The notes under the pieces were generated by a model. The model searched no databases, was not told the origin of the DNA, and saw only the letters and a program-made list of their open reading frames with translations. A stretch of DNA of 54,071 nucleotides, taken from an uncultured Ruminococcus sp. GTDB lineage: Bacteria > Bacillota > Clostridia > Oscillospirales > Acutalibacteraceae. Numbering within the stretch: position 1 is the first letter of the stretch; every line of letters begins with the position of its first letter. The stretch is taken from positions 1-54,071 of the forward strand of contig CACYIC010000012.1 of NCBI GenBank assembly GCA_902774325.1. Reading direction: 5' to 3'. The translations under genes were made by a program, and so were the position numbers. This document shows, one piece after another, positions 1-54,071 of the stretch.

Positions 1-91
1 GGCGGACACCCTTGGTGTTCGGCTATATCCTTCCCGCTGTCGGGCGGATTCGGGACTTTCACCCTTTAGAAACGTGCGCCGTCGGGCGCAC
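1..91 (-). mobile_element. 5' end of a group IIC intron (truncated by window edge)
   Basis: Read on the minus strand from base 91, the sequence begins GTGCGCCC, then has GGGTGAAAGTCCCGAA and CAAGGGTGTCCGCC. These are the 5' boundary and domain I landmarks of bacterial class C group II introns of the Oceanobacillus type. It begins directly after the T-run of an intrinsic terminator, which is the favoured target of IIC introns. The rest of the ribozyme, and any reverse transcriptase, would lie left of base 1, so completeness cannot be judged. Confidence 0.85.
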
Positions 92-92
92 C

Positions 93-127
93 AAAAAACA
101 AACGCCCTCCCGTCGGAAAGGCGTTTG
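93..127 (-). terminator. Intrinsic terminator of the SleB-like gene and intron insertion site
   Basis: On the minus strand an 8-bp stem (CAAACGCC with GGCGTTTG) is followed by GTTTTTTG. It lies about 15 bases after the stop codon of the SleB-like gene. The group IIC intron starts one base after the T-run. Confidence 0.85.
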
Positions 128-141
128 AGATTTATGCGTTA

Positions 142-1068
142 TTACGCGTTCAAGTCAAAGAATCTGACTCCGTCAAGCTCAGTAATAAAGGTCTGAGTCT
201 CGTGCCAGGAGCTGTAACCGATATAGAAGCAAATCACTCTGTGCTGAACAGCGGAGCCGTTCTGATCGAAAATGTAGGAAACTGCTTCCTTAACATCACT
301 GTTCGGCTCAATGGCGGTTGAACCAAAGTACTGATATTGAGAAATGATGTAATCAATCGAGGATGTGCCCGAGCGGTTCATGGCGTCTCTGATAGACTGA
401 GCGACAAGCGCGCAGCCGTAGAAGCCCATTGTGCCCGCTTCGCCCATTACAAGGCGCTCAAGCTTTTCTCTGTCGTAAGTCGAAAGGCTTACATAAGAGG
501 GGCTGTAGCTCGGATCGGCGTTGTCGATGCTGATAAGAGCACCGTTGTAGTAGCCGTAATCGGACTGATAGGAATCTGCGTCGGCAGAATCGTCCCTGTC
601 CTCTTCCTCAACTGTTTCCTTCTTCTCGGAGGTTTCCGCCTTGGACTCCGCCTTCTCGGTGGCTTCCTCGGTTTTTTCCTCTGATTTTGCCTTTGTTTCC
701 TTCTCCTCGGCGTCGGACTTTTTCTCTTCAGCCTTGGTTTCGGATTTCTTGGTGGCAGCTTCTGTCTTTTCCTCTACGGATGAAGCAACTACCGCTTCGG
801 TAATGGGCGCGGTGGTGACCTCAACACAGTTATTGGTAATAACCGAGGCGAACTTGTCAATATCGCCGACAGACAGAGACGCGGCTCTGCTGTCCTCATA
901 AGCGTCTACGTCAGGCGCGAGGGTCGTTGTCGGGATGATGAAAGCAGCTCCCGCTACCGCGACCGCAAAAAGAATAGATAATACCTTGACGCCCTTGCGG
1001 GTCTTTGCCTTATTGGCGACTGATGATTTAGTTTCACTTCCGTAGTGTTTATGTTTTGTAGCTCTCAA
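142..1068 (-). CDS. Membrane-anchored SleB-like cell wall hydrolase
   Basis: About 308 residues. The N-terminus is basic, followed by one hydrophobic segment (about residues 25-45, signal anchor or signal peptide) and a long Ala/Glu/Lys/Thr-rich linker (about 90-175). The C-terminal ~110 residues resemble the SleB/CwlJ cell wall hydrolase domain: a Glu within a VMGEAG motif, then a VAQSIRDAM helix. Family members cleave peptidoglycan, often in spore cortex or during growth. I chose the TTG at 1068 because AAGGGAGG lies 8-10 bases upstream; the longer reading to 1146 has no ribosome site and starts with an unlikely peptide. The gene ends in a strong terminator hit by a group IIC intron. The spore role is inferred from the family. 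Confidence 0.8.
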   Translation of the reverse strand: MRATKHKHYGSETKSSVANKAKTRKGVKVLSILFAVAVAGAAFIIPTTTLAPDVDAYEDSRAASLSVGDIDKFASVITNNCVEVTTAPITEAVVASSVEEKTEAATKKSETKAEEKKSDAEEKETKAKSEEKTEEATEKAESKAETSEKKETVEEEDRDDSADADSYQSDYGYYNGALISIDNADPSYSPSYVSLSTYDREKLERLVMGEAGTMGFYGCALVAQSIRDAMNRSGTSSIDYIISQYQYFGSTAIEPNSDVKEAVSYIFDQNGSAVQHRVICFYIGYSSWHETQTFITELDGVRFFDLNA

Positions 1069-1389
1069 AAATTTGTCCTCCCTTTGATTGTGCACGTCCG
1101 ACCTGCTCGCGCATATATTATCGTATAATAATATAATGCGCGGCAATCAACGTCGAACACGCTACGTCTTTAGTCGTAAAATTTTATCAAACACACAATT
1201 TCAAGTGTATTAAAACATACTTTTTGTCAAATTGCAAGTCCGCCTGTCTCAAAATGGCTGTAACCGCTTGTAACACTTTTGTAATAACCCGCTTTTTAAT
1301 TTCTTTATGAAATTATTCTTTGTGAGAGTTGCACAAATTATAATTCTTTTAATAGTATATTATGCCGATTCGAGAGAAAGTAAAAAAAT
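1069..1389. other. Gene-free AT-rich stretch
   Basis: About 320 bases between the SleB-like gene and the PRC-barrel gene. No ORF with a ribosome site was seen on either strand. It must hold the promoter of the SleB-like gene: TTGATT and TATACG, 17 bases apart on the minus strand near 1115-1150, are a weak match only. Confidence 0.5.
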
Positions 1390-1677
1390 TCAATTTTTCT
1401 CGATTTTAAGCCATTTTCGGGGTCTTTTTTGTGGTTTCGGCGTTTTGCAGGAAATTATGACGGCGTCCTCGCCGATAAGCTTAATCTTCTCCCATGGAAT
1501 AATGTAATCTTCGCCTTTTCCGAATATTCCGAAGAAGAAAATTCGACCAAATATTACAAAAGCTACAATAGATGCATCTTTTGTATCCAAAATTATGTCA
1601 TCTATGTACCCTATTCTCACTCCGTCGACAGCACTGATGACTTCCTTGTGCCTGAGGTCCGAAAATCTGCAATCCAT
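1390..1677 (-). CDS. YlmC/YmxH-family PRC-barrel sporulation protein
   Basis: 95 residues. The N-terminus (FSDLRHKEVI, then DGVRIGYIDDIILD) matches the YlmC/YmxH family, small PRC-barrel proteins found in nearly all endospore formers. The tail is basic (PKPQKRPRKW). The start ATG is preceded by AAAGGAGG at 8-base spacing. The biochemical role of the family is not settled; PRC-barrels usually bind other proteins or RNA. It is transcribed divergently from the DegV gene, with a short shared promoter region. Confidence 0.8.
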   Translation of the reverse strand: MDCRFSDLRHKEVISAVDGVRIGYIDDIILDTKDASIVAFVIFGRIFFFGIFGKGEDYIIPWEKIKLIGEDAVIISCKTPKPQKRPRKWLKIEKN

Positions 1678-1727
1678 AGCTTCTCCTCCTTTGTCAAATT
1701 ATATGATAAATACCTTTCAGATATTCA

Positions 1728-1756
1728 TTGACTTTTATCCGCCGATTTGATAAAAT
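1728..1756 (+). promoter_or_regulatory. Sigma-A promoter of the DegV gene
   Basis: TTGACT, 17 bases, TAAAAT, ending 34 bases before the start codon. Confidence 0.65.
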
Positions 1757-1789
1757 ACAAATAAAGCTAAGGAATGGAGTGAAAGCAAT

Positions 1790-2662
1790 ATGGATTATGT
1801 ATTTATGACCGACGCCTCCTGTGACCTTCCCGCAGAGCTTGTCAAAGAGGTCGGAGTAGAAGTTATCCCCATGGAGTTCGAGATCGGTGACAAATGCTAC
1901 CTGCATTATCCCGACTGCCGAATGATGGGTCTTGATGAGTTTTACTCTCATATCAGAGAGGGCGCTGTTCCCAAAACAACTCAAATCAACCTTGACAGCT
2001 TCAAGAACTGCTTTGAGCCCTACCTCAAGGCGGGCAAGGACATTCTTTACACAGGTATCTCCACCGGACTGAGCGGCACCTTCAACACCTGCCGTATCGC
2101 CGTAGAGGAGCTTCTGGAGAAGTATCCCAAAAGAAAGATCGTCGTTATCGACTCTCTCTGCGACAGCGCGGGTCTTGGTTATCTCGTCTACCGAGCCGGC
2201 AAAAAGTACGCGGAGGGCGCCTCGATGAAGGAGGTTTCCGATTTTATCGAGGAATTCAGGCTTAAAATCTGCCATTGGTTCATTGTTGACGACCTTGAGC
2301 TGTTAAAGAAGGGCGGAAGGATCTCCGGTGTTGCCGCTACCTTCGGAAAAGCCCTGCAGATCAAGCCGCTTATCAGCGTCGACGACGAGGGAAAGCTTGT
2401 GAACGTCGCTAAAATCAGAGGCAAAAGCAATATGATCGACGCTCTTGTGAGCAAATTCAAGCGCGACAGCGAGGAAATGAAAAAGGATATCGCCTTTGTC
2501 GCCCACGCCGATAACCTCGAGGGCGCCAAGGAGCTCAAAAAGGCTATCAAGGGTCTTTGCAAGGAGGTAAAGATCTGCGAGATCGGTCCCGTGATCGGCT
2601 CTCACGTCGGCTCGGGTATGCTCGCCGTACTATTCCTCGGAAAGAGAAACCTCCAGGCATAA
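1790..2662 (+). CDS. DegV/FakB-family fatty acid-binding protein
   Basis: 290 residues, normal family length. Two motifs place it in DegV: TDASCDLP at residues 7-14 and a TGISTGLSGTF stretch near residue 86, whose Thr/Ser residues coordinate the fatty acid carboxylate in known structures. The GRISG segment near 178 also fits. DegV/FakB proteins present a bound fatty acid to the FakA kinase, which makes acyl phosphate for phospholipid synthesis. No fakA is nearby, so the ligand and partner are unknown. The gene stands alone with its own promoter (1728-1756) and terminator (2689-2722). Confidence 0.88.
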   Translation: MDYVFMTDASCDLPAELVKEVGVEVIPMEFEIGDKCYLHYPDCRMMGLDEFYSHIREGAVPKTTQINLDSFKNCFEPYLKAGKDILYTGISTGLSGTFNTCRIAVEELLEKYPKRKIVVIDSLCDSAGLGYLVYRAGKKYAEGASMKEVSDFIEEFRLKICHWFIVDDLELLKKGGRISGVAATFGKALQIKPLISVDDEGKLVNVAKIRGKSNMIDALVSKFKRDSEEMKKDIAFVAHADNLEGAKELKKAIKGLCKEVKICEIGPVIGSHVGSGMLAVLFLGKRNLQA

Positions 2663-2688
2663 TGAAATAATATTTGGATTTACGGCAA

Positions 2689-2722
2689 AACGCCGGCTCG
2701 CAAACGGAGCCGGCGTTTTTTC
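2689..2722 (+). terminator. Intrinsic terminator after the DegV gene
   Basis: An 11-bp perfect stem (AACGCCGGCTC with GAGCCGGCGTT), a 7-base loop, then TTTTTT. The convergent 28-codon ORF ends at its 3' edge, so the hairpin may serve both strands. Confidence 0.85.
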
Positions 2723-2807
2723 AGTTTCTGCTGTAATACAGCAGGCACATCAGCGCGACGCCCATGAAGGCGCCGACGAAGGTACCTATTATTATTCCTA
2801 ACAGCAT
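2721..2807 (-). CDS. 28-residue single-span membrane peptide (DUF3789-like)
   Basis: Too short for usual gene calling. It starts with ATG at 2807, preceded by GGGAGG at 6-base spacing, and ends with TGA at 2721. The peptide begins MLLGIIIGTFVGAFMG and ends LLYYSRN: a single glycine-zipper-like hydrophobic helix with a short basic tail. Length and pattern (Gly every four residues, MC near the end) resemble DUF3789, a family of tiny proteins common in Clostridia and of unknown function. It lies convergent to DegV and divergent from spoIIGA. The family call is from memory of the pattern. Confidence 0.65.
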   Translation of the reverse strand: MLLGIIIGTFVGAFMGVALMCLLYYSRN

Positions 2808-2874
2808 AATTTCCTCCCGCAAAATATGACAGATATTTTTGCCGCCTTATGCAATAATCTATAACGGTGATTGT

Positions 2875-3660
2875 GTGTATATAGATGTACTGCTGACGGT
2901 TAATATCATAATCGACTTTTTTCTTCTTCTCTGCGTAAAAAGGCTGCTTAATATCCGCGCGAAAAACCGAAGAATAATTCTCGCTTCTGTTCTGGGCGGC
3001 GTTTTCAGCCTTATTGCCCTGATCCCGAAGCTTCCGCTCCCGATCAATCTGCCGATAGATATTCTGACCGCGGCGGCGCTTGTATTTACCGCCTTCGGAA
3101 AATGCGCCCCGAAGATGTTTTTCAGGCGAACAGCCGTTTATTTCGCGGTTTCCTTCTCGTTTTGCGGAATCATGGTCTTTATAATTTCCGTTTTTCACCC
3201 GAAGGGCATGGCGGTATATAACGATTCTGTTTATTTTGATATCTCGCCTGTTCTCCTTATTATTATAACCCTTATTTCATATTATATGCTCCGAATATTC
3301 AAAAGGATTACCAAAGGCGAGATCGGAAAGAACACCTGCGTTGTCGAGGTCGACTTTAACGGTCAATGCGAGAGCTTCGTCGCGGCTGTCGATACCGGCT
3401 GCAATCTGAGGGAACCGTTCTCGGGCGGCTACGTTATTATCGCCGAAAAAGAAATTCTACAGAATCTGCGCCTCAACGGTGCTAAAATGAGAATCATCCC
3501 CTACGGGAGTCTCGGCGGGAACGGGATACTCCGGGGCTACAAGCCCGATTACGTTGTGATCGACGGCAAGGCGGTCGGCGGCGAAGTGTATCTCGGAGTC
3601 TGCGAAAACGCCCTGAACGGGGAAATAAAGGCGCTGGTGCCGTTTGAACTTATGAAATGA
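2875..3660 (+). CDS. spoIIGA: Sigma-E processing peptidase SpoIIGA
   Basis: About 261 residues. The N-terminal half holds five hydrophobic spans; the C-terminal half is an aspartyl-protease-like domain with AAVDTGCNL, the DTG(x)N active-site signature, and further on [12 protein letters not shown]. SpoIIGA sits in the sporulation septum and removes the pro-sequence of sigma-E. The GTG at 2875 was chosen because the resulting N-terminus, [10 protein letters not shown], aligns with known SpoIIGA starts, which often use GTG; GGTGATT precedes it. The TTG at 2839 is an alternative. sigE follows 10 bases downstream, the conserved pair. Confidence 0.92.
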
Positions 3661-3670
3661 GGTAGAAATC

Positions 3671-4366
3671 ATGTTGAACATTTTTTTGAGAGTCAAGCTG
3701 TTTTTGCTCGGTGATAACTGCGTTTTTTACATCAACGGCAGCGATACGCTGCCTCCGCCGCTCAGCAAGGCGGAGGAGCAGAGCATCATGAGCAGGATAG
3801 CCTCGGGAGACGAGAGCGCGAAGGACGAACTGATCGTGCGCAATCTCAGGCTCGTGGTGTACATAGCGAAGAAATTTGAATCTCCCGGCGCGGGCGCTGA
3901 GGATCTGATCTCAATAGGAACGATAGGTCTGATAAAGGCAGTGAGGACCTTCTCGCCCGACAAAAACATCAAGCTCGCCACTTATGCCTCCCGCTGCATC
4001 GAAAACGAGATCCTCATGTTTCTGCGCAAGGCGTCGCGTTTCAAAAACGAGATCTCGATAGACGAGCCGCTGAACACCGACTACGACGGCAACGAGCTTT
4101 TGCTCTGCGATATTCTCGGCAGCGACCCTGACGAGGTGAACCGCGATATGGAAAGCGAGCTTGAGCGCAGGCTGCTGCTGAACGCGGTATCAAGACTCAG
4201 CAAGCGCGAGTCCGAGATAATGGAGCTGCGCTTCGGACTCAACGGCAAAAAAGAGCACACTCAAAAGCAGGTCGCAGATATTTTGGGTATATCTCAGTCT
4301 TATATTTCCAGATTAGAAAAAAGAATCATAAAACTGCTGAAATCAGAGCTGGAACAGGCGGTTTAG
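3671..4366 (+). CDS. sigE: RNA polymerase sporulation sigma factor sigma-E (pro-form)
   Basis: 231 residues. It carries the short hydrophobic pro-sequence, with the conserved junction near [17 protein letters not shown] that SpoIIGA cleaves. Region 2 ([44 protein letters not shown]) and region 4 ([23 protein letters not shown]) are intact. Sigma-E drives early mother-cell transcription during endospore formation. It is co-transcribed with spoIIGA. In many species sigG follows, but here a bidirectional terminator and a convergent gene follow instead. Confidence 0.95.
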
Positions 4367-4426
4367 TAAAAATCCGCCAGTCGCGCTTCGCGGCAAATTC
4401 CGAGCAGATCTTCGCGGAAAAGAGCT

Positions 4427-4451
4427 GAGGCTGACCATAACGGTCAGCCTC
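4427..4451. terminator. Bidirectional intrinsic terminator
   Basis: A 10-bp perfect stem (GAGGCTGACC with GGTCAGCCTC) and a 5-base loop between the convergent sigE and lipoprotein genes. T-rich sequence follows on both strands, though the runs are short. Confidence 0.7.
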
Positions 4452-4454
4452 TTG

Positions 4455-4763
4455 TCACGGCATGCTGTTCTCTGTCGTTTCCTCAACCTCATAGGTAGCG
4501 CCCTGTGTATCATCGCTGTTATTGATGATACCGTCCCGATCGCTTACCTCGCCGTCGTTGCCCATGCTGTTCAAATCACTTTCAGCGGCGTCTGGGGCTG
4601 ATTTTACGCCCTCTCCGATGTCGTTGATCGCCTCGCCGGCGCCCGATACGACGTCGGTGACCACCTCTCCCGCCGTGGACGTCATATTCTTAGCGGAATT
4701 GCAGCCCGAAAAAGCGGCAAGCGCTATCACGGACGCGCAGGCGGCAGCAATAATTCTTTTCAT
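4455..4763 (-). CDS. Small secreted lipoprotein, unknown function
   Basis: 102 residues. There is a classical lipoprotein signal: MKRIIAAACASVIALAAFSGC with the lipid-accepting Cys at 21. The mature part is acidic and of low complexity (GEVVTDVVSGAGEAINDIGEG), ending in a Glu/Thr-rich tail. I recognise no domain. An AGGATGAGG ribosome site precedes the ATG. It is expected to sit on the outer face of the membrane. Confidence 0.7.
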   Translation of the reverse strand: MKRIIAAACASVIALAAFSGCNSAKNMTSTAGEVVTDVVSGAGEAINDIGEGVKSAPDAAESDLNSMGNDGEVSDRDGIINNSDDTQGATYEVEETTENSMP

Positions 4764-4779
4764 AAATGCCTCATCCTAA

Positions 4780-4811
4780 CAAAAATAAAATGGTGCCGCA
4801 TAAGCGACACC
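4780..4811 (-). terminator. Intrinsic terminator after the MORN-protein gene
   Basis: On the minus strand GGTGTCGC pairs with GCGGCACC (one G-U) across TTAT, followed by ATTTTATTTTTG. It ends the pfkA-MORN unit before the lipoprotein gene. Confidence 0.6.
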
Positions 4812-4862
4812 TTTATTATTTCCGCAAAAAAGCCGATTATTAATTAATTTTTTTCGCGGGTT

Positions 4863-6371
4863 TTATAAATCCACCGGCGGCTCGGTATCCTCGATCACCC
4901 GCTCACTAACAAGCTCGCCGTCGATATATCTGCTGACGACCACGTTTCCGTTCTCATCCAAGGATATCCCTTTGCCGTTTTTGACGCCTCCGCTGTATTG
5001 GCAGACGTCGATGAAAGAGCCGTCCTCCTCAAAGCGCGCGCCGATCCCGACCGGAGAGTTGTCATCCCATTTTCCTACGTGCATCGTTCCGTCGCTCCTG
5101 CGAAATCCGACTCCGCTTCCGCTGCGGCTTCCGTTTTTCCAGCCGCCGACGTAATTTGGGCTGCCGTCCTTGTAATAACAGACTCCGAAGCCGTCGCGCT
5201 TGTCGTCAGAATAGCCTCCGTCATAAACGGTAACGCCGTCGGGCGCGGCAACTCTTCCTCTGCCCGTTCGCCGACCGTTTTCGTCAAGCTCTCCGTAGTA
5301 CGAGTAGGCTCCGCCCTCGGTATCAAGCTCCTTGTCAGGCTCCGACTCATCCGCGCGCTCGATTATCGGAGCGTCATGACGCGCCGACTCAACCTCTTCG
5401 GGCGTTTCTTCGACCTCCGCCTCAGCCTCGCTTGCAGCCTCGTCCTCAGCCTGCCGTTCGGTTTGAGAAACGGTCTTTTCCTCACTTACAGACTCCGGCG
5501 CCGAAGATTCGGAGCTCTCTTCATCAGATTCCAGCTCGGAAGCGTGATTCGCGAGCTCTCCGAAGATATTCTTGTTGGTTTTATGAGCTTCATAGAGGAT
5601 CTGCTCGATCCTGTCATAAGCGGAATACTCTCTTTTTTCCGAAACGGGCTCCGCCTCGGCGCTTTGGGACTGATAATCCTCGGCGCTGAGGTATTGGCTG
5701 TCGCGCAGATCAAAGCCGCTTTTGTTTTGAGAATTAAACAGGGAAAGCTCAAAGACAAATCCGGTATAATCGTTCTCCTTCTCGCTTATCTCGTCCGGCT
5801 TGAAGCTTTTGTCGTACCAGATCATTCCGGTATTGGAATATATCAGAGCCGAGCAGCGCTTTTTCGGAGCTGAAACAGAGGGATAAAGCGTTTCGCGGCG
5901 CTTCTCCCCCGCTTCGCCGGTATATTCGTAAAGCAGAGTTACAACGCGGTCCCTGAGTCTCGGAGAGACCCTTCCGCGCAGAACGCCCGAGATGTCCTTG
6001 TCGTAATACTCCGTGCGAATCCAATTGTGAGCCGCGTCGAAATAAATGCGTTTGACGACAATTCCGTTATCGGCGTAGGTCACAACGCAGTATGAGCCGT
6101 TATCGGAGCGGTTGACAGTCTGATACGGGCGCTTGTTGCTGGTGACCTTCCAGGAGAGAGGCTCGCCTCTTCTCATGGAATAGGACAGACCGAAAGCCCT
6201 TCCGTCGAGCATGATATCGGTTTTTTCGTTCTGGGGCAGACCGTTCGAGTTGAAATAATTCGCTCGGACGCCCGCGAGAGCGTCATTTTTGAAATCCGGC
6301 TTCTCAAAATCGGATAGAATCACCGAATAAATGATCAAGCCGCTTGAAAGCCTTTGTAAATCCGAAAGCAT
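4863..6371 (-). CDS. MORN-repeat protein
   Basis: 502 residues in three parts. The N-terminal ~230 residues are globular and unrecognised. A Glu/Ser/Ala-rich linker runs from about 235 to 365. The C-terminus has four or five MORN-type repeats (about 370-490; the pattern YxGxxxxxxxxGxG recurs: YYGELDENGRRTGRGR, YDGGYSDDKRDGFGV, YVGGWKNGSRSGSGV, HVGKWDDNSPVGIGA). MORN repeats form beta-hairpin stacks that bind protein or lipid. There is no signal peptide, so it is probably cytoplasmic. It starts 72 bases after the pfkA stop and may share its transcript. Function unknown. Confidence 0.75.
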   Translation of the reverse strand: MLSDLQRLSSGLIIYSVILSDFEKPDFKNDALAGVRANYFNSNGLPQNEKTDIMLDGRAFGLSYSMRRGEPLSWKVTSNKRPYQTVNRSDNGSYCVVTYADNGIVVKRIYFDAAHNWIRTEYYDKDISGVLRGRVSPRLRDRVVTLLYEYTGEAGEKRRETLYPSVSAPKKRCSALIYSNTGMIWYDKSFKPDEISEKENDYTGFVFELSLFNSQNKSGFDLRDSQYLSAEDYQSQSAEAEPVSEKREYSAYDRIEQILYEAHKTNKNIFGELANHASELESDEESSESSAPESVSEEKTVSQTERQAEDEAASEAEAEVEETPEEVESARHDAPIIERADESEPDKELDTEGGAYSYYGELDENGRRTGRGRVAAPDGVTVYDGGYSDDKRDGFGVCYYKDGSPNYVGGWKNGSRSGSGVGFRRSDGTMHVGKWDDNSPVGIGARFEEDGSFIDVCQYSGGVKNGKGISLDENGNVVVSRYIDGELVSERVIEDTEPPVDL

Positions 6372-6443
6372 GGTATTGTTTTCCTTTCAGAACAGAAAAA
6401 TCAAGGGCGAACGCCGTCCGCCCCGAGATGTTTTTAAGGTTGA

Positions 6444-7412
6444 TCAGATGGAGATAGCCATAGCGATCTTGTATAGCTCGATATCGAAGACGCGCTCCAT
6501 GTCCAGAGCCTCGTTGATATCGAGATCGGTGATCTTGCCATCGCGCATGACCACAACGCGGTTTCCGATATCGTTCTTGAGTAGCTCGACCGCCTTGTAG
6601 CCCATCTGGCTGGCTACGACTCTGTCGCGGAGAGTGGGCGAACCACCGCGCTGAACATGACCGAGAACGGTAGCTCTCGCCTCAATGCCGAGGCGCTGCT
6701 CGATATACTTCGCCAGATCGTTCACGCCGCCGACGCCCTCGGCAACGACAATAACGAAATGCTTTTTGCCCGTTTTCTGAGTATTGAGGATCCTCGCGAT
6801 AACATCGCGCTCGATATTGTGCTCGATTTCGGGGACGAGAATAGCAGTCGCGCCCGTCGCAATACCTGTCTGGAGAGCGATATCGCCGCAGCGTCTGCCC
6901 ATGACCTCAACGATCGAGCAGCGGTCGTGAGACTGAGCGGTATCGCGAATACGGTCGACCATCTGGATAGCGGTATTCATGGCGGTATCAAAGCCAACGG
7001 TATACTCCGAGCAGGCGATATCGTTGTCTATCGTGCCCGGAACACCGATGCAGTTGATTCCTGCCGCGGTGAGCGCTCTCGCGCCGCGGAACGAGCCGTC
7101 GCCTCCGATAACGACAACGCCCGAAATACCCTTGCTTCTGCAAAAATCTGCGGCTCTGACCTGAGCCTCCTTCTTTTTGAATTCCTCGCTGCGGGCGGTG
7201 TAAAGCTTGGTGCCGCCGTTGCCGATTATTTCAGACACGCTTCTGAGGTTCATTTCCTCGATATCGCCGTTCAAAAGGCCGTTGTAGCCGCGGTAAACGC
7301 CGAAAACTTTCATTCCCATGTTGATGCCGGCACGGACGACCGCTCTCAAAGCGGCATTCATACCCGGGGCGTCGCCGCCGCTGGTCAATACAGCAATTGC
7401 TTTTTGTTCCAT
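6444..7412 (-). CDS. pfkA: ATP-dependent 6-phosphofructokinase
   Basis: 322 residues, the standard bacterial length. It phosphorylates fructose 6-phosphate to the 1,6-bisphosphate in glycolysis. GGDAPGMNAA lies near residue 12. GGDGS at 103-107 has Gly where PPi-dependent enzymes carry Asp, so ATP use is predicted. The catalytic segment PGTIDNDI is near 125, with MGRRCGDIAL and GHVQRGGSP following. The ATG at 7412 was chosen because GGAGG lies 7 bases upstream; the longer reading to 7466 would place the ribosome site inside the gene. Confidence 0.96.
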   Translation of the reverse strand: MEQKAIAVLTSGGDAPGMNAALRAVVRAGINMGMKVFGVYRGYNGLLNGDIEEMNLRSVSEIIGNGGTKLYTARSEEFKKKEAQVRAADFCRSKGISGVVVIGGDGSFRGARALTAAGINCIGVPGTIDNDIACSEYTVGFDTAMNTAIQMVDRIRDTAQSHDRCSIVEVMGRRCGDIALQTGIATGATAILVPEIEHNIERDVIARILNTQKTGKKHFVIVVAEGVGGVNDLAKYIEQRLGIEARATVLGHVQRGGSPTLRDRVVASQMGYKAVELLKNDIGNRVVVMRDGKITDLDINEALDMERVFDIELYKIAMAISI

Positions 7413-7470
7413 ATTCATACCTCCGTAGGTTAATTTGTCAGATGCTCCGATCATGCTCGGATTCAATTTT

Positions 7471-7499
7471 ATTATAATACAATAAAGCCCTGTTTACAA
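7471..7499 (-). promoter_or_regulatory. Promoter of pfkA
   Basis: Minus-strand TTGTAA, 17 bases, TATAAT, ending about 58 bases before the pfkA ATG. Confidence 0.65.
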
Positions 7500-7559
7500 G
7501 TGTATTTTTTAATTTTCCTCAAAAAACTTACAAAAATAATTACGTTTTCTTCTCTTTTC

Positions 7560-7588
7560 TTGACAATTATAAGAAATAAGATTATTAT
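7560..7588 (+). promoter_or_regulatory. Promoter of the GT2 gene
   Basis: TTGACA, 17 bases, TATTAT. The leader that follows holds a GC hairpin (CCGCGCG, loop, CGCGCGG at about 7599-7619) before the ribosome site AAGGGAGA. Confidence 0.7.
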
Positions 7589-7649
7589 ATAGTCAGTACC
7601 GCGCGCGTGTTCGCGCGGAATCGCCTACAATCTTTCAAGGGAGAATACT

Positions 7650-8594
7650 ATGGTCAAATTATATCTGGCTATTCCCTGCTATAACGAGGAAGAGGTTCTC
7701 AGGGATTCAGCCGAAAAGCTTAAAAATAAATATGAGCAAATGATGTCGGAGCACAAGATCACCTTTGACAGTAAGATCGTATTCATTGACGATGGCTCGA
7801 AGGACAAGACCTGGTCCATCATCCGCGAGCTGCACGAGGAAAACGACGTATTTCAGGGGATCAAGCTCAGCCGCAACAGAGGTCACCAAAACGCGCTGCT
7901 GTGCGGTCTGATGACGCTCAAGGACGAGGCGGACGCGGTCATTTCGATCGACGCCGATCTGCAGGACGATATTAACACCTTTGACGAGATGATCTCAAAG
8001 TACGAGGAAGGCTGCGACGTGGTTTACGGCGTCCGCTCAAAGCGCGAGACCGACACCTTCTTCAAGCGCTTTACCGCGGAGGCGTTCTACAAGATCCTCA
8101 ACCGCATGGGCGCCAAGGTCATCTTCAATCACGCGGATTTCCGCCTTATGAGCAGACGCGCGCTCGAAGCCTTCTCGCAGTACAAGGAAACCAACATCTT
8201 CCTTCGCGGAATGGTTCCGCTTATTGGCTACAAATCCGATATCGTGACCTACGAGCGCTTTGAGAGGCTTGCGGGCGAGAGCAAATACCCGCTCAAAAAG
8301 ATGCTGGCGCTCGCCTGGGAGGGCATGACCTCCATGAGCATCCAGCCTATAAGGATAATCACCTGGTCCGGTCTGATCATCTTCATCATCAGCCTCGCAA
8401 TGATAATTTATTCCGTTGTCAGGTTTTTCATCGGCGCGACTGTCAGCGGATGGGCAAGCACCCTCTGCTCGATCTGGGCTCTCGGAGGCTTGCAGCTTTT
8501 GGCGATCGGTATTATCGGAGAGTATATCGGAAAGATCTACCTCGAAACGAAGCGCCGCCCGAGATTCATTGTTGAGGAATACCTGAAGGATTGA
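7650..8594 (+). CDS. Polyprenyl-phosphate sugar synthase (GT2, DPM1/GtrB/CsbB type)
   Basis: 314 residues. The GT-A domain shows IPCYNEEE (residues 8-15), FIDDGSKD (45-52), and the metal-binding DADLQDD (101-107). Two C-terminal membrane spans (about 232-252 and 268-292) and a basic tail (KTKRRPRFIVEEY) are typical of enzymes that move a sugar from a nucleotide donor to undecaprenyl phosphate. The product is a lipid-linked sugar used outside the cell by a GT-C transferase, and such a transferase is encoded next. Which sugar is moved cannot be told from sequence. Confidence 0.88.
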   Translation: MVKLYLAIPCYNEEEVLRDSAEKLKNKYEQMMSEHKITFDSKIVFIDDGSKDKTWSIIRELHEENDVFQGIKLSRNRGHQNALLCGLMTLKDEADAVISIDADLQDDINTFDEMISKYEEGCDVVYGVRSKRETDTFFKRFTAEAFYKILNRMGAKVIFNHADFRLMSRRALEAFSQYKETNIFLRGMVPLIGYKSDIVTYERFERLAGESKYPLKKMLALAWEGMTSMSIQPIRIITWSGLIIFIISLAMIIYSVVRFFIGATVSGWASTLCSIWALGGLQLLAIGIIGEYIGKIYLETKRRPRFIVEEYLKD

Positions 8595-8745
8595 GCCTTT
8601 TGGCGGAACGGCACGGTCGTTTCGCCATATTTGTTATTCCGATCGGATTTTTTATCCTTAGACCATATCGACTCGGCTTTTCCATTTGAATCATTTTAAA
8701 GATTTACCAATAAAAATTTACCAAAAAAAGGATGGGAGTTTTCTT

Positions 8746-11727
8746 ATGGACAATTCGCGACTCGCAAAGCGCGACAGCTCGCTTGATATTATCCGTATCG
8801 TCGCCGTATTCACCGTGCTTTCCGTGCACTTCTTTCTTCACAACGGCTTTTACGGCGAGCTTGTTACGGGCAGCGGACCTATCGAGGGGCTGATACGCTT
8901 CATCGGCTCCGGAAGCGCCGATGATCTGCACGGTCCGGCGATGTTTGTTATGATAATGATGCGCACGCTCTTCGGAGCCTGCGTGCCGCTGTTTATCATC
9001 CTGACCGGCTATCTCATGAGCAAAAAGACCTTGAGCAAAAAATACTATCTGGGAATAAGAAAAACTCTTATTATCTTTGTGCTCGCCTCGGTTTTCTGCA
9101 TGGCGTTCAAGTCCGTTCACGAGGTCCCGGCGGCTCAGGGAGCCTTCTACAGCGGAGATTTCGGAAGGATGTTCGAGGCGATAAGGGAAAACGGAGGCTA
9201 CACCTTCCGCAAATACCTTCTCAGTATCTTTGATTTTTCGGGAGCGAACTATTCATGGTACATCGAAATGTACATCGGTCTGTTCCTCATAGCGCCGTTT
9301 CTCAATCTCGCCTATAACAAGCTCAAAACCAAAAGGCAAAAGCAGGTGCTGCTCGCGACCTTCATATTTCTCACCGTTATCCCCACGATATTCAACATCT
9401 TTAATTTTGACACCGCGACCTGGTGGGTAACGCCAACCGAAAGCGACGAGTACCAAAAGCTGATCCCCTCGTTCTGGATGGGAGTCTACCCTATCGCGTA
9501 CTATTATATAGGCGCTTATATCCGCGAGTACGGGATACGTCTGAAAACCCGCTCTATGCTCGCGCTTTTCGCGGTAACTCTGTTTCTGATCTCGAGCTTC
9601 AGCTTCTTCCGCAGCTACGGAGCCGGGTATAAATCCAGCGCTTATGTCTATTGGTACGGCTTCAGCCCCTGCCTTATGGCTACCATGCTGTTCACTTTGC
9701 TGACCCGTATCCCGACAAAGAATTGGAAGCCCGCCGCGAAACGCAGCTTGTGGTACGTTTCCGATCTGGCTCTGGGAATTTATTTGATGTCGTTTATCAG
9801 CGACTCCCTGATCTATCCCGTGCTCAACCAAAATGTTCCCATCATGGTCAACAGGCTGCCCTATTACTTTGTCACCGTGCCCATATCGTTTATTTTCGCC
9901 GGAGCGATGTCCGCGATACTGAACGCCCTCGAAAGACTGATAATGATGGCGTATTACAAAATAAAGGAGATCGTTAAAAGGCAGCTTGAGATCGGCAACA
10001 ATCTCAAATGGCAGGATCTGCTCTTTGCCGCGCTGCTGGCAGGCGGCGTGATCTTCTCGCTTTGGAAGGTCAACTACGGCTTCGGAGGTGACGACGAACC
10101 GTTTTATCTGACCATCCCCCACCGTCTCAGTATGGGCGACGTCTTTTTCACCGACGAATGGCATCTCTCGCAACTCTCGGCGTTTTTGCAGCTCCCGTTC
10201 ACCTGGGCTTATACCCTGATCACAGGCTCAACAGATGGAATAATTATTGCGGCGAGGATCTTTTACGTCGTCGTTCACGCGGGCGCCTGCGTGCTTATTT
10301 ACACAAGACTCAGAAAACGCGGGATCATATCGGTCATCGGTTCGGTTCTCTTCTTCCTTTATACTCCCTATGATATCATGGCGCTCGATTACGACTCGAT
10401 GGGAGTCGGACTCGTGGCTCTCACCGGCGTGCTTCTCGCCACGGCTGATTACCGCAAAAAGCTTTGGATCATACTCAGCGGACTCTGCTTCGCCGGCGCC
10501 GTTCTGTGCAACCCCTATCTGGCTGTAGCCTATCTTATTTACGCGCTCTGCATGGTCGTTCATCTCCTGCTCAGAAAAAAAGAACTCAACTTCGCTCTCA
10601 AAAGCGAGATGTTCTCGCTGAGGACCTTCCTGTTCTTCACCCTCGGAGTCGGCGTCCTCGCCGCGCTCTTCCTGATCTTCACTATACCGAGGACAGGTAT
10701 AAGCGGTATTTTCGAGAACCTGCCTTATATGCTTATGGATCCCGAGCATCCGCATATCCCCTTCAATGACAAGCTCTGGAGCTACATCAAATCCGTATTT
10801 GAATGTCACCTGCTCTTTAAGTACGGTCTGTACGCCTACGCCGCAATGCTTATCGCCCTTATTTTTGACCGCAGGCGCAGGCTCCACCGCTCTGTTTATC
10901 TCATCATAACAGCAGCGATAGTTATTTACACCCAGGTGCTTTTCCTTCCGGAGCTCCACTACGCGAGCTACAACGCGATCATGTTCCCGATGATATTCAT
11001 GGGAATAACGGCTTATATCCTCTGCGAAAACAAGCCGCGCGAGCTCTTTGTATCTCTTTTCTGCTTCGGAATATTCTACTCGGTATGCATTCACTTCTCC
11101 TCAAACCAGTACTTCTACGTTATTTCCATGGCAATGGCGGCAACCAATCTCGCGAGCTTTGTTTTTCTGGGTCAGCTCATAAGCGAGATGAGAAAGAATC
11201 CCGACGATATCACCTACGCGGTTTGGGTAAAGCGTTTCGCCTTCTCTCTCACCGCGCTGATGATCGTACTCCAGGGAGCCTTCCAGATCTCTGCCAAGGC
11301 GCAGCACGTATTCTGGGAGGGCTCGCCCTCAACTCTTACCGCAAGGATCGAAAACGGTCCCGCAAAGGGCATTTACACAAACGAAGGCAACAAGCAGAGC
11401 TATGAGTCCTACTACGCGGACATCAAGAGCTTTCTCCCGCAGGGACAGGACGCAAAGGTGCTCTTCATGACTGTTCACACCTGGATGTACCTTGCCGCCG
11501 ACGGATATGAGTACGGAACTTATTCCGCGTGGCTTTCCGGAGAAAACAACAACAGCGTTGAGCGGCTTAAATCCTACTACAATCTCAATCCCGAAAAGAA
11601 GCCCGACTACATCTATATTCCCAAGGATTCGGGCTGGGAGATCGGAAGCGTGCTCGCGCAGGCGCAGAGCTACGGCTACACCGCGACCGAGACCGACCTG
11701 AGCTATCACCTCGAAAAGACAATGTAA
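8746..11727 (+). CDS. Acyltransferase-3 / GT-C-type membrane transferase fusion
   Basis: 993 residues with about twenty membrane spans. Residues 1-410 are an OafA/YrhL-type acyltransferase-3 domain (SSLDIIRI near the start, LSVHFFLH with the conserved His, ten or so spans). From about 415 a second membrane domain begins with a span followed by an extracellular GFGGDDEPFY loop at about 445-454, the acidic signature of GT-C glycosyltransferases that use polyprenyl-phosphate sugars. The last ~100 residues look extracytoplasmic and soluble. The ATG at 8746 has GGATGGGAG upstream. With the preceding GT2 gene it should glycosylate, and perhaps acylate, a surface polymer. The acceptor is unknown. 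Confidence 0.75.
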   Translation: MDNSRLAKRDSSLDIIRIVAVFTVLSVHFFLHNGFYGELVTGSGPIEGLIRFIGSGSADDLHGPAMFVMIMMRTLFGACVPLFIILTGYLMSKKTLSKKYYLGIRKTLIIFVLASVFCMAFKSVHEVPAAQGAFYSGDFGRMFEAIRENGGYTFRKYLLSIFDFSGANYSWYIEMYIGLFLIAPFLNLAYNKLKTKRQKQVLLATFIFLTVIPTIFNIFNFDTATWWVTPTESDEYQKLIPSFWMGVYPIAYYYIGAYIREYGIRLKTRSMLALFAVTLFLISSFSFFRSYGAGYKSSAYVYWYGFSPCLMATMLFTLLTRIPTKNWKPAAKRSLWYVSDLALGIYLMSFISDSLIYPVLNQNVPIMVNRLPYYFVTVPISFIFAGAMSAILNALERLIMMAYYKIKEIVKRQLEIGNNLKWQDLLFAALLAGGVIFSLWKVNYGFGGDDEPFYLTIPHRLSMGDVFFTDEWHLSQLSAFLQLPFTWAYTLITGSTDGIIIAARIFYVVVHAGACVLIYTRLRKRGIISVIGSVLFFLYTPYDIMALDYDSMGVGLVALTGVLLATADYRKKLWIILSGLCFAGAVLCNPYLAVAYLIYALCMVVHLLLRKKELNFALKSEMFSLRTFLFFTLGVGVLAALFLIFTIPRTGISGIFENLPYMLMDPEHPHIPFNDKLWSYIKSVFECHLLFKYGLYAYAAMLIALIFDRRRRLHRSVYLIITAAIVIYTQVLFLPELHYASYNAIMFPMIFMGITAYILCENKPRELFVSLFCFGIFYSVCIHFSSNQYFYVISMAMAATNLASFVFLGQLISEMRKNPDDITYAVWVKRFAFSLTALMIVLQGAFQISAKAQHVFWEGSPSTLTARIENGPAKGIYTNEGNKQSYESYYADIKSFLPQGQDAKVLFMTVHTWMYLAADGYEYGTYSAWLSGENNNSVERLKSYYNLNPEKKPDYIYIPKDSGWEIGSVLAQAQSYGYTATETDLSYHLEKTM

Positions 11728-11743
11728 ACGTTTTTGAGGCTTT

Positions 11744-11780
11744 ACCGCGTAATTAAGGCGCGCGCCGCGAATCGCGCGTT
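11744..11780. repeat. Dispersed GC-rich palindromic repeat, copy 1
   Basis: ACCGCGTAATTAAGGCGCGC followed by GCCGCGAATCGCGCG. Both arms of the repeat family lie nearly back to back. It sits between the stop of the acyltransferase/GT-C fusion and its terminator. Confidence 0.6.
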
Positions 11781-11802
11781 TCTGCCCTGAGAAAAATTTC
11801 AA

Positions 11803-11850
11803 AAAACGGCAAAAGTACAAGGCGTAAAACCTTGTATTTTTTGCCGTTTT
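11803..11850 (+). terminator. Intrinsic terminator after the acyltransferase/GT-C gene
   Basis: A long stem: AAAACGGCAAAA and TACAAGG pair with CCTTGTA and TTTTTGCCGTTTT around a short loop. The A/U-rich base doubles as the T-tract. Confidence 0.75.
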
Positions 11851-12203
11851 GTGTTATATTATAGAAGTGGAGAGTTATATTGTTACCGCATGATCAACGC
11901 GCAGCAGGATTATCGTCAGGTTGAGCAACTTTTCAGTTCTCATACTTTCCGTATGGGTATTGATTTTTGAACCGATTGACGGAAGGAACAAAGTCAAGAC
12001 GCGCCGATAATGCTGCGGGACCGCGTCAAAGACGTTCTCTCCCGAAAAGCAAAGCAAAAGCCTTTTCCATGCAGCGCGCCGCAGGGCGCGCCAGATGACT
12101 TGTCCGATACCAAATACGCCCCGTGAGGCAGGGTTCGGTATCAATTCATCAAATCATACGCATATTATACATGAGAATCTATTTAATGGGGGATGATAAT
12201 TAT
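11851..12203. other. Intergenic region upstream of phosphoglucomutase
   Basis: About 350 bases with no supported ORF. It holds several GC-rich inverted repeats, such as GCGCGCC...GGCGCGC at about 12079-12100, and fragments reminiscent of the dispersed repeat (TACCGCATGATCAACGCGC near 11884). The promoter of the downstream gene should lie near TATTAT at about 12165, but no good -35 element was found. Confidence 0.4.
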
Positions 12204-13925
12204 ATGGATATTAAAGAGCTTTACAAATCATGGTGTGAGAACGCGACCGAGGACGCCGATCTGATCGCCGAGCTTGAGAGCATCAAGGATGATGAAAAAG
12301 CGATCTATGACCGCTTCTATACGACTCTCAACTTCGGAACAGCGGGTCTGAGAGGAGTTATCGGCGCGGGCACAAACAGAATGAACATCTACGTCGTTCG
12401 CAGAGCGACCCAGGGCATGGCTGATTACGTGCGCTCAAAATACAGCGGAGAGCTTTCCGTTGCCATTTCGCACGACAGCCGCATCAAGGCGGACCTGTTC
12501 ATGATCGAGGCGGCAAAGGTACTCGCCGCTAACGGGATCAAGGCGTATATAACCAAGGAGCTTGAGCCTACTCCCGTGCTTTCCTATCTCGTGCGCTATT
12601 TCGGCTGTCAGGCAGGCATCATGGTGACCGCAAGCCACAATCCCGCGAAATACAACGGCTACAAGCCCTACGGCGAGGACGGTTGCCAGATGACCGACAA
12701 GGCGGCTTCCGACGTTTACAACGAAATCATCAAGCTCGATATGTTCAGGGACGTAAAGACCATGGACTTCGACGAGGCTGTTTCAAAGGGACTCATTGAA
12801 TACGTCGACGAGAGCGTTTATGATTCCTACCTTGAAAAGGTGCTTGAGCAGCAGGTAAACCCCGGGATCTGCAAGGACTCCGGACTCAAGGTCGTCTATA
12901 CTCCTCTCAACGGCACGGGCAACAAGCTTGTAAGACGCGCTCTTGACAGGATCGGCGTTGAAAACGTCACCATCGTTAAGGAGCAAGAGCTTCCCGACGG
13001 AAATTTCCCGACCTGCCCCTACCCCAATCCCGAGCTCAGGGAGGCTATGCAGAAGGGACTTGATCTCTGCGCTGAGGTTGAGCCCGATCTTCTTCTCGCT
13101 ACCGATCCCGACGCCGACAGAGTCGGCATCGCCGTCAGGGACTACGACGGCAGCTACCGCATGATCACCGGCAACGAAGCCGGAGTTATGCTCACCAACT
13201 ATATCCTCTCGTGCAAAAAGGCGGCAGGCACTCTGCCCGAGAATCCGATCGTTGTAAAAACGATCGTTACCACTAAGCTCATAAATAAGCTCTGTGAAAA
13301 ATACGGCTGCGAGCTCAAAAACGTCCTCACGGGCTTCAAGTACATCGGAGAGGTCATCCTCGGGCTTGAGCAGAAGGGCGAAGAAAACAGATATCTCTTC
13401 GGCTTTGAGGAGAGCTGCGGCTATCTTTCGGGAACCTACGTCAGAGATAAGGACGCTCCCGTAGCCTCGATGCTTATCTGCGAAATGGCGGCGTATTACA
13501 AAAAGCAGAACATCACCCTCGCGAAGCTGATCGACGGGCTTTACGACGAATTCGGCTATTACCTCAACAAGACCTTCTCGTTTGAATTTGAAGGCGCTGA
13601 GGGCATGGAAACGATGAAGAAGCTCATGTCTGATACGCGTGAAAAAATCCCCGCGGAGGTCGGCGGATATAAGGTGATCAAGGTCAGCGATTACCTCACC
13701 AAAAAGGAAACCGATCTTATCACGAAAGATACTGTCGATATCACCCTTCCCACCTCAAACGTGATCGCGCTCCACCTTGAGCAGGACAACGCGGTAATAA
13801 TCCGTCCCAGCGGCACTGAGCCCAAGATCAAGCTCTACGTTACCGCCGTCGGAAAGACAAAGGACGACGCCGCGAAGATCTGCGACAAGCTTGTAGCATC
13901 GGCAAAGAAGCAGTTAGGCTTGTAA
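12204..13925 (+). CDS. pgcA: Phosphoglucomutase/phosphomannomutase (alpha-PGM family)
   Basis: 573 residues, close to Bacillus PgcA. It interconverts glucose 1- and 6-phosphate, feeding UDP-glucose for surface glycans. Visible motifs are TASHNP with the phospho-Ser (about residue 143), the metal loop DPDADRVG, the sugar-binding GFEESCGYL, and the phosphate-binding RPSGTEPKIK near the end. The ATG at 12204 is preceded by GGGGG at about 11 bases; an ATG 18 bases upstream is an alternative. Its place after the GT2 and GT-C genes fits supply of sugar precursors, though a terminator separates them. Confidence 0.93.
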   Translation: MDIKELYKSWCENATEDADLIAELESIKDDEKAIYDRFYTTLNFGTAGLRGVIGAGTNRMNIYVVRRATQGMADYVRSKYSGELSVAISHDSRIKADLFMIEAAKVLAANGIKAYITKELEPTPVLSYLVRYFGCQAGIMVTASHNPAKYNGYKPYGEDGCQMTDKAASDVYNEIIKLDMFRDVKTMDFDEAVSKGLIEYVDESVYDSYLEKVLEQQVNPGICKDSGLKVVYTPLNGTGNKLVRRALDRIGVENVTIVKEQELPDGNFPTCPYPNPELREAMQKGLDLCAEVEPDLLLATDPDADRVGIAVRDYDGSYRMITGNEAGVMLTNYILSCKKAAGTLPENPIVVKTIVTTKLINKLCEKYGCELKNVLTGFKYIGEVILGLEQKGEENRYLFGFEESCGYLSGTYVRDKDAPVASMLICEMAAYYKKQNITLAKLIDGLYDEFGYYLNKTFSFEFEGAEGMETMKKLMSDTREKIPAEVGGYKVIKVSDYLTKKETDLITKDTVDITLPTSNVIALHLEQDNAVIIRPSGTEPKIKLYVTAVGKTKDDAAKICDKLVASAKKQLGL

Positions 13926-13949
13926 TCGAAACAATAATAATCACTATCC

Positions 13950-13979
13950 GGGCTGTCGCGCCGAGCGGCAGCCCTTTTG
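13950..13979 (+). terminator. Intrinsic terminator after phosphoglucomutase
   Basis: Stem GGGCTGTCGC with GCGGCAGCCC (one G-U), 5-base loop, then TTTT. Confidence 0.8.
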
Positions 13980-14019
13980 CTATACTCGTTTTGCTATGCT
14001 CAAAGTTTGCTATGCTCGA
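13975..14019. repeat. Three imperfect tandem repeats of about 15 bases
   Basis: TTTTGCTATACTCG, TTTTGCTATGCTCAAAG and TTTGCTATGCTCG follow one another, starting in the T-run of the phosphoglucomutase terminator. No known role. Confidence 0.55.
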
Positions 14020-14147
14020 AGGCGGGAACGAATAATTTTTGCAAAAAACTTTTTGCAATGAAACAATGGCTCTCTTTGAAAAGAAACCTTTTTGAAATGA
14101 TACCATTGGGCAAATAGTATTGACTAAGAAACATTTTTCAGCAGACG

Positions 14148-14175
14148 CAAAAAGAGGTGACGCGAAGTCACCTCT
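14148..14175 (-). terminator. Intrinsic terminator of the 630-nt minus-strand transcript
   Basis: On the minus strand AGAGGTGAC pairs perfectly with GTCACCTCT around TTCGC, followed by TTTTT. No long ORF lies upstream, so it must end the short-ORF/ncRNA transcript. Confidence 0.85.
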
Positions 14176-14646
14176 TAATTATTTAGAAGTAGATCCCTAT
14201 CCTGCCGGATCGGGTAGAAAAGCTTAACTGTCCTTGGGACTCATCTCCAAATAACTTATTGTCCGTCATTATAACGAGTATTACATTGGACCGTTCTCCT
14301 GTCTTAGAATAAAGCCGTTATAAGAATCAACCATACATGGGAGTAATCTCCAATCTTTAGAATAACTCGTCAGCGAAAGCTGAATAATTCAATTTCTCAT
14401 TGGAACGTACCAAAAATAGTTCGGATTTTTACTTCTATTCATATTCAATTGTAATCAGGTTCCTCAAAAGCCCGAATACCGAAAGCTTAATAATCAGATC
14501 AAACCGATAAGGCTAAAGCAGATATATTAAAAAATGAAAGGTGTAATTTACAAAATAGGATTTCTGCTTTTCACTAACGCCCGACAGTCCGAAGTATAAA
14601 TTATATTTGTTTTATTAACAATGAAAATATCGGCTGTGGCGACCTA

Positions 14647-14751
14647 TCAATTATCCCTAACCTCTGCCCCGATCATCGGGACTGAAACATTGGGCGGGAG
14701 GCTCCGCAGGTAATCTTTAATCTGTACGAAATAGAATCTCTGTACTTTCAT
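14647..14751 (-). CDS. 34-residue peptide, unknown function
   Basis: ATG at 14751 is preceded by AAAGGAGG at 8-base spacing, about as strong a translation signal as the window holds, and lies under the consensus promoter at 14785-14813. The peptide starts MKVQRFYFVQIKDYLRSLPP and ends IGAEVRDN. It has an amphipathic basic/aromatic N-terminal helix, then a Pro-rich middle; there is no signal peptide or Cys. I do not recognise a family. It could be a real microprotein, a regulatory leader peptide for the RNA downstream, or a chance ORF within a structured RNA. Confidence 0.6.
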   Translation of the reverse strand: MKVQRFYFVQIKDYLRSLPPNVSVPMIGAEVRDN

Positions 14752-14784
14752 ATTGAAAACCTCCTTTATCTTTTCTTTGACTAT

Positions 14785-14813
14785 ATTATACGATAAAGAT
14801 TCAACATTGTCAA
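14785..14813 (-). promoter_or_regulatory. Consensus sigma-A promoter of the 630-nt transcript
   Basis: Minus-strand TTGACA, exactly 17 bases, TATAAT: a perfect match to both hexamers. Transcription should begin near 14778. Confidence 0.85.
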
Positions 14814-14857
14814 GTATTTTATTAAAAATATTTATCTTTTTATTTTTTAAAAACCTC

Positions 14858-14886
14858 TTGAAGAATTAAAATTATTGTGATATAAT
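14858..14886 (+). promoter_or_regulatory. Plus-strand promoter with extended -10
   Basis: TTGAAG, 17 bases, TATAAT preceded by TGA (extended -10). The predicted start near 14893 falls directly in front of a terminator hairpin. It is divergent from the 630-nt transcript promoter, 44 bases away. Confidence 0.6.
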
Positions 14887-14895
14887 GTAAAAGTT

Positions 14896-14923
14896 GAGCG
14901 GTCTATATGACTGCTCTTTTTTT
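14896..14923 (+). terminator. Intrinsic terminator directly after a promoter
   Basis: GAGCGGTC pairs with GACTGCTC (one G-U) around TATAT, then TTTTTTT. It begins within a few bases of the predicted transcription start, so a transcript of only about 30 nt would be released. Confidence 0.7.
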
Positions 14924-15033
14924 GCTTCGGAATAACCGAACTATATATTTTATTGGTTTTCGGCTCAAAACGCGCCTGTCGGCAACACAGTTTGAAAGCG
15001 AAAAACGTCTGTTGCGGCGATAATGCTTCTTTC

Positions 15034-15067
15034 AAAAAAATTGAGGACTGCGAAAATCACAGCCCTC
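15034..15067 (-). terminator. Intrinsic terminator after the XRE regulator
   Basis: Minus strand GAGGGCTG...CAGTCCTC stem (one mismatch) followed by AATTTTTTT. Confidence 0.75.
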
Positions 15068-15111
15068 AGAATCCAAAAACAGTTTTTTGGAGGAAAAGAT
15101 ATTAATAAGAA

Positions 15112-15360
15112 TTATTTCTCTCTTCCGAGAAGATAATCGACGGAAACCTCAAGAATATCTGCCAGAGCGACAAGCTCGACATCCGTTACGAATCTGATCT
15201 GACCCTCGAGCTTGGAAAGTCCCGACGCGTTCATATCCACGCCGTTGACCTGAAGCTGGGCAAGCAGCTCCTTCTGCTTCATGCCCTTTTGCTTCCTCAC
15301 AAGCTCGACCCGGTTTCCTACCAGATTTCTATCTCCCAGTTCCTGTTTGCGCAGTCTCAT
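15112..15360 (-). CDS. XRE-family helix-turn-helix regulator
   Basis: 82 residues, essentially one Cro/CI-type domain: LVGNRVELVRKQKGMKQKEL forms helices 1-2, a recognition helix lies around NASGLSKLEGQ, and the typical SVDYLLGREK closes the fold. TAGGAGAG precedes the ATG. It has its own promoter (15423-15451) and terminator. It sits next to the orphan 630-nt transcript and the short plus-strand promoter, so regulation of either is possible but unproven. Confidence 0.88.
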   Translation of the reverse strand: MRLRKQELGDRNLVGNRVELVRKQKGMKQKELLAQLQVNGVDMNASGLSKLEGQIRFVTDVELVALADILEVSVDYLLGREK

Positions 15361-15422
15361 TTTTTACTCTCCTATACCTTTTTTAATTCCTTTTGAAAAT
15401 TCTCCAAAAACATTATGCTTGT

Positions 15423-15451
15423 ATTATAATACTTTATTAGAAAAAAAACAA
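15423..15451 (-). promoter_or_regulatory. Promoter of the XRE regulator
   Basis: Minus-strand TTGTTT, 17 bases, TATAAT. The flanking CTTGT...ACAAG forms a short inverted repeat that could be an autoregulatory operator. Confidence 0.6.
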
Positions 15452-15704
15452 GTGTTTTTTGTAAATATTTTTAAAAAAATGAAATTTTTTAAGTTTTTTA
15501 GTTACATCAGATTCATTATTTGTTTATATTAAATATATTTTGTAGTATATTCTATTGTTTTGATGTCAGTATTTAACTATTAATTTTCGTGCGTGGAAAG
15601 ATGTTAATCCTGTTAAAAAGCGAGTTTTTCTTTGTTGAGAAATGTCAACAATGTTGATTTGTCGGATTTCGGAGAAAAATATAACAAAGGTTACAGAAAA
15701 ATTA

Positions 15705-15730
15705 CAAAAGGGAGCGCTCCGTGCGCTCCC
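15705..15730 (-). terminator. Intrinsic terminator of the fhs-tsaE-tsaB-rpiB operon
   Basis: GGGAGCGC pairs with GCGCTCCC around a 5-base loop, followed on the minus strand by TTTTG. It lies 24 bases after the rpiB stop. Confidence 0.8.
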
Positions 15731-15753
15731 TTTATAAGTAAATATTTTTTTGA

Positions 15754-16203
15754 TTATGCCTCGAAGGTTCCTTCCTCGATCGCGGTTATCATAGCCACTC
15801 TCTTATCGTGTCTGTCGCCTTCCTCCGGGGTGTTGAGGAAAATATCGGCGTATCTTACCGCGTCCTCCTCGCTTGTGATCCTTCCGCCCATGCAGAGGAT
15901 ATTCGCGTGATTGTGACGGCGGGTCATCTCCGCGCAGAACTCGTTTGTAACTACTGCAGCGCGGATACCCTTGACCTTATTGGCTGCTATCGAGATACCG
16001 ATCCCGGTGCCGCAGCACAAAATGCCGTATTCGCATTCTCCGCTCACCACAGCTTTCGCTACCGTGTAAGCGTAAACAGGATAATCAACGCTCTCTGTTC
16101 CGAAGGCGCCGAACTCCTTGTAGGGTATTTTCTTTTCATCAAGATATTTTTTAATTGCGCAGATAAGATTATATCCGCCGTGATCGCAGCCAAGCGCTAT
16201 CAT
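15754..16203 (-). CDS. rpiB: Ribose 5-phosphate isomerase B
   Basis: 149 residues, the normal RpiB/LacAB length. It interconverts ribose 5-phosphate and ribulose 5-phosphate. GCDHGGY (residues 5-11) and CCGTGIGISIAANK (catalytic Cys near 64) are present, as is HNHANILCMGGR. Its ATG overlaps the tsaB stop by 4 bases, so it is the last gene of the four-gene operon. Confidence 0.94.
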   Translation of the reverse strand: MIALGCDHGGYNLICAIKKYLDEKKIPYKEFGAFGTESVDYPVYAYTVAKAVVSGECEYGILCCGTGIGISIAANKVKGIRAAVVTNEFCAEMTRRHNHANILCMGGRITSEEDAVRYADIFLNTPEEGDRHDKRVAMITAIEEGTFEA

Positions 16204-16910
16204 TCTTTCCTCTCTCCCATTCTTTTGTTTAATTCTCTTTGAGCCTGAGGAAGTCTCAGGTATGCGGGCATAAGCTCCGAGGCGGAAACAGTCTTTCCCT
16301 CGGAAATGCTCTTAAACGCCGCGCACGCGACCGAAGCCGCGTTTTGTACTTGGATATTCATAGGCGCTAAACTCACGCCGGAAAGCGTCTCAGCGAGCGC
16401 TTTATAGCACAGAGCCGCGCCGTCGCCGACAAGCATGACCTTTTCGGAGTATTTTGTCAGCTCGAGCTTCAAATCGCTGATCGCCAGAGCACGATCCTCG
16501 CAAAGCCGCTCTACCCTTCCGCCGCCTACCCTGAACAAGGCGTTGTAAATCTGGGAGCAGCGCGCATCCATGCAGGCGCAAACGACGCAGTCGCCGCCGC
16601 TGAAATTATAAGCCATGCTTTCAAGCGTAGAAACCGCCACGCAGGGCAGGTCTTTGGCAAAGGCGATACCCTTAGCAGCCGCTACGCCTATCCTCACGCC
16701 CGTAAACGAGCCGGGGCCGACGTTTACGGCGACAGCCGAAAGCTCCTCGACCGACGTTCCCGTATGGGTCAGAAGATTTTCTGTCATCGGCATGAGGGTC
16801 TGACTGTGGGTCAGGGCGGTATTTATATAGAATTCACCGATTATTTTGTTTTCCTCGGCTATGCAGACCGAAGCCGCGGTCGCGGAGGTATCAATAGCCA
16901 GAATTTTCAA
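16200..16910 (-). CDS. tsaB: tRNA threonylcarbamoyladenosine protein TsaB
   Basis: 236 residues. The ASKHA-fold N-terminus is clear (KILAIDTSATAASVCI), with HSQTLMPM and VGPGSFTGVRIGVAAAKG, the TsaB signature. TsaB pairs with TsaD to install t6A at position 37 of ANN-decoding tRNAs. It overlaps tsaE upstream and rpiB downstream by 4 bases each. tsaD and a RimI homologue, often next to it, are not in the window. Confidence 0.94.
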   Translation of the reverse strand: MKILAIDTSATAASVCIAEENKIIGEFYINTALTHSQTLMPMTENLLTHTGTSVEELSAVAVNVGPGSFTGVRIGVAAAKGIAFAKDLPCVAVSTLESMAYNFSGGDCVVCACMDARCSQIYNALFRVGGGRVERLCEDRALAISDLKLELTKYSEKVMLVGDGAALCYKALAETLSGVSLAPMNIQVQNAASVACAAFKSISEGKTVSASELMPAYLRLPQAQRELNKRMGERKE

Positions 16911-17332
16911 CGGAAATCAACACCCTCAATCTCAAATATTCTTTGATCGTCCCGCTCACCGCGCGAGATCTCGATTCGGACGCAGTCCTCGGGCAAAGCG
17001 CCTTCGATGTTTTCGCTCCATTCTATGATAAGTATTCCGTTCCCGATATAATCAAAGAAGCCTGTGGAATACAGATCGTCCCAGGTATTCACGCGGTACA
17101 TATCAAAATGATAAACCGTATATCTGCCGTGATATTCGTTTACCAGCGCGAAGGTCGGACTCGAAACTCCTTCCGAGATGCCCAGAGTCGCCGCTATCCC
17201 GCGGGTAAGGGCGGTTTTGCCCATCCCGAGACCTCCGAAAAGCGCGATAACCTCCGTGCCCTTGAGAGCGGAAGCGATACGGCCGCCCAGCCGCTCGGTC
17301 TCCTCGGCGCTGTTTGTGATGATCCTCGTCAT
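16907..17332 (-). CDS. tsaE: tRNA threonylcarbamoyladenosine ATPase TsaE
   Basis: 141 residues. The Walker A motif GGLGMGKT is at about 34-41, followed by SSPTFALVNEY and YHFDMYR, hallmarks of the family. The ATPase recycles the TsaBD complex during t6A formation. It starts one base after the fhs stop and overlaps tsaB by 4 bases, so it is translated from the fhs transcript. Confidence 0.95.
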   Translation of the reverse strand: MTRIITNSAEETERLGGRIASALKGTEVIALFGGLGMGKTALTRGIAATLGISEGVSSPTFALVNEYHGRYTVYHFDMYRVNTWDDLYSTGFFDYIGNGILIIEWSENIEGALPEDCVRIEISRGERDDQRIFEIEGVDFR

Positions 17333-17333
17333 A

Positions 17334-19001
17334 TCAGAACAGACCTGTGATCTTTCCGTTCCCGTCTACGTCGATATTATGAGCAGAGGGCGCCTTTGGA
17401 AGTCCGGGCATTGTCATGATATCTCCGGTATAAACCACCGTAAAGCCCGCGCCGTTTGAAAGCGAGACGTTGCGAACGGTAATCACAAAATCCTTGGGCG
17501 CGCCGAGCAGGGTCGGATCGTCCGAAAGCGAATACTGGGTTTTGGCTATGCAGACCGGAAGCTTGCCGGCTCCGAGCTTTTCGACCTCGGCTATAGCCTT
17601 CTCAGCCGCGGTGGTGTAGTTCACGCCGGAAGCGCCGTAGATCGTCGAGGCGATCGCTTCGATCTTCTCCTTAACGGAAAGCTCATCCGAATAGATCGGG
17701 GCGAAATCCGAGGGCTTTTCGCAAGCCTCAACGACCTTTTTGGCAAGCTCTATTCCGCCGTTTCCGCCGTCCTCAAATACATTTGAAAGGGCAAAATCGG
17801 CGCCGCGCTGCCTGCAGTACTCCTCGATATATTTAAGCTCATTGTCGCTGTCAGTGCCGAAGCGGTTGATCGCGACGACGACAGGCACGTTGTATTTTCT
17901 CATATTGTCGATATGAACGCCCAGATTCACGATTCCCTGCTCCAGAGCGGGCAGATTCTCCTTCGAAGTCTCAGCCTTGGGAACTCCGCCGTTGTATTTA
18001 AGCGCGCGGCAGGTGGCGACCAGAACGATCGCGGAGGGCTTTAAGCCCGCGGCGCGGCATTTGATGTCAAGGAATTTCTCCGCTCCCAGATCGGAGCCGA
18101 AGCCTGCCTCGGTGATGCAGTAATCCGCAAGCTTGAGAGCGGTTTTTGTGGCTCTGACGCTGTTGCAGCCGTGGGCAATATTCGCGAAGGGACCGCCGTG
18201 CATGATCGCGGGCGTACCCTCAAGGGTCTGGACAAGATTTGGCTTGATCGCGTCCTTGAGCAGAGCCGTCATAGCTCCGTCAGCCTTTATATCGCGCGCG
18301 TAAACGGGCTCGCCGGAATAGGTATACGCAATAAGGATCCTTCCGAGTCTGACCTTGAGATCCTCGATATCCGCCGCGAGGCAGAGTATCGCCATGACCT
18401 CGCTGGCAACGGTGATAATAAAATGATCCTCGCGCACAACGCCGTTGACCTTGCCGCCCATACCGATCACGATATTGCGCAGCGCGCGGTCGTTCATATC
18501 AAGGCAGCGCTTGATCAATACGCGGCGTGGGTCTATCCCCAGCTCGTTGCCCTGCTGCAGATGATTGTCGAGCATAGCGCAGCAGAGATTGTTCGCGGAG
18601 GTTATGGCGTGCATATCTCCGGTAAAATGAAGATTGATATCCTCCATCGGGAGCACCTGGGCGTATCCGCCTCCCGCTGCTCCTCCCTTGATACCGAAAA
18701 CCGGACCGAGAGAAGGCTCTCTCAGGGCGATGATCGCCCTCTTGCCTATTTTATCCATTGCCTGTCCCAGACCAACGGTCGTGGTGGTTTTTCCTTCGCC
18801 CGCGGGAGTCGGATTGATCGCGGTCACAAGAATGAGCTTGCCGTCGGGATTGCCGCTGACGCGCTCCATCAGCTCGTCGGAGAGCTTAGCCTTGTACTTT
18901 CCGTAAAACTCCAGCTCATCCTCAGAAATGCCCAGCTTCGCGGCGACCTCTTTGATAGGGATCAGCGTTGCCTGCTGAGCTATTTGAATATCGGATAACA
19001 T
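17334..19001 (-). CDS. fhs: Formate-tetrahydrofolate ligase
   Basis: 555 residues, full length. It makes 10-formyl-tetrahydrofolate from formate, ATP and THF, for purine synthesis and one-carbon flow. The phosphate loop [13 protein letters not shown] is at about 65-77; [21 protein letters not shown] and the FAPIYSDE region follow. GGAGG precedes the ATG by 7 bases. It is the first gene of the operon with tsaE, tsaB and rpiB. Confidence 0.96.
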
Positions 19002-19064
19002 CGGAACACCTCCAAGAGATTTTGTTTTCTGTGCTTTTGCTTTAAGTAATCACTGATTGATTAA

Positions 19065-19220
19065 GCAATACCGCATAATTCGGGCGCGCGGCATCGACGC
19101 GGTCAAAAGCCTTGATTCCGGGCGCCGCGCCCATGCGTCAGCCGACGCCTTGCCGAGATTATTCGGGCAGCCCGACGGAATAATATAAAGCAAGGCGCGA
19201 GCCGCGAATTGGCGGTCTTG
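19065..19220. repeat. Dispersed palindromic repeat, copy 2 (long form)
   Basis: Left arm GCAATACCGCATAATTCGGG then CGCGCGG (19065-19091); right arm GCAAGGCGCGAGCCGCGAAT then TGGCGGTCTTGG (19190-19220), roughly inverted. About 100 bases of GC-rich, hairpin-prone sequence lie between. No ORF. Confidence 0.6.
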
Positions 19221-19273
19221 GGTTTATTATATCAAATAAAACTATTGATATTATTCCAATTTACAATTATGGC

Positions 19274-19302
19274 TTAATAACGACACGAATATTTATTATA
19301 AT
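19274..19302 (+). promoter_or_regulatory. Probable promoter of the RodA-like gene
   Basis: TTAATA, 17 bases, TATAAT, ending 32 bases before the ATG. The -35 element is weak. Confidence 0.45.
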
Positions 19303-19334
19303 ATATTCAGAAACAAAGCGGCGAGGCGGTTAGT

Positions 19335-20497
19335 ATGAATCTCTTTTTACAATCTCTGTCCGATTATTTCAAAAGGACTGACCTCATCCTGTGGCTGCTG
19401 ACGCTCTCGGCGGTCGTCTACAGCTTTCTGCTGATACTGAGTATGCAGCGCGCGGGAGATTACAATTATCTCAGGACGCAGCTTATCGCGGTGATATCAG
19501 GGCTTATTGCCGCGGTTATATTGCGGATTACAGGTTTTTAATAAAAAAGTGGTATTTCGCGGCGTTGTTGGCTGCCGCCGCGGCGCTCTCGGTATTTGTT
19601 TTCGGGATGAGGGTCTCGGGAACAGACGATACCGCCTGGATCGTGCTTCCCGGAGGGATAACGGTGCAGCCCTCGGAGTTTATAAAAATATGCTTCATGA
19701 TCACCCTTTCAAAGCACCTTTCGTATCTTCGTGAAAAGGACAGGCTCAAGAGCGTTGGCGGGGTCATCTCTCTGGCGCTTCACGCCGTTGTTCCGATGGC
19801 GGTCATCCATCTTCAGGGCGACGACGGCGCGGTGCTTATCTTTGCCTTTATTTTTCTGATAATGAGCTTCGTCGCGGGAATACAGCTCAGATATTTCGCG
19901 ATCTCGGGCGGCTTGCTGCTGACGGGCATCCCGGTGCTCTGGAGGTTTTTTCTCAACGACGAACACCGCAGCAGAATTATGGCTCTGTTCGACCTTGACG
20001 GCAACGCGATGACCAACTACGGCTGGCAGCAGTATCAGGGAAAGGTTTCGATCGCCGGCGGAGAGCTTGCGGGCAGAGGACTTTTCAACGGTCCTCGCGT
20101 CGCTCTCGGGATCGTGCCCGAACAGGCAAACGATTTCATAATGACCGTCGCGGGAGAAGAGCTTGGCTTCATCGGCTGCTTAATTCTCATGGCGATCCTC
20201 TTCGGTATCTGCGTCCTGATAATCATCAACGCCGCAAAAGCCTTTGATTTCCGGGGGAAATGCCTCTGCGCGGGCGTTTTTGCCACAATCGCTTCTCAAA
20301 CTGTTATTAATATCGGGATGGTTCTGGGCTTTCTGCCCGTAATCGGAATAACTCTCCCGTTTTTCAGCGCCGGAGGAACATCTGTTATGAGTACGATCAT
20401 TTGTATAGGTCTGGTGCAGAGCGTGCGAGGTCACAATTCCGGCGACATGGACAAGGCGGAAATACGACGCGAAAGCCTGAGCAGGATCAGGATGTAA
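19335..20497 (+). pseudogene. FtsW/RodA/SpoVE-family gene, frameshifted
   Basis: The N-terminal part is read in one frame from ATG 19335 (MNLFLQSLSDYF to GLIAAVIL, spans 1-2). The rest continues in another frame from about 19515 (IADYRFLIKKWYF onward) to 20497. Together they make a near-complete SEDS protein of about 385 residues with PEQANDFIMTVAGEELGF and GITLPFFSAGGTS, the family motifs. SEDS proteins polymerise peptidoglycan glycan strands. A single-base loss (or two-base gain) near 19515-19530 breaks the frame, with no homopolymer at the junction. It is a pseudogene or a sequencing error. Either fragment alone would be non-functional. Confidence 0.8.
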
Positions 20498-20532
20498 AAA
20501 TGCGTTGGCGACGCCGCATCCCGCCTGCTTAA

Positions 20533-20560
20533 GAAAAAAGGCGCCCGCATACGGGGCGCC
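20533..20560 (-). terminator. Intrinsic terminator after the PP2C gene
   Basis: Minus strand GGCGCCC with GGGCGCC, 7-base loop, then TTTTTT. It lies between the convergent RodA-like and PP2C genes. Confidence 0.8.
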
Positions 20561-20566
20561 CGATCA

Positions 20567-22597
20567 TTAAAGCTTTTTGGTAAGAGTCAGGATATTGCAA
20601 CCGTCCCTTCTCTCATAGGAAACGCTGTCCATATTCTTTTTGACGAGGAAGATGCCCAGACCGCCGATCGCCCTCTTCTCAACTTCGAGAGAGGTATCGG
20701 GATCGGGTTTGGCAATAGGATCAAAGGGCTTGCCGCGATCCCTGAACTCGACAGTAAGAAGCCCGTCCGTCACGTCCGCTGATATTTCCGCGCTGCCCGT
20801 TTTTCCGTCGTAGGCATAGTTCGCGATATTCACAAATATCTCCTCGACGGAAAGGGTGATCTTGAGCATCTCCTTAACGGAACAGCCGTGCTCGGAAACG
20901 ATGCTTTCTACAAACTCCGTGACAGCGGCAAGCTCTTCAACAGCCGCGTCAACCGTTATTTTCTTTTCGTTATTATTCTTCATATACTCAACACACAGCA
21001 TAGTCAAATCATCAAACTGAGGTGCGGCTCCCACAAATTCGTCTATTCTCTTCCTGACGTTTTCAAGAATGCCCGAGGGGGATCCTTCCCTGCTCTCGTT
21101 CAGCGCGTCCACGGTTCTCTCAAGTGAGAAGAGCCTGTTGCCTGAGTCCGAAGCCTCGGTCACTCCGTCGGTATAGATAAAGAGTTTGTCTCCTTTGCCT
21201 AGCCGGATCTCATTATCCTTGTATTTTAAGCCGGGCATAACTCCCGCCATAAGTCCGTGAACGGTTTTGAATCTCTCAAATTCTCCTCCCGAACGACAAA
21301 TCAGAGCGTCGTCATGACCTGCGGAGGAAGCAGTCAGCCTTCCGGTCGGAAGATCAAGAATTCCAAGCCAAAGGGTCACAAACATCTCCGTCTTGTTGTG
21401 CTCGCAGATATTATCGTTAACGTACGAAAGTATCTCCGCGGGCGTGCCGCCCATCTTCGCCCTGTCGGTGATAAGGATATTTGTCACCATCATAAACAGC
21501 GCGGCGGGAACGCCCTTGCCCGAAACATCTCCGATCACAAACACCAGCCGGTCACGGTCGGTAATAAAGAAATTATAGAAATCGCCGCCGACCTCCTTAG
21601 CGGGAGTCATTGAAGCAAAGATGTCAAAATCGTCCCTGTCGGGAAACGCCGGAAAAACGTTCGGGATAGAATTAGACTGAATCGTGGCGGCAACCGAAAG
21701 CTCGGCGTCCAAGCGTTCCCTTTCGGCGGTAGCCGAAGTCAGATTATCGATATACCTGAGCATATCCGACTCCATTTTGTTGATGGAATCAGCCAGCAGC
21801 GATATCTCGTTTATCTTTGAGACCCTGTCCAGCTTTTCGCCCTCGGTATTCTCCGAGGCAAAGCGGGTCGCCTCATTTGAGACCCTTCTGATAGGATTGA
21901 CAAGGTTTCTTCTGATGAATAACGCCGCGATCAAAGCTGCCGCGATGGAAACGATCAGCGCCGAAACAGCGATCTTGATAACAAACGGTCTCCTGACGCT
22001 TTTAAGCTCGCTCATCGGTCTTTGTACGCATAAAATAGCCGCAGTCCGATCCTGTGAGTCCTTTACGGGCACCAAAGTAGTGATATGAGGATGCTGACCC
22101 TTGAGATTAGTTGTTCTGTAAACGGTCTCATAGGGCTTCTCTCCCTCATACAGCGCCCTGTACTTTTCGCGGTATTCGTCATTCGTGGTATCTCTTTTGT
22201 GCCCTAATTCCCACGGACTGTAATTCGTATCGTCAACGGAATTATCGACCGAGTTGAACACTGAAACGAACCGTCCGTAATCGGAAGTATCGACCGCTAT
22301 AACATAAATAAGCGACACCTTCATTTTCAAGCAGTAGACGTCAAGATATCTCTTTGAGCTGAGATACTCGGCGTCCTCGCCGTTATCCAGGTAGCTTTTG
22401 ATATGGTCGCCGTTTACCAGCGTCGTCGCGGTATCGGCGATATGATAGGTAGTGACTGAATATTCGTTCTTGATCGCGTCGGTAAATACGACCGAGCCGA
22501 TTATGCTGACGATTATGCTGAAAATAACCAGAAGCAGAACGATTGAGCCGATGGTATTTATCGCCAGACCGGAACGGAGCTTGCTTTTATTTTTCAT
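20567..22597 (-). CDS. Sensor-HAMP-PP2C phosphatase with C-terminal RsbW-like ATPase domain
   Basis: 676 residues. Span 1 (about 12-38), an extracytoplasmic sensory region (about 40-200), span 2 (about 203-228), a HAMP segment, a helical linker, a SpoIIE/RsbU-type PP2C domain (about 295-510; GGDFYNFF, IGDVSGKGVPAALFM, SAGHDDAL, YTDGVTEA, FDDLTML), then an HATPase_c_2 domain (about 540-676; LSVEEIFVNIANYAY N-box, FRDRGKPFDP, GGLGIFLVKKNMD). The phosphatase should dephosphorylate a STAS protein, and the ATPase domain resembles RsbW/SpoIIAB kinases. So both opposing activities sit on one receptor, downstream of its likely STAS substrate gene. Confidence 0.88.
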   Translation of the reverse strand: MKNKSKLRSGLAINTIGSIVLLLVIFSIIVSIIGSVVFTDAIKNEYSVTTYHIADTATTLVNGDHIKSYLDNGEDAEYLSSKRYLDVYCLKMKVSLIYVIAVDTSDYGRFVSVFNSVDNSVDDTNYSPWELGHKRDTTNDEYREKYRALYEGEKPYETVYRTTNLKGQHPHITTLVPVKDSQDRTAAILCVQRPMSELKSVRRPFVIKIAVSALIVSIAAALIAALFIRRNLVNPIRRVSNEATRFASENTEGEKLDRVSKINEISLLADSINKMESDMLRYIDNLTSATAERERLDAELSVAATIQSNSIPNVFPAFPDRDDFDIFASMTPAKEVGGDFYNFFITDRDRLVFVIGDVSGKGVPAALFMMVTNILITDRAKMGGTPAEILSYVNDNICEHNKTEMFVTLWLGILDLPTGRLTASSAGHDDALICRSGGEFERFKTVHGLMAGVMPGLKYKDNEIRLGKGDKLFIYTDGVTEASDSGNRLFSLERTVDALNESREGSPSGILENVRKRIDEFVGAAPQFDDLTMLCVEYMKNNNEKKITVDAAVEELAAVTEFVESIVSEHGCSVKEMLKITLSVEEIFVNIANYAYDGKTGSAEISADVTDGLLTVEFRDRGKPFDPIAKPDPDTSLEVEKRAIGGLGIFLVKKNMDSVSYERRDGCNILTLTKKL

Positions 22598-22693
22598 ATC
22601 TGCGCACCTGCATCAATTGATATTTTTCGTACGAAACGGAAGCCCCGGGCATAATAATTTTATCCCGTGCCGCAGGGCAGCCCCGGCGTTCGA

Positions 22694-23764
22694 TCAGTCG
22701 TCGTTTTTATGGATCTCTTTCTTGACCGCATAGAGGTTTTTATCCGCCTGAGAAACAAGCCTCATCAGGTCGGTTATATTTTTCGGTGTGCCGCTCGCCA
22801 CGCCGAAGCTGATATTTGTGAACAGTCTTCCTCCGTTTACGGGAACGTTGATGCTCTGCTTTTTATATATCGCCTTATCGTTCATTTCGGAATCGGCTTC
22901 ACGGATTATTATCAAAAACTCGTCGCCGCCGTAGCGATAGGCGCAGCCTGCGGAAAAACAATTCTCGATGAATTTTCCGACCTCGCGGATGACCTTGTCG
23001 CCGACAAGGTGTCCCTTCGAGTCGTTAAGCTGCTTGAAATAATCAATATCTGACATGATAACCGTGATCTCGCAGTCGAGATACGCGGAAAGATCCTCGT
23101 TGAACGCGGTTCTGTTGAGCATTCCCGTCAGTTGGTCGTGCCTTGAGTTAAAGGTCAGCTCGCAATTCTTTGAGGAGAGCGAGGATTGATAGCGAAAGCG
23201 CGATATTATTCCTACTACGGAGATTATGACAAGCACAACGAAACTATAAACATTGAACGACGCCGCCCTGTCAACGAACCACGCCATCAAATAAAGCGCC
23301 GTATAAGAGGCGACCAGCAGGCTGCCGCCGATGACAGGCGGGAACGAGAAGAAGGAGATAAACGAAAGGATCAGCGCCGAAAACGTGAGAAGATGCTCAC
23401 CCTCGCAATAATTTCGATAGGAAATATAAATAGCCCAGGCGATCATGATCACCGCGTAGGCGCCCAGAAAGATATTAAGAAAGATGTGGTTGTATCTTTG
23501 GGTCTTAATTATCCACCTCGAAGTAAACGCTACTATCAGGCTTACGATAACGCAAAACAAAGCGCCGTAGATCAAGGACGGGTTGGAAACTATAGATTTA
23601 AAGTTTATTATAAGATAAACGACCAACATCACCGTCTCAACCAAACAGATTATTGAGGACAGATTAAAGATATTCTTGATGTTTGAAACATCCATCTCAT
23701 GCCAGACCTCCGGGCTAAGATCGGGAAATATGGTATTGATAAGCTTTTTGATATTATCTTTCAA
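22694..23764 (-). CDS. Membrane GGDEF protein (probable diguanylate cyclase)
   Basis: About 356 residues. Six hydrophobic spans (about residues 25-200) precede a GGDEF domain with SDIDYFKQLNDSKGHLVGD and an intact YRYGGDEFLI active site, so synthesis of cyclic di-GMP is predicted. The inhibitory RxxD site five residues before GGDEF is missing. The TTG at 23764 was chosen because GGGAGGGG lies 5-6 bases upstream; the longer reading to 23857 lacks a ribosome site. It lies between the STAS gene and the PP2C gene on the same strand. Confidence 0.87.
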   Translation of the reverse strand: MKDNIKKLINTIFPDLSPEVWHEMDVSNIKNIFNLSSIICLVETVMLVVYLIINFKSIVSNPSLIYGALFCVIVSLIVAFTSRWIIKTQRYNHIFLNIFLGAYAVIMIAWAIYISYRNYCEGEHLLTFSALILSFISFFSFPPVIGGSLLVASYTALYLMAWFVDRAASFNVYSFVVLVIISVVGIISRFRYQSSLSSKNCELTFNSRHDQLTGMLNRTAFNEDLSAYLDCEITVIMSDIDYFKQLNDSKGHLVGDKVIREVGKFIENCFSAGCAYRYGGDEFLIIIREADSEMNDKAIYKKQSINVPVNGGRLFTNISFGVASGTPKNITDLMRLVSQADKNLYAVKKEIHKNDD

Positions 23765-23897
23765 GGAAACCCCTCCCAAGCAAACAGTATTTCTCGGGGA
23801 AAACCAAAAGTCACTCTCCGATCCGGCAGATATAATTCTAAAAAAGAAATATGCCAAAACAGAGAATGACCAAAGCAGTATTGCGAATAATTCGGGC

Positions 23898-24194
23898 TTA
23901 TTCGATGGTCAATATGCCCGCAAAACCCGTTACCTCAAAAATCTCCGCGATCATCTCATTAGCGGAAACGATCTTCATGGAGCCCTGAGCGCTCATCTTT
24001 TTGTACGCGGAGATCAGCACGCGCAGACCCGACGAGGAGATGTACTCAAGATCCTTAAGGTCTACAACAAGGCTCTCCACTCCGTCAAGCGATTCCTTAA
24101 ACACAGCCTCAAGCTCGCCGGCGGTGGTGGTATCCAAGCGTCCGACAGGCGTAACAGTCAATTCGTTTCCGTTTTTTGTCTTATTGATTGTCAT
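23898..24194 (-). CDS. STAS-domain anti-sigma factor antagonist (SpoIIAA/RsbV-like)
   Basis: 98 residues, one STAS domain. The phosphorylatable Ser lies in LKDLEYISSSGLRVL (about residues 46-60), the canonical site. Unphosphorylated, such proteins bind and sequester an RsbW-type kinase/anti-sigma; PP2C phosphatases reactivate them. Twelve bases separate it from the upstream RsbW-like gene, and the PP2C gene follows two genes later, which makes a plausible partner-switching set. Confidence 0.92.
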   Translation of the reverse strand: MTINKTKNGNELTVTPVGRLDTTTAGELEAVFKESLDGVESLVVDLKDLEYISSSGLRVLISAYKKMSAQGSMKIVSANEMIAEIFEVTGFAGILTIE

Positions 24195-24206
24195 ATCATT
24201 TTCCTC

Positions 24207-24821
24207 CTAATTAAAAGCTTTCAGTATTATGATTTCTACCTTTGAGCCGACGATGCTCACGCTCACGTCGTCGGCAATGCTCGCAACGATGGATTTTTCA
24301 AGCTCATCCCATGCTTCCCGGGCTTCCGCGTCCTCGGACGAGCTGTTTTCAAGCTCCGATCTGTACTCTTGGAGCGACCATTTATAAGCGCCGCTTCCGG
24401 TGCGGTAATTGCCCGAGGAGCCCATTGACATCATTCCGAGCGAGAAAAGGGAAACGCCGTCGCCCTCGGGAAGCATCGCCTCGGCGACCATGTCCCTGAT
24501 CTTTCCCATAAAGCTCTTCGCGGCGGCATTTTCGCCGCTGGAAGAAACCGATAAAAGCTGCCTGCGGATATCCTTGTTCAAATCTATTTTGGATTTCAGA
24601 CAAAGCGAAAAGCGCTTGTTGTTTTCCTCCGCCGTATAATCAGCTTCTACCCTGCCGGCTATGCTCCCGAGCATACCGAAAAGCTCCTCCGCGAGAAGCC
24701 TTAAACGCAGAAGCTGCTTTCTCTCAAGTCCGCACGCACGCCCGAGCGCCTCGGTAGCCGAAAGAGCCTCAGCCGTTCCCGCGCCGTCGCTGCAAACATT
24801 GAATACATTTGTTCTCATCAA
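24207..24821 (-). CDS. Degenerate RsbW-like ATPase-fold protein
   Basis: 204 residues. The first 60 (ALGRACGLERKQLLRLRLLAEELFGMLGSIAG) look like the N-box helix of RsbW/SpoIIAB proteins, but the Asn that binds magnesium is absent (EELFGML instead of EExxxN). The end (DVSVSIVGSKVEIIILKAF) resembles the last strand of the same fold. The middle shows no G1/G2 ATP-lid motif. It directly precedes the STAS gene, so it may be a non-catalytic binding partner. The classification rests on weak similarity plus context. Confidence 0.6.
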   Translation of the reverse strand: MMRTNVFNVCSDGAGTAEALSATEALGRACGLERKQLLRLRLLAEELFGMLGSIAGRVEADYTAEENNKRFSLCLKSKIDLNKDIRRQLLSVSSSGENAAAKSFMGKIRDMVAEAMLPEGDGVSLFSLGMMSMGSSGNYRTGSGAYKWSLQEYRSELENSSSEDAEAREAWDELEKSIVASIADDVSVSIVGSKVEIIILKAFN

Positions 24822-24885
24822 TTATTCCTCCGCCTTGTTCCGCGAAATTCTCCGCTGACAACATTTTAAATCTTGATCAAAAACC

Positions 24886-24914
24886 AGTATAACACAAATC
24901 TTTTAAAATGTCAT
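24886..24914 (-). promoter_or_regulatory. Promoter of the partner-switching operon
   Basis: Minus-strand ATGACA, 17 bases, TATACT, about 65 bases before the first start codon. Confidence 0.6.
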
Positions 24915-24941
24915 TATAAAAGGAGTAAAAATTTTATAATA

Positions 24942-25613
24942 TCAGCTTTTTTTGAGCATTTTTCCGGACTTGCGAAGATATCTGAGATAGAGGAAATACT
25001 GAATAACGATCAGCACGATTGAAAGGACTGAGAAAACATTTGCCAAAACGGTATTGAAGGTGTTTTCCTTGAATACGCGGGTAAGAATTGTGACAAGGAA
25101 GGATATCATATAAATCGTTACTATGAGCCTGAGGATATTGGTTCCCTTTCTGACCATATCCTGCCTTCCGCATTCAGCCGAGAGATTTCTCAAGCCGTCG
25201 ATCGAAAAGTATGACGCGCAGAGCTTGAAAATCTGAACAAGAGCGGTCAGAGCGGTATAGAGCCATCCGAGCGCTCCGGTCTGATTCTGAAAAAACGTCG
25301 CGGCGATCGCTGCGATAATGCTGAAAACGGTGCAGATTATCGCCCTCTTGAATCCGTTCTCATCCTTTGCCGCCTGGAAATAACCCACCACGCACAGGAT
25401 GCTTCCAATCAACGAAAACACCATGCCCGCGCCGAGAAATCCGAAAGTGCCGAAAGCGGAAGCGAACATTCCGCCCTCGTTATTTACCGCTGTTGACGCC
25501 ATAAATACAGACGCGAGTATCGTTACGCCTCCCGAGAGGATATACGCGATCAAAAACAGGATCTCGGAAGCGTATATTTTTTTGACGCCCTTTGCCGCAT
25601 GAGGAAATTTCAT
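24942..25613 (-). CDS. Multi-span membrane protein, unknown function
   Basis: 223 residues with six predicted spans (about 15-40, 52-78, 88-108, 112-135, 160-182, 190-210) and a Lys-rich end (RKSGKMLKKS). AGGAG precedes the ATG. I recognise no family. It stands upstream of the partner-switching operon on the same strand. A hairpin (GCGCCTC...GAGGCGC, 25637-25671) lies just upstream of its ribosome site. Confidence 0.65.
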   Translation of the reverse strand: MKFPHAAKGVKKIYASEILFLIAYILSGGVTILASVFMASTAVNNEGGMFASAFGTFGFLGAGMVFSLIGSILCVVGYFQAAKDENGFKRAIICTVFSIIAAIAATFFQNQTGALGWLYTALTALVQIFKLCASYFSIDGLRNLSAECGRQDMVRKGTNILRLIVTIYMISFLVTILTRVFKENTFNTVLANVFSVLSIVLIVIQYFLYLRYLRKSGKMLKKS

Positions 25614-25735
25614 ATTTCTTTTCTCCTTTTTTAGTGCGCCTCTAAAGATTCCCTGTTTTTCGGAGGCGCTGATTTTTTATTCGATTTTTGTCAAGATAAT
25701 GATGTCATACCGAAGTTTTTTATTTGAGTTTAGAA

Positions 25736-26647
25736 TCAGCCGTGAAGCACGATCTGTCTGCGCTTTTGTTCCGTATAGCTCGAAATGGCCGAACCGTAGT
25801 GAACGTCGCATTCCTCGTCGTAGCTCATGGCGTAGTAGCTGTATTTTTTGCTGTGCATACTCCATTCGGGATCGTAGGTCCTGTTCTCGACCTCAGCCCA
25901 GCCGTGACCGCCGCTGTTGCAGGCGTAAGACTCCGTATAGCCGATAGCCCTCGCCATATAGGCGTAAGCCGCGCCGAAGCTGTAGCAATCTCCCTTGCCG
26001 TACACAAATATGTCGTTGGCGTAAACAACAGGCCAGTCGGGTTCGGTGTAGGAATACGGAGGATTGTGACGAACCCCCTCGAGGTAATTCGTTTTTATGT
26101 AATCAAAGCAAGCCTTGATCTTTTCCTCCCTGCTCATTCCGCTGTAAGTGCATTTGGCGACGTCCTTTGCAGCCGCCAGCAAGCATTCATCCGATTCCGT
26201 CTGAACCGTGAAGGCTTCTCCTTCGATTATTATCCAGTCCGTGCCGTCGATATTCACCCCATCGCAGTACCCGTAGTCGATCGCTCCGTCATCCCCGACA
26301 TAATAATAGCCTTCTTCGTCATCTCCGACAACGGTATCTGTTTGCGGGACTCCGTCGATATAATAGTACGTCATTCCGTCCTCCTCGACAAAGCCGTTAA
26401 GCGGCGGAAGCGTGGTCGGCTCCTCGGTCGGAGCCTCGGTAGTGGGAGCAACGGTCGCCGGAGCTGACGTGACTCCGGCAGTCTCAGCAGCGGTTTCGGG
26501 CTGAGAATCGCCTTTTCCGGCATTATTCAGCAAATCGCAGGAGGAAAATACAAGCGCAAAAGACACCAGCGCCGTCAGCGGCAAAGCGTATTTTACAAGC
26601 CTGTATCCCGCTTTCAGAGCGATCCGTTTATTATTTTTTCCTTTCAA
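25736..26647 (-). CDS. Transglutaminase-like lipoprotein
   Basis: About 303 residues. A hydrophobic N-terminus ends in a lipobox-like VFSSC, followed by a Thr/Pro/Glu linker (about 50-90) and a WG-like Tyr/Gly-rich stretch. The C-terminal domain holds a full papain-like transglutaminase triad: Cys in GKGDCYSFGAAYAYMAR, His in GGHGWAEV and Asp in YDPEWS. Such exported domains act as peptidases or cross-linkers of surface proteins. The start is uncertain: AAAGGGG abuts the ATG at 26656, so the TTG at 26647 is preferred. It begins about 30 bases after the MATE-fusion gene and is probably co-transcribed. Confidence 0.82.
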   Translation of the reverse strand: MKGKNNKRIALKAGYRLVKYALPLTALVSFALVFSSCDLLNNAGKGDSQPETAAETAGVTSAPATVAPTTEAPTEEPTTLPPLNGFVEEDGMTYYYIDGVPQTDTVVGDDEEGYYYVGDDGAIDYGYCDGVNIDGTDWIIIEGEAFTVQTESDECLLAAAKDVAKCTYSGMSREEKIKACFDYIKTNYLEGVRHNPPYSYTEPDWPVVYANDIFVYGKGDCYSFGAAYAYMARAIGYTESYACNSGGHGWAEVENRTYDPEWSMHSKKYSYYAMSYDEECDVHYGSAISSYTEQKRRQIVLHG

Positions 26648-26676
26648 AAACAACATCCCCTTTATTCCCGATCATT

Positions 26677-28446
26677 TCATATCCTTATATTTATATTATT
26701 CAGCTCAAGCGTACTGAGGTAATCGACCTTCTTTGCCATACCGCACACCATGCGGATGCCGATAGTCTTGGTCGGATCCTCGTCATTATGAAGCTTTATC
26801 CATTCCGTCGGGTCGAACCTCCTGCAGTCGTCGCGCATACGGAGCACCCAGCCGTCGTCGCGCTTCATCACGCGTACGTCGATGCTGTGCTTTTTGCCGT
26901 CGGAAAAGCCGAATTTTACGATATTGTAGCTGAGCTCCTCAACAAAGAGCGCGAGCATTACGCTCTGTTTTTCCGACGCTCCCCTCTCGGAGCAGAATCT
27001 CTCGATTTCAGCGGAAGCTGATACGATCTCATCCTCCCCGGTGATAGAAAAATCGAGCACGTTTTCCTGCGGTACGCCGAAAGGCTCCTTGAGAAAGAGA
27101 AAATCTTTCGCGCAAAACGGAAAGCCGCGCTTTTTGACGGCAGCCATGACAAAAATGATAATAAGGCAGAGCAGCTCGCCGATCAGGAAAGACCACCAAA
27201 CCGCGTAAGTGTCAAGGGCGCTGAACAGCGCCAGAGCCGGAAGAACGACAAGCGGGAAATTGACCAGAAAGCAGATCGTGCCCGAAATCACCATGCGGCG
27301 CATACCTTGGGTATAGTTGATAAACGCGACGTTGATACCGTAAAAAATGATGCTGACAGCATAAATGCGCAGTCCGTGCGAGGCAAGCTCGACCATCTCG
27401 GCTCCGTCGGCTGAGCCGAACGCGCCCGCGATAAAATCGGCAAATACCAGAAGGATTGCGGTGAGGATGCCTCCTACGACAAGGCAAGCCTTGAAGGTGA
27501 CCTTTATAAGCGCCTCGGCGGATGATCTGTCCTGCTCGCCGAGGATCATTCCGGCTATCATCGCGGTCGTCATCGCTACGCCGAGCATGGTAGACGAGGT
27601 GAAATTGAACACCGTATTGACCACGCCCAGAGCCGCGACAGCCGTACTTGAAAGCATTGACGCGACCATGATCTGATTGAGCACGGCGTTACGCAGCATA
27701 GATGAGGCTGAGCCGATAGCGGAGGAGGATCCCGTTGCGAAGATATCTCCCAGATCCCTGAGGCTGAGTCCCTTGAAGGAGAATTTGAAGATAATATCCT
27801 TTTTTGTGAAATGCAGGAGCATGATTACCAGCGCGGCAAAATAGCTGATCGAGGTGGTCAGTCCCATGCCGAGCATTCCGCCGTGAATAACGAGCGCGTT
27901 AACCAGATCGCCAGCGATATCGAGAACCGTCATTACGATAACGGCGACAATAACGCGGTTCGGGTCGCCGTCCAGACGCATGAGCGAGTTGAATTCAAAC
28001 AGGAAAAGCACGCAGGGAAACGAAAAAACAATACCGAACAGGTAATCCGAGGTCAGTCCGAGAAGATGCGCGGACTTTCCGCGAGCTCCCAGAAGCACGG
28101 CGATATCCGACTTGAAAATGAGGATCACAAGCATCAGAACCACCGAGATGATCACGGTTATGAGCATACACATCGAAAACGCCCGACGGGCTTTTTCCTT
28201 GTTGCCCTCGCCGAGACGCTGCGCGCAGATTATCTGAGCGCCCGTTGCAAGAACGCCGCTGAAAGCTGTGGCGAGGTTTATGATCGGAGTGACAAGTCCG
28301 TAAGCCGCCATGCTGTCAGGTCCCAAAAATCTGCCTATAACGATACCGTCGACGACGATACCTATCATTGTAGCTATCGCAGCGGCGATTATGCTGATAA
28401 CCGACTTTCGGAAAAGACGGCTGATTATCTGCCCGTTGTTTTTCAT
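26677..28446 (-). CDS. MATE-family transporter fused to RsbW-like ATPase domain
   Basis: 589 residues. Residues 1-450 are a 12-span MATE/NorM exporter (DGIVIGRFLGPDSMAAYGLVTP, ATGAQIICAQRLGEG). From about 470 a soluble HATPase_c_2 domain follows: LFVEELSYNIVKFGF (N-box), MRDDCRRFDP (G1) and KTIGIRMVCGMA (G2), so ATP binding is plausible. In RsbW and SpoIIAB this fold phosphorylates STAS proteins and holds sigma factors. Its attachment to a cation-coupled exporter suggests kinase-type control of transport, or signalling by it. AlkZ-like (upstream) and transglutaminase (downstream) genes lie close on the same strand. Confidence 0.87.
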   Translation of the reverse strand: MKNNGQIISRLFRKSVISIIAAAIATMIGIVVDGIVIGRFLGPDSMAAYGLVTPIINLATAFSGVLATGAQIICAQRLGEGNKEKARRAFSMCMLITVIISVVLMLVILIFKSDIAVLLGARGKSAHLLGLTSDYLFGIVFSFPCVLFLFEFNSLMRLDGDPNRVIVAVIVMTVLDIAGDLVNALVIHGGMLGMGLTTSISYFAALVIMLLHFTKKDIIFKFSFKGLSLRDLGDIFATGSSSAIGSASSMLRNAVLNQIMVASMLSSTAVAALGVVNTVFNFTSSTMLGVAMTTAMIAGMILGEQDRSSAEALIKVTFKACLVVGGILTAILLVFADFIAGAFGSADGAEMVELASHGLRIYAVSIIFYGINVAFINYTQGMRRMVISGTICFLVNFPLVVLPALALFSALDTYAVWWSFLIGELLCLIIIFVMAAVKKRGFPFCAKDFLFLKEPFGVPQENVLDFSITGEDEIVSASAEIERFCSERGASEKQSVMLALFVEELSYNIVKFGFSDGKKHSIDVRVMKRDDGWVLRMRDDCRRFDPTEWIKLHNDEDPTKTIGIRMVCGMAKKVDYLSTLELNNINIRI

Positions 28447-28494
28447 CCTTTTTCAATCCTTTTTCCGCATAAAGATTAATTGCATAAAGTGTTT

Positions 28495-29181
28495 TCAGCC
28501 GAGGAATCTTCTCAGCGCCCTGATGTCCTCGTTTGGGAACAGCCGACAAAAATGCTCGAGCAGCCTTTCATAGGATTCGGCGGGAGTCCTTTTGTAGACA
28601 TTTTCGGTAAAAGCCTCGCCCATAAAAGCCTCCGGCGTTGAGTATTCGGCTACGCCCCAACCGTAGGGATTGCCGAATCTGTCCTTCATATAAACAAAAT
28701 CGCTGATTATTACATATCCCTGCGACTGCAATCGCGTGATTATGGTATCAAAGCCCTTGTTGCCGCCCTTTTTGTAGTTTCCGAGCTGCTTGAGGCGTTT
28801 TGAAAGTATCGGAGAGCTGCCGTCTATCAGCTCAAAGAGTCTTTTGTCGCGGTAATCAGCAAGTCCGTCGTCATAACGCGCGTCAAAGTCATACCCGTCG
28901 CGGCGGTAGTTGGCAAAATCGCAAAACCATTCCTGACTGATATAGCAAGCCTTTTTCTCAAAAAACTTGCCGTAGGCGCAGCCGGTTTCACGGATCACGG
29001 GTCCCTTCCAGTCCCACGCCTGCCATGAACCGTCGCCTGAGTAATTATACCAGCATTCGGGCGAGATATGCTCCTCGACCGAAAAGCCGTCGATGGAATT
29101 CATAAAAAAGGGCAAAAAGCCGTACTCGTTTACGGCATTTATCAAATCGGTCTTTGTTTTTATAATAAAATCGCCAAGCAT
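28495..29181 (-). CDS. AlkZ-related winged-helix protein (uncharacterised)
   Basis: 228 residues. It shows the pattern of a large family annotated in Clostridia as AlkZ-related: GFLPFFMN near the N-terminus, WDWKGPVI, KAYIS/KACYIS, FANYRRDGYDFDARYDDGLA, FDTIITRLQSQGYV and YGWGVAEYSTPE. AlkZ/YcaQ proteins are DNA glycosylases, but the catalytic QxQ motif is not seen, so activity is uncertain. The ATG at 29181 has GGGGTGAT upstream; longer readings lack a ribosome site. It precedes the MATE fusion by 48 bases. Confidence 0.65.
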   Translation of the reverse strand: MLGDFIIKTKTDLINAVNEYGFLPFFMNSIDGFSVEEHISPECWYNYSGDGSWQAWDWKGPVIRETGCAYGKFFEKKACYISQEWFCDFANYRRDGYDFDARYDDGLADYRDKRLFELIDGSSPILSKRLKQLGNYKKGGNKGFDTIITRLQSQGYVIISDFVYMKDRFGNPYGWGVAEYSTPEAFMGEAFTENVYKRTPAESYERLLEHFCRLFPNEDIRALRRFLG

Positions 29182-29302
29182 GATATCACCCCGAGCCTTC
29201 TCTTCCCTATTATAACACATGATTCTCGGTTTGTCACCTTTTATAAGCACTTTGTTGCCAAAACGGAACTGATCATTTTTTACCAAAACGAAAAAGCTTT
29301 AT

Positions 29303-29338
29303 GCAGCACCGCGCAATTCGCGGCGCGCGCCTCGCTTG
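29303..29338. repeat. Dispersed palindromic repeat, copy 3 (single arm)
   Basis: GCAGCACCGCGCAATTCGCG followed by GCGCGCGCCTCGCTTG. It is near-identical, inverted, to the right arm of the copy at 32721-32827. Upstream of the AlkZ-like gene. Confidence 0.7.
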
Positions 29339-29436
29339 AATTATTCGGCGTCGCCTTTATTACAAACAAACGCGCCGTGAACGGCAGAGCTAAAAGCTCC
29401 GCTCATTCACAGCGCAGATCATTATTATTATGAGGA

Positions 29437-30075
29437 TCAGCCAAACCAAACCTGAAAGCCGCCGTAATCGACATAAAATTCGGCGGGAGTATCGCCGTTC
29501 CACTCGGTAACAGTGATCTGCTTATTGCGGTCATGGACAGAGGTCGCGATTATCTTTCCGTTCTGCACGACATATTGCCCCGCGTCGTCGCCCGATTTTT
29601 CAAGCGTATCGCGGTAAGTTCCGTCGCTGTTAAAGGTGAGCACCGCATCGCTGAAGCCCTCGCCGAACACCTCCCGCAGAGTCACAGGCTCGCCGGAATA
29701 AGTGTCGAGCACCCTTCCGTTCGGAATAAAGGTGGCGTCAAAGAAGGATATCTCGCCGCTCTCCTCCGTCGGAACGACTACGTCTATTTCCGAATCCTCG
29801 TGAGGAACGCCGGTTTCAGTCTGAACAGTCGCTTCCGCTTCTGTTTTTTCCTCGGTCTTGGCAGTCGTGGCTTCGGTTTTTTCGGTCGGAGCCGAGGTGA
29901 TAACCGTCGCTTCCGAAGAAACGGTCGTGGCTGAGGCTTCCTCCGCCTGAGTCCTTCCGTTATTCATAAAGAAGAACACGGCGACGCCCGCCGCGCCGAG
30001 AACCAGCACTGACGCGATGATTATTATGACGATTGGAGCCTTGGATTTGCTTTTCTGAGCGTGTCTGCCTGCCAT
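29437..30075 (-). CDS. Membrane-anchored protein with Thr/Glu linker and C-terminal beta domain
   Basis: 212 residues. A basic start, one strong span (about 13-37, IVIIIIASVLVLGAAGVAVFF), a Thr/Glu/Ala linker (about 45-105), then a C-terminal domain of about 100 residues rich in beta strands (DAVLTFNSDGTYRDTLE, GQYVVQNGKIIATS), reminiscent of lipocalin-like small domains. No enzyme motif. Its ATG directly abuts the stop of the YesL-like gene, so the two are co-transcribed. Confidence 0.7.
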   Translation of the reverse strand: MAGRHAQKSKSKAPIVIIIIASVLVLGAAGVAVFFFMNNGRTQAEEASATTVSSEATVITSAPTEKTEATTAKTEEKTEAEATVQTETGVPHEDSEIDVVVPTEESGEISFFDATFIPNGRVLDTYSGEPVTLREVFGEGFSDAVLTFNSDGTYRDTLEKSGDDAGQYVVQNGKIIATSVHDRNKQITVTEWNGDTPAEFYVDYGGFQVWFG

Positions 30076-31035
30076 TTAGTTTTCCTCGCTTTCCTTTGCT
30101 TCCTCACGCAGCTTAAGAAGCACGCTGCGCTTCATCATTCTGCCCTTGTAGTAGATATATTCGTCTCCGTCGGCGGAGGCGTCGATATCGAGCGTTTTCA
30201 GCTCCTCGTCGATCTCCTTTTTTTGCTGCCTCGCCTTGAGGTCGAGCATCTCGGAGCGCTTGTCGCTGAGCTTTTTATCTACCGCCTTATTCTGCGATTT
30301 GTTATCCGTTATCATGGCGTACATCCGAGGATAGACCGCCGAATTGATGATGAACGAGGCGACCGAGGGAACGATAAGCGTACATATCACCGCGGTCGAA
30401 ATAGCGATGGCGACAGGCCACATACCGAAGCAAAGCACTATCGTAGTGGATACGACCATAAGCAAAAACAAGCCGAAGGTCGCGATAATATTGGATTTGA
30501 TCTCGCCGAAGGTCATAAGCGCGCTGTTTTTGTAGATATTCTTCATCGATATATCAAAGGTGACGGTCATAGTCGGGATATAATAAAACGCGAAAAGGAA
30601 AAACAGCGCTATAATAATGCTGATCGCCATAAGAACATAAAAGATGAAATTCACGGAGCCCAGACCCGCGTAAAGAGAAATCGACCAATAGCTGAAAAAT
30701 ACAGCCGCGAAGCAGATCAGTCCGTGGATGATGAAGCGGACGAAATTCTCCTTAACAGCGCTGAGAAACGTATCGAAAATCGCGACGTCCTGCCCTTGGG
30801 AGAGCTTTGCGCACACCCTCGTAACTCCCGCGTAGAACGGAAAAACCGGGATTATCGTCAGAAAGAGAACAGCGTTTGAAAAGCTTCCCGCAAATCTGCT
30901 CAAAAACCAAAAGAGCGCAAACGAAGCCGCGAACGGGACGGCAAAAAGCAGATTTGTAAATATCAGTTTGTGAAAATTGCCAAACAGCCTGCTGAAAAAG
31001 ACAGAGATCGGTAAGGCGGCAGTTTCCTTTGCCAT
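30076..31035 (-). CDS. YesL/DUF624-like membrane protein
   Basis: 319 residues with six predicted spans: FFSRLFGNFHKLIFTNLLF at the start is typical of the DUF624/YesL family, and a pair of central spans separates SLYAGLGSVNFIFYVLMA and TMTVTFDISMKNIYKNSALMTFGE. A charged, coiled-coil-like cytoplasmic tail (about 250-319) follows. Function unknown; relatives often sit beside sugar transporters, but none is here. GGAGG precedes ATG 31035. It lies between the SpoIIM-like gene and the beta-domain protein. Confidence 0.7.
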   Translation of the reverse strand: MAKETAALPISVFFSRLFGNFHKLIFTNLLFAVPFAASFALFWFLSRFAGSFSNAVLFLTIIPVFPFYAGVTRVCAKLSQGQDVAIFDTFLSAVKENFVRFIIHGLICFAAVFFSYWSISLYAGLGSVNFIFYVLMAISIIIALFFLFAFYYIPTMTVTFDISMKNIYKNSALMTFGEIKSNIIATFGLFLLMVVSTTIVLCFGMWPVAIAISTAVICTLIVPSVASFIINSAVYPRMYAMITDNKSQNKAVDKKLSDKRSEMLDLKARQQKKEIDEELKTLDIDASADGDEYIYYKGRMMKRSVLLKLREEAKESEEN

Positions 31036-31070
31036 ATTATCCTCCAATGCCCGGGCAGGCGAAGCCCGCG

Positions 31071-31742
31071 CTACCCGATATGAAATGTACCCGCAAACAG
31101 GCTCCACAGCAAGGTGTCAAGCAGTGAAGCGACAAGCGCGGAAATCAGCGCGTATAAAAACCGCGTGCTGTAAACCTTCAGCCTCTCCCTCGGAGAGTAC
31201 TGAGGCGCTGATTTACTTACAGCCGAAAGAAAGCTTTGCGTCGAGGAATAAAACGCGCTCGAGGCGAAACGGACTAGCGCCACGCAAAACAAAAAGGTTC
31301 CCGGAAGCAGCACGAGCAGGTAAAAGCCCGCTCCGCTCAGCTTGTATGAGCGGAAAAGATAAGCCGCCGTTATTCCGGTCCCGAAGCCCTTGAAAAACAC
31401 CGCGAAGAGCTCGAAGGGCAGACCCCACGGTGCGCAGCCGAAAAGGTATACGGCTGCCAGAAACAGAAAATCAGAGGCAAAGCAGGCGCAAAAAGTCGCG
31501 AGAGCCGAGTGGCTCAGCCTTGCCTCGAGATTTGTGGTAAACAAAAAGTCCAGAGAAGAAATGAATTCCTCACTCGCTCCCCTGCAATAAACCGCGCCGA
31601 CGGCAAGTCCGGACAACAGCAGGAGCACGAAGCCGAGCACGGCCGCGTTTTGCCTGATAAGCCGAGGCAGGCTTCCGTCGGGAATGCCGAGACTGAAACG
31701 GCGGCGCCGGGGTTTACTTAACGAGAATACAATACCTTTCAT
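31071..31742 (-). CDS. SpoIIM-like membrane protein
   Basis: 223 residues. The N-terminus is basic (KPRRRRF) and cytoplasmic, followed by five to six spans. The central FELFAVFFKGFGTGITAAYLF and LLVLLPGTFLF segments resemble the SpoIIM family (old DUF95), whose member in Bacillus works with SpoIID and SpoIIP in forespore engulfment. A wider SpoIIM-like family also occurs outside sporulation. Its start lies within 35 bases of the YesL-like gene downstream. Sporulation role inferred. Confidence 0.65.
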   Translation of the reverse strand: MKGIVFSLSKPRRRRFSLGIPDGSLPRLIRQNAAVLGFVLLLLSGLAVGAVYCRGASEEFISSLDFLFTTNLEARLSHSALATFCACFASDFLFLAAVYLFGCAPWGLPFELFAVFFKGFGTGITAAYLFRSYKLSGAGFYLLVLLPGTFLFCVALVRFASSAFYSSTQSFLSAVSKSAPQYSPRERLKVYSTRFLYALISALVASLLDTLLWSLFAGTFHIG

Positions 31743-31900
31743 AAAAACGATCCCTTCTTTAATAAGTTGTCCGTTGTTTTCGGTTTGTTAAAGAATATGA
31801 GATCAGGGACGAGTTTATGAATGGCAGCCGCCGCGAAAACAGCCCGCGCCGCGACAGTCTAAGGATATTGCCGACTGGCGGCAATTATTATCGGTACGCT

Positions 31901-32698
31901 TTATTTTCCAAGCTCCTCCGCCCTGTCGGTGCAAGCCTGCATAGCTTCTTTTATTATGCCGGAAAAATCATGCGCGTAAAGCCTGTCAAGCGCGGCGATC
32001 GTTGTGCCGCCCTTTGAGCTGACCTTTTGGATCAGAGTATCGGCGGAGTCGCCGCTCTCCCTGAGCATCTTTGCCGAGCCCTCGAGAGTCGCGCAGATAA
32101 GATTCATAGCCTTACCGTAATCAATTCCGCAGCTCTCGGCATATTCCGCCATAGATTTGGCGAAAAGATAAATATAAGCCGGGCTGCTGCCGTTGACCGC
32201 GATTATCTCGTTCATGTGCGCTTCCTCGATATACTCGCAGACTCCGCTTCCGGCGAACATCCTGTGAACAAGCGCCTTGTCCTCCTCGCTGATATTCTCG
32301 GAGGGGCAAAGAGCCGAAGCGCCCTTTTTCAGGAGCAGCGGGGTATTCGGCATCACCCTGACAACAGGACAATCACAGCCTAGAGCAGTGCGGACGTAGG
32401 CAATCGAAATGCCCGCTGCGATGGACACGACCGTTTTATTAAGGTCGGCAACCGGCTTTAGCTCCTCAAGCACCTCGGGATAATTCTGCGGCTTGACAGC
32501 CAAAACAATGATGTCGCTGCTCTCCGCCGCCGATCTTACGCCCTCGGCGGTCTTTACTCCAAGGGAGCGCATATAATCGAGCTTCTCGTCGCAGAGATCG
32601 AATACGAGGATGCGATCTCCCGGATAATCCTGAGCGAGCAAACCCTTCACTATCGCGGTAGCCATATTTCCCGCGCCGATAAAACCAATCGTTTTCAT
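31901..32698 (-). CDS. proC: Pyrroline-5-carboxylate reductase
   Basis: 265 residues. The Rossmann start KTIGFIGAGNMATAIVKG binds NADPH; VLAVKPQ, VVRVMPNTPLL and the C-terminal KVSSKGGTT(I)AALDRL are ProC signatures. It catalyses the last step of proline synthesis. GGAAGG precedes the ATG. A monocistronic unit flanked upstream by a copy of the dispersed repeat. Confidence 0.95.
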   Translation of the reverse strand: MKTIGFIGAGNMATAIVKGLLAQDYPGDRILVFDLCDEKLDYMRSLGVKTAEGVRSAAESSDIIVLAVKPQNYPEVLEELKPVADLNKTVVSIAAGISIAYVRTALGCDCPVVRVMPNTPLLLKKGASALCPSENISEEDKALVHRMFAGSGVCEYIEEAHMNEIIAVNGSSPAYIYLFAKSMAEYAESCGIDYGKAMNLICATLEGSAKMLRESGDSADTLIQKVSSKGGTTIAALDRLYAHDFSGIIKEAMQACTDRAEELGK

Positions 32699-32720
32699 AT
32701 TTTAACCTTCCTTTTTTCAG

Positions 32721-32827
32721 ACAATACCGCGTAATAATGATGCGCGGATCACTAATTGCGTTTTTGGTGACAGACCGACGGAAAATCGAAAGACAGGGCG
32801 CGCGCCGCGAATTGCGCGGCGTCGCCT
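32721..32827. repeat. Dispersed palindromic repeat, copy 4 (full form)
   Basis: Left arm ACAATACCGCGTAATAATGA (32721-32740), right arm GGGCGCGCGCCGCGAATTGC then GCGGCGTCGCC (32797-32827). The right arm is itself a hairpin (CCGCG with CGCGG) and lies 9 bases beyond the lysozyme stop codon, so it may double as terminator. Confidence 0.7.
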
Positions 32828-32836
32828 TAATCCTTC

Positions 32837-35524
32837 TTATGATATGCTGAAGCTCGGATTGCTCGAGCAGGTGAAGTTGAAATGATTGTAGTTTGAGCGA
32901 CCGTCGATATCATAGTCGCCGTAGAGGAACATCTCGACCTCATCTATGCGGCGGTACAGCAAGCCCCACCAGCATTCGCCGGAGGCGTGATGGTACTGCA
33001 GCATCGCGTTTGTAAACGCGGTCTTGTTGATATTATTGAGGTCGCAATCCCCTCCCTTCACGGAAGCGTAATCGGAGTAAATATATCCGACGGTGCCGTC
33101 CGAGAGCTTGATCTTATACCAATTGCTGTTGTAGAGCTTCGCGTCAACAAAGGTAAACGCCGTATTCTTCTCCATAGTCGTCTCAACGCCGTAATTCGTT
33201 CCGGCACCCTTGCGGAGATTGACGTAATCTTCGTTGACGTATCCGGCAGCTCCCGCCTTCACCGCGCCGCCCGATCCCGAGCTGTTGAACAGGATGGACT
33301 TGAGGTTTGAGTCGCTGCTGATCGCGTAGGCGCCGACATTGTAGGCAAAGCAAACGAGAGCGTCAAACTGCTGCTGATTGAACTTGACGTTATTTTGCGT
33401 GAGAAGCGCGTTGGTGCGCGAGGTATAGCCGCCGGTATTCACGGTCTGGCAGAGATAGGCGTAAGCCTCGTTTTCGGTGAGGTGATTGTAGAACTGCTCG
33501 TTGCTGAAAATCACCCTGCCGTAACCGATCGTCGGGTCGTCGGTGATATAATCGTCGGTGAGGTCGGAAAGGAAGCCCTCAAAGGTGGAGATCATCCTGA
33601 TCACGCCGTCGCTCGCTCGCCTTTCTCCCAAAACGGTCGTTTTTGTATCGGTGGAGTTGGTGACAAAGACGGTTCCCTCTCCGCTCTCGGCGGTCGTGGC
33701 GTAGCTTCCCGAGGCGGTTTTTGAATACGCCTTGATCTGCCATTCGCCCGAAACAGAGAGTTGCTTTGTTCCTGTCCAGATAAGATTATTGCCGTCCTTT
33801 TCCTTTTTGGAGGCGTTAACGGTGTACTTGGTCGAGCCGTTGCTGACCTCAAAGCGAACAGCCGTCCTGTCGGAATCGGTTATCGCCTTAAACGAAACGG
33901 TGGAGTTTTTCGGAGCGGAATTCGGAGAAGCGTAAACAAAGCGGACATTCTCCGCCGCGGTCACTCGCACAAGGCAGGAGGTCATCCCGTAGGAATTATA
34001 CGCAAAGATCGAAACGTATCCCGTTTTCTTTGCCTCGACAACTCCCCTGCTGACAGTCGCTATGCTGCTGTTAGAGGTTTTCCAGCCGGAATGATTGCTC
34101 GCGGTGAGCATCAGGGATTTGCCTTTCGGAAGCGACGCCGAGGTCTTTGACAGCGTAACTCCGCCGCCGTTGCTCTTGACAGTAACCGCGCAGCTCGCGG
34201 AGCTGCCGCCCGAGGTCGCCTTGATCGTCGCGGAGCCCGCCGCCTTTGCGGTAACGATACCCTTTGTATCGACCGACGCGACGGAGGCGTTGGAGCTCGT
34301 CCAGGAAACCGAGCTGCCGTTATTGGCAGTCAGGGCAAGCTCGTTTCCGACGTAGATCGTCTCTTTGGTATTCGAGAGCGAAAATTTGCCCGTATTTTCG
34401 GGATTCGTAGGCGAGGTCTGGTTATCAAAGGTAACGTACTCGCCGTAAACATAGCCCGTCGTTCCGTCTGAAAGCTTTATATTGTACCAGCCGTTAGTAG
34501 CCGTGGTACTCACAAAGGTGAACTTTGTGTTAATGCGCATCGTCGTGATCACGTCGTATTTAGTACCCGCGCCCTTGCGCAGATTAACATAATCCACGTT
34601 GATATAGCCCGTTGCAGCCGCGGGAGCCGTTGTGGACTGCGGCTTTGTGGTCGCGGGAGCCGTAGTTGCCTTAGGCTTCGTGGTAGCGGGAGCTGTTGTC
34701 GGCTTGACGGTAGTGGGAGCGACGGTCGGAGCGGTCTTGTCCTCCGTCGCATAGGAGGCGTAGATATATCCGGTCGTTCCGTCGGACAGCTTGATATTGT
34801 ACCAGCCGTTCTTCTGAGAAGTGCTGACAAAAGTGAATTTTGTATTCTTTCGCATCGTGGTCAGCGCCGGATAGCTCGTGCCCGCGCCCTTGCGCAGATT
34901 GACATAATCGGCGTTGACATATCCGGTTTTCGCGGAGCCGTCGGTTCCCGAGCCGCCGGAAGAAGAACCGGAGCTGCCCAGAGCGACATAATCGGCGTAA
35001 ACATATCCGCTCTTGCCCTCGCTCGTTTTTACGTTGTACCAATTGTTCTGAGCGGAGGACTTCAAAAGCGTCACGCCGGTATTTTGGCGCATGGTCGTGA
35101 CAACGTCATAATTTGTGCCCGCGCCCTTGCGCAAATTGACATAATCGGCATTGATATAGCCTGTCCTGTTGTTCTCGGAGGGCTCCGTCGGCTCCGGGGA
35201 CGCTGTCGCGGTTACATAATCCTTGTAGACATATCCCGTCATCTTCCCGGTCTGCTCGGTAATTTTATACCAGCCGGAGGAGCTGAGCTTTCCGTCGACA
35301 AAAACGACCTTTGTATTCTTCCGCATCGTTGTCAGAATACCATAGCTGGTGCCCGCTCCATTTCGCAGATTGACATAATCGCCGCTGATATAGCCGCTTC
35401 CGCCCTTAGTCGGAGCTACGGTCGCGGCGTCGGCAAGCATGGGTATCATGATCGCGAACACGGAACCTATCAGCAGCACCGCCAATATGACGGCAACTAT
35501 GCGAACTACTGTCTTTGACTTCAT
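32837..35524 (-). CDS. Secreted multi-SH3b GH24 lysozyme
   Basis: 895 residues. Signal peptide (about 1-32); four bacterial SH3 domains (each with YVNLRKGAGTxY and GYVYADYV-type cores, about 40-400) with a Thr/Pro spacer between the third and fourth; two BIG2 Ig-like domains; a third Ig-like domain; then a GH24 lysozyme domain with the catalytic Glu in FEGF and DPTIGYGRV. The lysozyme domain is interrupted by a fifth SH3b domain before its C-terminal helices resume (FTNAMLQYHHASGECWWGL). It should cleave peptidoglycan at the cell surface. ATG 35524 has AAGGTGG upstream. No dockerin or sortase motif. Confidence 0.85.
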   Translation of the reverse strand: MKSKTVVRIVAVILAVLLIGSVFAIMIPMLADAATVAPTKGGSGYISGDYVNLRNGAGTSYGILTTMRKNTKVVFVDGKLSSSGWYKITEQTGKMTGYVYKDYVTATASPEPTEPSENNRTGYINADYVNLRKGAGTNYDVVTTMRQNTGVTLLKSSAQNNWYNVKTSEGKSGYVYADYVALGSSGSSSGGSGTDGSAKTGYVNADYVNLRKGAGTSYPALTTMRKNTKFTFVSTSQKNGWYNIKLSDGTTGYIYASYATEDKTAPTVAPTTVKPTTAPATTKPKATTAPATTKPQSTTAPAAATGYINVDYVNLRKGAGTKYDVITTMRINTKFTFVSTTATNGWYNIKLSDGTTGYVYGEYVTFDNQTSPTNPENTGKFSLSNTKETIYVGNELALTANNGSSVSWTSSNASVASVDTKGIVTAKAAGSATIKATSGGSSASCAVTVKSNGGGVTLSKTSASLPKGKSLMLTASNHSGWKTSNSSIATVSRGVVEAKKTGYVSIFAYNSYGMTSCLVRVTAAENVRFVYASPNSAPKNSTVSFKAITDSDRTAVRFEVSNGSTKYTVNASKKEKDGNNLIWTGTKQLSVSGEWQIKAYSKTASGSYATTAESGEGTVFVTNSTDTKTTVLGERRASDGVIRMISTFEGFLSDLTDDYITDDPTIGYGRVIFSNEQFYNHLTENEAYAYLCQTVNTGGYTSRTNALLTQNNVKFNQQQFDALVCFAYNVGAYAISSDSNLKSILFNSSGSGGAVKAGAAGYVNEDYVNLRKGAGTNYGVETTMEKNTAFTFVDAKLYNSNWYKIKLSDGTVGYIYSDYASVKGGDCDLNNINKTAFTNAMLQYHHASGECWWGLLYRRIDEVEMFLYGDYDIDGRSNYNHFNFTCSSNPSFSIS

Positions 35525-35546
35525 AAGACCACCTTCCCGATTATTT

Positions 35547-35617
35547 CGGCAGCGCCGCGCGATACGGCGAAAGATCCTGCCGCGCGGTACTCGCGTAATG
35601 AATACGCGGCGCCGCTC
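35547..35617. repeat. Dispersed palindromic repeat, copy 5 (diverged)
   Basis: GGCAGCGCCGCGCGATACGG at the left and AATACGCGGCGCCGCT at the right form an imperfect inverted pair upstream of the lysozyme gene. Confidence 0.5.
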
Positions 35618-35728
35618 TTTCAAAACTTCAATAATTCATAATAAACGCTAAACGTTTGATCGCTTTTTTCGATCATCATCATAGCACAAATGCTTTTGTT
35701 TTGCAAATTCTTCCGTAAACGGACGGTT

Positions 35729-36280
35729 TTATCCGTTTTTCTTAAAGAACAAGGGATGGAGCCGTTTTAAATATAAGCCGACAAAAAGCGTCAAAGCCCT
35801 GTCATAAAGCCAAAAAACGACGTTACCCGCCAGCAGGAACAGATAAGGAACATAAAAACCGAAAACGGTGTACTCCTCCGCCGGGACTCCCAAAACAAAA
35901 GACGCGATAAAGAAGGCTCCGACCATAGCAGCGTTAAAAACGGCGAATTTAAGCAGCATTTGAAGCGGGCGCGACGCTATCCGGCTTTCAAAGACCCGCT
36001 TTAAAACGGGGTAATACCCGAAGAACATGACGAAATAAAGCGACGCCTCCTTGTCCCCGGACAGGAGGAACGATACAAGAGAAGCGACGGCAAAAACACC
36101 GAGCGCCCACCTCGCTCCGTATTCGATCACAACCGCGACAAGCAGCGCTCCCGCGACCATCGGAAGCGCGTAGACCCCAAACGGGAACAGCGATCCGATT
36201 ATCATCAATACCGCCGCGAGCGCCGCGATGATCGCGCAGAAGGCGAGTCGAAAGGCGCCGCGGCTCCCCTGCTTCCTCAT
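35729..36280 (-). CDS. Six-span membrane protein, possibly an ECF transporter S component
   Basis: 183 residues. Six hydrophobic segments, with an Arg-rich start (RKQGSRGAFRLAF) followed by AIIAALAAVLMIIGSLFPFG and ALPMVAGALLVAVV, resembling substrate-binding S components of ECF vitamin transporters. No substrate can be named. It begins one base after the DnaJ gene stop, so translation is coupled. Confidence 0.6.
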   Translation of the reverse strand: MRKQGSRGAFRLAFCAIIAALAAVLMIIGSLFPFGVYALPMVAGALLVAVVIEYGARWALGVFAVASLVSFLLSGDKEASLYFVMFFGYYPVLKRVFESRIASRPLQMLLKFAVFNAAMVGAFFIASFVLGVPAEEYTVFGFYVPYLFLLAGNVVFWLYDRALTLFVGLYLKRLHPLFFKKNG

Positions 36281-36281
36281 A

Positions 36282-36875
36282 TTATCGGCAGACCCTGCAG
36301 CAGCTGCACAGGCAGTCGGCGCAGAGTATCATCGAGCAAACATCCGCGAAGGAGCAATCCGAGGAGCCTCCGCCCGTGGACTGAGCATATCCGCCGTAGC
36401 CGTAGCCCGCGCGGCGGTTCATATTGTCAAGCGCGGTTTTGAACTCGGCGTTTCCGGGATCCATATTGTGCGCGGTAGTGAAGTATTCCTTTGCCTTGTC
36501 GTTCCAGCCGCGTCTGAAATAGCACATCCCCATGAGGAAATTCCACTCGGCGTCACGTTCCTCGACAGGAGTTCTGCCGAGGAGCTGTTCAGCCTCGTCG
36601 ACCATATTTCGCTGGATATAAACGCGGACGGCGTAATACTTCGACTGAGCCGCGTTCCGGTAAGAGGAGCTCTGAGTATTGCCGTTCCTGCGCATATCGT
36701 TTATCTGATCGTAAGCCTCGTTGATCTCCTTCATCTTCTGCTCGGCGACATCCTTGAGCGGGCTGTCGGCGTACTTGTCTGGATGATATTTCTTGGCCAG
36801 CTCGCGGTATGCCTTTTTTATTTCTTCATCTGTCGCGCTCGGCGAAACTCCGAGCACCTCATAAGGATTTGTCAT
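36282..36875 (-). CDS. DnaJ-domain protein with Cys-rich tail
   Basis: 197 residues. J domain at 1-65 with the HPD motif ([10 protein letters not shown]), so it can stimulate an Hsp70. A short helical repeat segment resembling a TPR follows (about 85-145). The tail ends in a Ser/Gly stretch and a Cys cluster ([24 protein letters not shown]), which could bind metal or be lipid-modified. The gene overlaps the DUF5685 gene by 17 bases and is followed at once by the membrane-protein gene. Confidence 0.85.
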
Positions 36876-37722
36876 CTGTTACCTCCGTGAGCTTTGAAAC
36901 GACCCTGCTCTGCTGCAGGGGCAGACCAAACCTCAGCAAATTTTCCGTAATACCCTTAAAATCCGTCAGCTCCAGAAGAGAATAAGCGTCGAACGCCCGT
37001 CCGAGCGAAACGCTCAGCGCGTCCTCCATCCTGTTGACGGCTTCTTCTTTTTCGTATTTTAAAAACGGATTGAAGCATCCGTTCCTTCTGTCCTTGTAAT
37101 AATCGTCCGCGGCGTCCATCAAATAAACCCATCTGCCGAGCTGATAGCCGAGCTCGGAGAGCACCGCCTTCTGCGGCTCGTCCGCGCCCTCGGCACAGAG
37201 GATTTTTGAAAGCATCAGAGCGGTCGGATGCGCGGCTTCATCGATAGAGGTCTCTGAGCCGCTCTCCGCGTCGCGCTGCATCCTCATCATCTCCGCTACC
37301 AAAGTCTCAAGCTCCGGATAAAGCCGCGCGGCTTTTTTGTGAGAGCGGGAGAACAGCGGGAGAATAAAATAGATCGGCAGACGCCTGAAAAAGCCGCTAT
37401 CAAGCAAATCGTCGTGCAGCTTATAGTAAACCGAGATGATCGACAGCGCCGCCGCCTTTGAATAGCTTTGATCCGAGCATTCCGCAAATTTGCATTTTTT
37501 CAGCGGGTTGCATACGCATCTGCCGTCCCTGAAGCCCTTGCAGCCCCTGTTCAGGGACATGAGCAGAACGGCGTAGAAGGTGCAGTCGTAGCTCAAAACA
37601 GCTCGGGAAAAAACGGAATAATCCCTTCCGAGCTGCTTGCAGAGTCCGCAGTAAACAGCCTTGTAGGCTTCATATTCCCTTACCTTTAGCTCCGCCTTGT
37701 CGATTCGTAAATAGCCAAACAC
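36859..37722 (-). CDS. DUF5685-family protein
   Basis: 287 residues. [20 protein letters not shown] and YCGLCKQLG open the protein, as in DUF5685. It has conserved Cys residues (CGLC, then [17 protein letters not shown]) and two Asp-rich helices, LHDDLLDSG and [10 protein letters not shown], spaced like the paired motifs of helical isoprenoid-synthase folds. Function unknown. GTG 37722 is preceded by GGAG at 7 bases. It is the first gene of a compact trio with the DnaJ protein and the six-span protein. Confidence 0.75.
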
Positions 37723-37743
37723 AAAACTACTCCATGATTATCA

Positions 37744-37843
37744 GGCAATTCCGCGTGATCAAGCCCGGCGGCTCAAGCAAAAGGCTTTTTATTCGCCGAA
37801 AAAAACGCGGTCAGCCCCGCCCCGAGAATTGCGCGGTGTTGTC
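37744..37843. repeat. Dispersed palindromic repeat, copy 6 (full form)
   Basis: Left arm GGCAATTCCGCGTGATCAAG (from 37744), right arm GAGAATTGCGCGGTGTTGTC (37824-37843), about 55 bases apart; the ends are inverted. It lies between the divergent DUF5685 and HAD genes. Confidence 0.65.
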
Positions 37844-37965
37844 TATATTCTTATTTAACATTATATTATAAAAATCGAGATAATTCAATAGTTTGTCAAA
37901 AGATTTTTTCTAAATTGGAAAATTAATCGTAAAAAAAATAGTATAATGATATCGGTGGTGATAAT

Positions 37966-38526
37966 ATGAATGTTTATGACTTTGACAAAACCATTTACGA
38001 CGGCGACTCAACCGCCGACTTTTACCTCTTTTCGCTCAAAAGACATAAAAAAATAATACTCTGCGCTCCCTCTCTTATCGGCTCTGCTCTGAGATTTTAT
38101 GTATTAAAGCGCGGGACGAAAACCGATTTCAAGCAGGTCATGTACCGCTTTTTAAAATACTGCGACCTAAAAAAGGACGTCCCTGACTTCTGGCAAGGGC
38201 ATATCGGCAAAATAAAGCGCTTCTACAAGGAGCGGCAGCGGGAGGACGACGTAATAATCTCCGCCTCTCCCCGATTCCTTTTGCAGCCCGCCTGCGAGCT
38301 TCTGGGGATAACTCACCTGATGGCGTCCGAGGTCGACGGCAAAACGGGCTTATACAGCGGGATTAACTGCCACGGAAAAGAAAAGGTGCGCCGCTACAGA
38401 GCAGCCTTTGGCAAAACTCCGATAGACGAGTTTTACTCCGACAGCAAAAGCGACGCCCCCCTCGCGGAGATCGCGAAGAGGGCGTATCTGGTAAAGGGCG
38501 AAAGGCTCAGCGACTGGAACGCTTAG
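37966..38526 (+). CDS. HAD-superfamily (IB type) phosphatase
   Basis: 186 residues. All four HAD motifs are visible: YDFDKTIYDGDS (nucleophile Asp 5 and acid/base Asp 7), ISASPRF (motif II), the Lys in HGKEKVRR, and YSDSKSDAPL with the metal-binding Asp residues. Such enzymes hydrolyse small phosphorylated metabolites such as phosphoserine or lipid phosphates; the substrate is not clear. GGTGGTGAT precedes the ATG. Confidence 0.85.
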   Translation: MNVYDFDKTIYDGDSTADFYLFSLKRHKKIILCAPSLIGSALRFYVLKRGTKTDFKQVMYRFLKYCDLKKDVPDFWQGHIGKIKRFYKERQREDDVIISASPRFLLQPACELLGITHLMASEVDGKTGLYSGINCHGKEKVRRYRAAFGKTPIDEFYSDSKSDAPLAEIAKRAYLVKGERLSDWNA

Positions 38527-38580
38527 GAAAGCGCTGATTAATTTATCAGTGCTTACTTAGCCTGTTTGATCCGGCGCCGC

Positions 38581-39432
38581 TTAAGAGCAGCCGCAGCCGA
38601 ACGAGGGAGAGCCCCCTCCCTGCTCGCCGTCGCCGCAGGCAGGCGGGAAGAACGAATCGGTCGGGAAATCGACCCGGCTGAACGCCTCGCAGGGATCGTC
38701 GGTCCTGTCCTCGCACTCCTTGGCGGGAATAAAGAAATCGTAGGACGGTATCATGAGCTGCACGCTGCGCGAAAGCCTAGTTATCGAGAAAACTCCGAGC
38801 GTAACGCTGAGATACTGAGTTTCGGGAGCGACAAGCTCTCCGCCGAAGAAATCGCTTACATTCTCGGGCACAAAGGGAACGAGCTGAGGCGAAGTTACCG
38901 GAGCCAGACTGCTCGCGAGCACCATCGGGCAGGAAACGCTGACCGTCGCGCGGGGCAGAACGGAGGGGCAGCCCGGGCAGCAGTTGAACTCGGCGGCGTC
39001 GATCGCCGAAGGGATATCGTCGCTCGAGAACGAACGGGTCGAACCGTCGCTGCCGTAGAGCACGACGCGCTTATTGAAGGCGGCAAGTCCCATTACCGTA
39101 GAAGGAACCGCCGCTCCCGAATACAGCTCGACGCAAACGGCAAAATAGAAAACGATATCCACCGAATAGAAGCCCCTGTTAAAGGCGAGGGAATCCACCT
39201 TGAGGGTCGACGAGATCACGCTCGCCTTGCTGACACGCGCCGAGGTGGCGTTGTTTATCGCCTCCTGATTTTCGGCGGTAAAAAATACCGTAAGATCTCT
39301 CAGGCAGTCCTTTGCTCCGCAGCTGTCATAGATTCGCGGCATATCCACGCATACCGGATCAAAGCCGCCGTCATCGGTCTTTACTTCCTTTTCCTCAGTC
39401 TCGTCCTGAGGATTCAAAGAAACATCCGACAT
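38581..39432 (-). CDS. Conserved Cys-rich clostridial protein
   Basis: 283 residues without signal peptide or spans. Notable features: MPRIYDSCGAKDCLRDLTV near 31, FNRGFYSVDIVFYFAV, paired Cys (CCPGCPS near 155), and a Cys/Gly tail (GGGSPSFGCGCS). I recall similar proteins as conserved hypotheticals in spore-forming Clostridia; a spore coat or outer-layer role would fit the Cys content but is not shown. The leader (39446-39499) contains a hairpin that covers the ribosome site. Confidence 0.7.
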   Translation of the reverse strand: MSDVSLNPQDETEEKEVKTDDGGFDPVCVDMPRIYDSCGAKDCLRDLTVFFTAENQEAINNATSARVSKASVISSTLKVDSLAFNRGFYSVDIVFYFAVCVELYSGAAVPSTVMGLAAFNKRVVLYGSDGSTRSFSSDDIPSAIDAAEFNCCPGCPSVLPRATVSVSCPMVLASSLAPVTSPQLVPFVPENVSDFFGGELVAPETQYLSVTLGVFSITRLSRSVQLMIPSYDFFIPAKECEDRTDDPCEAFSRVDFPTDSFFPPACGDGEQGGGSPSFGCGCS

Positions 39433-39445
39433 ATAATTATACCTC

Positions 39446-39499
39446 CATATTAAGTATTACAGGCAAATTCAGCTCTGCACGATACATAATATGGAGGTT
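39446..39499 (-). promoter_or_regulatory. Leader hairpin sequestering a ribosome binding site
   Basis: On the minus strand CCTCCATATTA pairs perfectly with TAATATGGAGG, with a further 4-bp GTAT/ATAC helix inside. The right arm contains the Shine-Dalgarno GGAGG of the Cys-rich gene. On the plus strand the same hairpin is followed by TTTTTTT and could terminate antisense transcription. Confidence 0.6.
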
Positions 39500-39546
39500 T
39501 TTTTATTGAGTGATTAAGTCTTTTAGATTTTTACTTGTGATCGGCA

Positions 39547-40764
39547 CTATCTGACGTATCTTCTGAGGCTGCCCTTAAACTCCTCGTACAGCGACTCGGG
39601 ATTTGAGTTGTAGCTGTTCGAGAAGGAGATGAACACCTCTGATTTGTCGAGGGTGTAGCAGAGCGCCGAACGGTAGGCGCCGCATTCGGAGAACACCGAC
39701 GCGGTATTGCCGTCGTATTCTATTCCGTAATTCGCGCAGGGTTCCTCGGTTTCTTCCTTGTTCGCCGAAAACATGAGCTTCTCGGATTCATCGCTGAGTA
39801 TGCTTCCCGAGGCGATCGCCTCGCTCCATTTGAGCATATCGGAAACCGTCGTTATAAGCCCGAACGCGGAATAGCCGACTCCGAAATAGTTGAGCTTTTT
39901 GCCGGATTCTCTTCCTCCGTAGGCGACCGCCAGACGGTTTTTGCTGTCAAAGCTCGAGCTTCTCATTCCGAGCGGATTGAAAAAATTTTGAGTTATATAA
40001 ACCTCATAAGGGCTCTCGGTGACGCTTTCGATTATCTTTCCGAGGAGGAACCAGTTGCTGTTTGAGTAGCCGCGGCGAGTTCCCGGCTCAAATTCAGAGG
40101 TCGAGGACATGATCCAGTCAAAAATTATACTCTTGTTCTTTTTTGAGTCGTTTTCCTCGGTGATCTCGTCGTCAAAATCGCTTCTGAGGAAATAGATCTT
40201 ATTGCTTGTTCCGATATGGTCGACGTAATCCTTGATCCCCGAGGTGTTTTCCAGCAGATCGCGCACGGTTATCTTGTCGCGGCGCTCGAGCTTCGGGAAA
40301 TATTCATTGATCGGCTCGTCAAGGCTCAGCTTTCCCTCCTCCGCGAGCTTCAATACCGCGACAGCAGTAAACTGCGCGGTGATGTTTCCCGCGTAGTAGC
40401 AGGTATTCACCGAGTTGTCTATATGATTGTCAACATCGGCGTATCCGGTCGTGCTGATATACTCAAAATCATTTCCGAGCTTCATATATATCGAACCGTC
40501 AAACTGACCCGCCTTTACCGAGGAATTGAATTCGCTGTTGATTTTGTCGGCGTCCTGCTTGATCGCGACAAAGTCGTATTTGACGGCGCTTGTCGCCTCG
40601 TCAGAAGTCGCGGGCATTGTAGTCGCCGGCTCCGTTGTCGGAGCGGCAGTCGTCGGAGCGACCGTAGTTACCTCAACGCTTTCCTGAGGCTCCTCCTTCC
40701 CGCAGCCCGCGAGCAGAGAGATGAGCAGAACAGCGCAGAGAATGACAGATATCGGCTTTTTCAT
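39547..40764 (-). CDS. Beta-lactamase-fold lipoprotein lacking the SxxK nucleophile
   Basis: 405 residues. The lipobox is LLAGC (Cys near 21), followed by a Thr/Pro/Ala linker (about 30-62) and a class C beta-lactamase/serine hydrolase fold: LKLAEEGKLSLDEPINEYFPKL, TVRDLLENTSGI, and RRGYSNSNWFLLG with an intact YxN. The position of the catalytic SxxK reads AGNITAQFTA: Asn replaces Ser and Ala replaces Lys, so hydrolysis by the usual mechanism is not possible. It probably binds peptidoglycan or another surface ligand. Confidence 0.85.
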   Translation of the reverse strand: MKKPISVILCAVLLISLLAGCGKEEPQESVEVTTVAPTTAAPTTEPATTMPATSDEATSAVKYDFVAIKQDADKINSEFNSSVKAGQFDGSIYMKLGNDFEYISTTGYADVDNHIDNSVNTCYYAGNITAQFTAVAVLKLAEEGKLSLDEPINEYFPKLERRDKITVRDLLENTSGIKDYVDHIGTSNKIYFLRSDFDDEITEENDSKKNKSIIFDWIMSSTSEFEPGTRRGYSNSNWFLLGKIIESVTESPYEVYITQNFFNPLGMRSSSFDSKNRLAVAYGGRESGKKLNYFGVGYSAFGLITTVSDMLKWSEAIASGSILSDESEKLMFSANKEETEEPCANYGIEYDGNTASVFSECGAYRSALCYTLDKSEVFISFSNSYNSNPESLYEEFKGSLRRYVR

Positions 40765-40790
40765 GATCCGTTACACCACCTGTTTGTTAA

Positions 40791-40827
40791 GGCGGCACCG
40801 CACGATCCACGGCGCGCGCCTTGCTTG
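40791..40827. repeat. Dispersed palindromic repeat, copy 7 (single arm)
   Basis: GGCGGCACCGCACGATCCAC followed by GGCGCGCGCCTTGCTTG, a close relative of copy 3, between the pcrA stop and the serine-hydrolase-like gene. Confidence 0.65.
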
Positions 40828-40867
40828 TATTTTCGCAATCCGCACACCTGTGATATGCGGTATTACC

Positions 40868-43117
40868 TTAAATCTTTTCCATTTTGCAGAAGTTTGCCAT
40901 GAGCTTCTTTGTCCCCACCTTGTCAAAGGAGATCTCAAGGAGAGTATCGTTGCCCATTTTTTCGGCGTTTACGACCATTCCTCTCCCGAAAACCTTGTGG
41001 AGCACGTTATCGCCCACGCTGTAGGTTATTCCAGCCTTTGACGCGGGCGGGCGGTAGGAGCTTCCGATCGTCGTCCTCGACGCCGGGGTTTTTCCGACGG
41101 GGGTCTTTCCGAACGAAGCCGTATTTTTGCCGAAATCATCCTGCCTGCTATCAAAGCCGAACCTCTTGCTCTCGCCCGTTCTCTCAAGGAGCTCGTCAGG
41201 TATCTCGCCTACAAAGCGCGATTCCTTGTTGTAGGCGGTGGAGCCGAAGAGCATTCTGGTGCGGGTTTTTGTGAGGTAGAGCTTTTTCTTGGCGCGGGTG
41301 ATGCCGACATAAGCAAGCCTTCTCTCCTCGTTTATCTCCTCGGGATTCATCATCGAGGCGATAGACGGAAACAGACCGTCCTCCATTCCCGTGATGAAAA
41401 CCACCGGAAACTCAAGTCCCTTAGCACTGTGAAGCGTCATCATAACGCAGGTATCGGCGTCGGCGTCGTAATTGTCAATATCGGTCTGGAGCGAGACCTC
41501 CTCCAAAAACGAGGACAGATCGGCTTCCTCGCCGTAATCCTCCTCAAACTTGATGATATTCGAGGACAGCTCTTCGATATTCTCGATCCTTACGTCGGGG
41601 TTATCCTTTTCGGTTCTCAGGTAGTTTTCGTAGTCCGTATGCTCTATGATCAGATTGTATAATTCCGCAAGAGAATATTCGTCGCTGTCGGAAGCGTCTA
41701 TAAGACCGTCGATAAGCGAAACGAAGCTCTTGAGCTTTGAAGCCGCGCGCGAAAGCTGGGGATAATCCTCCGCCTCGCTGATAACGGTGTAAATGCTCTC
41801 GCCGAGTCCCGCGGCGATATCAGCCGCGACAGAAACAGAGCGGGCTCCTATCCCGCGCTTTGGAACATTTATAATGCGGGTCAGGCGGACGTCGTCGTGC
41901 GGATTGTTTATAACCTGAAGATAAGCGAGCATATCGCGGATCTCCTCGCGGTCATAGAAGCGGTGACCGCCGATTATCCTGTGAGGGATGCCGCTGCGTG
42001 ACAGCGCCTGCTCGATTGCGTTTGACTGAGCGTTTGTTCGGTAGAGGATCGCGTAATCGGAGTATTTTCCGCCGTCGGAGACCCCGTCCATGATGGTATC
42101 GGCAATAAAAACAGCCTCGCCGCGCTCATCCTCGCAGGTGCGCACCTCTATTTTATCCCCCTCGGGATTTGTGGTCCAAAGGGTTTTGCCCTTTCGTATC
42201 GTATTGTTGGAAATCACGCCGTTCGCGGCGTTGAGGATGTTTTGGGTGCTGCGGTAATTTTGCTCAAGGCGGATGACCTTTGCGCCCTTGAAGGTATTCT
42301 CGAATGAGAGGATATTTTCGATAGTCGCTCCTCGAAATTTATAGATGCTCTGGTCGTCGTCGCCGACAACGCAGATATTTCCGTATTTCTCGGCGAGCAT
42401 GGACACAAAGCGGTACTGGACGCGGTTGGTGTCCTGGTACTCGTCCACCATTATGTAGCGGAACTGGTTCTGGTAATAGCCCAGTATCTCGGGTTCTCTT
42501 TCAAAAAGCTCTACGGTTTTGCAGAGAAGATCGTCGAAATCCATCGCGTCGGCGGTTTTGAGCCTCGCCTGGTAGATCTCATAGATCTTGGCTATCGACG
42601 CCTTGCGGTAGTCGTATTCCGCTTCCTTCTGCATCTCCTTGGGAGAAAGCATCTTATCCTTCGCCTTTGAGATCTCGCTTATCACCGACTTTGCCGGGAG
42701 CTGCTTTTCGTCGATATTGAGCTGCTTCATCACGTCCTTGACGAGCCTCTTCTGGTCGTCGGTCGCGTAAACCGTGAAGTGGCTCGAATAGCCCAGCCTG
42801 TCGCCGTAGCGCCTGAGGATACGGGCGCAGGTCGAGTGGAAGGTCGCCGCCCAAATATCGCCGCCGCCCTCTGGGACGGTATTGCAGATCCTCTCCTTCA
42901 GCTCTCCCGCCGCCTTGTTGGTAAAGGTGATCGCGAGGATATTCCACGGCTTGCACAAGCCGCATTGGAGGATATAGGCGATGCGGTTGACGAGAACCGT
43001 TGTTTTTCCCGAGCCGGCGCCCGCGAGGATAAGGATAGGTCCCTCGGTCGCGAATACAGCCTCGCGCTGACGTTCGTTCATAAAGGAAAACTGCTGTTTT
43101 ATTTCATCTTGCGTCAT
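40868..43117 (-). CDS. pcrA: ATP-dependent DNA helicase PcrA/UvrD
   Basis: 749 residues, a full-length superfamily 1A 3'-5' helicase. Walker A AGAGSGKTT at about 29-37, motif II VDEYQDTN, motif III VGDDDQSIYKFRGA, motif IV LEQNYRST, motif V MTLHSAKGLEF, motif VI LAYVGITRAKK, and a C-terminal Tudor-like region (GDNVLHKVFGRG). It acts in repair and in removal of blocked replication or recombination proteins. ATG 43117 gives the usual N-terminus; its ribosome site (CAGGGTG) is weak. Confidence 0.95.
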   Translation of the reverse strand: MTQDEIKQQFSFMNERQREAVFATEGPILILAGAGSGKTTVLVNRIAYILQCGLCKPWNILAITFTNKAAGELKERICNTVPEGGGDIWAATFHSTCARILRRYGDRLGYSSHFTVYATDDQKRLVKDVMKQLNIDEKQLPAKSVISEISKAKDKMLSPKEMQKEAEYDYRKASIAKIYEIYQARLKTADAMDFDDLLCKTVELFEREPEILGYYQNQFRYIMVDEYQDTNRVQYRFVSMLAEKYGNICVVGDDDQSIYKFRGATIENILSFENTFKGAKVIRLEQNYRSTQNILNAANGVISNNTIRKGKTLWTTNPEGDKIEVRTCEDERGEAVFIADTIMDGVSDGGKYSDYAILYRTNAQSNAIEQALSRSGIPHRIIGGHRFYDREEIRDMLAYLQVINNPHDDVRLTRIINVPKRGIGARSVSVAADIAAGLGESIYTVISEAEDYPQLSRAASKLKSFVSLIDGLIDASDSDEYSLAELYNLIIEHTDYENYLRTEKDNPDVRIENIEELSSNIIKFEEDYGEEADLSSFLEEVSLQTDIDNYDADADTCVMMTLHSAKGLEFPVVFITGMEDGLFPSIASMMNPEEINEERRLAYVGITRAKKKLYLTKTRTRMLFGSTAYNKESRFVGEIPDELLERTGESKRFGFDSRQDDFGKNTASFGKTPVGKTPASRTTIGSSYRPPASKAGITYSVGDNVLHKVFGRGMVVNAEKMGNDTLLEISFDKVGTKKLMANFCKMEKI

Positions 43118-43135
43118 AATTTGCACCCTGATAAT

Positions 43136-43164
43136 ACAACAAAAACGGGCGAACATGTCGCCCG
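43136..43164 (-). terminator. Intrinsic terminator after the DUF4358 gene
   Basis: Minus strand CGGGCGA...TCGCCCG stem followed by TTTTTGTT, between the DUF4358 gene and pcrA. Confidence 0.7.
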
Positions 43165-43181
43165 CGTATTTGTCGAATTGA

Positions 43182-43640
43182 TTATTTTACCGCGTCGTTA
43201 TAAACCTTGGTGATATCCGAAGCGTTCTCGGCTACGATCATGCTGACGAAATTGCCGTCGGTTTTGACCTCGCAAGCCTTTACAGCGTCGAGCTTTTCGG
43301 GAGTATAAGAAGCGTACTGGTTCACGATTGAGTTGTAGCGAGCGTTGAGAGCGTTCGCAATGTTTCCGGCGGCTGTCGCGTCGTTAGCCTCAACAAGAAC
43401 GATCTCCACGGGAGCGTTGTTGTTGTTGTCGATCTCGGCGGCAAACTGCTTGACGTCAGCGGTGTTGATGCCGTAATAGAGGTTGAGATCCTCAGCGTTT
43501 TCGAGCTTCTGCAGGTTGAGTCCGCAGGTGCTGTTGATCGAGCTCATTACCTCGTTTAAGTCCACCTTCTTCGCGCCGCAGCCCGCGAATACCGCGAGAG
43601 CCATGACAGCTGCCAGAGCAAGTGCAATAATTCTTTTCAT
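43182..43640 (-). CDS. DUF4358-family lipoprotein
   Basis: 152 residues. Signal and lipobox MKRIIALALAAVMALAVFAGC; the mature part (ADVKQFAAEIDNNNNAPVEIVLVEA, then DAVKACEVKTDGNFVSMIVAENA) has the DUF4358 pattern. The family is common in gut Clostridia, of unknown role, and usually lipid-anchored. ATG 43640 is chosen because GGAGG lies 8 bases upstream; an ATG 6 bases earlier would sit too close. Confidence 0.8.
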   Translation of the reverse strand: MKRIIALALAAVMALAVFAGCGAKKVDLNEVMSSINSTCGLNLQKLENAEDLNLYYGINTADVKQFAAEIDNNNNAPVEIVLVEANDATAAGNIANALNARYNSIVNQYASYTPEKLDAVKACEVKTDGNFVSMIVAENASDITKVYNDAVK

Positions 43641-43673
43641 TTTCATATCCTCCATATTATATTCTTTTCAATT

Positions 43674-43701
43674 ATTATAACCCAAAAATCATGATTGTCA
43701 A
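43674..43701 (-). promoter_or_regulatory. Promoter of the DUF4358 gene
   Basis: Minus-strand TTGACA, 16 bases, TATAAT, about 34 bases before the ATG. Confidence 0.75.
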
Positions 43702-43726
43702 CAATTATTATAAATTTGTAAATAAT

Positions 43727-43742
43727 ACGGGAAATCGCCCGT
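43727..43742 (-). terminator. Weak terminator after the GH25 gene
   Basis: ACGGG pairs with CCCGT around a 6-base loop, 9 bases past the stop codon, followed on the minus strand by ATTATTTA. The stem is short. Confidence 0.4.
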
Positions 43743-43750
43743 CTTCACTT

Positions 43751-44719
43751 TTACCAGCCGTTATAATGACCTTTTTTTATGATATCGGGATAATCCCTGA
43801 AGCAAACGTTCTTGTCGATCACTCCCACGCCGTCTATGGTCTCGCTTTCAAGGTAATTGACCTCTCCGCCGTACTGCCACATCCCGAGGTTAGTGCCCTC
43901 GTACTGGCACTCCGCGTTCCACTGAGCGAACCATATATCGCAGCTCTCGAGCAGCTCCCTGTCGTTCAGTTTGTCCTCTATCCAGTCGAGTCCGGTATAG
44001 AGTATCGGATAATAGCCCGCCTCTCTGATCCCCTCGATAAAGGTCCTGCATATATCGACGAGCATCTTGTTGCTCGGCATTCCCGCCTTTTGCTTGTAGC
44101 CGTCGCCGTCCTCCATATCGAAGGCTATCGGCAGCGTCGGCTTCTTGCCGTTGAGCAGCCTTAAAACGTGCTCGACCTCGCTTTTTGCCCCGTTGAGATC
44201 AAGAGCGTACGAATAAAAATAAACTCCCCAGGGCAGCCCCAGCTCCTCGCATTTCCGAACGTTGCTCTCAAAGCGCGCGTCGTCCTGATTCTCCAGATCA
44301 TCGCCGAAGCCGCAGCGCAGCATCACAAATTCATAGCCCGCTTCCTTTACGGCGTTCAGATCGACATCGCCGTTGGAGGAGGAGATATCGATTCCCTTCT
44401 TTCCGCTGAGAGTCGGGATGAGTCCCGCGGTTATTTTCTGGACGGCGGTAACGTCGTCAATGCTCACCTTGTCGTCGTTATTGACGTCCGAGAGCAGAGC
44501 CTCCCTGAAATCCGCCGTTATTAAGGACGCGACTATTTTCTGGATCATGGTCGCATCATTGATATTGATTGTTCCGTTTTTGTCAACATCTCCCACGGCA
44601 AGACCCGCGACAGCCTTGCGGAAGTTTTCGTCCGATTCAGCTGCCAGCGCGGGAACGGCGCAGGAACACGCGATTATCGCCGCGACCAAAGCCGCCGTTA
44701 AAATCCTTATTGTTTTCAC
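43751..44719 (-). CDS. Dockerin-bearing GH25 lysozyme
   Basis: 322 residues. Signal peptide (about 1-27), then a type I dockerin with two calcium-binding repeats (GDVDKNGTININDATMIQK and SDVNNDDKVSIDDVTAVQK), then a GH25 muramidase domain (GIDISSSNGDVDL start, catalytic AFDMEDGDGY, end motif GVGVIDKNVCF). GH25 enzymes cleave the muramic acid-GlcNAc bond. The dockerin should dock it to a cohesin scaffold; no cohesin gene is in the window. An N-terminal dockerin on a wall lysozyme is unusual. GTG 44719 has GGAGG at 8 bases. Confidence 0.88.
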   Translation of the reverse strand: MKTIRILTAALVAAIIACSCAVPALAAESDENFRKAVAGLAVGDVDKNGTININDATMIQKIVASLITADFREALLSDVNNDDKVSIDDVTAVQKITAGLIPTLSGKKGIDISSSNGDVDLNAVKEAGYEFVMLRCGFGDDLENQDDARFESNVRKCEELGLPWGVYFYSYALDLNGAKSEVEHVLRLLNGKKPTLPIAFDMEDGDGYKQKAGMPSNKMLVDICRTFIEGIREAGYYPILYTGLDWIEDKLNDRELLESCDIWFAQWNAECQYEGTNLGMWQYGGEVNYLESETIDGVGVIDKNVCFRDYPDIIKKGHYNGW

Positions 44720-44755
44720 GGGCTCTTCCTCCAATCGATCCGATCGTTTTCAATA

Positions 44756-44784
44756 ATTATACACCAAATCAAAAATAAAAGCAA
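44756..44784 (-). promoter_or_regulatory. Promoter of the GH25 gene
   Basis: Minus-strand TTGCTT, 17 bases, TATAAT. Confidence 0.6.
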
Positions 44785-44964
44785 GTTTTATACCGAATCC
44801 GCGAAAGCAGCCCCAATTAATATTTCGGATCAAAGACTTAAAGCCGGGATGAAATTTTAGGAAAGCGCCGAACATCAAAGCATAAAAGTGCTACAACTTC
44901 ATCCTTCTGTAAACCGCGCGTTTATTCCTTATCAAAACGGTTGCATTAATGCCGGTTTTGTTGA

Positions 44965-44993
44965 TTGCGTTTCGCAGGACAGAATGCTATAAT
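44965..44993 (+). promoter_or_regulatory. Promoter of the esterase gene
   Basis: TTGCGT, 17 bases, TATAAT with TGC directly upstream (extended -10). Confidence 0.6.
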
Positions 44994-45050
44994 AATACCT
45001 GAAAAATGTTGGCGGCGTACAGTCAAATATCGGATCGGAGGAAAATAAAA

Positions 45051-45833
45051 ATGATCAAAAGTTCCATTACCGCGCTTTCTCTTCCCTTTGTAAACGGCAG
45101 AAGCTTTACCGTGCGGGTTTTTGTCCCGGAGCGCGAGGAAGGCGAAAGGCTTCCCGTGATTTACATGACCGACGGTCAGAACCTCTTCGAGGACGACGAG
45201 GTGGAGTTCGGCACATGGAAAACCGACAGGGCGATAGCAGACGAGCGGCAAAGCAGCGGAAAGGCGGCGATCATCGTCGGCGTGCACAACAACGTCGGAC
45301 CGAAAGAACGGGCGGAGGATCTTGCTCCCGCGAGCATCGGAAGGTTCTTCGGTCCCCCTCAGATGATCGAAGCCTTTGAGCCTCGGGGAGAACAATTCGA
45401 CAGCTTCGTGATCAATACCCTGATGCCATGCGTCGAGGAGAGCTTCCCGGTCATGAAGGGCAGAGCAAACACCGCGTTCTGCGGAAGCTCCTCGGGAGGT
45501 CTGCAGGCGCTTTTCACAGGTCTGACTCATCCCGACATTTTCAGCGCCGTCGGTGCGCTCTCCCCCGCGCTGTTCATGTATGATCCCGGGGACGTCGAGA
45601 GCTGGCTCAAAAATACAATAAAAGAGGAAATGCCTTTCCTGTATCTGTATTCCGGCGGAGCAGATCAAATGGAGGAGCATATCCGAGGAGGAGTCGAGCA
45701 GATAGGCGGCGTGCTTGAAGGGCTTTATCCCGAGGGAAAGCTGAAAAAGGTCATTATGCCGGAGCAGAAACACAACGAACAGGCTTGGGAGCTTATTTTC
45801 AAAGATTTTCTGAGTATCTTTCTCTCGAACTGA
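45051..45833 (+). CDS. Esterase-family alpha/beta hydrolase
   Basis: 260 residues, no signal peptide. It resembles the esterase D / enterochelin-esterase-like family: PVIYMTDGQNLF near 43, nucleophile Ser in AFCGSSSGGLQA, a likely acid in YSGGADQMEE, and catalytic His in MPEQKHNEQAW. Members hydrolyse carboxylic esters such as sugar acetyl or feruloyl esters; the substrate is unknown. GGAGG lies 9 bases before ATG 45051. Confidence 0.85.
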   Translation: MIKSSITALSLPFVNGRSFTVRVFVPEREEGERLPVIYMTDGQNLFEDDEVEFGTWKTDRAIADERQSSGKAAIIVGVHNNVGPKERAEDLAPASIGRFFGPPQMIEAFEPRGEQFDSFVINTLMPCVEESFPVMKGRANTAFCGSSSGGLQALFTGLTHPDIFSAVGALSPALFMYDPGDVESWLKNTIKEEMPFLYLYSGGADQMEEHIRGGVEQIGGVLEGLYPEGKLKKVIMPEQKHNEQAWELIFKDFLSIFLSN

Positions 45834-45844
45834 TCGAAACAAAA

Positions 45845-45893
45845 AGAAGGCTGAGGAAAAGCAAAGCGGCGTTTTTCCTCAGCCTTTGTTTCG
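45845..45893 (+). terminator. Intrinsic terminator after the esterase gene
   Basis: AAGGCTGAGGAAAA pairs with TTTTTCCTCAGCCTT across an 11-base loop; TTTGTTT follows. Confidence 0.8.
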
Positions 45894-45917
45894 TAATACT
45901 ATTTTTAAAAACCGCTT

Positions 45918-46064
45918 TTAAGAAAATATTATTATCTCATTATTCGGCAACAGCCGCGAAGCCATTTTCAAAATCGTCGAACTGCGCGGAACATATCCGT
46001 CGCTTTCACGTCGCGCTGGGTCGATCATGACCCGCAGCGCGTAACATCCCTTTGATGAGATCAC
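45918..46064 (-). pseudogene. Truncated Rrf2/IscR-type regulator
   Basis: GTG 46064 has AAGGAGAG at 8-base spacing. The first 26 residues (VISSKGCYALRVMID, then RESDGYVP) match the opening helix of Rrf2-family regulators (typical: ISTKGRYALRVMIDLA). After that the frame gives unrelated sequence and stops at 48 residues, where an Rrf2 protein needs about 140 with a recognition helix and iron-sulphur Cys residues. It is a 5' relic of the regulator that usually controls isc genes, divergent from iscS. Too short to fold as a repressor. Confidence 0.65.
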
Positions 46065-46138
46065 AGCCTTCACTCTCCTTCTATCGCCTATTTTACCACA
46101 AGACAGAAAAGAAAATCAAAAGTTTATGATTTTACCTA

Positions 46139-46167
46139 TTGACACGGTAGGCGAATATGGTTATAAT
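46139..46167 (+). promoter_or_regulatory. iscS-iscU promoter with possible Rrf2-type operator
   Basis: TTGACA, 17 bases, TATAAT, a consensus match. The -35 is flanked by TACC...GGTA (46133-46149), an inverted repeat that could be the operator of an Rrf2-family repressor. Confidence 0.75.
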
Positions 46168-46195
46168 AGTGTTACCGAAAAAAGGAGTTGACTTT

Positions 46196-47386
46196 ATGCA
46201 GATATACGCGGACAACGCCGCCACAACAAAAATGAGCGAGGCGGCAATAGAAGCTATGAACGATTGTATGAGAAATTGGTGGGGCAACCCGTCCAGCCTT
46301 TACACGATCGGTCAAAAGGCAAAGGAAAAGCTGGAAGAGGCTCGCGAGGAGATCGCCGCAATCATAAACGCAAGCCCGCGGGAGATCATCTTCACCTCAG
46401 GCGGCAGCGAATCGGACAATCAGGCGCTGCTCACCGCAGCGGCAAAAGGCAATCGATCAGGCAAAAAGCACATCATCTCAAGCGCTTTTGAGCACCACGC
46501 GATCCTCCACACTCTGAACAAATTAAAGAAAAACGGCTTTGAGGTCACGCTTTTGCCCGTCCATGAGAACGGCGTGATCCGCTTGGACGAGCTTGAAGCG
46601 GCTATTCGCGAGGACACCTGCCTTGTCACGATCATGACCGCCAACAATGAGATCGGCACCATCCAGCCAATAGCCGAGATCGGAGAGCTCTGCCGCAGGC
46701 GCGGCGTCATTTTCCACACCGACGCGGTACAGGCGGTCGGTCATCTTCCGATAGACGTAAAGGCGCAGAATATTGATATGCTCTCCGCCTCGGCGCATAA
46801 ATTTCACGGGCCCAAGGGCGTCGGCTTTCTCTACGCGCGAAAAGGCATCATCCTCCAAAATCTGATCGAGGGCGGCGCTCAGGAGCGCGGAAAACGCGCC
46901 GGCACGGAAAACCTGCCGGGGATCACGGCGATGGCGGCGGCGTTAAAGGAAGCCGCAGCGAATATGGAGCGCGACAACGCTCACAAGACGGAAATCCGCG
47001 ACTATTTGATCAAGGGCTTATCCGAGATACATCACAGCGCGCTCAACGGCGACGCAAAGCAGAGGCTTGCGGGAAACGTCAATTTCAGCTTTGAGGGTAT
47101 CGAGGGCGAATCCATCCTGATCCTGCTTGATCAAATGGGTATTTCAGCCTCGTCGGGAAGCGCCTGCACCTCGGGAGCTCTCGACCCGAGCCACGTTCTG
47201 CTCGCTATAGGAAGGATCCACGACGTCGCGCACGGCTCTCTGCGCCTGACGATCGGTGAGGATATCACAAGGGAGCAGGCGGATTATATGATCGATTCAG
47301 TCAAAAAGGTCGTCGCACATCTGAGGAGCTTCTCCCCCGTCTGGCGCGACCTTACCGAAGGCAAAAAAGAATTCATCTTGAAATAG
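46196..47386 (+). CDS. iscS: Cysteine desulfurase (IscS/NifS family)
   Basis: 396 residues. It removes sulphur from cysteine for iron-sulphur cluster building. YADNAATTKMS opens the PLP fold; the PLP Lys is in SASAHKFHGPKGVGF and the persulfide-forming Cys in SSGSACTSGALDPSHVL, both intact. ATG 46196 has AAAGGAG at 8 bases. It is followed 10 bases later by the scaffold gene, the usual Clostridia arrangement. Confidence 0.95.
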   Translation: MQIYADNAATTKMSEAAIEAMNDCMRNWWGNPSSLYTIGQKAKEKLEEAREEIAAIINASPREIIFTSGGSESDNQALLTAAAKGNRSGKKHIISSAFEHHAILHTLNKLKKNGFEVTLLPVHENGVIRLDELEAAIREDTCLVTIMTANNEIGTIQPIAEIGELCRRRGVIFHTDAVQAVGHLPIDVKAQNIDMLSASAHKFHGPKGVGFLYARKGIILQNLIEGGAQERGKRAGTENLPGITAMAAALKEAAANMERDNAHKTEIRDYLIKGLSEIHHSALNGDAKQRLAGNVNFSFEGIEGESILILLDQMGISASSGSACTSGALDPSHVLLAIGRIHDVAHGSLRLTIGEDITREQADYMIDSVKKVVAHLRSFSPVWRDLTEGKKEFILK

Positions 47387-47396
47387 GAGGATATAT

Positions 47397-47777
47397 ATGG
47401 CATTATACAGCGAAAAAGTAATGGAGCATTTTTTACAGCCGCGCAACGTCGGCGTCATTGAAAACGCGGACGGCGTAGGAGAGGTCGGCAACGCCAAGTG
47501 CGGCGATATCATGAAGATGTACCTGAAAATCGACGACGGAATCATCACTGACGTGAAATTTGAGACCTTCGGCTGCGCCAGCGCGATAGCCTCAAGCTCA
47601 ATGGCGACCGAGCTTATAAAGGGTCAGCGCGTCGAGGACGCGATGAAGCTCACCAATCAGGCTGTCGCCGAGGCGCTCGACGGCTTGCCCGCCTACAAAA
47701 TGCACTGCTCGGTACTTGCCGAGGAAGCGATCAGGTCGGCTCTTGAGGACTATCAAAGCAAAAACCCCAACGGCTGA
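47397..47777 (+). CDS. iscU: Iron-sulphur cluster scaffold protein IscU/NifU-like
   Basis: 126 residues. Three cluster-binding Cys residues lie in the expected places: NAKCGDIMKM, FGCASAIASSSM, and MHCSVLAEEAI. It receives sulphur from IscS and assembles clusters. AGGAGG precedes the ATG. Co-transcribed with iscS and closed by a strong terminator. Confidence 0.94.
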   Translation: MALYSEKVMEHFLQPRNVGVIENADGVGEVGNAKCGDIMKMYLKIDDGIITDVKFETFGCASAIASSSMATELIKGQRVEDAMKLTNQAVAEALDGLPAYKMHCSVLAEEAIRSALEDYQSKNPNG

Positions 47778-47793
47778 TCGCCCTTGCCGGAAC

Positions 47794-47838
47794 AAAAAAG
47801 ACGCTTAGAGGAAGCACATCTCTAAAGCGTCTTTTTTA
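47794..47838 (+). terminator. Intrinsic terminator after iscU
   Basis: AAAAAAGACGCTT-AGAG pairs with CTCT-AAAGCGTCTTTTTT; an A-run before and a T-run after make it usable on both strands. Confidence 0.85.
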
Positions 47839-47870
47839 TTATTTTGATACCGATCCGGCTGAAAAAGCAT

Positions 47871-47899
47871 TTGCTTTTTATCGGATACAGATATATAAT
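47871..47899 (+). promoter_or_regulatory. Promoter of the dockerin-peptidase gene
   Basis: TTGCTT, 17 bases, TATAAT; a second TATAAT overlaps just downstream. Confidence 0.5.
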
Positions 47900-47973
47900 T
47901 ATAATATGAAAAACCGCGCCATCTTCAGATGAGCGATATACCATATAAAAAATTAGTATCGGAGGAATGAACA

Positions 47974-49941
47974 ATGAGAAAAAAAGCAACAGCGATATTT
48001 TTGACGGCTGCAATTGCGCTGTCAGCGGTTTCGGCTTCGGCAGCTTCCGCCGCCGACAACGGCGGTCTGCCCGATTAGCTTGATCTTAGAAATTACAACG
48101 GAAAGAACTACGTTACTCCGGTTAAGAATCAGGAGCCCTTCGGCTCATGCTGGGCATTCAGCTTTGCCGCCGCTGCCGAGACCTCATATCTATTCGCTAA
48201 CGATATGGGCGTGCCCGCGGGCGAGGTCAATGACAAGGTCGACTTTTCGGAAAAGTACATCAATTGGTACCTTTATCACGCGATCACCGCTGATGATGTA
48301 AAAAAAGGCAGGGTTCGCGCCTCACAGGTCGGCGAGGGCTTTGATATGAGCAAAAAAGAAGCCTCCGACAAAAGCGCCGCCTACAACATGGGCGGAGAAT
48401 ATATACATTACTCCGACTTCTTTCAGGCGGGCTTCGGACCCGTTGACGAGATGACGGAGATCAACGGCGAGTATCCGTATTTTTACGGCGGCAAGAACGC
48501 AAAGGGCAACAGAGTCGGCATATCGGGAAGCTACGACTGGACGCTTCCGCTCAATTCGGAGTACCGCAACGCTCCCTCGAGCGCGTTTCTCAAAAACAGC
48601 CGCGTCCTTCCCTCCCCCGCCTCAAAGGACTCCGACGGAAAATACTCATTCAATCAGGACGGCGTAGACTCGATCAAGTCCGAGCTGAGCCAAGGGCGCG
48701 CGATCGCTCTGGCGTTTTATTCCTCGGGCAACGTATGGAACTACGACAACTGGACGGCGTACAGCTTCAAGGACAACACCGCCGATCACGCCGTTACGGT
48801 AATCGGCTACGACGACACCTACTCAAAGGATAATTTCACGCTCAAGAACAACAGCGGAACACCGATCAAAAGGATGACTCCTCCCGGGGACGGCGCGTTT
48901 ATCGTAAAGAACAGCTGGGGCGCCAATCCCGAGACCGAGTCCGAAAAGACCTTCAAGCACGGCGACGTCACCTATCAACGAGCAGGCAGCAGCTCGTGGG
49001 GAATCGACGGAAGCGGATATTTTTACCTCTCGTATTACGACCGCAGCTTAACATCCGCTATGAGCTTTGAGTTTGACAGCGCCGCCTCGGTCAGATATGC
49101 CGAGCACAATATCGATCAGTACGACCTGATGATGACGGGCTTTTACGGAACCGCCGACAGCGCGGACACGATAAAAACGGCGAATATATTTGAAGCCGAG
49201 GAGGACGGCTACATCTACCGTATCTCCTACAGAACCGCTCATCCCGACACGACCGTGCGTTACGCTGTTTATCGCGGCGTCAGCGGCGGCGATCCGGAAT
49301 CCGGAGCGATCCTTGATACGGGTACTCTCTCTCACGAATACAGCGGCTCTTACACAGTTGACCTCGGCGGGGAATATCTAATCAGGGAGGGCGAAAAATA
49401 CTCCGTAGTTCTGACGATGGATTATACCGACGGCGACGGAAACAAAAAGTATTACGAGGTGTTCCCCTACGCTTCAAGCATCTCGGGAGCGGCTGTCAAC
49501 GGAATTATCAACAAAGGCGAAAGCTGCCTGCTTACCGACGGCGTATGGAAGGATCTCTCCGAGCTGAAAGACCGGCATACCGACCGCGCGTTCGAGCTTC
49601 TCGGCGAATATGTCGCCACTGAGAAAACGATGACGGAGCTCGACTCGAAAAACAAAAGCAGCGTCGCGATTGACAACTTCCCCATCAAGGCGTTTCTGGT
49701 TCCTGCCGCTCTGCATGAGGACGGGCTTGTGATTGGCGACGTAGACGGCAACGGCACGATCAATATCGACGACGCGACAACAGTCCAGAAAATAACCGCG
49801 AAGCTGATCTCACCGGACGAAAGGCAGAAAAAAGCCGCCGACGTTAACGCCGACAACAAAATCGATATCAACGACGCGACAATGATACAAAAATACGTCG
49901 CCAAGCTGATTGACGGTTTTCAAATCACCGCCGGTTCATAA
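47974..49941 (+). pseudogene. Dockerin-bearing papain-family (C1A) peptidase with in-frame amber codon
   Basis: From ATG 47974 (GGAGG at 8 bases) the frame encodes a signal peptide and the first mature residues ADNGGLPD, then a TAG at 48076-48078, then continues without a shift through the whole enzyme: LDLRNYNGKNYVTPVKNQ, the catalytic Cys in FGSCWAFS, His in DHAVTVIGYDD and Asn in VKNSWG, a beta-rich domain, and a C-terminal dockerin pair (GDVDGNGTINIDDATTVQK, ADVNADNKIDINDATMIQK). All else is intact, so the stop looks recent. TAG is a normal stop in neighbours (sigE, iscS). An internal ATG (48205) would lose the catalytic Cys. Confidence 0.85.
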
Positions 49942-49951
49942 ACAAAAAAAC

Positions 49952-49997
49952 AAAAACCGCTTCCAAAGGAGCTATTCCTGAGGAAGCGGTTTTTTTC
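49952..49997 (+). terminator. Intrinsic terminator after the dockerin peptidase
   Basis: AAAACCGCTTCC pairs with GGAAGCGGTTTT, followed by TTTTT. Confidence 0.85.
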
Positions 49998-50426
49998 AGC
50001 TCGGAAAGGGTTGCGTTGTTCTCAATTTTATAAAAATGAATCGTGATGTTATCCTGACACATCACGCGAAGATATAACGCAGTATTGCAAAAAGGGATCC
50101 ACTCTTTTATGCGTTTTATCAAATAATAGTATAAATTGCAGAACAAAATAATCTCTGATTTATTATATCATACCGATAACAGCTTGTCTATTATTTTGAA
50201 ACAGGTTTTCCTTCTTTTGGAATATAAGCGGTAAACTGATCTTTCGTTATCCCATAGATCGTTGCATTGATATCCGCCGGTCTTTGCCAACCTGCCCGGT
50301 GTTCTCGCGTTTCGCTGCAGGGCGGTCGCCGGGGCAGTTTTGTCGCGCGGAGCCCGACGGCGCTCTTTGCTTTCACCATATCTCCGCTGTTTCTTTCGCG
50401 CGGTACGGGTCGAAACAGGAGCTTTT
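49998..50426. other. Gene-poor region with a possible gene relic
   Basis: The first 190 bases are AT-rich with no ORF. At 50191-50379 the minus strand holds a 62-codon frame with no good ribosome site. Its C-terminal half (from about GWQRPADINATIYG to PKEGKPVSK) reads like the end of a real protein, while its N-terminal half is GC-rich and repeat-like. Probably a decayed gene end next to repetitive sequence. Confidence 0.4.
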
Positions 50427-50467
50427 CAAAAATAAAAGAGCAGCAATCATTTCCGACTGCTGCTCTT
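50427..50467 (-). terminator. Intrinsic terminator after the LRR-dockerin gene
   Basis: AAGAGCAGCA pairs with TGCTGCTCTT; the minus strand continues TTATTTTTG. Confidence 0.8.
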
Positions 50468-50501
50468 ATACTATAATAATATAAGACTCTATAGTATTAT
50501 A

Positions 50502-51527
50502 CTATTGTGTTATTACTTCACCAATATGAGTTGGTAGTTTGTATTCCGCGATGTACTTTTGTAAAGTTGTGACATCACATACATCCAATGAATCGTCTTG
50601 GTTTACTTCCGCTGCACAAAGATAGATCCCCTCCAAATGGATTAATCCGGCAACATGGCGTTGGATCTCGGTCACATCGTTGATGTTGATGTTACCGTCT
50701 CCGTTGACATCGCCGAGCTTCACACCGTCCAGCAATTCATACGAACAGCCGTTTTCTTTTGCAAAATTATAGGCATTTGACTCATAATAGCAGCCAATCG
50801 TCACTTTTTCAAAATCAAAAGCATTCGCTTGTATCAGCGCAACGCTTTTGGGGATCGTCACATATTTTAAGTTAGGGCAATCGGTAAAAGCATGATCGGG
50901 GATCGCAAACAGCGAATCCGACAAAACCACAGACTCCGCTCCGGTGCCGTTGAAGGAATAAGAGTCCAGCATAACCCCGTTGCTCACAAAAGACAGGTCG
51001 GTCAGAGAGGAACAGCCGTTGAAGCAGCCGAAACCGAAATCGGCGATCTTATCATTGATCGTCAGGCTTTCAAGAGAAGAACAGCCCGAAAACATATTTG
51101 TCGGCATGCTGACTGTATCCGAAAGCATTGTAACAGTTGTTAAGGAAGTGCAGCCCGCAAAAACTCTGTCGCCAAAGCTAACAACGTTTTCGGGAATATA
51201 AACTGTTTCAAGAGATGTACAATTCATAAACGCATATTCATCCACAGTTGTATTTGTGTTTGAAAACGTTATCTCTTTTATGTTTGTATTTCCTGAAAAA
51301 GCATTTCTTTCAATAACGGTTACAGGATAATCTCGATAGTATTCGGGAAACCGTATCGTTCCGCCGCTTCCGTTATACCGCACAAGCCTTGCCTCATGCT
51401 TGGACGCGTTCACCTCGTAGCCGAAGTCGCCGTCATAGATGACCATTGCAGACGCTTTAAAGCAAGCTGATGCAGTTAATGCCGAAATGATAAGCGTAAT
51501 AACAATAACATTTTTCAATAATTTCAT
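50502..51527 (-). CDS. BspA-type leucine-rich repeat protein with dockerin
   Basis: About 341 residues. Signal peptide (about 1-28), a short N-terminal strand region, then about seven BspA/LRR_5 repeats (units such as NAFSGNTNIKEITF, YAFMNCTSLETVYIP, VFAGCTSLTTVTM, MFSGCSSLESLTI), then a dockerin (GDVNGDGNININDVTEIQR and AEVNQDDSLDVCDVTTLQK). BspA repeats bind host or polysaccharide ligands. The second dockerin repeat has Cys where Asn/Asp is usual (DVCDVTT), which may weaken calcium binding. The ATG at 51527 was preferred over 51533 on spacing to a weak GAGA site. Confidence 0.82.
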   Translation of the reverse strand: MKLLKNVIVITLIISALTASACFKASAMVIYDGDFGYEVNASKHEARLVRYNGSGGTIRFPEYYRDYPVTVIERNAFSGNTNIKEITFSNTNTTVDEYAFMNCTSLETVYIPENVVSFGDRVFAGCTSLTTVTMLSDTVSMPTNMFSGCSSLESLTINDKIADFGFGCFNGCSSLTDLSFVSNGVMLDSYSFNGTGAESVVLSDSLFAIPDHAFTDCPNLKYVTIPKSVALIQANAFDFEKVTIGCYYESNAYNFAKENGCSYELLDGVKLGDVNGDGNININDVTEIQRHVAGLIHLEGIYLCAAEVNQDDSLDVCDVTTLQKYIAEYKLPTHIGEVITQ

Positions 51528-51550
51528 AAGCATTTCTCATTAACAGAATC

Positions 51551-51579
51551 AGGCGGCAGTACACAAAAGGCTACCGCCT
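51551..51579 (-). terminator. Possible terminator after the 45-residue peptide gene
   Basis: AGGCGGTAG pairs with CTGCCGCCT (one G-U), 11-base loop; the T-run is poor. Confidence 0.4.
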
Positions 51580-51615
51580 GATATGATATATCTCTACCGG
51601 AAAGCTACATTACGA

Positions 51616-51753
51616 TCAAGGATCATCGTCTTCAAAAATCTCTTCGTTTCCGGGAACAACATTTTCCGCAGAAGGAGTCATCCCTGTGCATATCACCGAG
51701 CAAAGATTGATTTTGACAACATCAAACTCAGGTGAACTGTATGTTTTTTTCAA
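51616..51753 (-). CDS. 45-residue acidic peptide with TTG start
   Basis: TTG 51753 is preceded by AAGGAGG at 6 bases. The peptide begins MKKTYSSPEFDVVKINLCSV and ends in an acidic run (NEEIFEDDDP). Short proteins starting with a KKxYxSPEFxVVK motif are frequent in gut Clostridia, often beside surface proteins, with no known role. Two Cys residues lie four apart (CSVIC). It starts 12 bases after the stop of the large surface protein, so it shares its transcript. Confidence 0.7.
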   Translation of the reverse strand: MKKTYSSPEFDVVKINLCSVICTGMTPSAENVVPGNEEIFEDDDP

Positions 51754-51764
51754 CAAACTCCTCC

Positions 51765-54071
51765 TTATTGCCATGAACTGTCAGTATTGACCGCCACTCT
51801 ACCGTTTCGATAAATCAGGCAGTTGGTGCTCACGCTCCACACACCGTTATACTTCATCGCGCCGCAGAACATCAGGCAGGTGTCGCCGTTGGAGCCTGTG
51901 CCGTTGATATTAAGCGCTGAGGTCTTATAATTCGCTGTGAAATGAGCTCTGTTTTTATTGGTGAGCAGAATGGTCGAGTCACCGGTTTCCGGATTGTTTC
52001 CGTTTGAGGTGACGGTGTAAATGAAGCCCTTTGTGGTCAGTGTCAACTGAAGATCCTGAAGAACATTGCGGGTATCGGGATCGATATCCCCGTTATAGGT
52101 CTCAGCGGCAGAGAACGACTTGCTTCCATTATCATCATCATATTTTTTGATGATATCTTTAAGCTGTCCCTTATACTGCTCAAATAAAGCGGTGATCTTG
52201 TCAGGCGTATATACGGCAGGATTATCTCTGATTTGCGTACTGAGCGATATGTTCACAAACGACAGCTTTTGTACGTTTTTATCATAAGCGGGTGCGCCGT
52301 AAACACTGGCTAAAATATTGAGACGCGTTCTTGAGGTACCGCTGTTATCAACGTAGGTATCGTTAGTGTCGGCAGAGATCGAAATACCGGGAGAAGAGCC
52401 ATTCTGCGCGTAAACCGCGTACAGCTTTGTCTTGGTCGTTACGCGATACCAGAAATCCCTTTCAACCGAGGCGATCTGCTTTCCCTCCTGGTCATAAGCC
52501 CAATAAGCAAAGTTGTAAACAGAGCCGTCATTTTCAAGCGATTCCGCCGCGTAATCCGACGGCTTGACGCCTGTATAACCCGGGAGTCCGTAGTTTACGA
52601 TAAAGCCCGCGTTATCCATTCCGGTCATATTATTTTGATTAGTATCGTTGGTCGCATCGCCGAAGCGCTGGTTGTAATAGAACTTTGCGCAATTCGCGCC
52701 GGACATCTGACTCTGAGAAGCCGCGCTGCTTGCAACATAAACCGTTTTACCGTCAACCGTTTTCGGCGTTACGTCGCTAAATCCGGTCGCGCCGTAAATA
52801 TCCACATCGTACTGCTTGGGATAGTTGTAGCACCAAACGGTGATTTTTCTTACCTGAGCATACGAATCTCCGTTAGCGTCGGATTCAGTAATCTCGTGTT
52901 CTTCGGCGTCGTAATAGGTGACCCATTTGGTTTCATCCGAGGACTGCGGTCTGCCGAGATAGTCGGTGTGATAGATTTGTGCGTTTCCGTAAGGAACATG
53001 ACTGCCGTTATTGTTATTGAAATAGAAATAACCGCTGCCGCTAAGCGCCTCAACAGCCGCGCCCTGTGACGTCCAGAGATCATAGTCACACATGACGTTG
53101 TTGACCGCTAATACGTTATTTGAAAACTCTACCGCCTTCTCACCGATAAGACCCGCATAGTTGACTGACTGAGCGTTACCGGAAACATCACGCCTGATGA
53201 ACTCATCAGGGATTCCGTTCAATGACATTGAATAGGTGGTTTCCGTATCTTGGATTCCCGCAAAGGTATTGTTGTCGTGATAACGGTCGTAATATTTGAA
53301 TTCTATAACAAACGGTTGCGGCGTATTCACGATTCTGGCGATCGCCGTTGATTCCGTTTCCTGATGAGTCACGACGCTGCTGTAACCGATCACAGACGCT
53401 TCCTCAACCGAGTAGGAATAGTAAATATATGCTCCCGATACTTCCGTAACAGCAGGCAAGCCGTTGATCACTCTCGTCCATGTCGCTGAATCTGAGCGCG
53501 CGTGATCCGCCGCGCTGATAACAAACCAGCCGTTTGTTGTATCGATGTCCGTGATAACATTTGCGTCAATATAGATCTGAGCGCTGCCCTGTGCCGTGCC
53601 ATTCTCGTCATACGCCTGCTGCCAAAGTCTTACCTTGATCGCAGCCGGACGCGAGCCGTTCTGATTGTTTTGGTCGTTCCAAACCTTTTGAACGGTCAAC
53701 TTGAGAGTATCCTCGCAGGGATCCTTTTTGTCGCCGGGAGTCGGCACAAGACTCTTGTCATTTTCCGATGTAGGCGTATCAGACATCAATACAGCCTTCT
53801 TGCTGCTCACATATACCTTGATAAGAGTGGCATTGGCTGCCTCGGCGCTTGAAGCGAGCTTGGCGCCGTTCCATTTGCCGAATATTTTATAATACGCTTC
53901 GTTTTCTTCAGGCGTGATCGGAGCGGTAAGATGGGTGATATCAAACCGCTTATATCCGTTATCAGTCGCGGGGCTGCTGCTGATCGTCTGATTGCCGCTT
54001 GTCAGCGCATAGGTTGAATCGGTATTGCGATAAACCGAGTAAACGTTGTTTTCACCCTCGATTGATTGGAG
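51765..54071 (-). CDS. Cna-B domain surface protein (5' part outside the window)
   Basis: 768 residues are visible; the frame is open to the right edge, so the N-terminus is missing. A Cna protein B-type Ig domain is clear (LTVQKVWNDQNNQNGSRPAA, then YSYSVEEASVIGYSSVV), a fold that often carries isopeptide bonds in Gram-positive adhesins. The rest is a long, Asn/Thr/Tyr-rich region with Phe/Tyr strands resembling large secreted adhesins. No sortase signal or dockerin occurs at the C-terminus, which ends in a Cys-containing beta region. The GTG at 53810 is internal, not a start. Confidence 0.75.
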   Translation of the reverse strand, partial: LQSIEGENNVYSVYRNTDSTYALTSGNQTISSSPATDNGYKRFDITHLTAPITPEENEAYYKIFGKWNGAKLASSAEAANATLIKVYVSSKKAVLMSDTPTSENDKSLVPTPGDKKDPCEDTLKLTVQKVWNDQNNQNGSRPAAIKVRLWQQAYDENGTAQGSAQIYIDANVITDIDTTNGWFVISAADHARSDSATWTRVINGLPAVTEVSGAYIYYSYSVEEASVIGYSSVVTHQETESTAIARIVNTPQPFVIEFKYYDRYHDNNTFAGIQDTETTYSMSLNGIPDEFIRRDVSGNAQSVNYAGLIGEKAVEFSNNVLAVNNVMCDYDLWTSQGAAVEALSGSGYFYFNNNNGSHVPYGNAQIYHTDYLGRPQSSDETKWVTYYDAEEHEITESDANGDSYAQVRKITVWCYNYPKQYDVDIYGATGFSDVTPKTVDGKTVYVASSAASQSQMSGANCAKFYYNQRFGDATNDTNQNNMTGMDNAGFIVNYGLPGYTGVKPSDYAAESLENDGSVYNFAYWAYDQEGKQIASVERDFWYRVTTKTKLYAVYAQNGSSPGISISADTNDTYVDNSGTSRTRLNILASVYGAPAYDKNVQKLSFVNISLSTQIRDNPAVYTPDKITALFEQYKGQLKDIIKKYDDDNGSKSFSAAETYNGDIDPDTRNVLQDLQLTLTTKGFIYTVTSNGNNPETGDSTILLTNKNRAHFTANYKTSALNINGTGSNGDTCLMFCGAMKYNGVWSVSTNCLIYRNGRVAVNTDSSWQ

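Follow-up and report, generated by a model that had tools for sequence, protein, structure and literature searches.

6S RNA, a core regulator, imitates the template on which a central machine works, and sponge RNAs of the CsrB/RsmZ type carry repeated GGA-containing sites, similar to ribosome-binding sites (RBSs), in one RNA. The MS2 operator is a hairpin that holds the Shine–Dalgarno (SD) sequence directly before the AUG, and dual-function RNAs of the RNAIII/SR1 type join one small open reading frame (ORF) to a functional RNA; we know of no start-stop module array in the latter. The minigenes of phage lambda bar and bacterial start-stop upstream ORFs (uORFs), with an AUG, zero to two sense codons and a stop, reportedly occur singly rather than in tandem. 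Start-stop 5′-uAUGs are single minigenes or uORFs in the excerpted portion of one report (PMC4965119), candidate RNAs with uORFs are treated in an extract of another (PMC8632094), and a third bears on minigenes through the titles in its reference list (PMC8012679). OLE RNA contains a mimic of an SD/anti-SD duplex and binds ribosomal protein bS21, according to the available part of its description (PMC12054373).

Here we describe a unit on the minus strand of the window, by which we mean the whole 54,071-nucleotide stretch of DNA from an uncultured Ruminococcus sp. that was analysed. The unit recalls OLE RNA (about 600 nt, from Bacillota and linked to translation), but the same partial text names no array of start-stop modules for OLE (PMC12054373), and the unit has no OLE match at E ≤ 10. 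It shares repeated RBS-like sites with CsrB/RsmZ, whereas here an AUG and an in-frame stop follow most sites, and it shares one small ORF plus an RNA part with RNAIII/SR1. Its AUGs, each mostly followed by zero to two sense codons and a stop, are those of bar minigenes and uORFs; in contrast to these, several modules stand in tandem within a dedicated, terminated unit, and their second codons are unconserved. With 6S RNA the likeness would lie in mimicry for a central machine and in being neighbors in several other genera, although 6S RNA is a separate gene and the array itself has no RF00013 match. We read this as an undescribed class of RNA, in which a leader ORF is apparently followed by ribosome-binding start-stop modules in tandem, and our main reading, at a probability of roughly 0.4, is that it mimics an mRNA and thereby engages or parks ribosomes as they initiate.

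Among known RNA classes we found none that consists of start-stop modules for ribosome binding set in tandem, and no such array is described in the titles or abstract openings of the open-licence literature searched. The first-pass annotation had seen no match to a known RNA family, and indeed no Rfam family matches the unit at the gathering score in a search of the whole window; for the arrays of relatives, too, no family was found, a few weak matches lying below the gathering score. ROOL, OLE and GOLLD, whose likeness it had suggested, are not relatives of the unit, and neither is raiA: their models gave no match at E ≤ 10 over 13900–15110.

A minus-strand unit with a leader ORF

By its signals, this is an isolated transcription unit with a conserved small ORF and a conserved RNA tail. 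Reading and scanning place its parts, from 14813 down to 14152, in the order promoter, SD, 34-codon ORF, module array and terminator (Table 1).

Table 1. Features of the unit in the window; units are the 80 loci retained for comparison
Feature	Position	Strand	Remark
−35 box TTGACA	14808..14813	−	Present in 80/80 units, window counted in
−10 box TATAAT, spacer 17	14785..14790	−	Whole promoter 12/12 in 75/80 units
Shine–Dalgarno AAAGGAGG of leader ORF	14760..14767	−	By reading
Leader ORF, 34 aa, MKVQRFYFVQIKDYLRSLPPN + variable tail VSVPMIGAEVRDN	14647..14751	−	pN/pS 0.20 over 11 codons ending in PPN
Small hairpin TTGTTAATAAAACAA (AUGUUNUNAACAU-like in relatives)	14607..14621	−	By eye only
ACAATTGAATAT element (ACAATTTAATAT in many relatives)	14441..14452	−	By eye only
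Module 1: GGTACGTTCC-A-ATG AGA AAT TGA (M-R-N-stop)	14389..14411	−	
Spacer hairpin CAGC-UUUC-GCUG; loop differs in several relatives	14371..14382	−	By eye only
Module 2: GGAGATTACTCC-C-ATG TAT GGT TGA (M-Y-G-stop)	14327..14351	−	
Module 3: GGAGAACGGTCC-A-ATG TAA (start-stop)	14281..14299	−	
Module 4, AUG-less: GGAGATGAGTCC-C-AAG GAC AGT TAA; same-frame ATG within loop	14224..14248	−	
Intrinsic terminator AAGAGGTGACTTCGCGTCACCTCTT, then TTTG	14152..14176	−	Accepted by reading

The perfect TTGACA-N17-TATAAT promoter, the 34-codon ORF with its SD and the perfect terminator that the first-pass annotation had placed on this strand were all recovered. The promoter of the window scores 12/12, and a perfect promoter (spacer 16–18, either strand) arose by chance in 5/4000 first-order Markov simulations of the 1.2-kb gap; the conservation of TTGACA and of the full promoter across the units is partly expected, because the query for the first loci took in the promoter. 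A terminator scanner gave the stem 14176–14152 for the plus strand only, and it is absent from the minus-strand list because two of its five T residues sit within the stem. We accept the minus-strand terminator on our own reading and on a scripted search, which detected terminator-like hairpins downstream in 67 of the 80 units, window among them; these 67 have estimated transcript lengths of 333–883 nt. That the tail is highly structured is not shown by folding energy, because the single-sequence value of the unit is ordinary (z −1.25; 3/20 shuffles equally good).

The unit's sole full match in its own genome is itself, with three more matches of 20–25 bases. Lack of conservation in related genomes, which had been named as the result that would sink the idea, is on the sequence side not what we see: a 21-column peptide profile matches 81 of the 161 genus genomes at 83 places with E ≤ 4.4e-7, the next match having E 1.4e-3 (a hand count from the table). 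A DNA search gave some match in 68/161 genus genomes, own included (E ≤ 0.001), several weak ones covering the promoter region only. In the named genome collection, a 33-base pattern had 37 matches, to Ruminococcus, Ruminococcaceae, Clostridia or Clostridiales MAGs, with three named just 'bacterium'. Reading 92 loci for the peptide motif yielded 80 units, many of them closely related, kinship being allowed for in thinned counts only; the 12 left out were ten without the motif (L074 cut by a contig end, the others short matches), L171, which the peptide profile had matched, and L210. The last, the sole viral-contig match of the peptide pattern, is a stretch without an array that reads as coding, and a phage origin was rejected, with only short matches covering 3–7% of the query.

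The leader ORF encodes [ILM]RSLPPN in the window (L001) and in all 29 loci L005–L033 (30/30), which were fetched by DNA and not by peptide; more distant leaders are IKDxKRS[LF]PPN-like, often with the stop directly after N. Comparing synonymous with non-synonymous change, as had been proposed, gave a pN/pS of 0.20 for the 11 codons ending in PPN, with synonymous change in excess, and codons at conserved peptide sites vary synonymously among representatives; the value of 0.06–0.07 for RSLPPN alone is circular, the units having been chosen by RSLPPN. This substitution pattern argues that the leader peptide of the window is real, with a core ending in RSLPPN. It has no Pfam match at E ≤ 1 and no match in the PDB, and the string RSLPPN occurs in no paper in a full-text search of open-licence papers. 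By inspection the peptide is basic and polar, not the hydrophobic membrane peptide of type I toxins. In the excerpted part of one E. coli study, PPN appears only among pausing PPX sequences (PMC4140641). The Arg codon before SLPPN is CGG in 13/14 representatives, which creates a module-like CGGAG..CC..CCAAT(G) (14706–14688, minus strand, in the window), and the end of the leader ORF may itself be a module.

Start-stop modules behind the leader

The GGA-containing loops that the first-pass annotation had seen in the tail exist, but they are better described as modules of the form GG-n-CC-N-AUG, mostly with an in-frame stop 0–2 codons past the AUG; the window has three, and a fourth that is AUG-less (Table 1). 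At least one copy of GG-n-CC-N-[AG]TG lies downstream of the peptide in 79/80 units (one copy in 5 units, two in 20, three in 37, four in 10 and five to seven in 7), at a median spacing of 55 nt (quartiles 52–60). An in-frame stop within two codons follows 164 of 231 module ATGs versus 98 of the 373 remaining ATGs in these RNAs, leaving 67/231 module ATGs without one. When the set was thinned to 14 diverse units, the near stop was present at 30/39 module ATGs versus 22/95 others (Fisher p 1e-8), and at 11/39 and 0/39 in the other two frames; column shuffling of the thinned set gave 22.5 ± 2.1, the highest of 5000 shuffles equalling the observed 30. Conserved promoter, leader peptide, module array and in-frame stops can all be read directly in the DNA.

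With an SD, a start codon and an in-frame stop within three codons, the modules have the makeup of start-stop minigenes; typical ORFs are ATG TAA, ATG TTC TAG, ATG CGC TAG, ATG AGA AGT TAA and ATG TAC AGT TAA. Stops interchange among TAA, TAG and TGA and starts between ATG and GTG, an exchange that speaks for a start codon. The frame is often preserved: an alignment of 23 units of the shorter type shows ATGTAATATTTAA becoming ATGTACATTTAA or ATGTGCATTTGA with one base lost, so that loss of ATGTAA goes with a one-base gap putting a later stop in frame; GTG replaces ATG in five of these units, and L167, in which the near stop of the second module is lost, is an exception. Second codons differ widely at their first two positions (F, I, R, C, Y, G, H, N, D); early termination, and not a peptide product, therefore seems to be what is kept. 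The second codon of one-codon modules mostly ends in C, and because of this an RNA motif CUA[AG] may contribute part of the near-stop signal.

The AUG-NNN-stop layout and the minigene literature (titles in the reference list of PMC8012679) also invite comparison with minigene toxicity, in which abortive translation as in phage lambda bar would sequester tRNA through peptidyl-tRNA drop-off. We hold this to be highly improbable for the array: the second codon is unconserved, and 48 modules consist of ATG or GTG followed directly by a stop and would use no elongator tRNA.

AUG-less rows number 38 in the genus and 21 elsewhere, found with a pattern that itself requires GG..CC, and 18 of the 38 genus rows keep a stop in that frame. 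The last module of long-type units (14248–14224 in the window) is GGnnUGAGUCC-N-AAG-nACAGUUAAG-like, with AUG absent from its usual place; mostly its loop holds an NUG that shares the frame, and the type recurs in other genera (L215, L233, L248).

Pairing with the 16S tail was also compared with that of ordinary genes. The predicted duplex averages −11.6 kcal/mol over 286 modules versus −9.6 over 48 SD gene starts of the window, a comparison that is partly circular because GG and CC are imposed by the search patterns; randomising the NCC costs 2.6, shuffling the loop 0.7. Predicted pairing at least as strong as that of ordinary gene starts fits real ribosome binding. The GG could instead be the 5′ side of a 3-bp stem with the CC, and such a GG...CC hairpin may hide the SD. 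The third pair of GGN..N′CC is Watson–Crick in 133/204 genus modules (shuffled 103 ± 6) and in 40/82 others (31 ± 4); this covariation is suggestive and we do not claim it, and the hairpin is not proven, because an unpaired control deviates as much as the stem pair (64 versus 35.5 ± 4.0).

These hairpin counts bear on the main rival, which we think unlikely though by no means negligible. It holds that GG-loop-CC-AUG is the site of a putative translational repressor, titrated by an array of mimics of its RBS targets in the manner of CsrB with another protein, and that the stops guard against run-through. Such a sponge would suit the multi-copy, evenly spaced modules, the variants without AUG and the excess of Watson–Crick third pairs, and an SD-holding hairpin before an AUG resembles the MS2 operator. 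Against it stand the equally deviant control, the ATG–GTG exchange and the genomes themselves: GAGG..WCC-N-ATG occurs 25 times in the own genome versus 17 for the reversed pattern, without clear excess, and a search for a regulon by motif at its gene starts turned up none that stood out. A sponge for CsrA itself was rejected, as CsrA (PF02599) is over the cut-off in 0/161 genus genomes, with three weak matches below it at E ≤ 0.001, in a search that was positive in 3/14 control genomes, E. coli and B. subtilis among them. The only match of a Csr-type model is CsrC in L218 (455–494), below the gathering score (26.5 of 61 bits) and outside the array.

Arrays beyond the peptide and the genus

We built a sequence model of two neighboring modules (R1) and a second model (R2), both of which take in letters past the AUG and are thereby biased toward matches with such tails. 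R1 matched 144/161 genus genomes (E ≤ 0.5) and 207/398 family genomes (E ≤ 0.1), mostly weakly, and these matches are not counted; it did find clustered matches in other genera of the family. On inspection, 21 of 43 loci from other genera have arrays, with GAGGUAnnGUCC-A-AUG-NNC-UAA and similar: 19 with clustered modules and two identified by eye (L223, L237). Twenty of the other 22 lack a cluster, and L236 and L244, whose clusters lie inside long reading frames, were omitted; their inclusion would bring in five starts, all lacking a near stop. In these other genera, 41/48 module starts have a near stop versus 6/21 other ATGs.

Four loci of the same genus, in genomes without a peptide match, carry another type of array, with a near stop at 12/12 AUG modules and at 1/14 AUG-less rows (two of them doubtful as modules). 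In a same-genus genome, L259 (minus strand, about 1300–1860) repeats two AUG modules and one AUG-less module three times in tandem, about 175 nt apart.

Further out, R2 matched 22/98 order genomes (E ≤ 0.01), own and one same-family genome included, and we found arrays in eight genomes drawn from three other families of that order, with no RSLPPN seen by eye in the array stretches. Near stops follow 14/14 module starts in L288, L290 (whose third module starts with GTG), L292, L295 and L302, and only 6/18 module-like starts in L301, L303 and L304, which belong to a single genus of another family; clusters in L293 and on the plus strand of L302 were set aside as coding-like. In a phylum sample of 59 genomes, the best R2 match outside the own genome had E 0.006, which gives no support there.

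Because such arrays occur elsewhere without the RSLPPN peptide, the class, as far as sequence can define it, is defined by the array and not by that peptide. Of the peptide-plus-RNA locus envisaged in the first-pass annotation, the conserved small ORF and the RNA tail thus hold; the tail in this genus, however, is chiefly an array of start-stop mini-ORFs, and the class is not tied to the peptide. The same findings weigh on the idea that this is a small-protein mRNA, with the RSLPPN peptide as product and the tail as a long 3′ UTR. Although the low pN/pS and the peptide's presence in every one of the DNA-fetched loci would follow from it, we give it little credence: other genera have arrays although the peptide profile detects nothing there (best match beyond the genus among 398 family genomes, only E 0.002), the four peptide-lacking loci of the genus have them too, and the mini-ORF stops bear the mark of selection in their own right.

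By reading, outgroup RNAs begin with different leader ORFs, M[ED]xEPxQT-like in several. They may also have a structured 5′ domain: both-side changes occur in 27/67 predicted pairs and 59/469 cells are non-pairing (seven rows, one nearly empty), for a structure predicted from, and tested on, the same small alignment. The modules might then be ribosome pads for RNA stability or transcription–translation coupling, the real job lying in the leader peptide or in such a 5′ domain. Candidate ribosome sites evenly spaced along the tail would serve this purpose, but pads need neither a start codon nor a stop, which leaves the AUG–stop coupling unexplained, and arrays are retained across genera whose leaders differ; we consider this account quite unlikely.

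Within the genus, where flanks of up to about 1.5 kb were read, the unit has an HTH gene as neighbor in 19/30 loci, phosphoglucomutase in 15/30 and both in 10/30 (window included). In other genera, 12/35 scanned loci have a 6S RNA no more than about 1.1 kb from the array (L212, L214, L218–L223, L237, L241, L242 and L292), eight matches being above the gathering score and four below it at a looser threshold, and in 5/5 loci tested (L212, L219, L223, L237, L257) the array has a divergent neighbor of the DUF1292 family. In the own genome 6S RNA is not beside the array; it lies at C63:397-585, with no array in the 2.1 kb there. In other genera the array's proximity to 6S RNA is a hint of a core role.

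Two side observations concern genes of the own genome. An 82-aa protein at window 15112–15360 (minus strand) has weak HTH matches below Pfam cut-offs and is 97.6–100% identical in 18 related genus loci, where phosphoglucomutase is 69–81% and RpiB 78–84% identical; this HTH-like protein is probably under unusually strong constraint. A module-like RBS, GGAGGTGTTCC-G-ATG, lies at the gene start at window 19001 (minus strand), whose long ORF is formate–tetrahydrofolate ligase-like by reading, and similar ones occur at glycogen-synthase-like and pyruvate-oxidoreductase-like starts elsewhere in the genome, also named by reading; such starts are not clearly more numerous than expected by chance.

Proposed action on ribosomes

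The mRNA-mimic reading involves steps that we infer: that the unit is transcribed, that ribosomes occupy its RNA and are parked there, and that the leader plays its part. The near-consensus promoter would yield a dual RNA, a transcript with one leader ORF followed by the module array. The modules resemble complete initiation sites (SD, spacing and AUG) yet mostly meet a stop within 0–2 codons; they would act as competitors for 30S subunits and initiator tRNA, and any 70S ribosome assembled on them would terminate at once, so that ribosomes might be engaged, parked or idly cycled with almost no peptide made. The leader ORF here has ..RSLPPN, with a motif of the PPX pause type, at or close to its end, and could signal the state of translation or retain a ribosome close to the 5′ end.

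By analogy, an extension that we advance with considerable doubt is that the arrays form an order-wide class acting on ribosomes as 6S RNA acts on RNA polymerase: a string of empty messages might park or idle ribosomes, with the leader peptide as a sensor by which the activity of the RNA is set.

What looks to be the case is that a strongly promoted intergenic stretch is set to make an RNA with one short conserved peptide and serial ribosome landing sites. If ribosomes do occupy the modules, translation capacity in rumen and gut bacteria would be under direct control by an RNA, and 6S RNA, which mimics a promoter, would have a counterpart that mimics a message.
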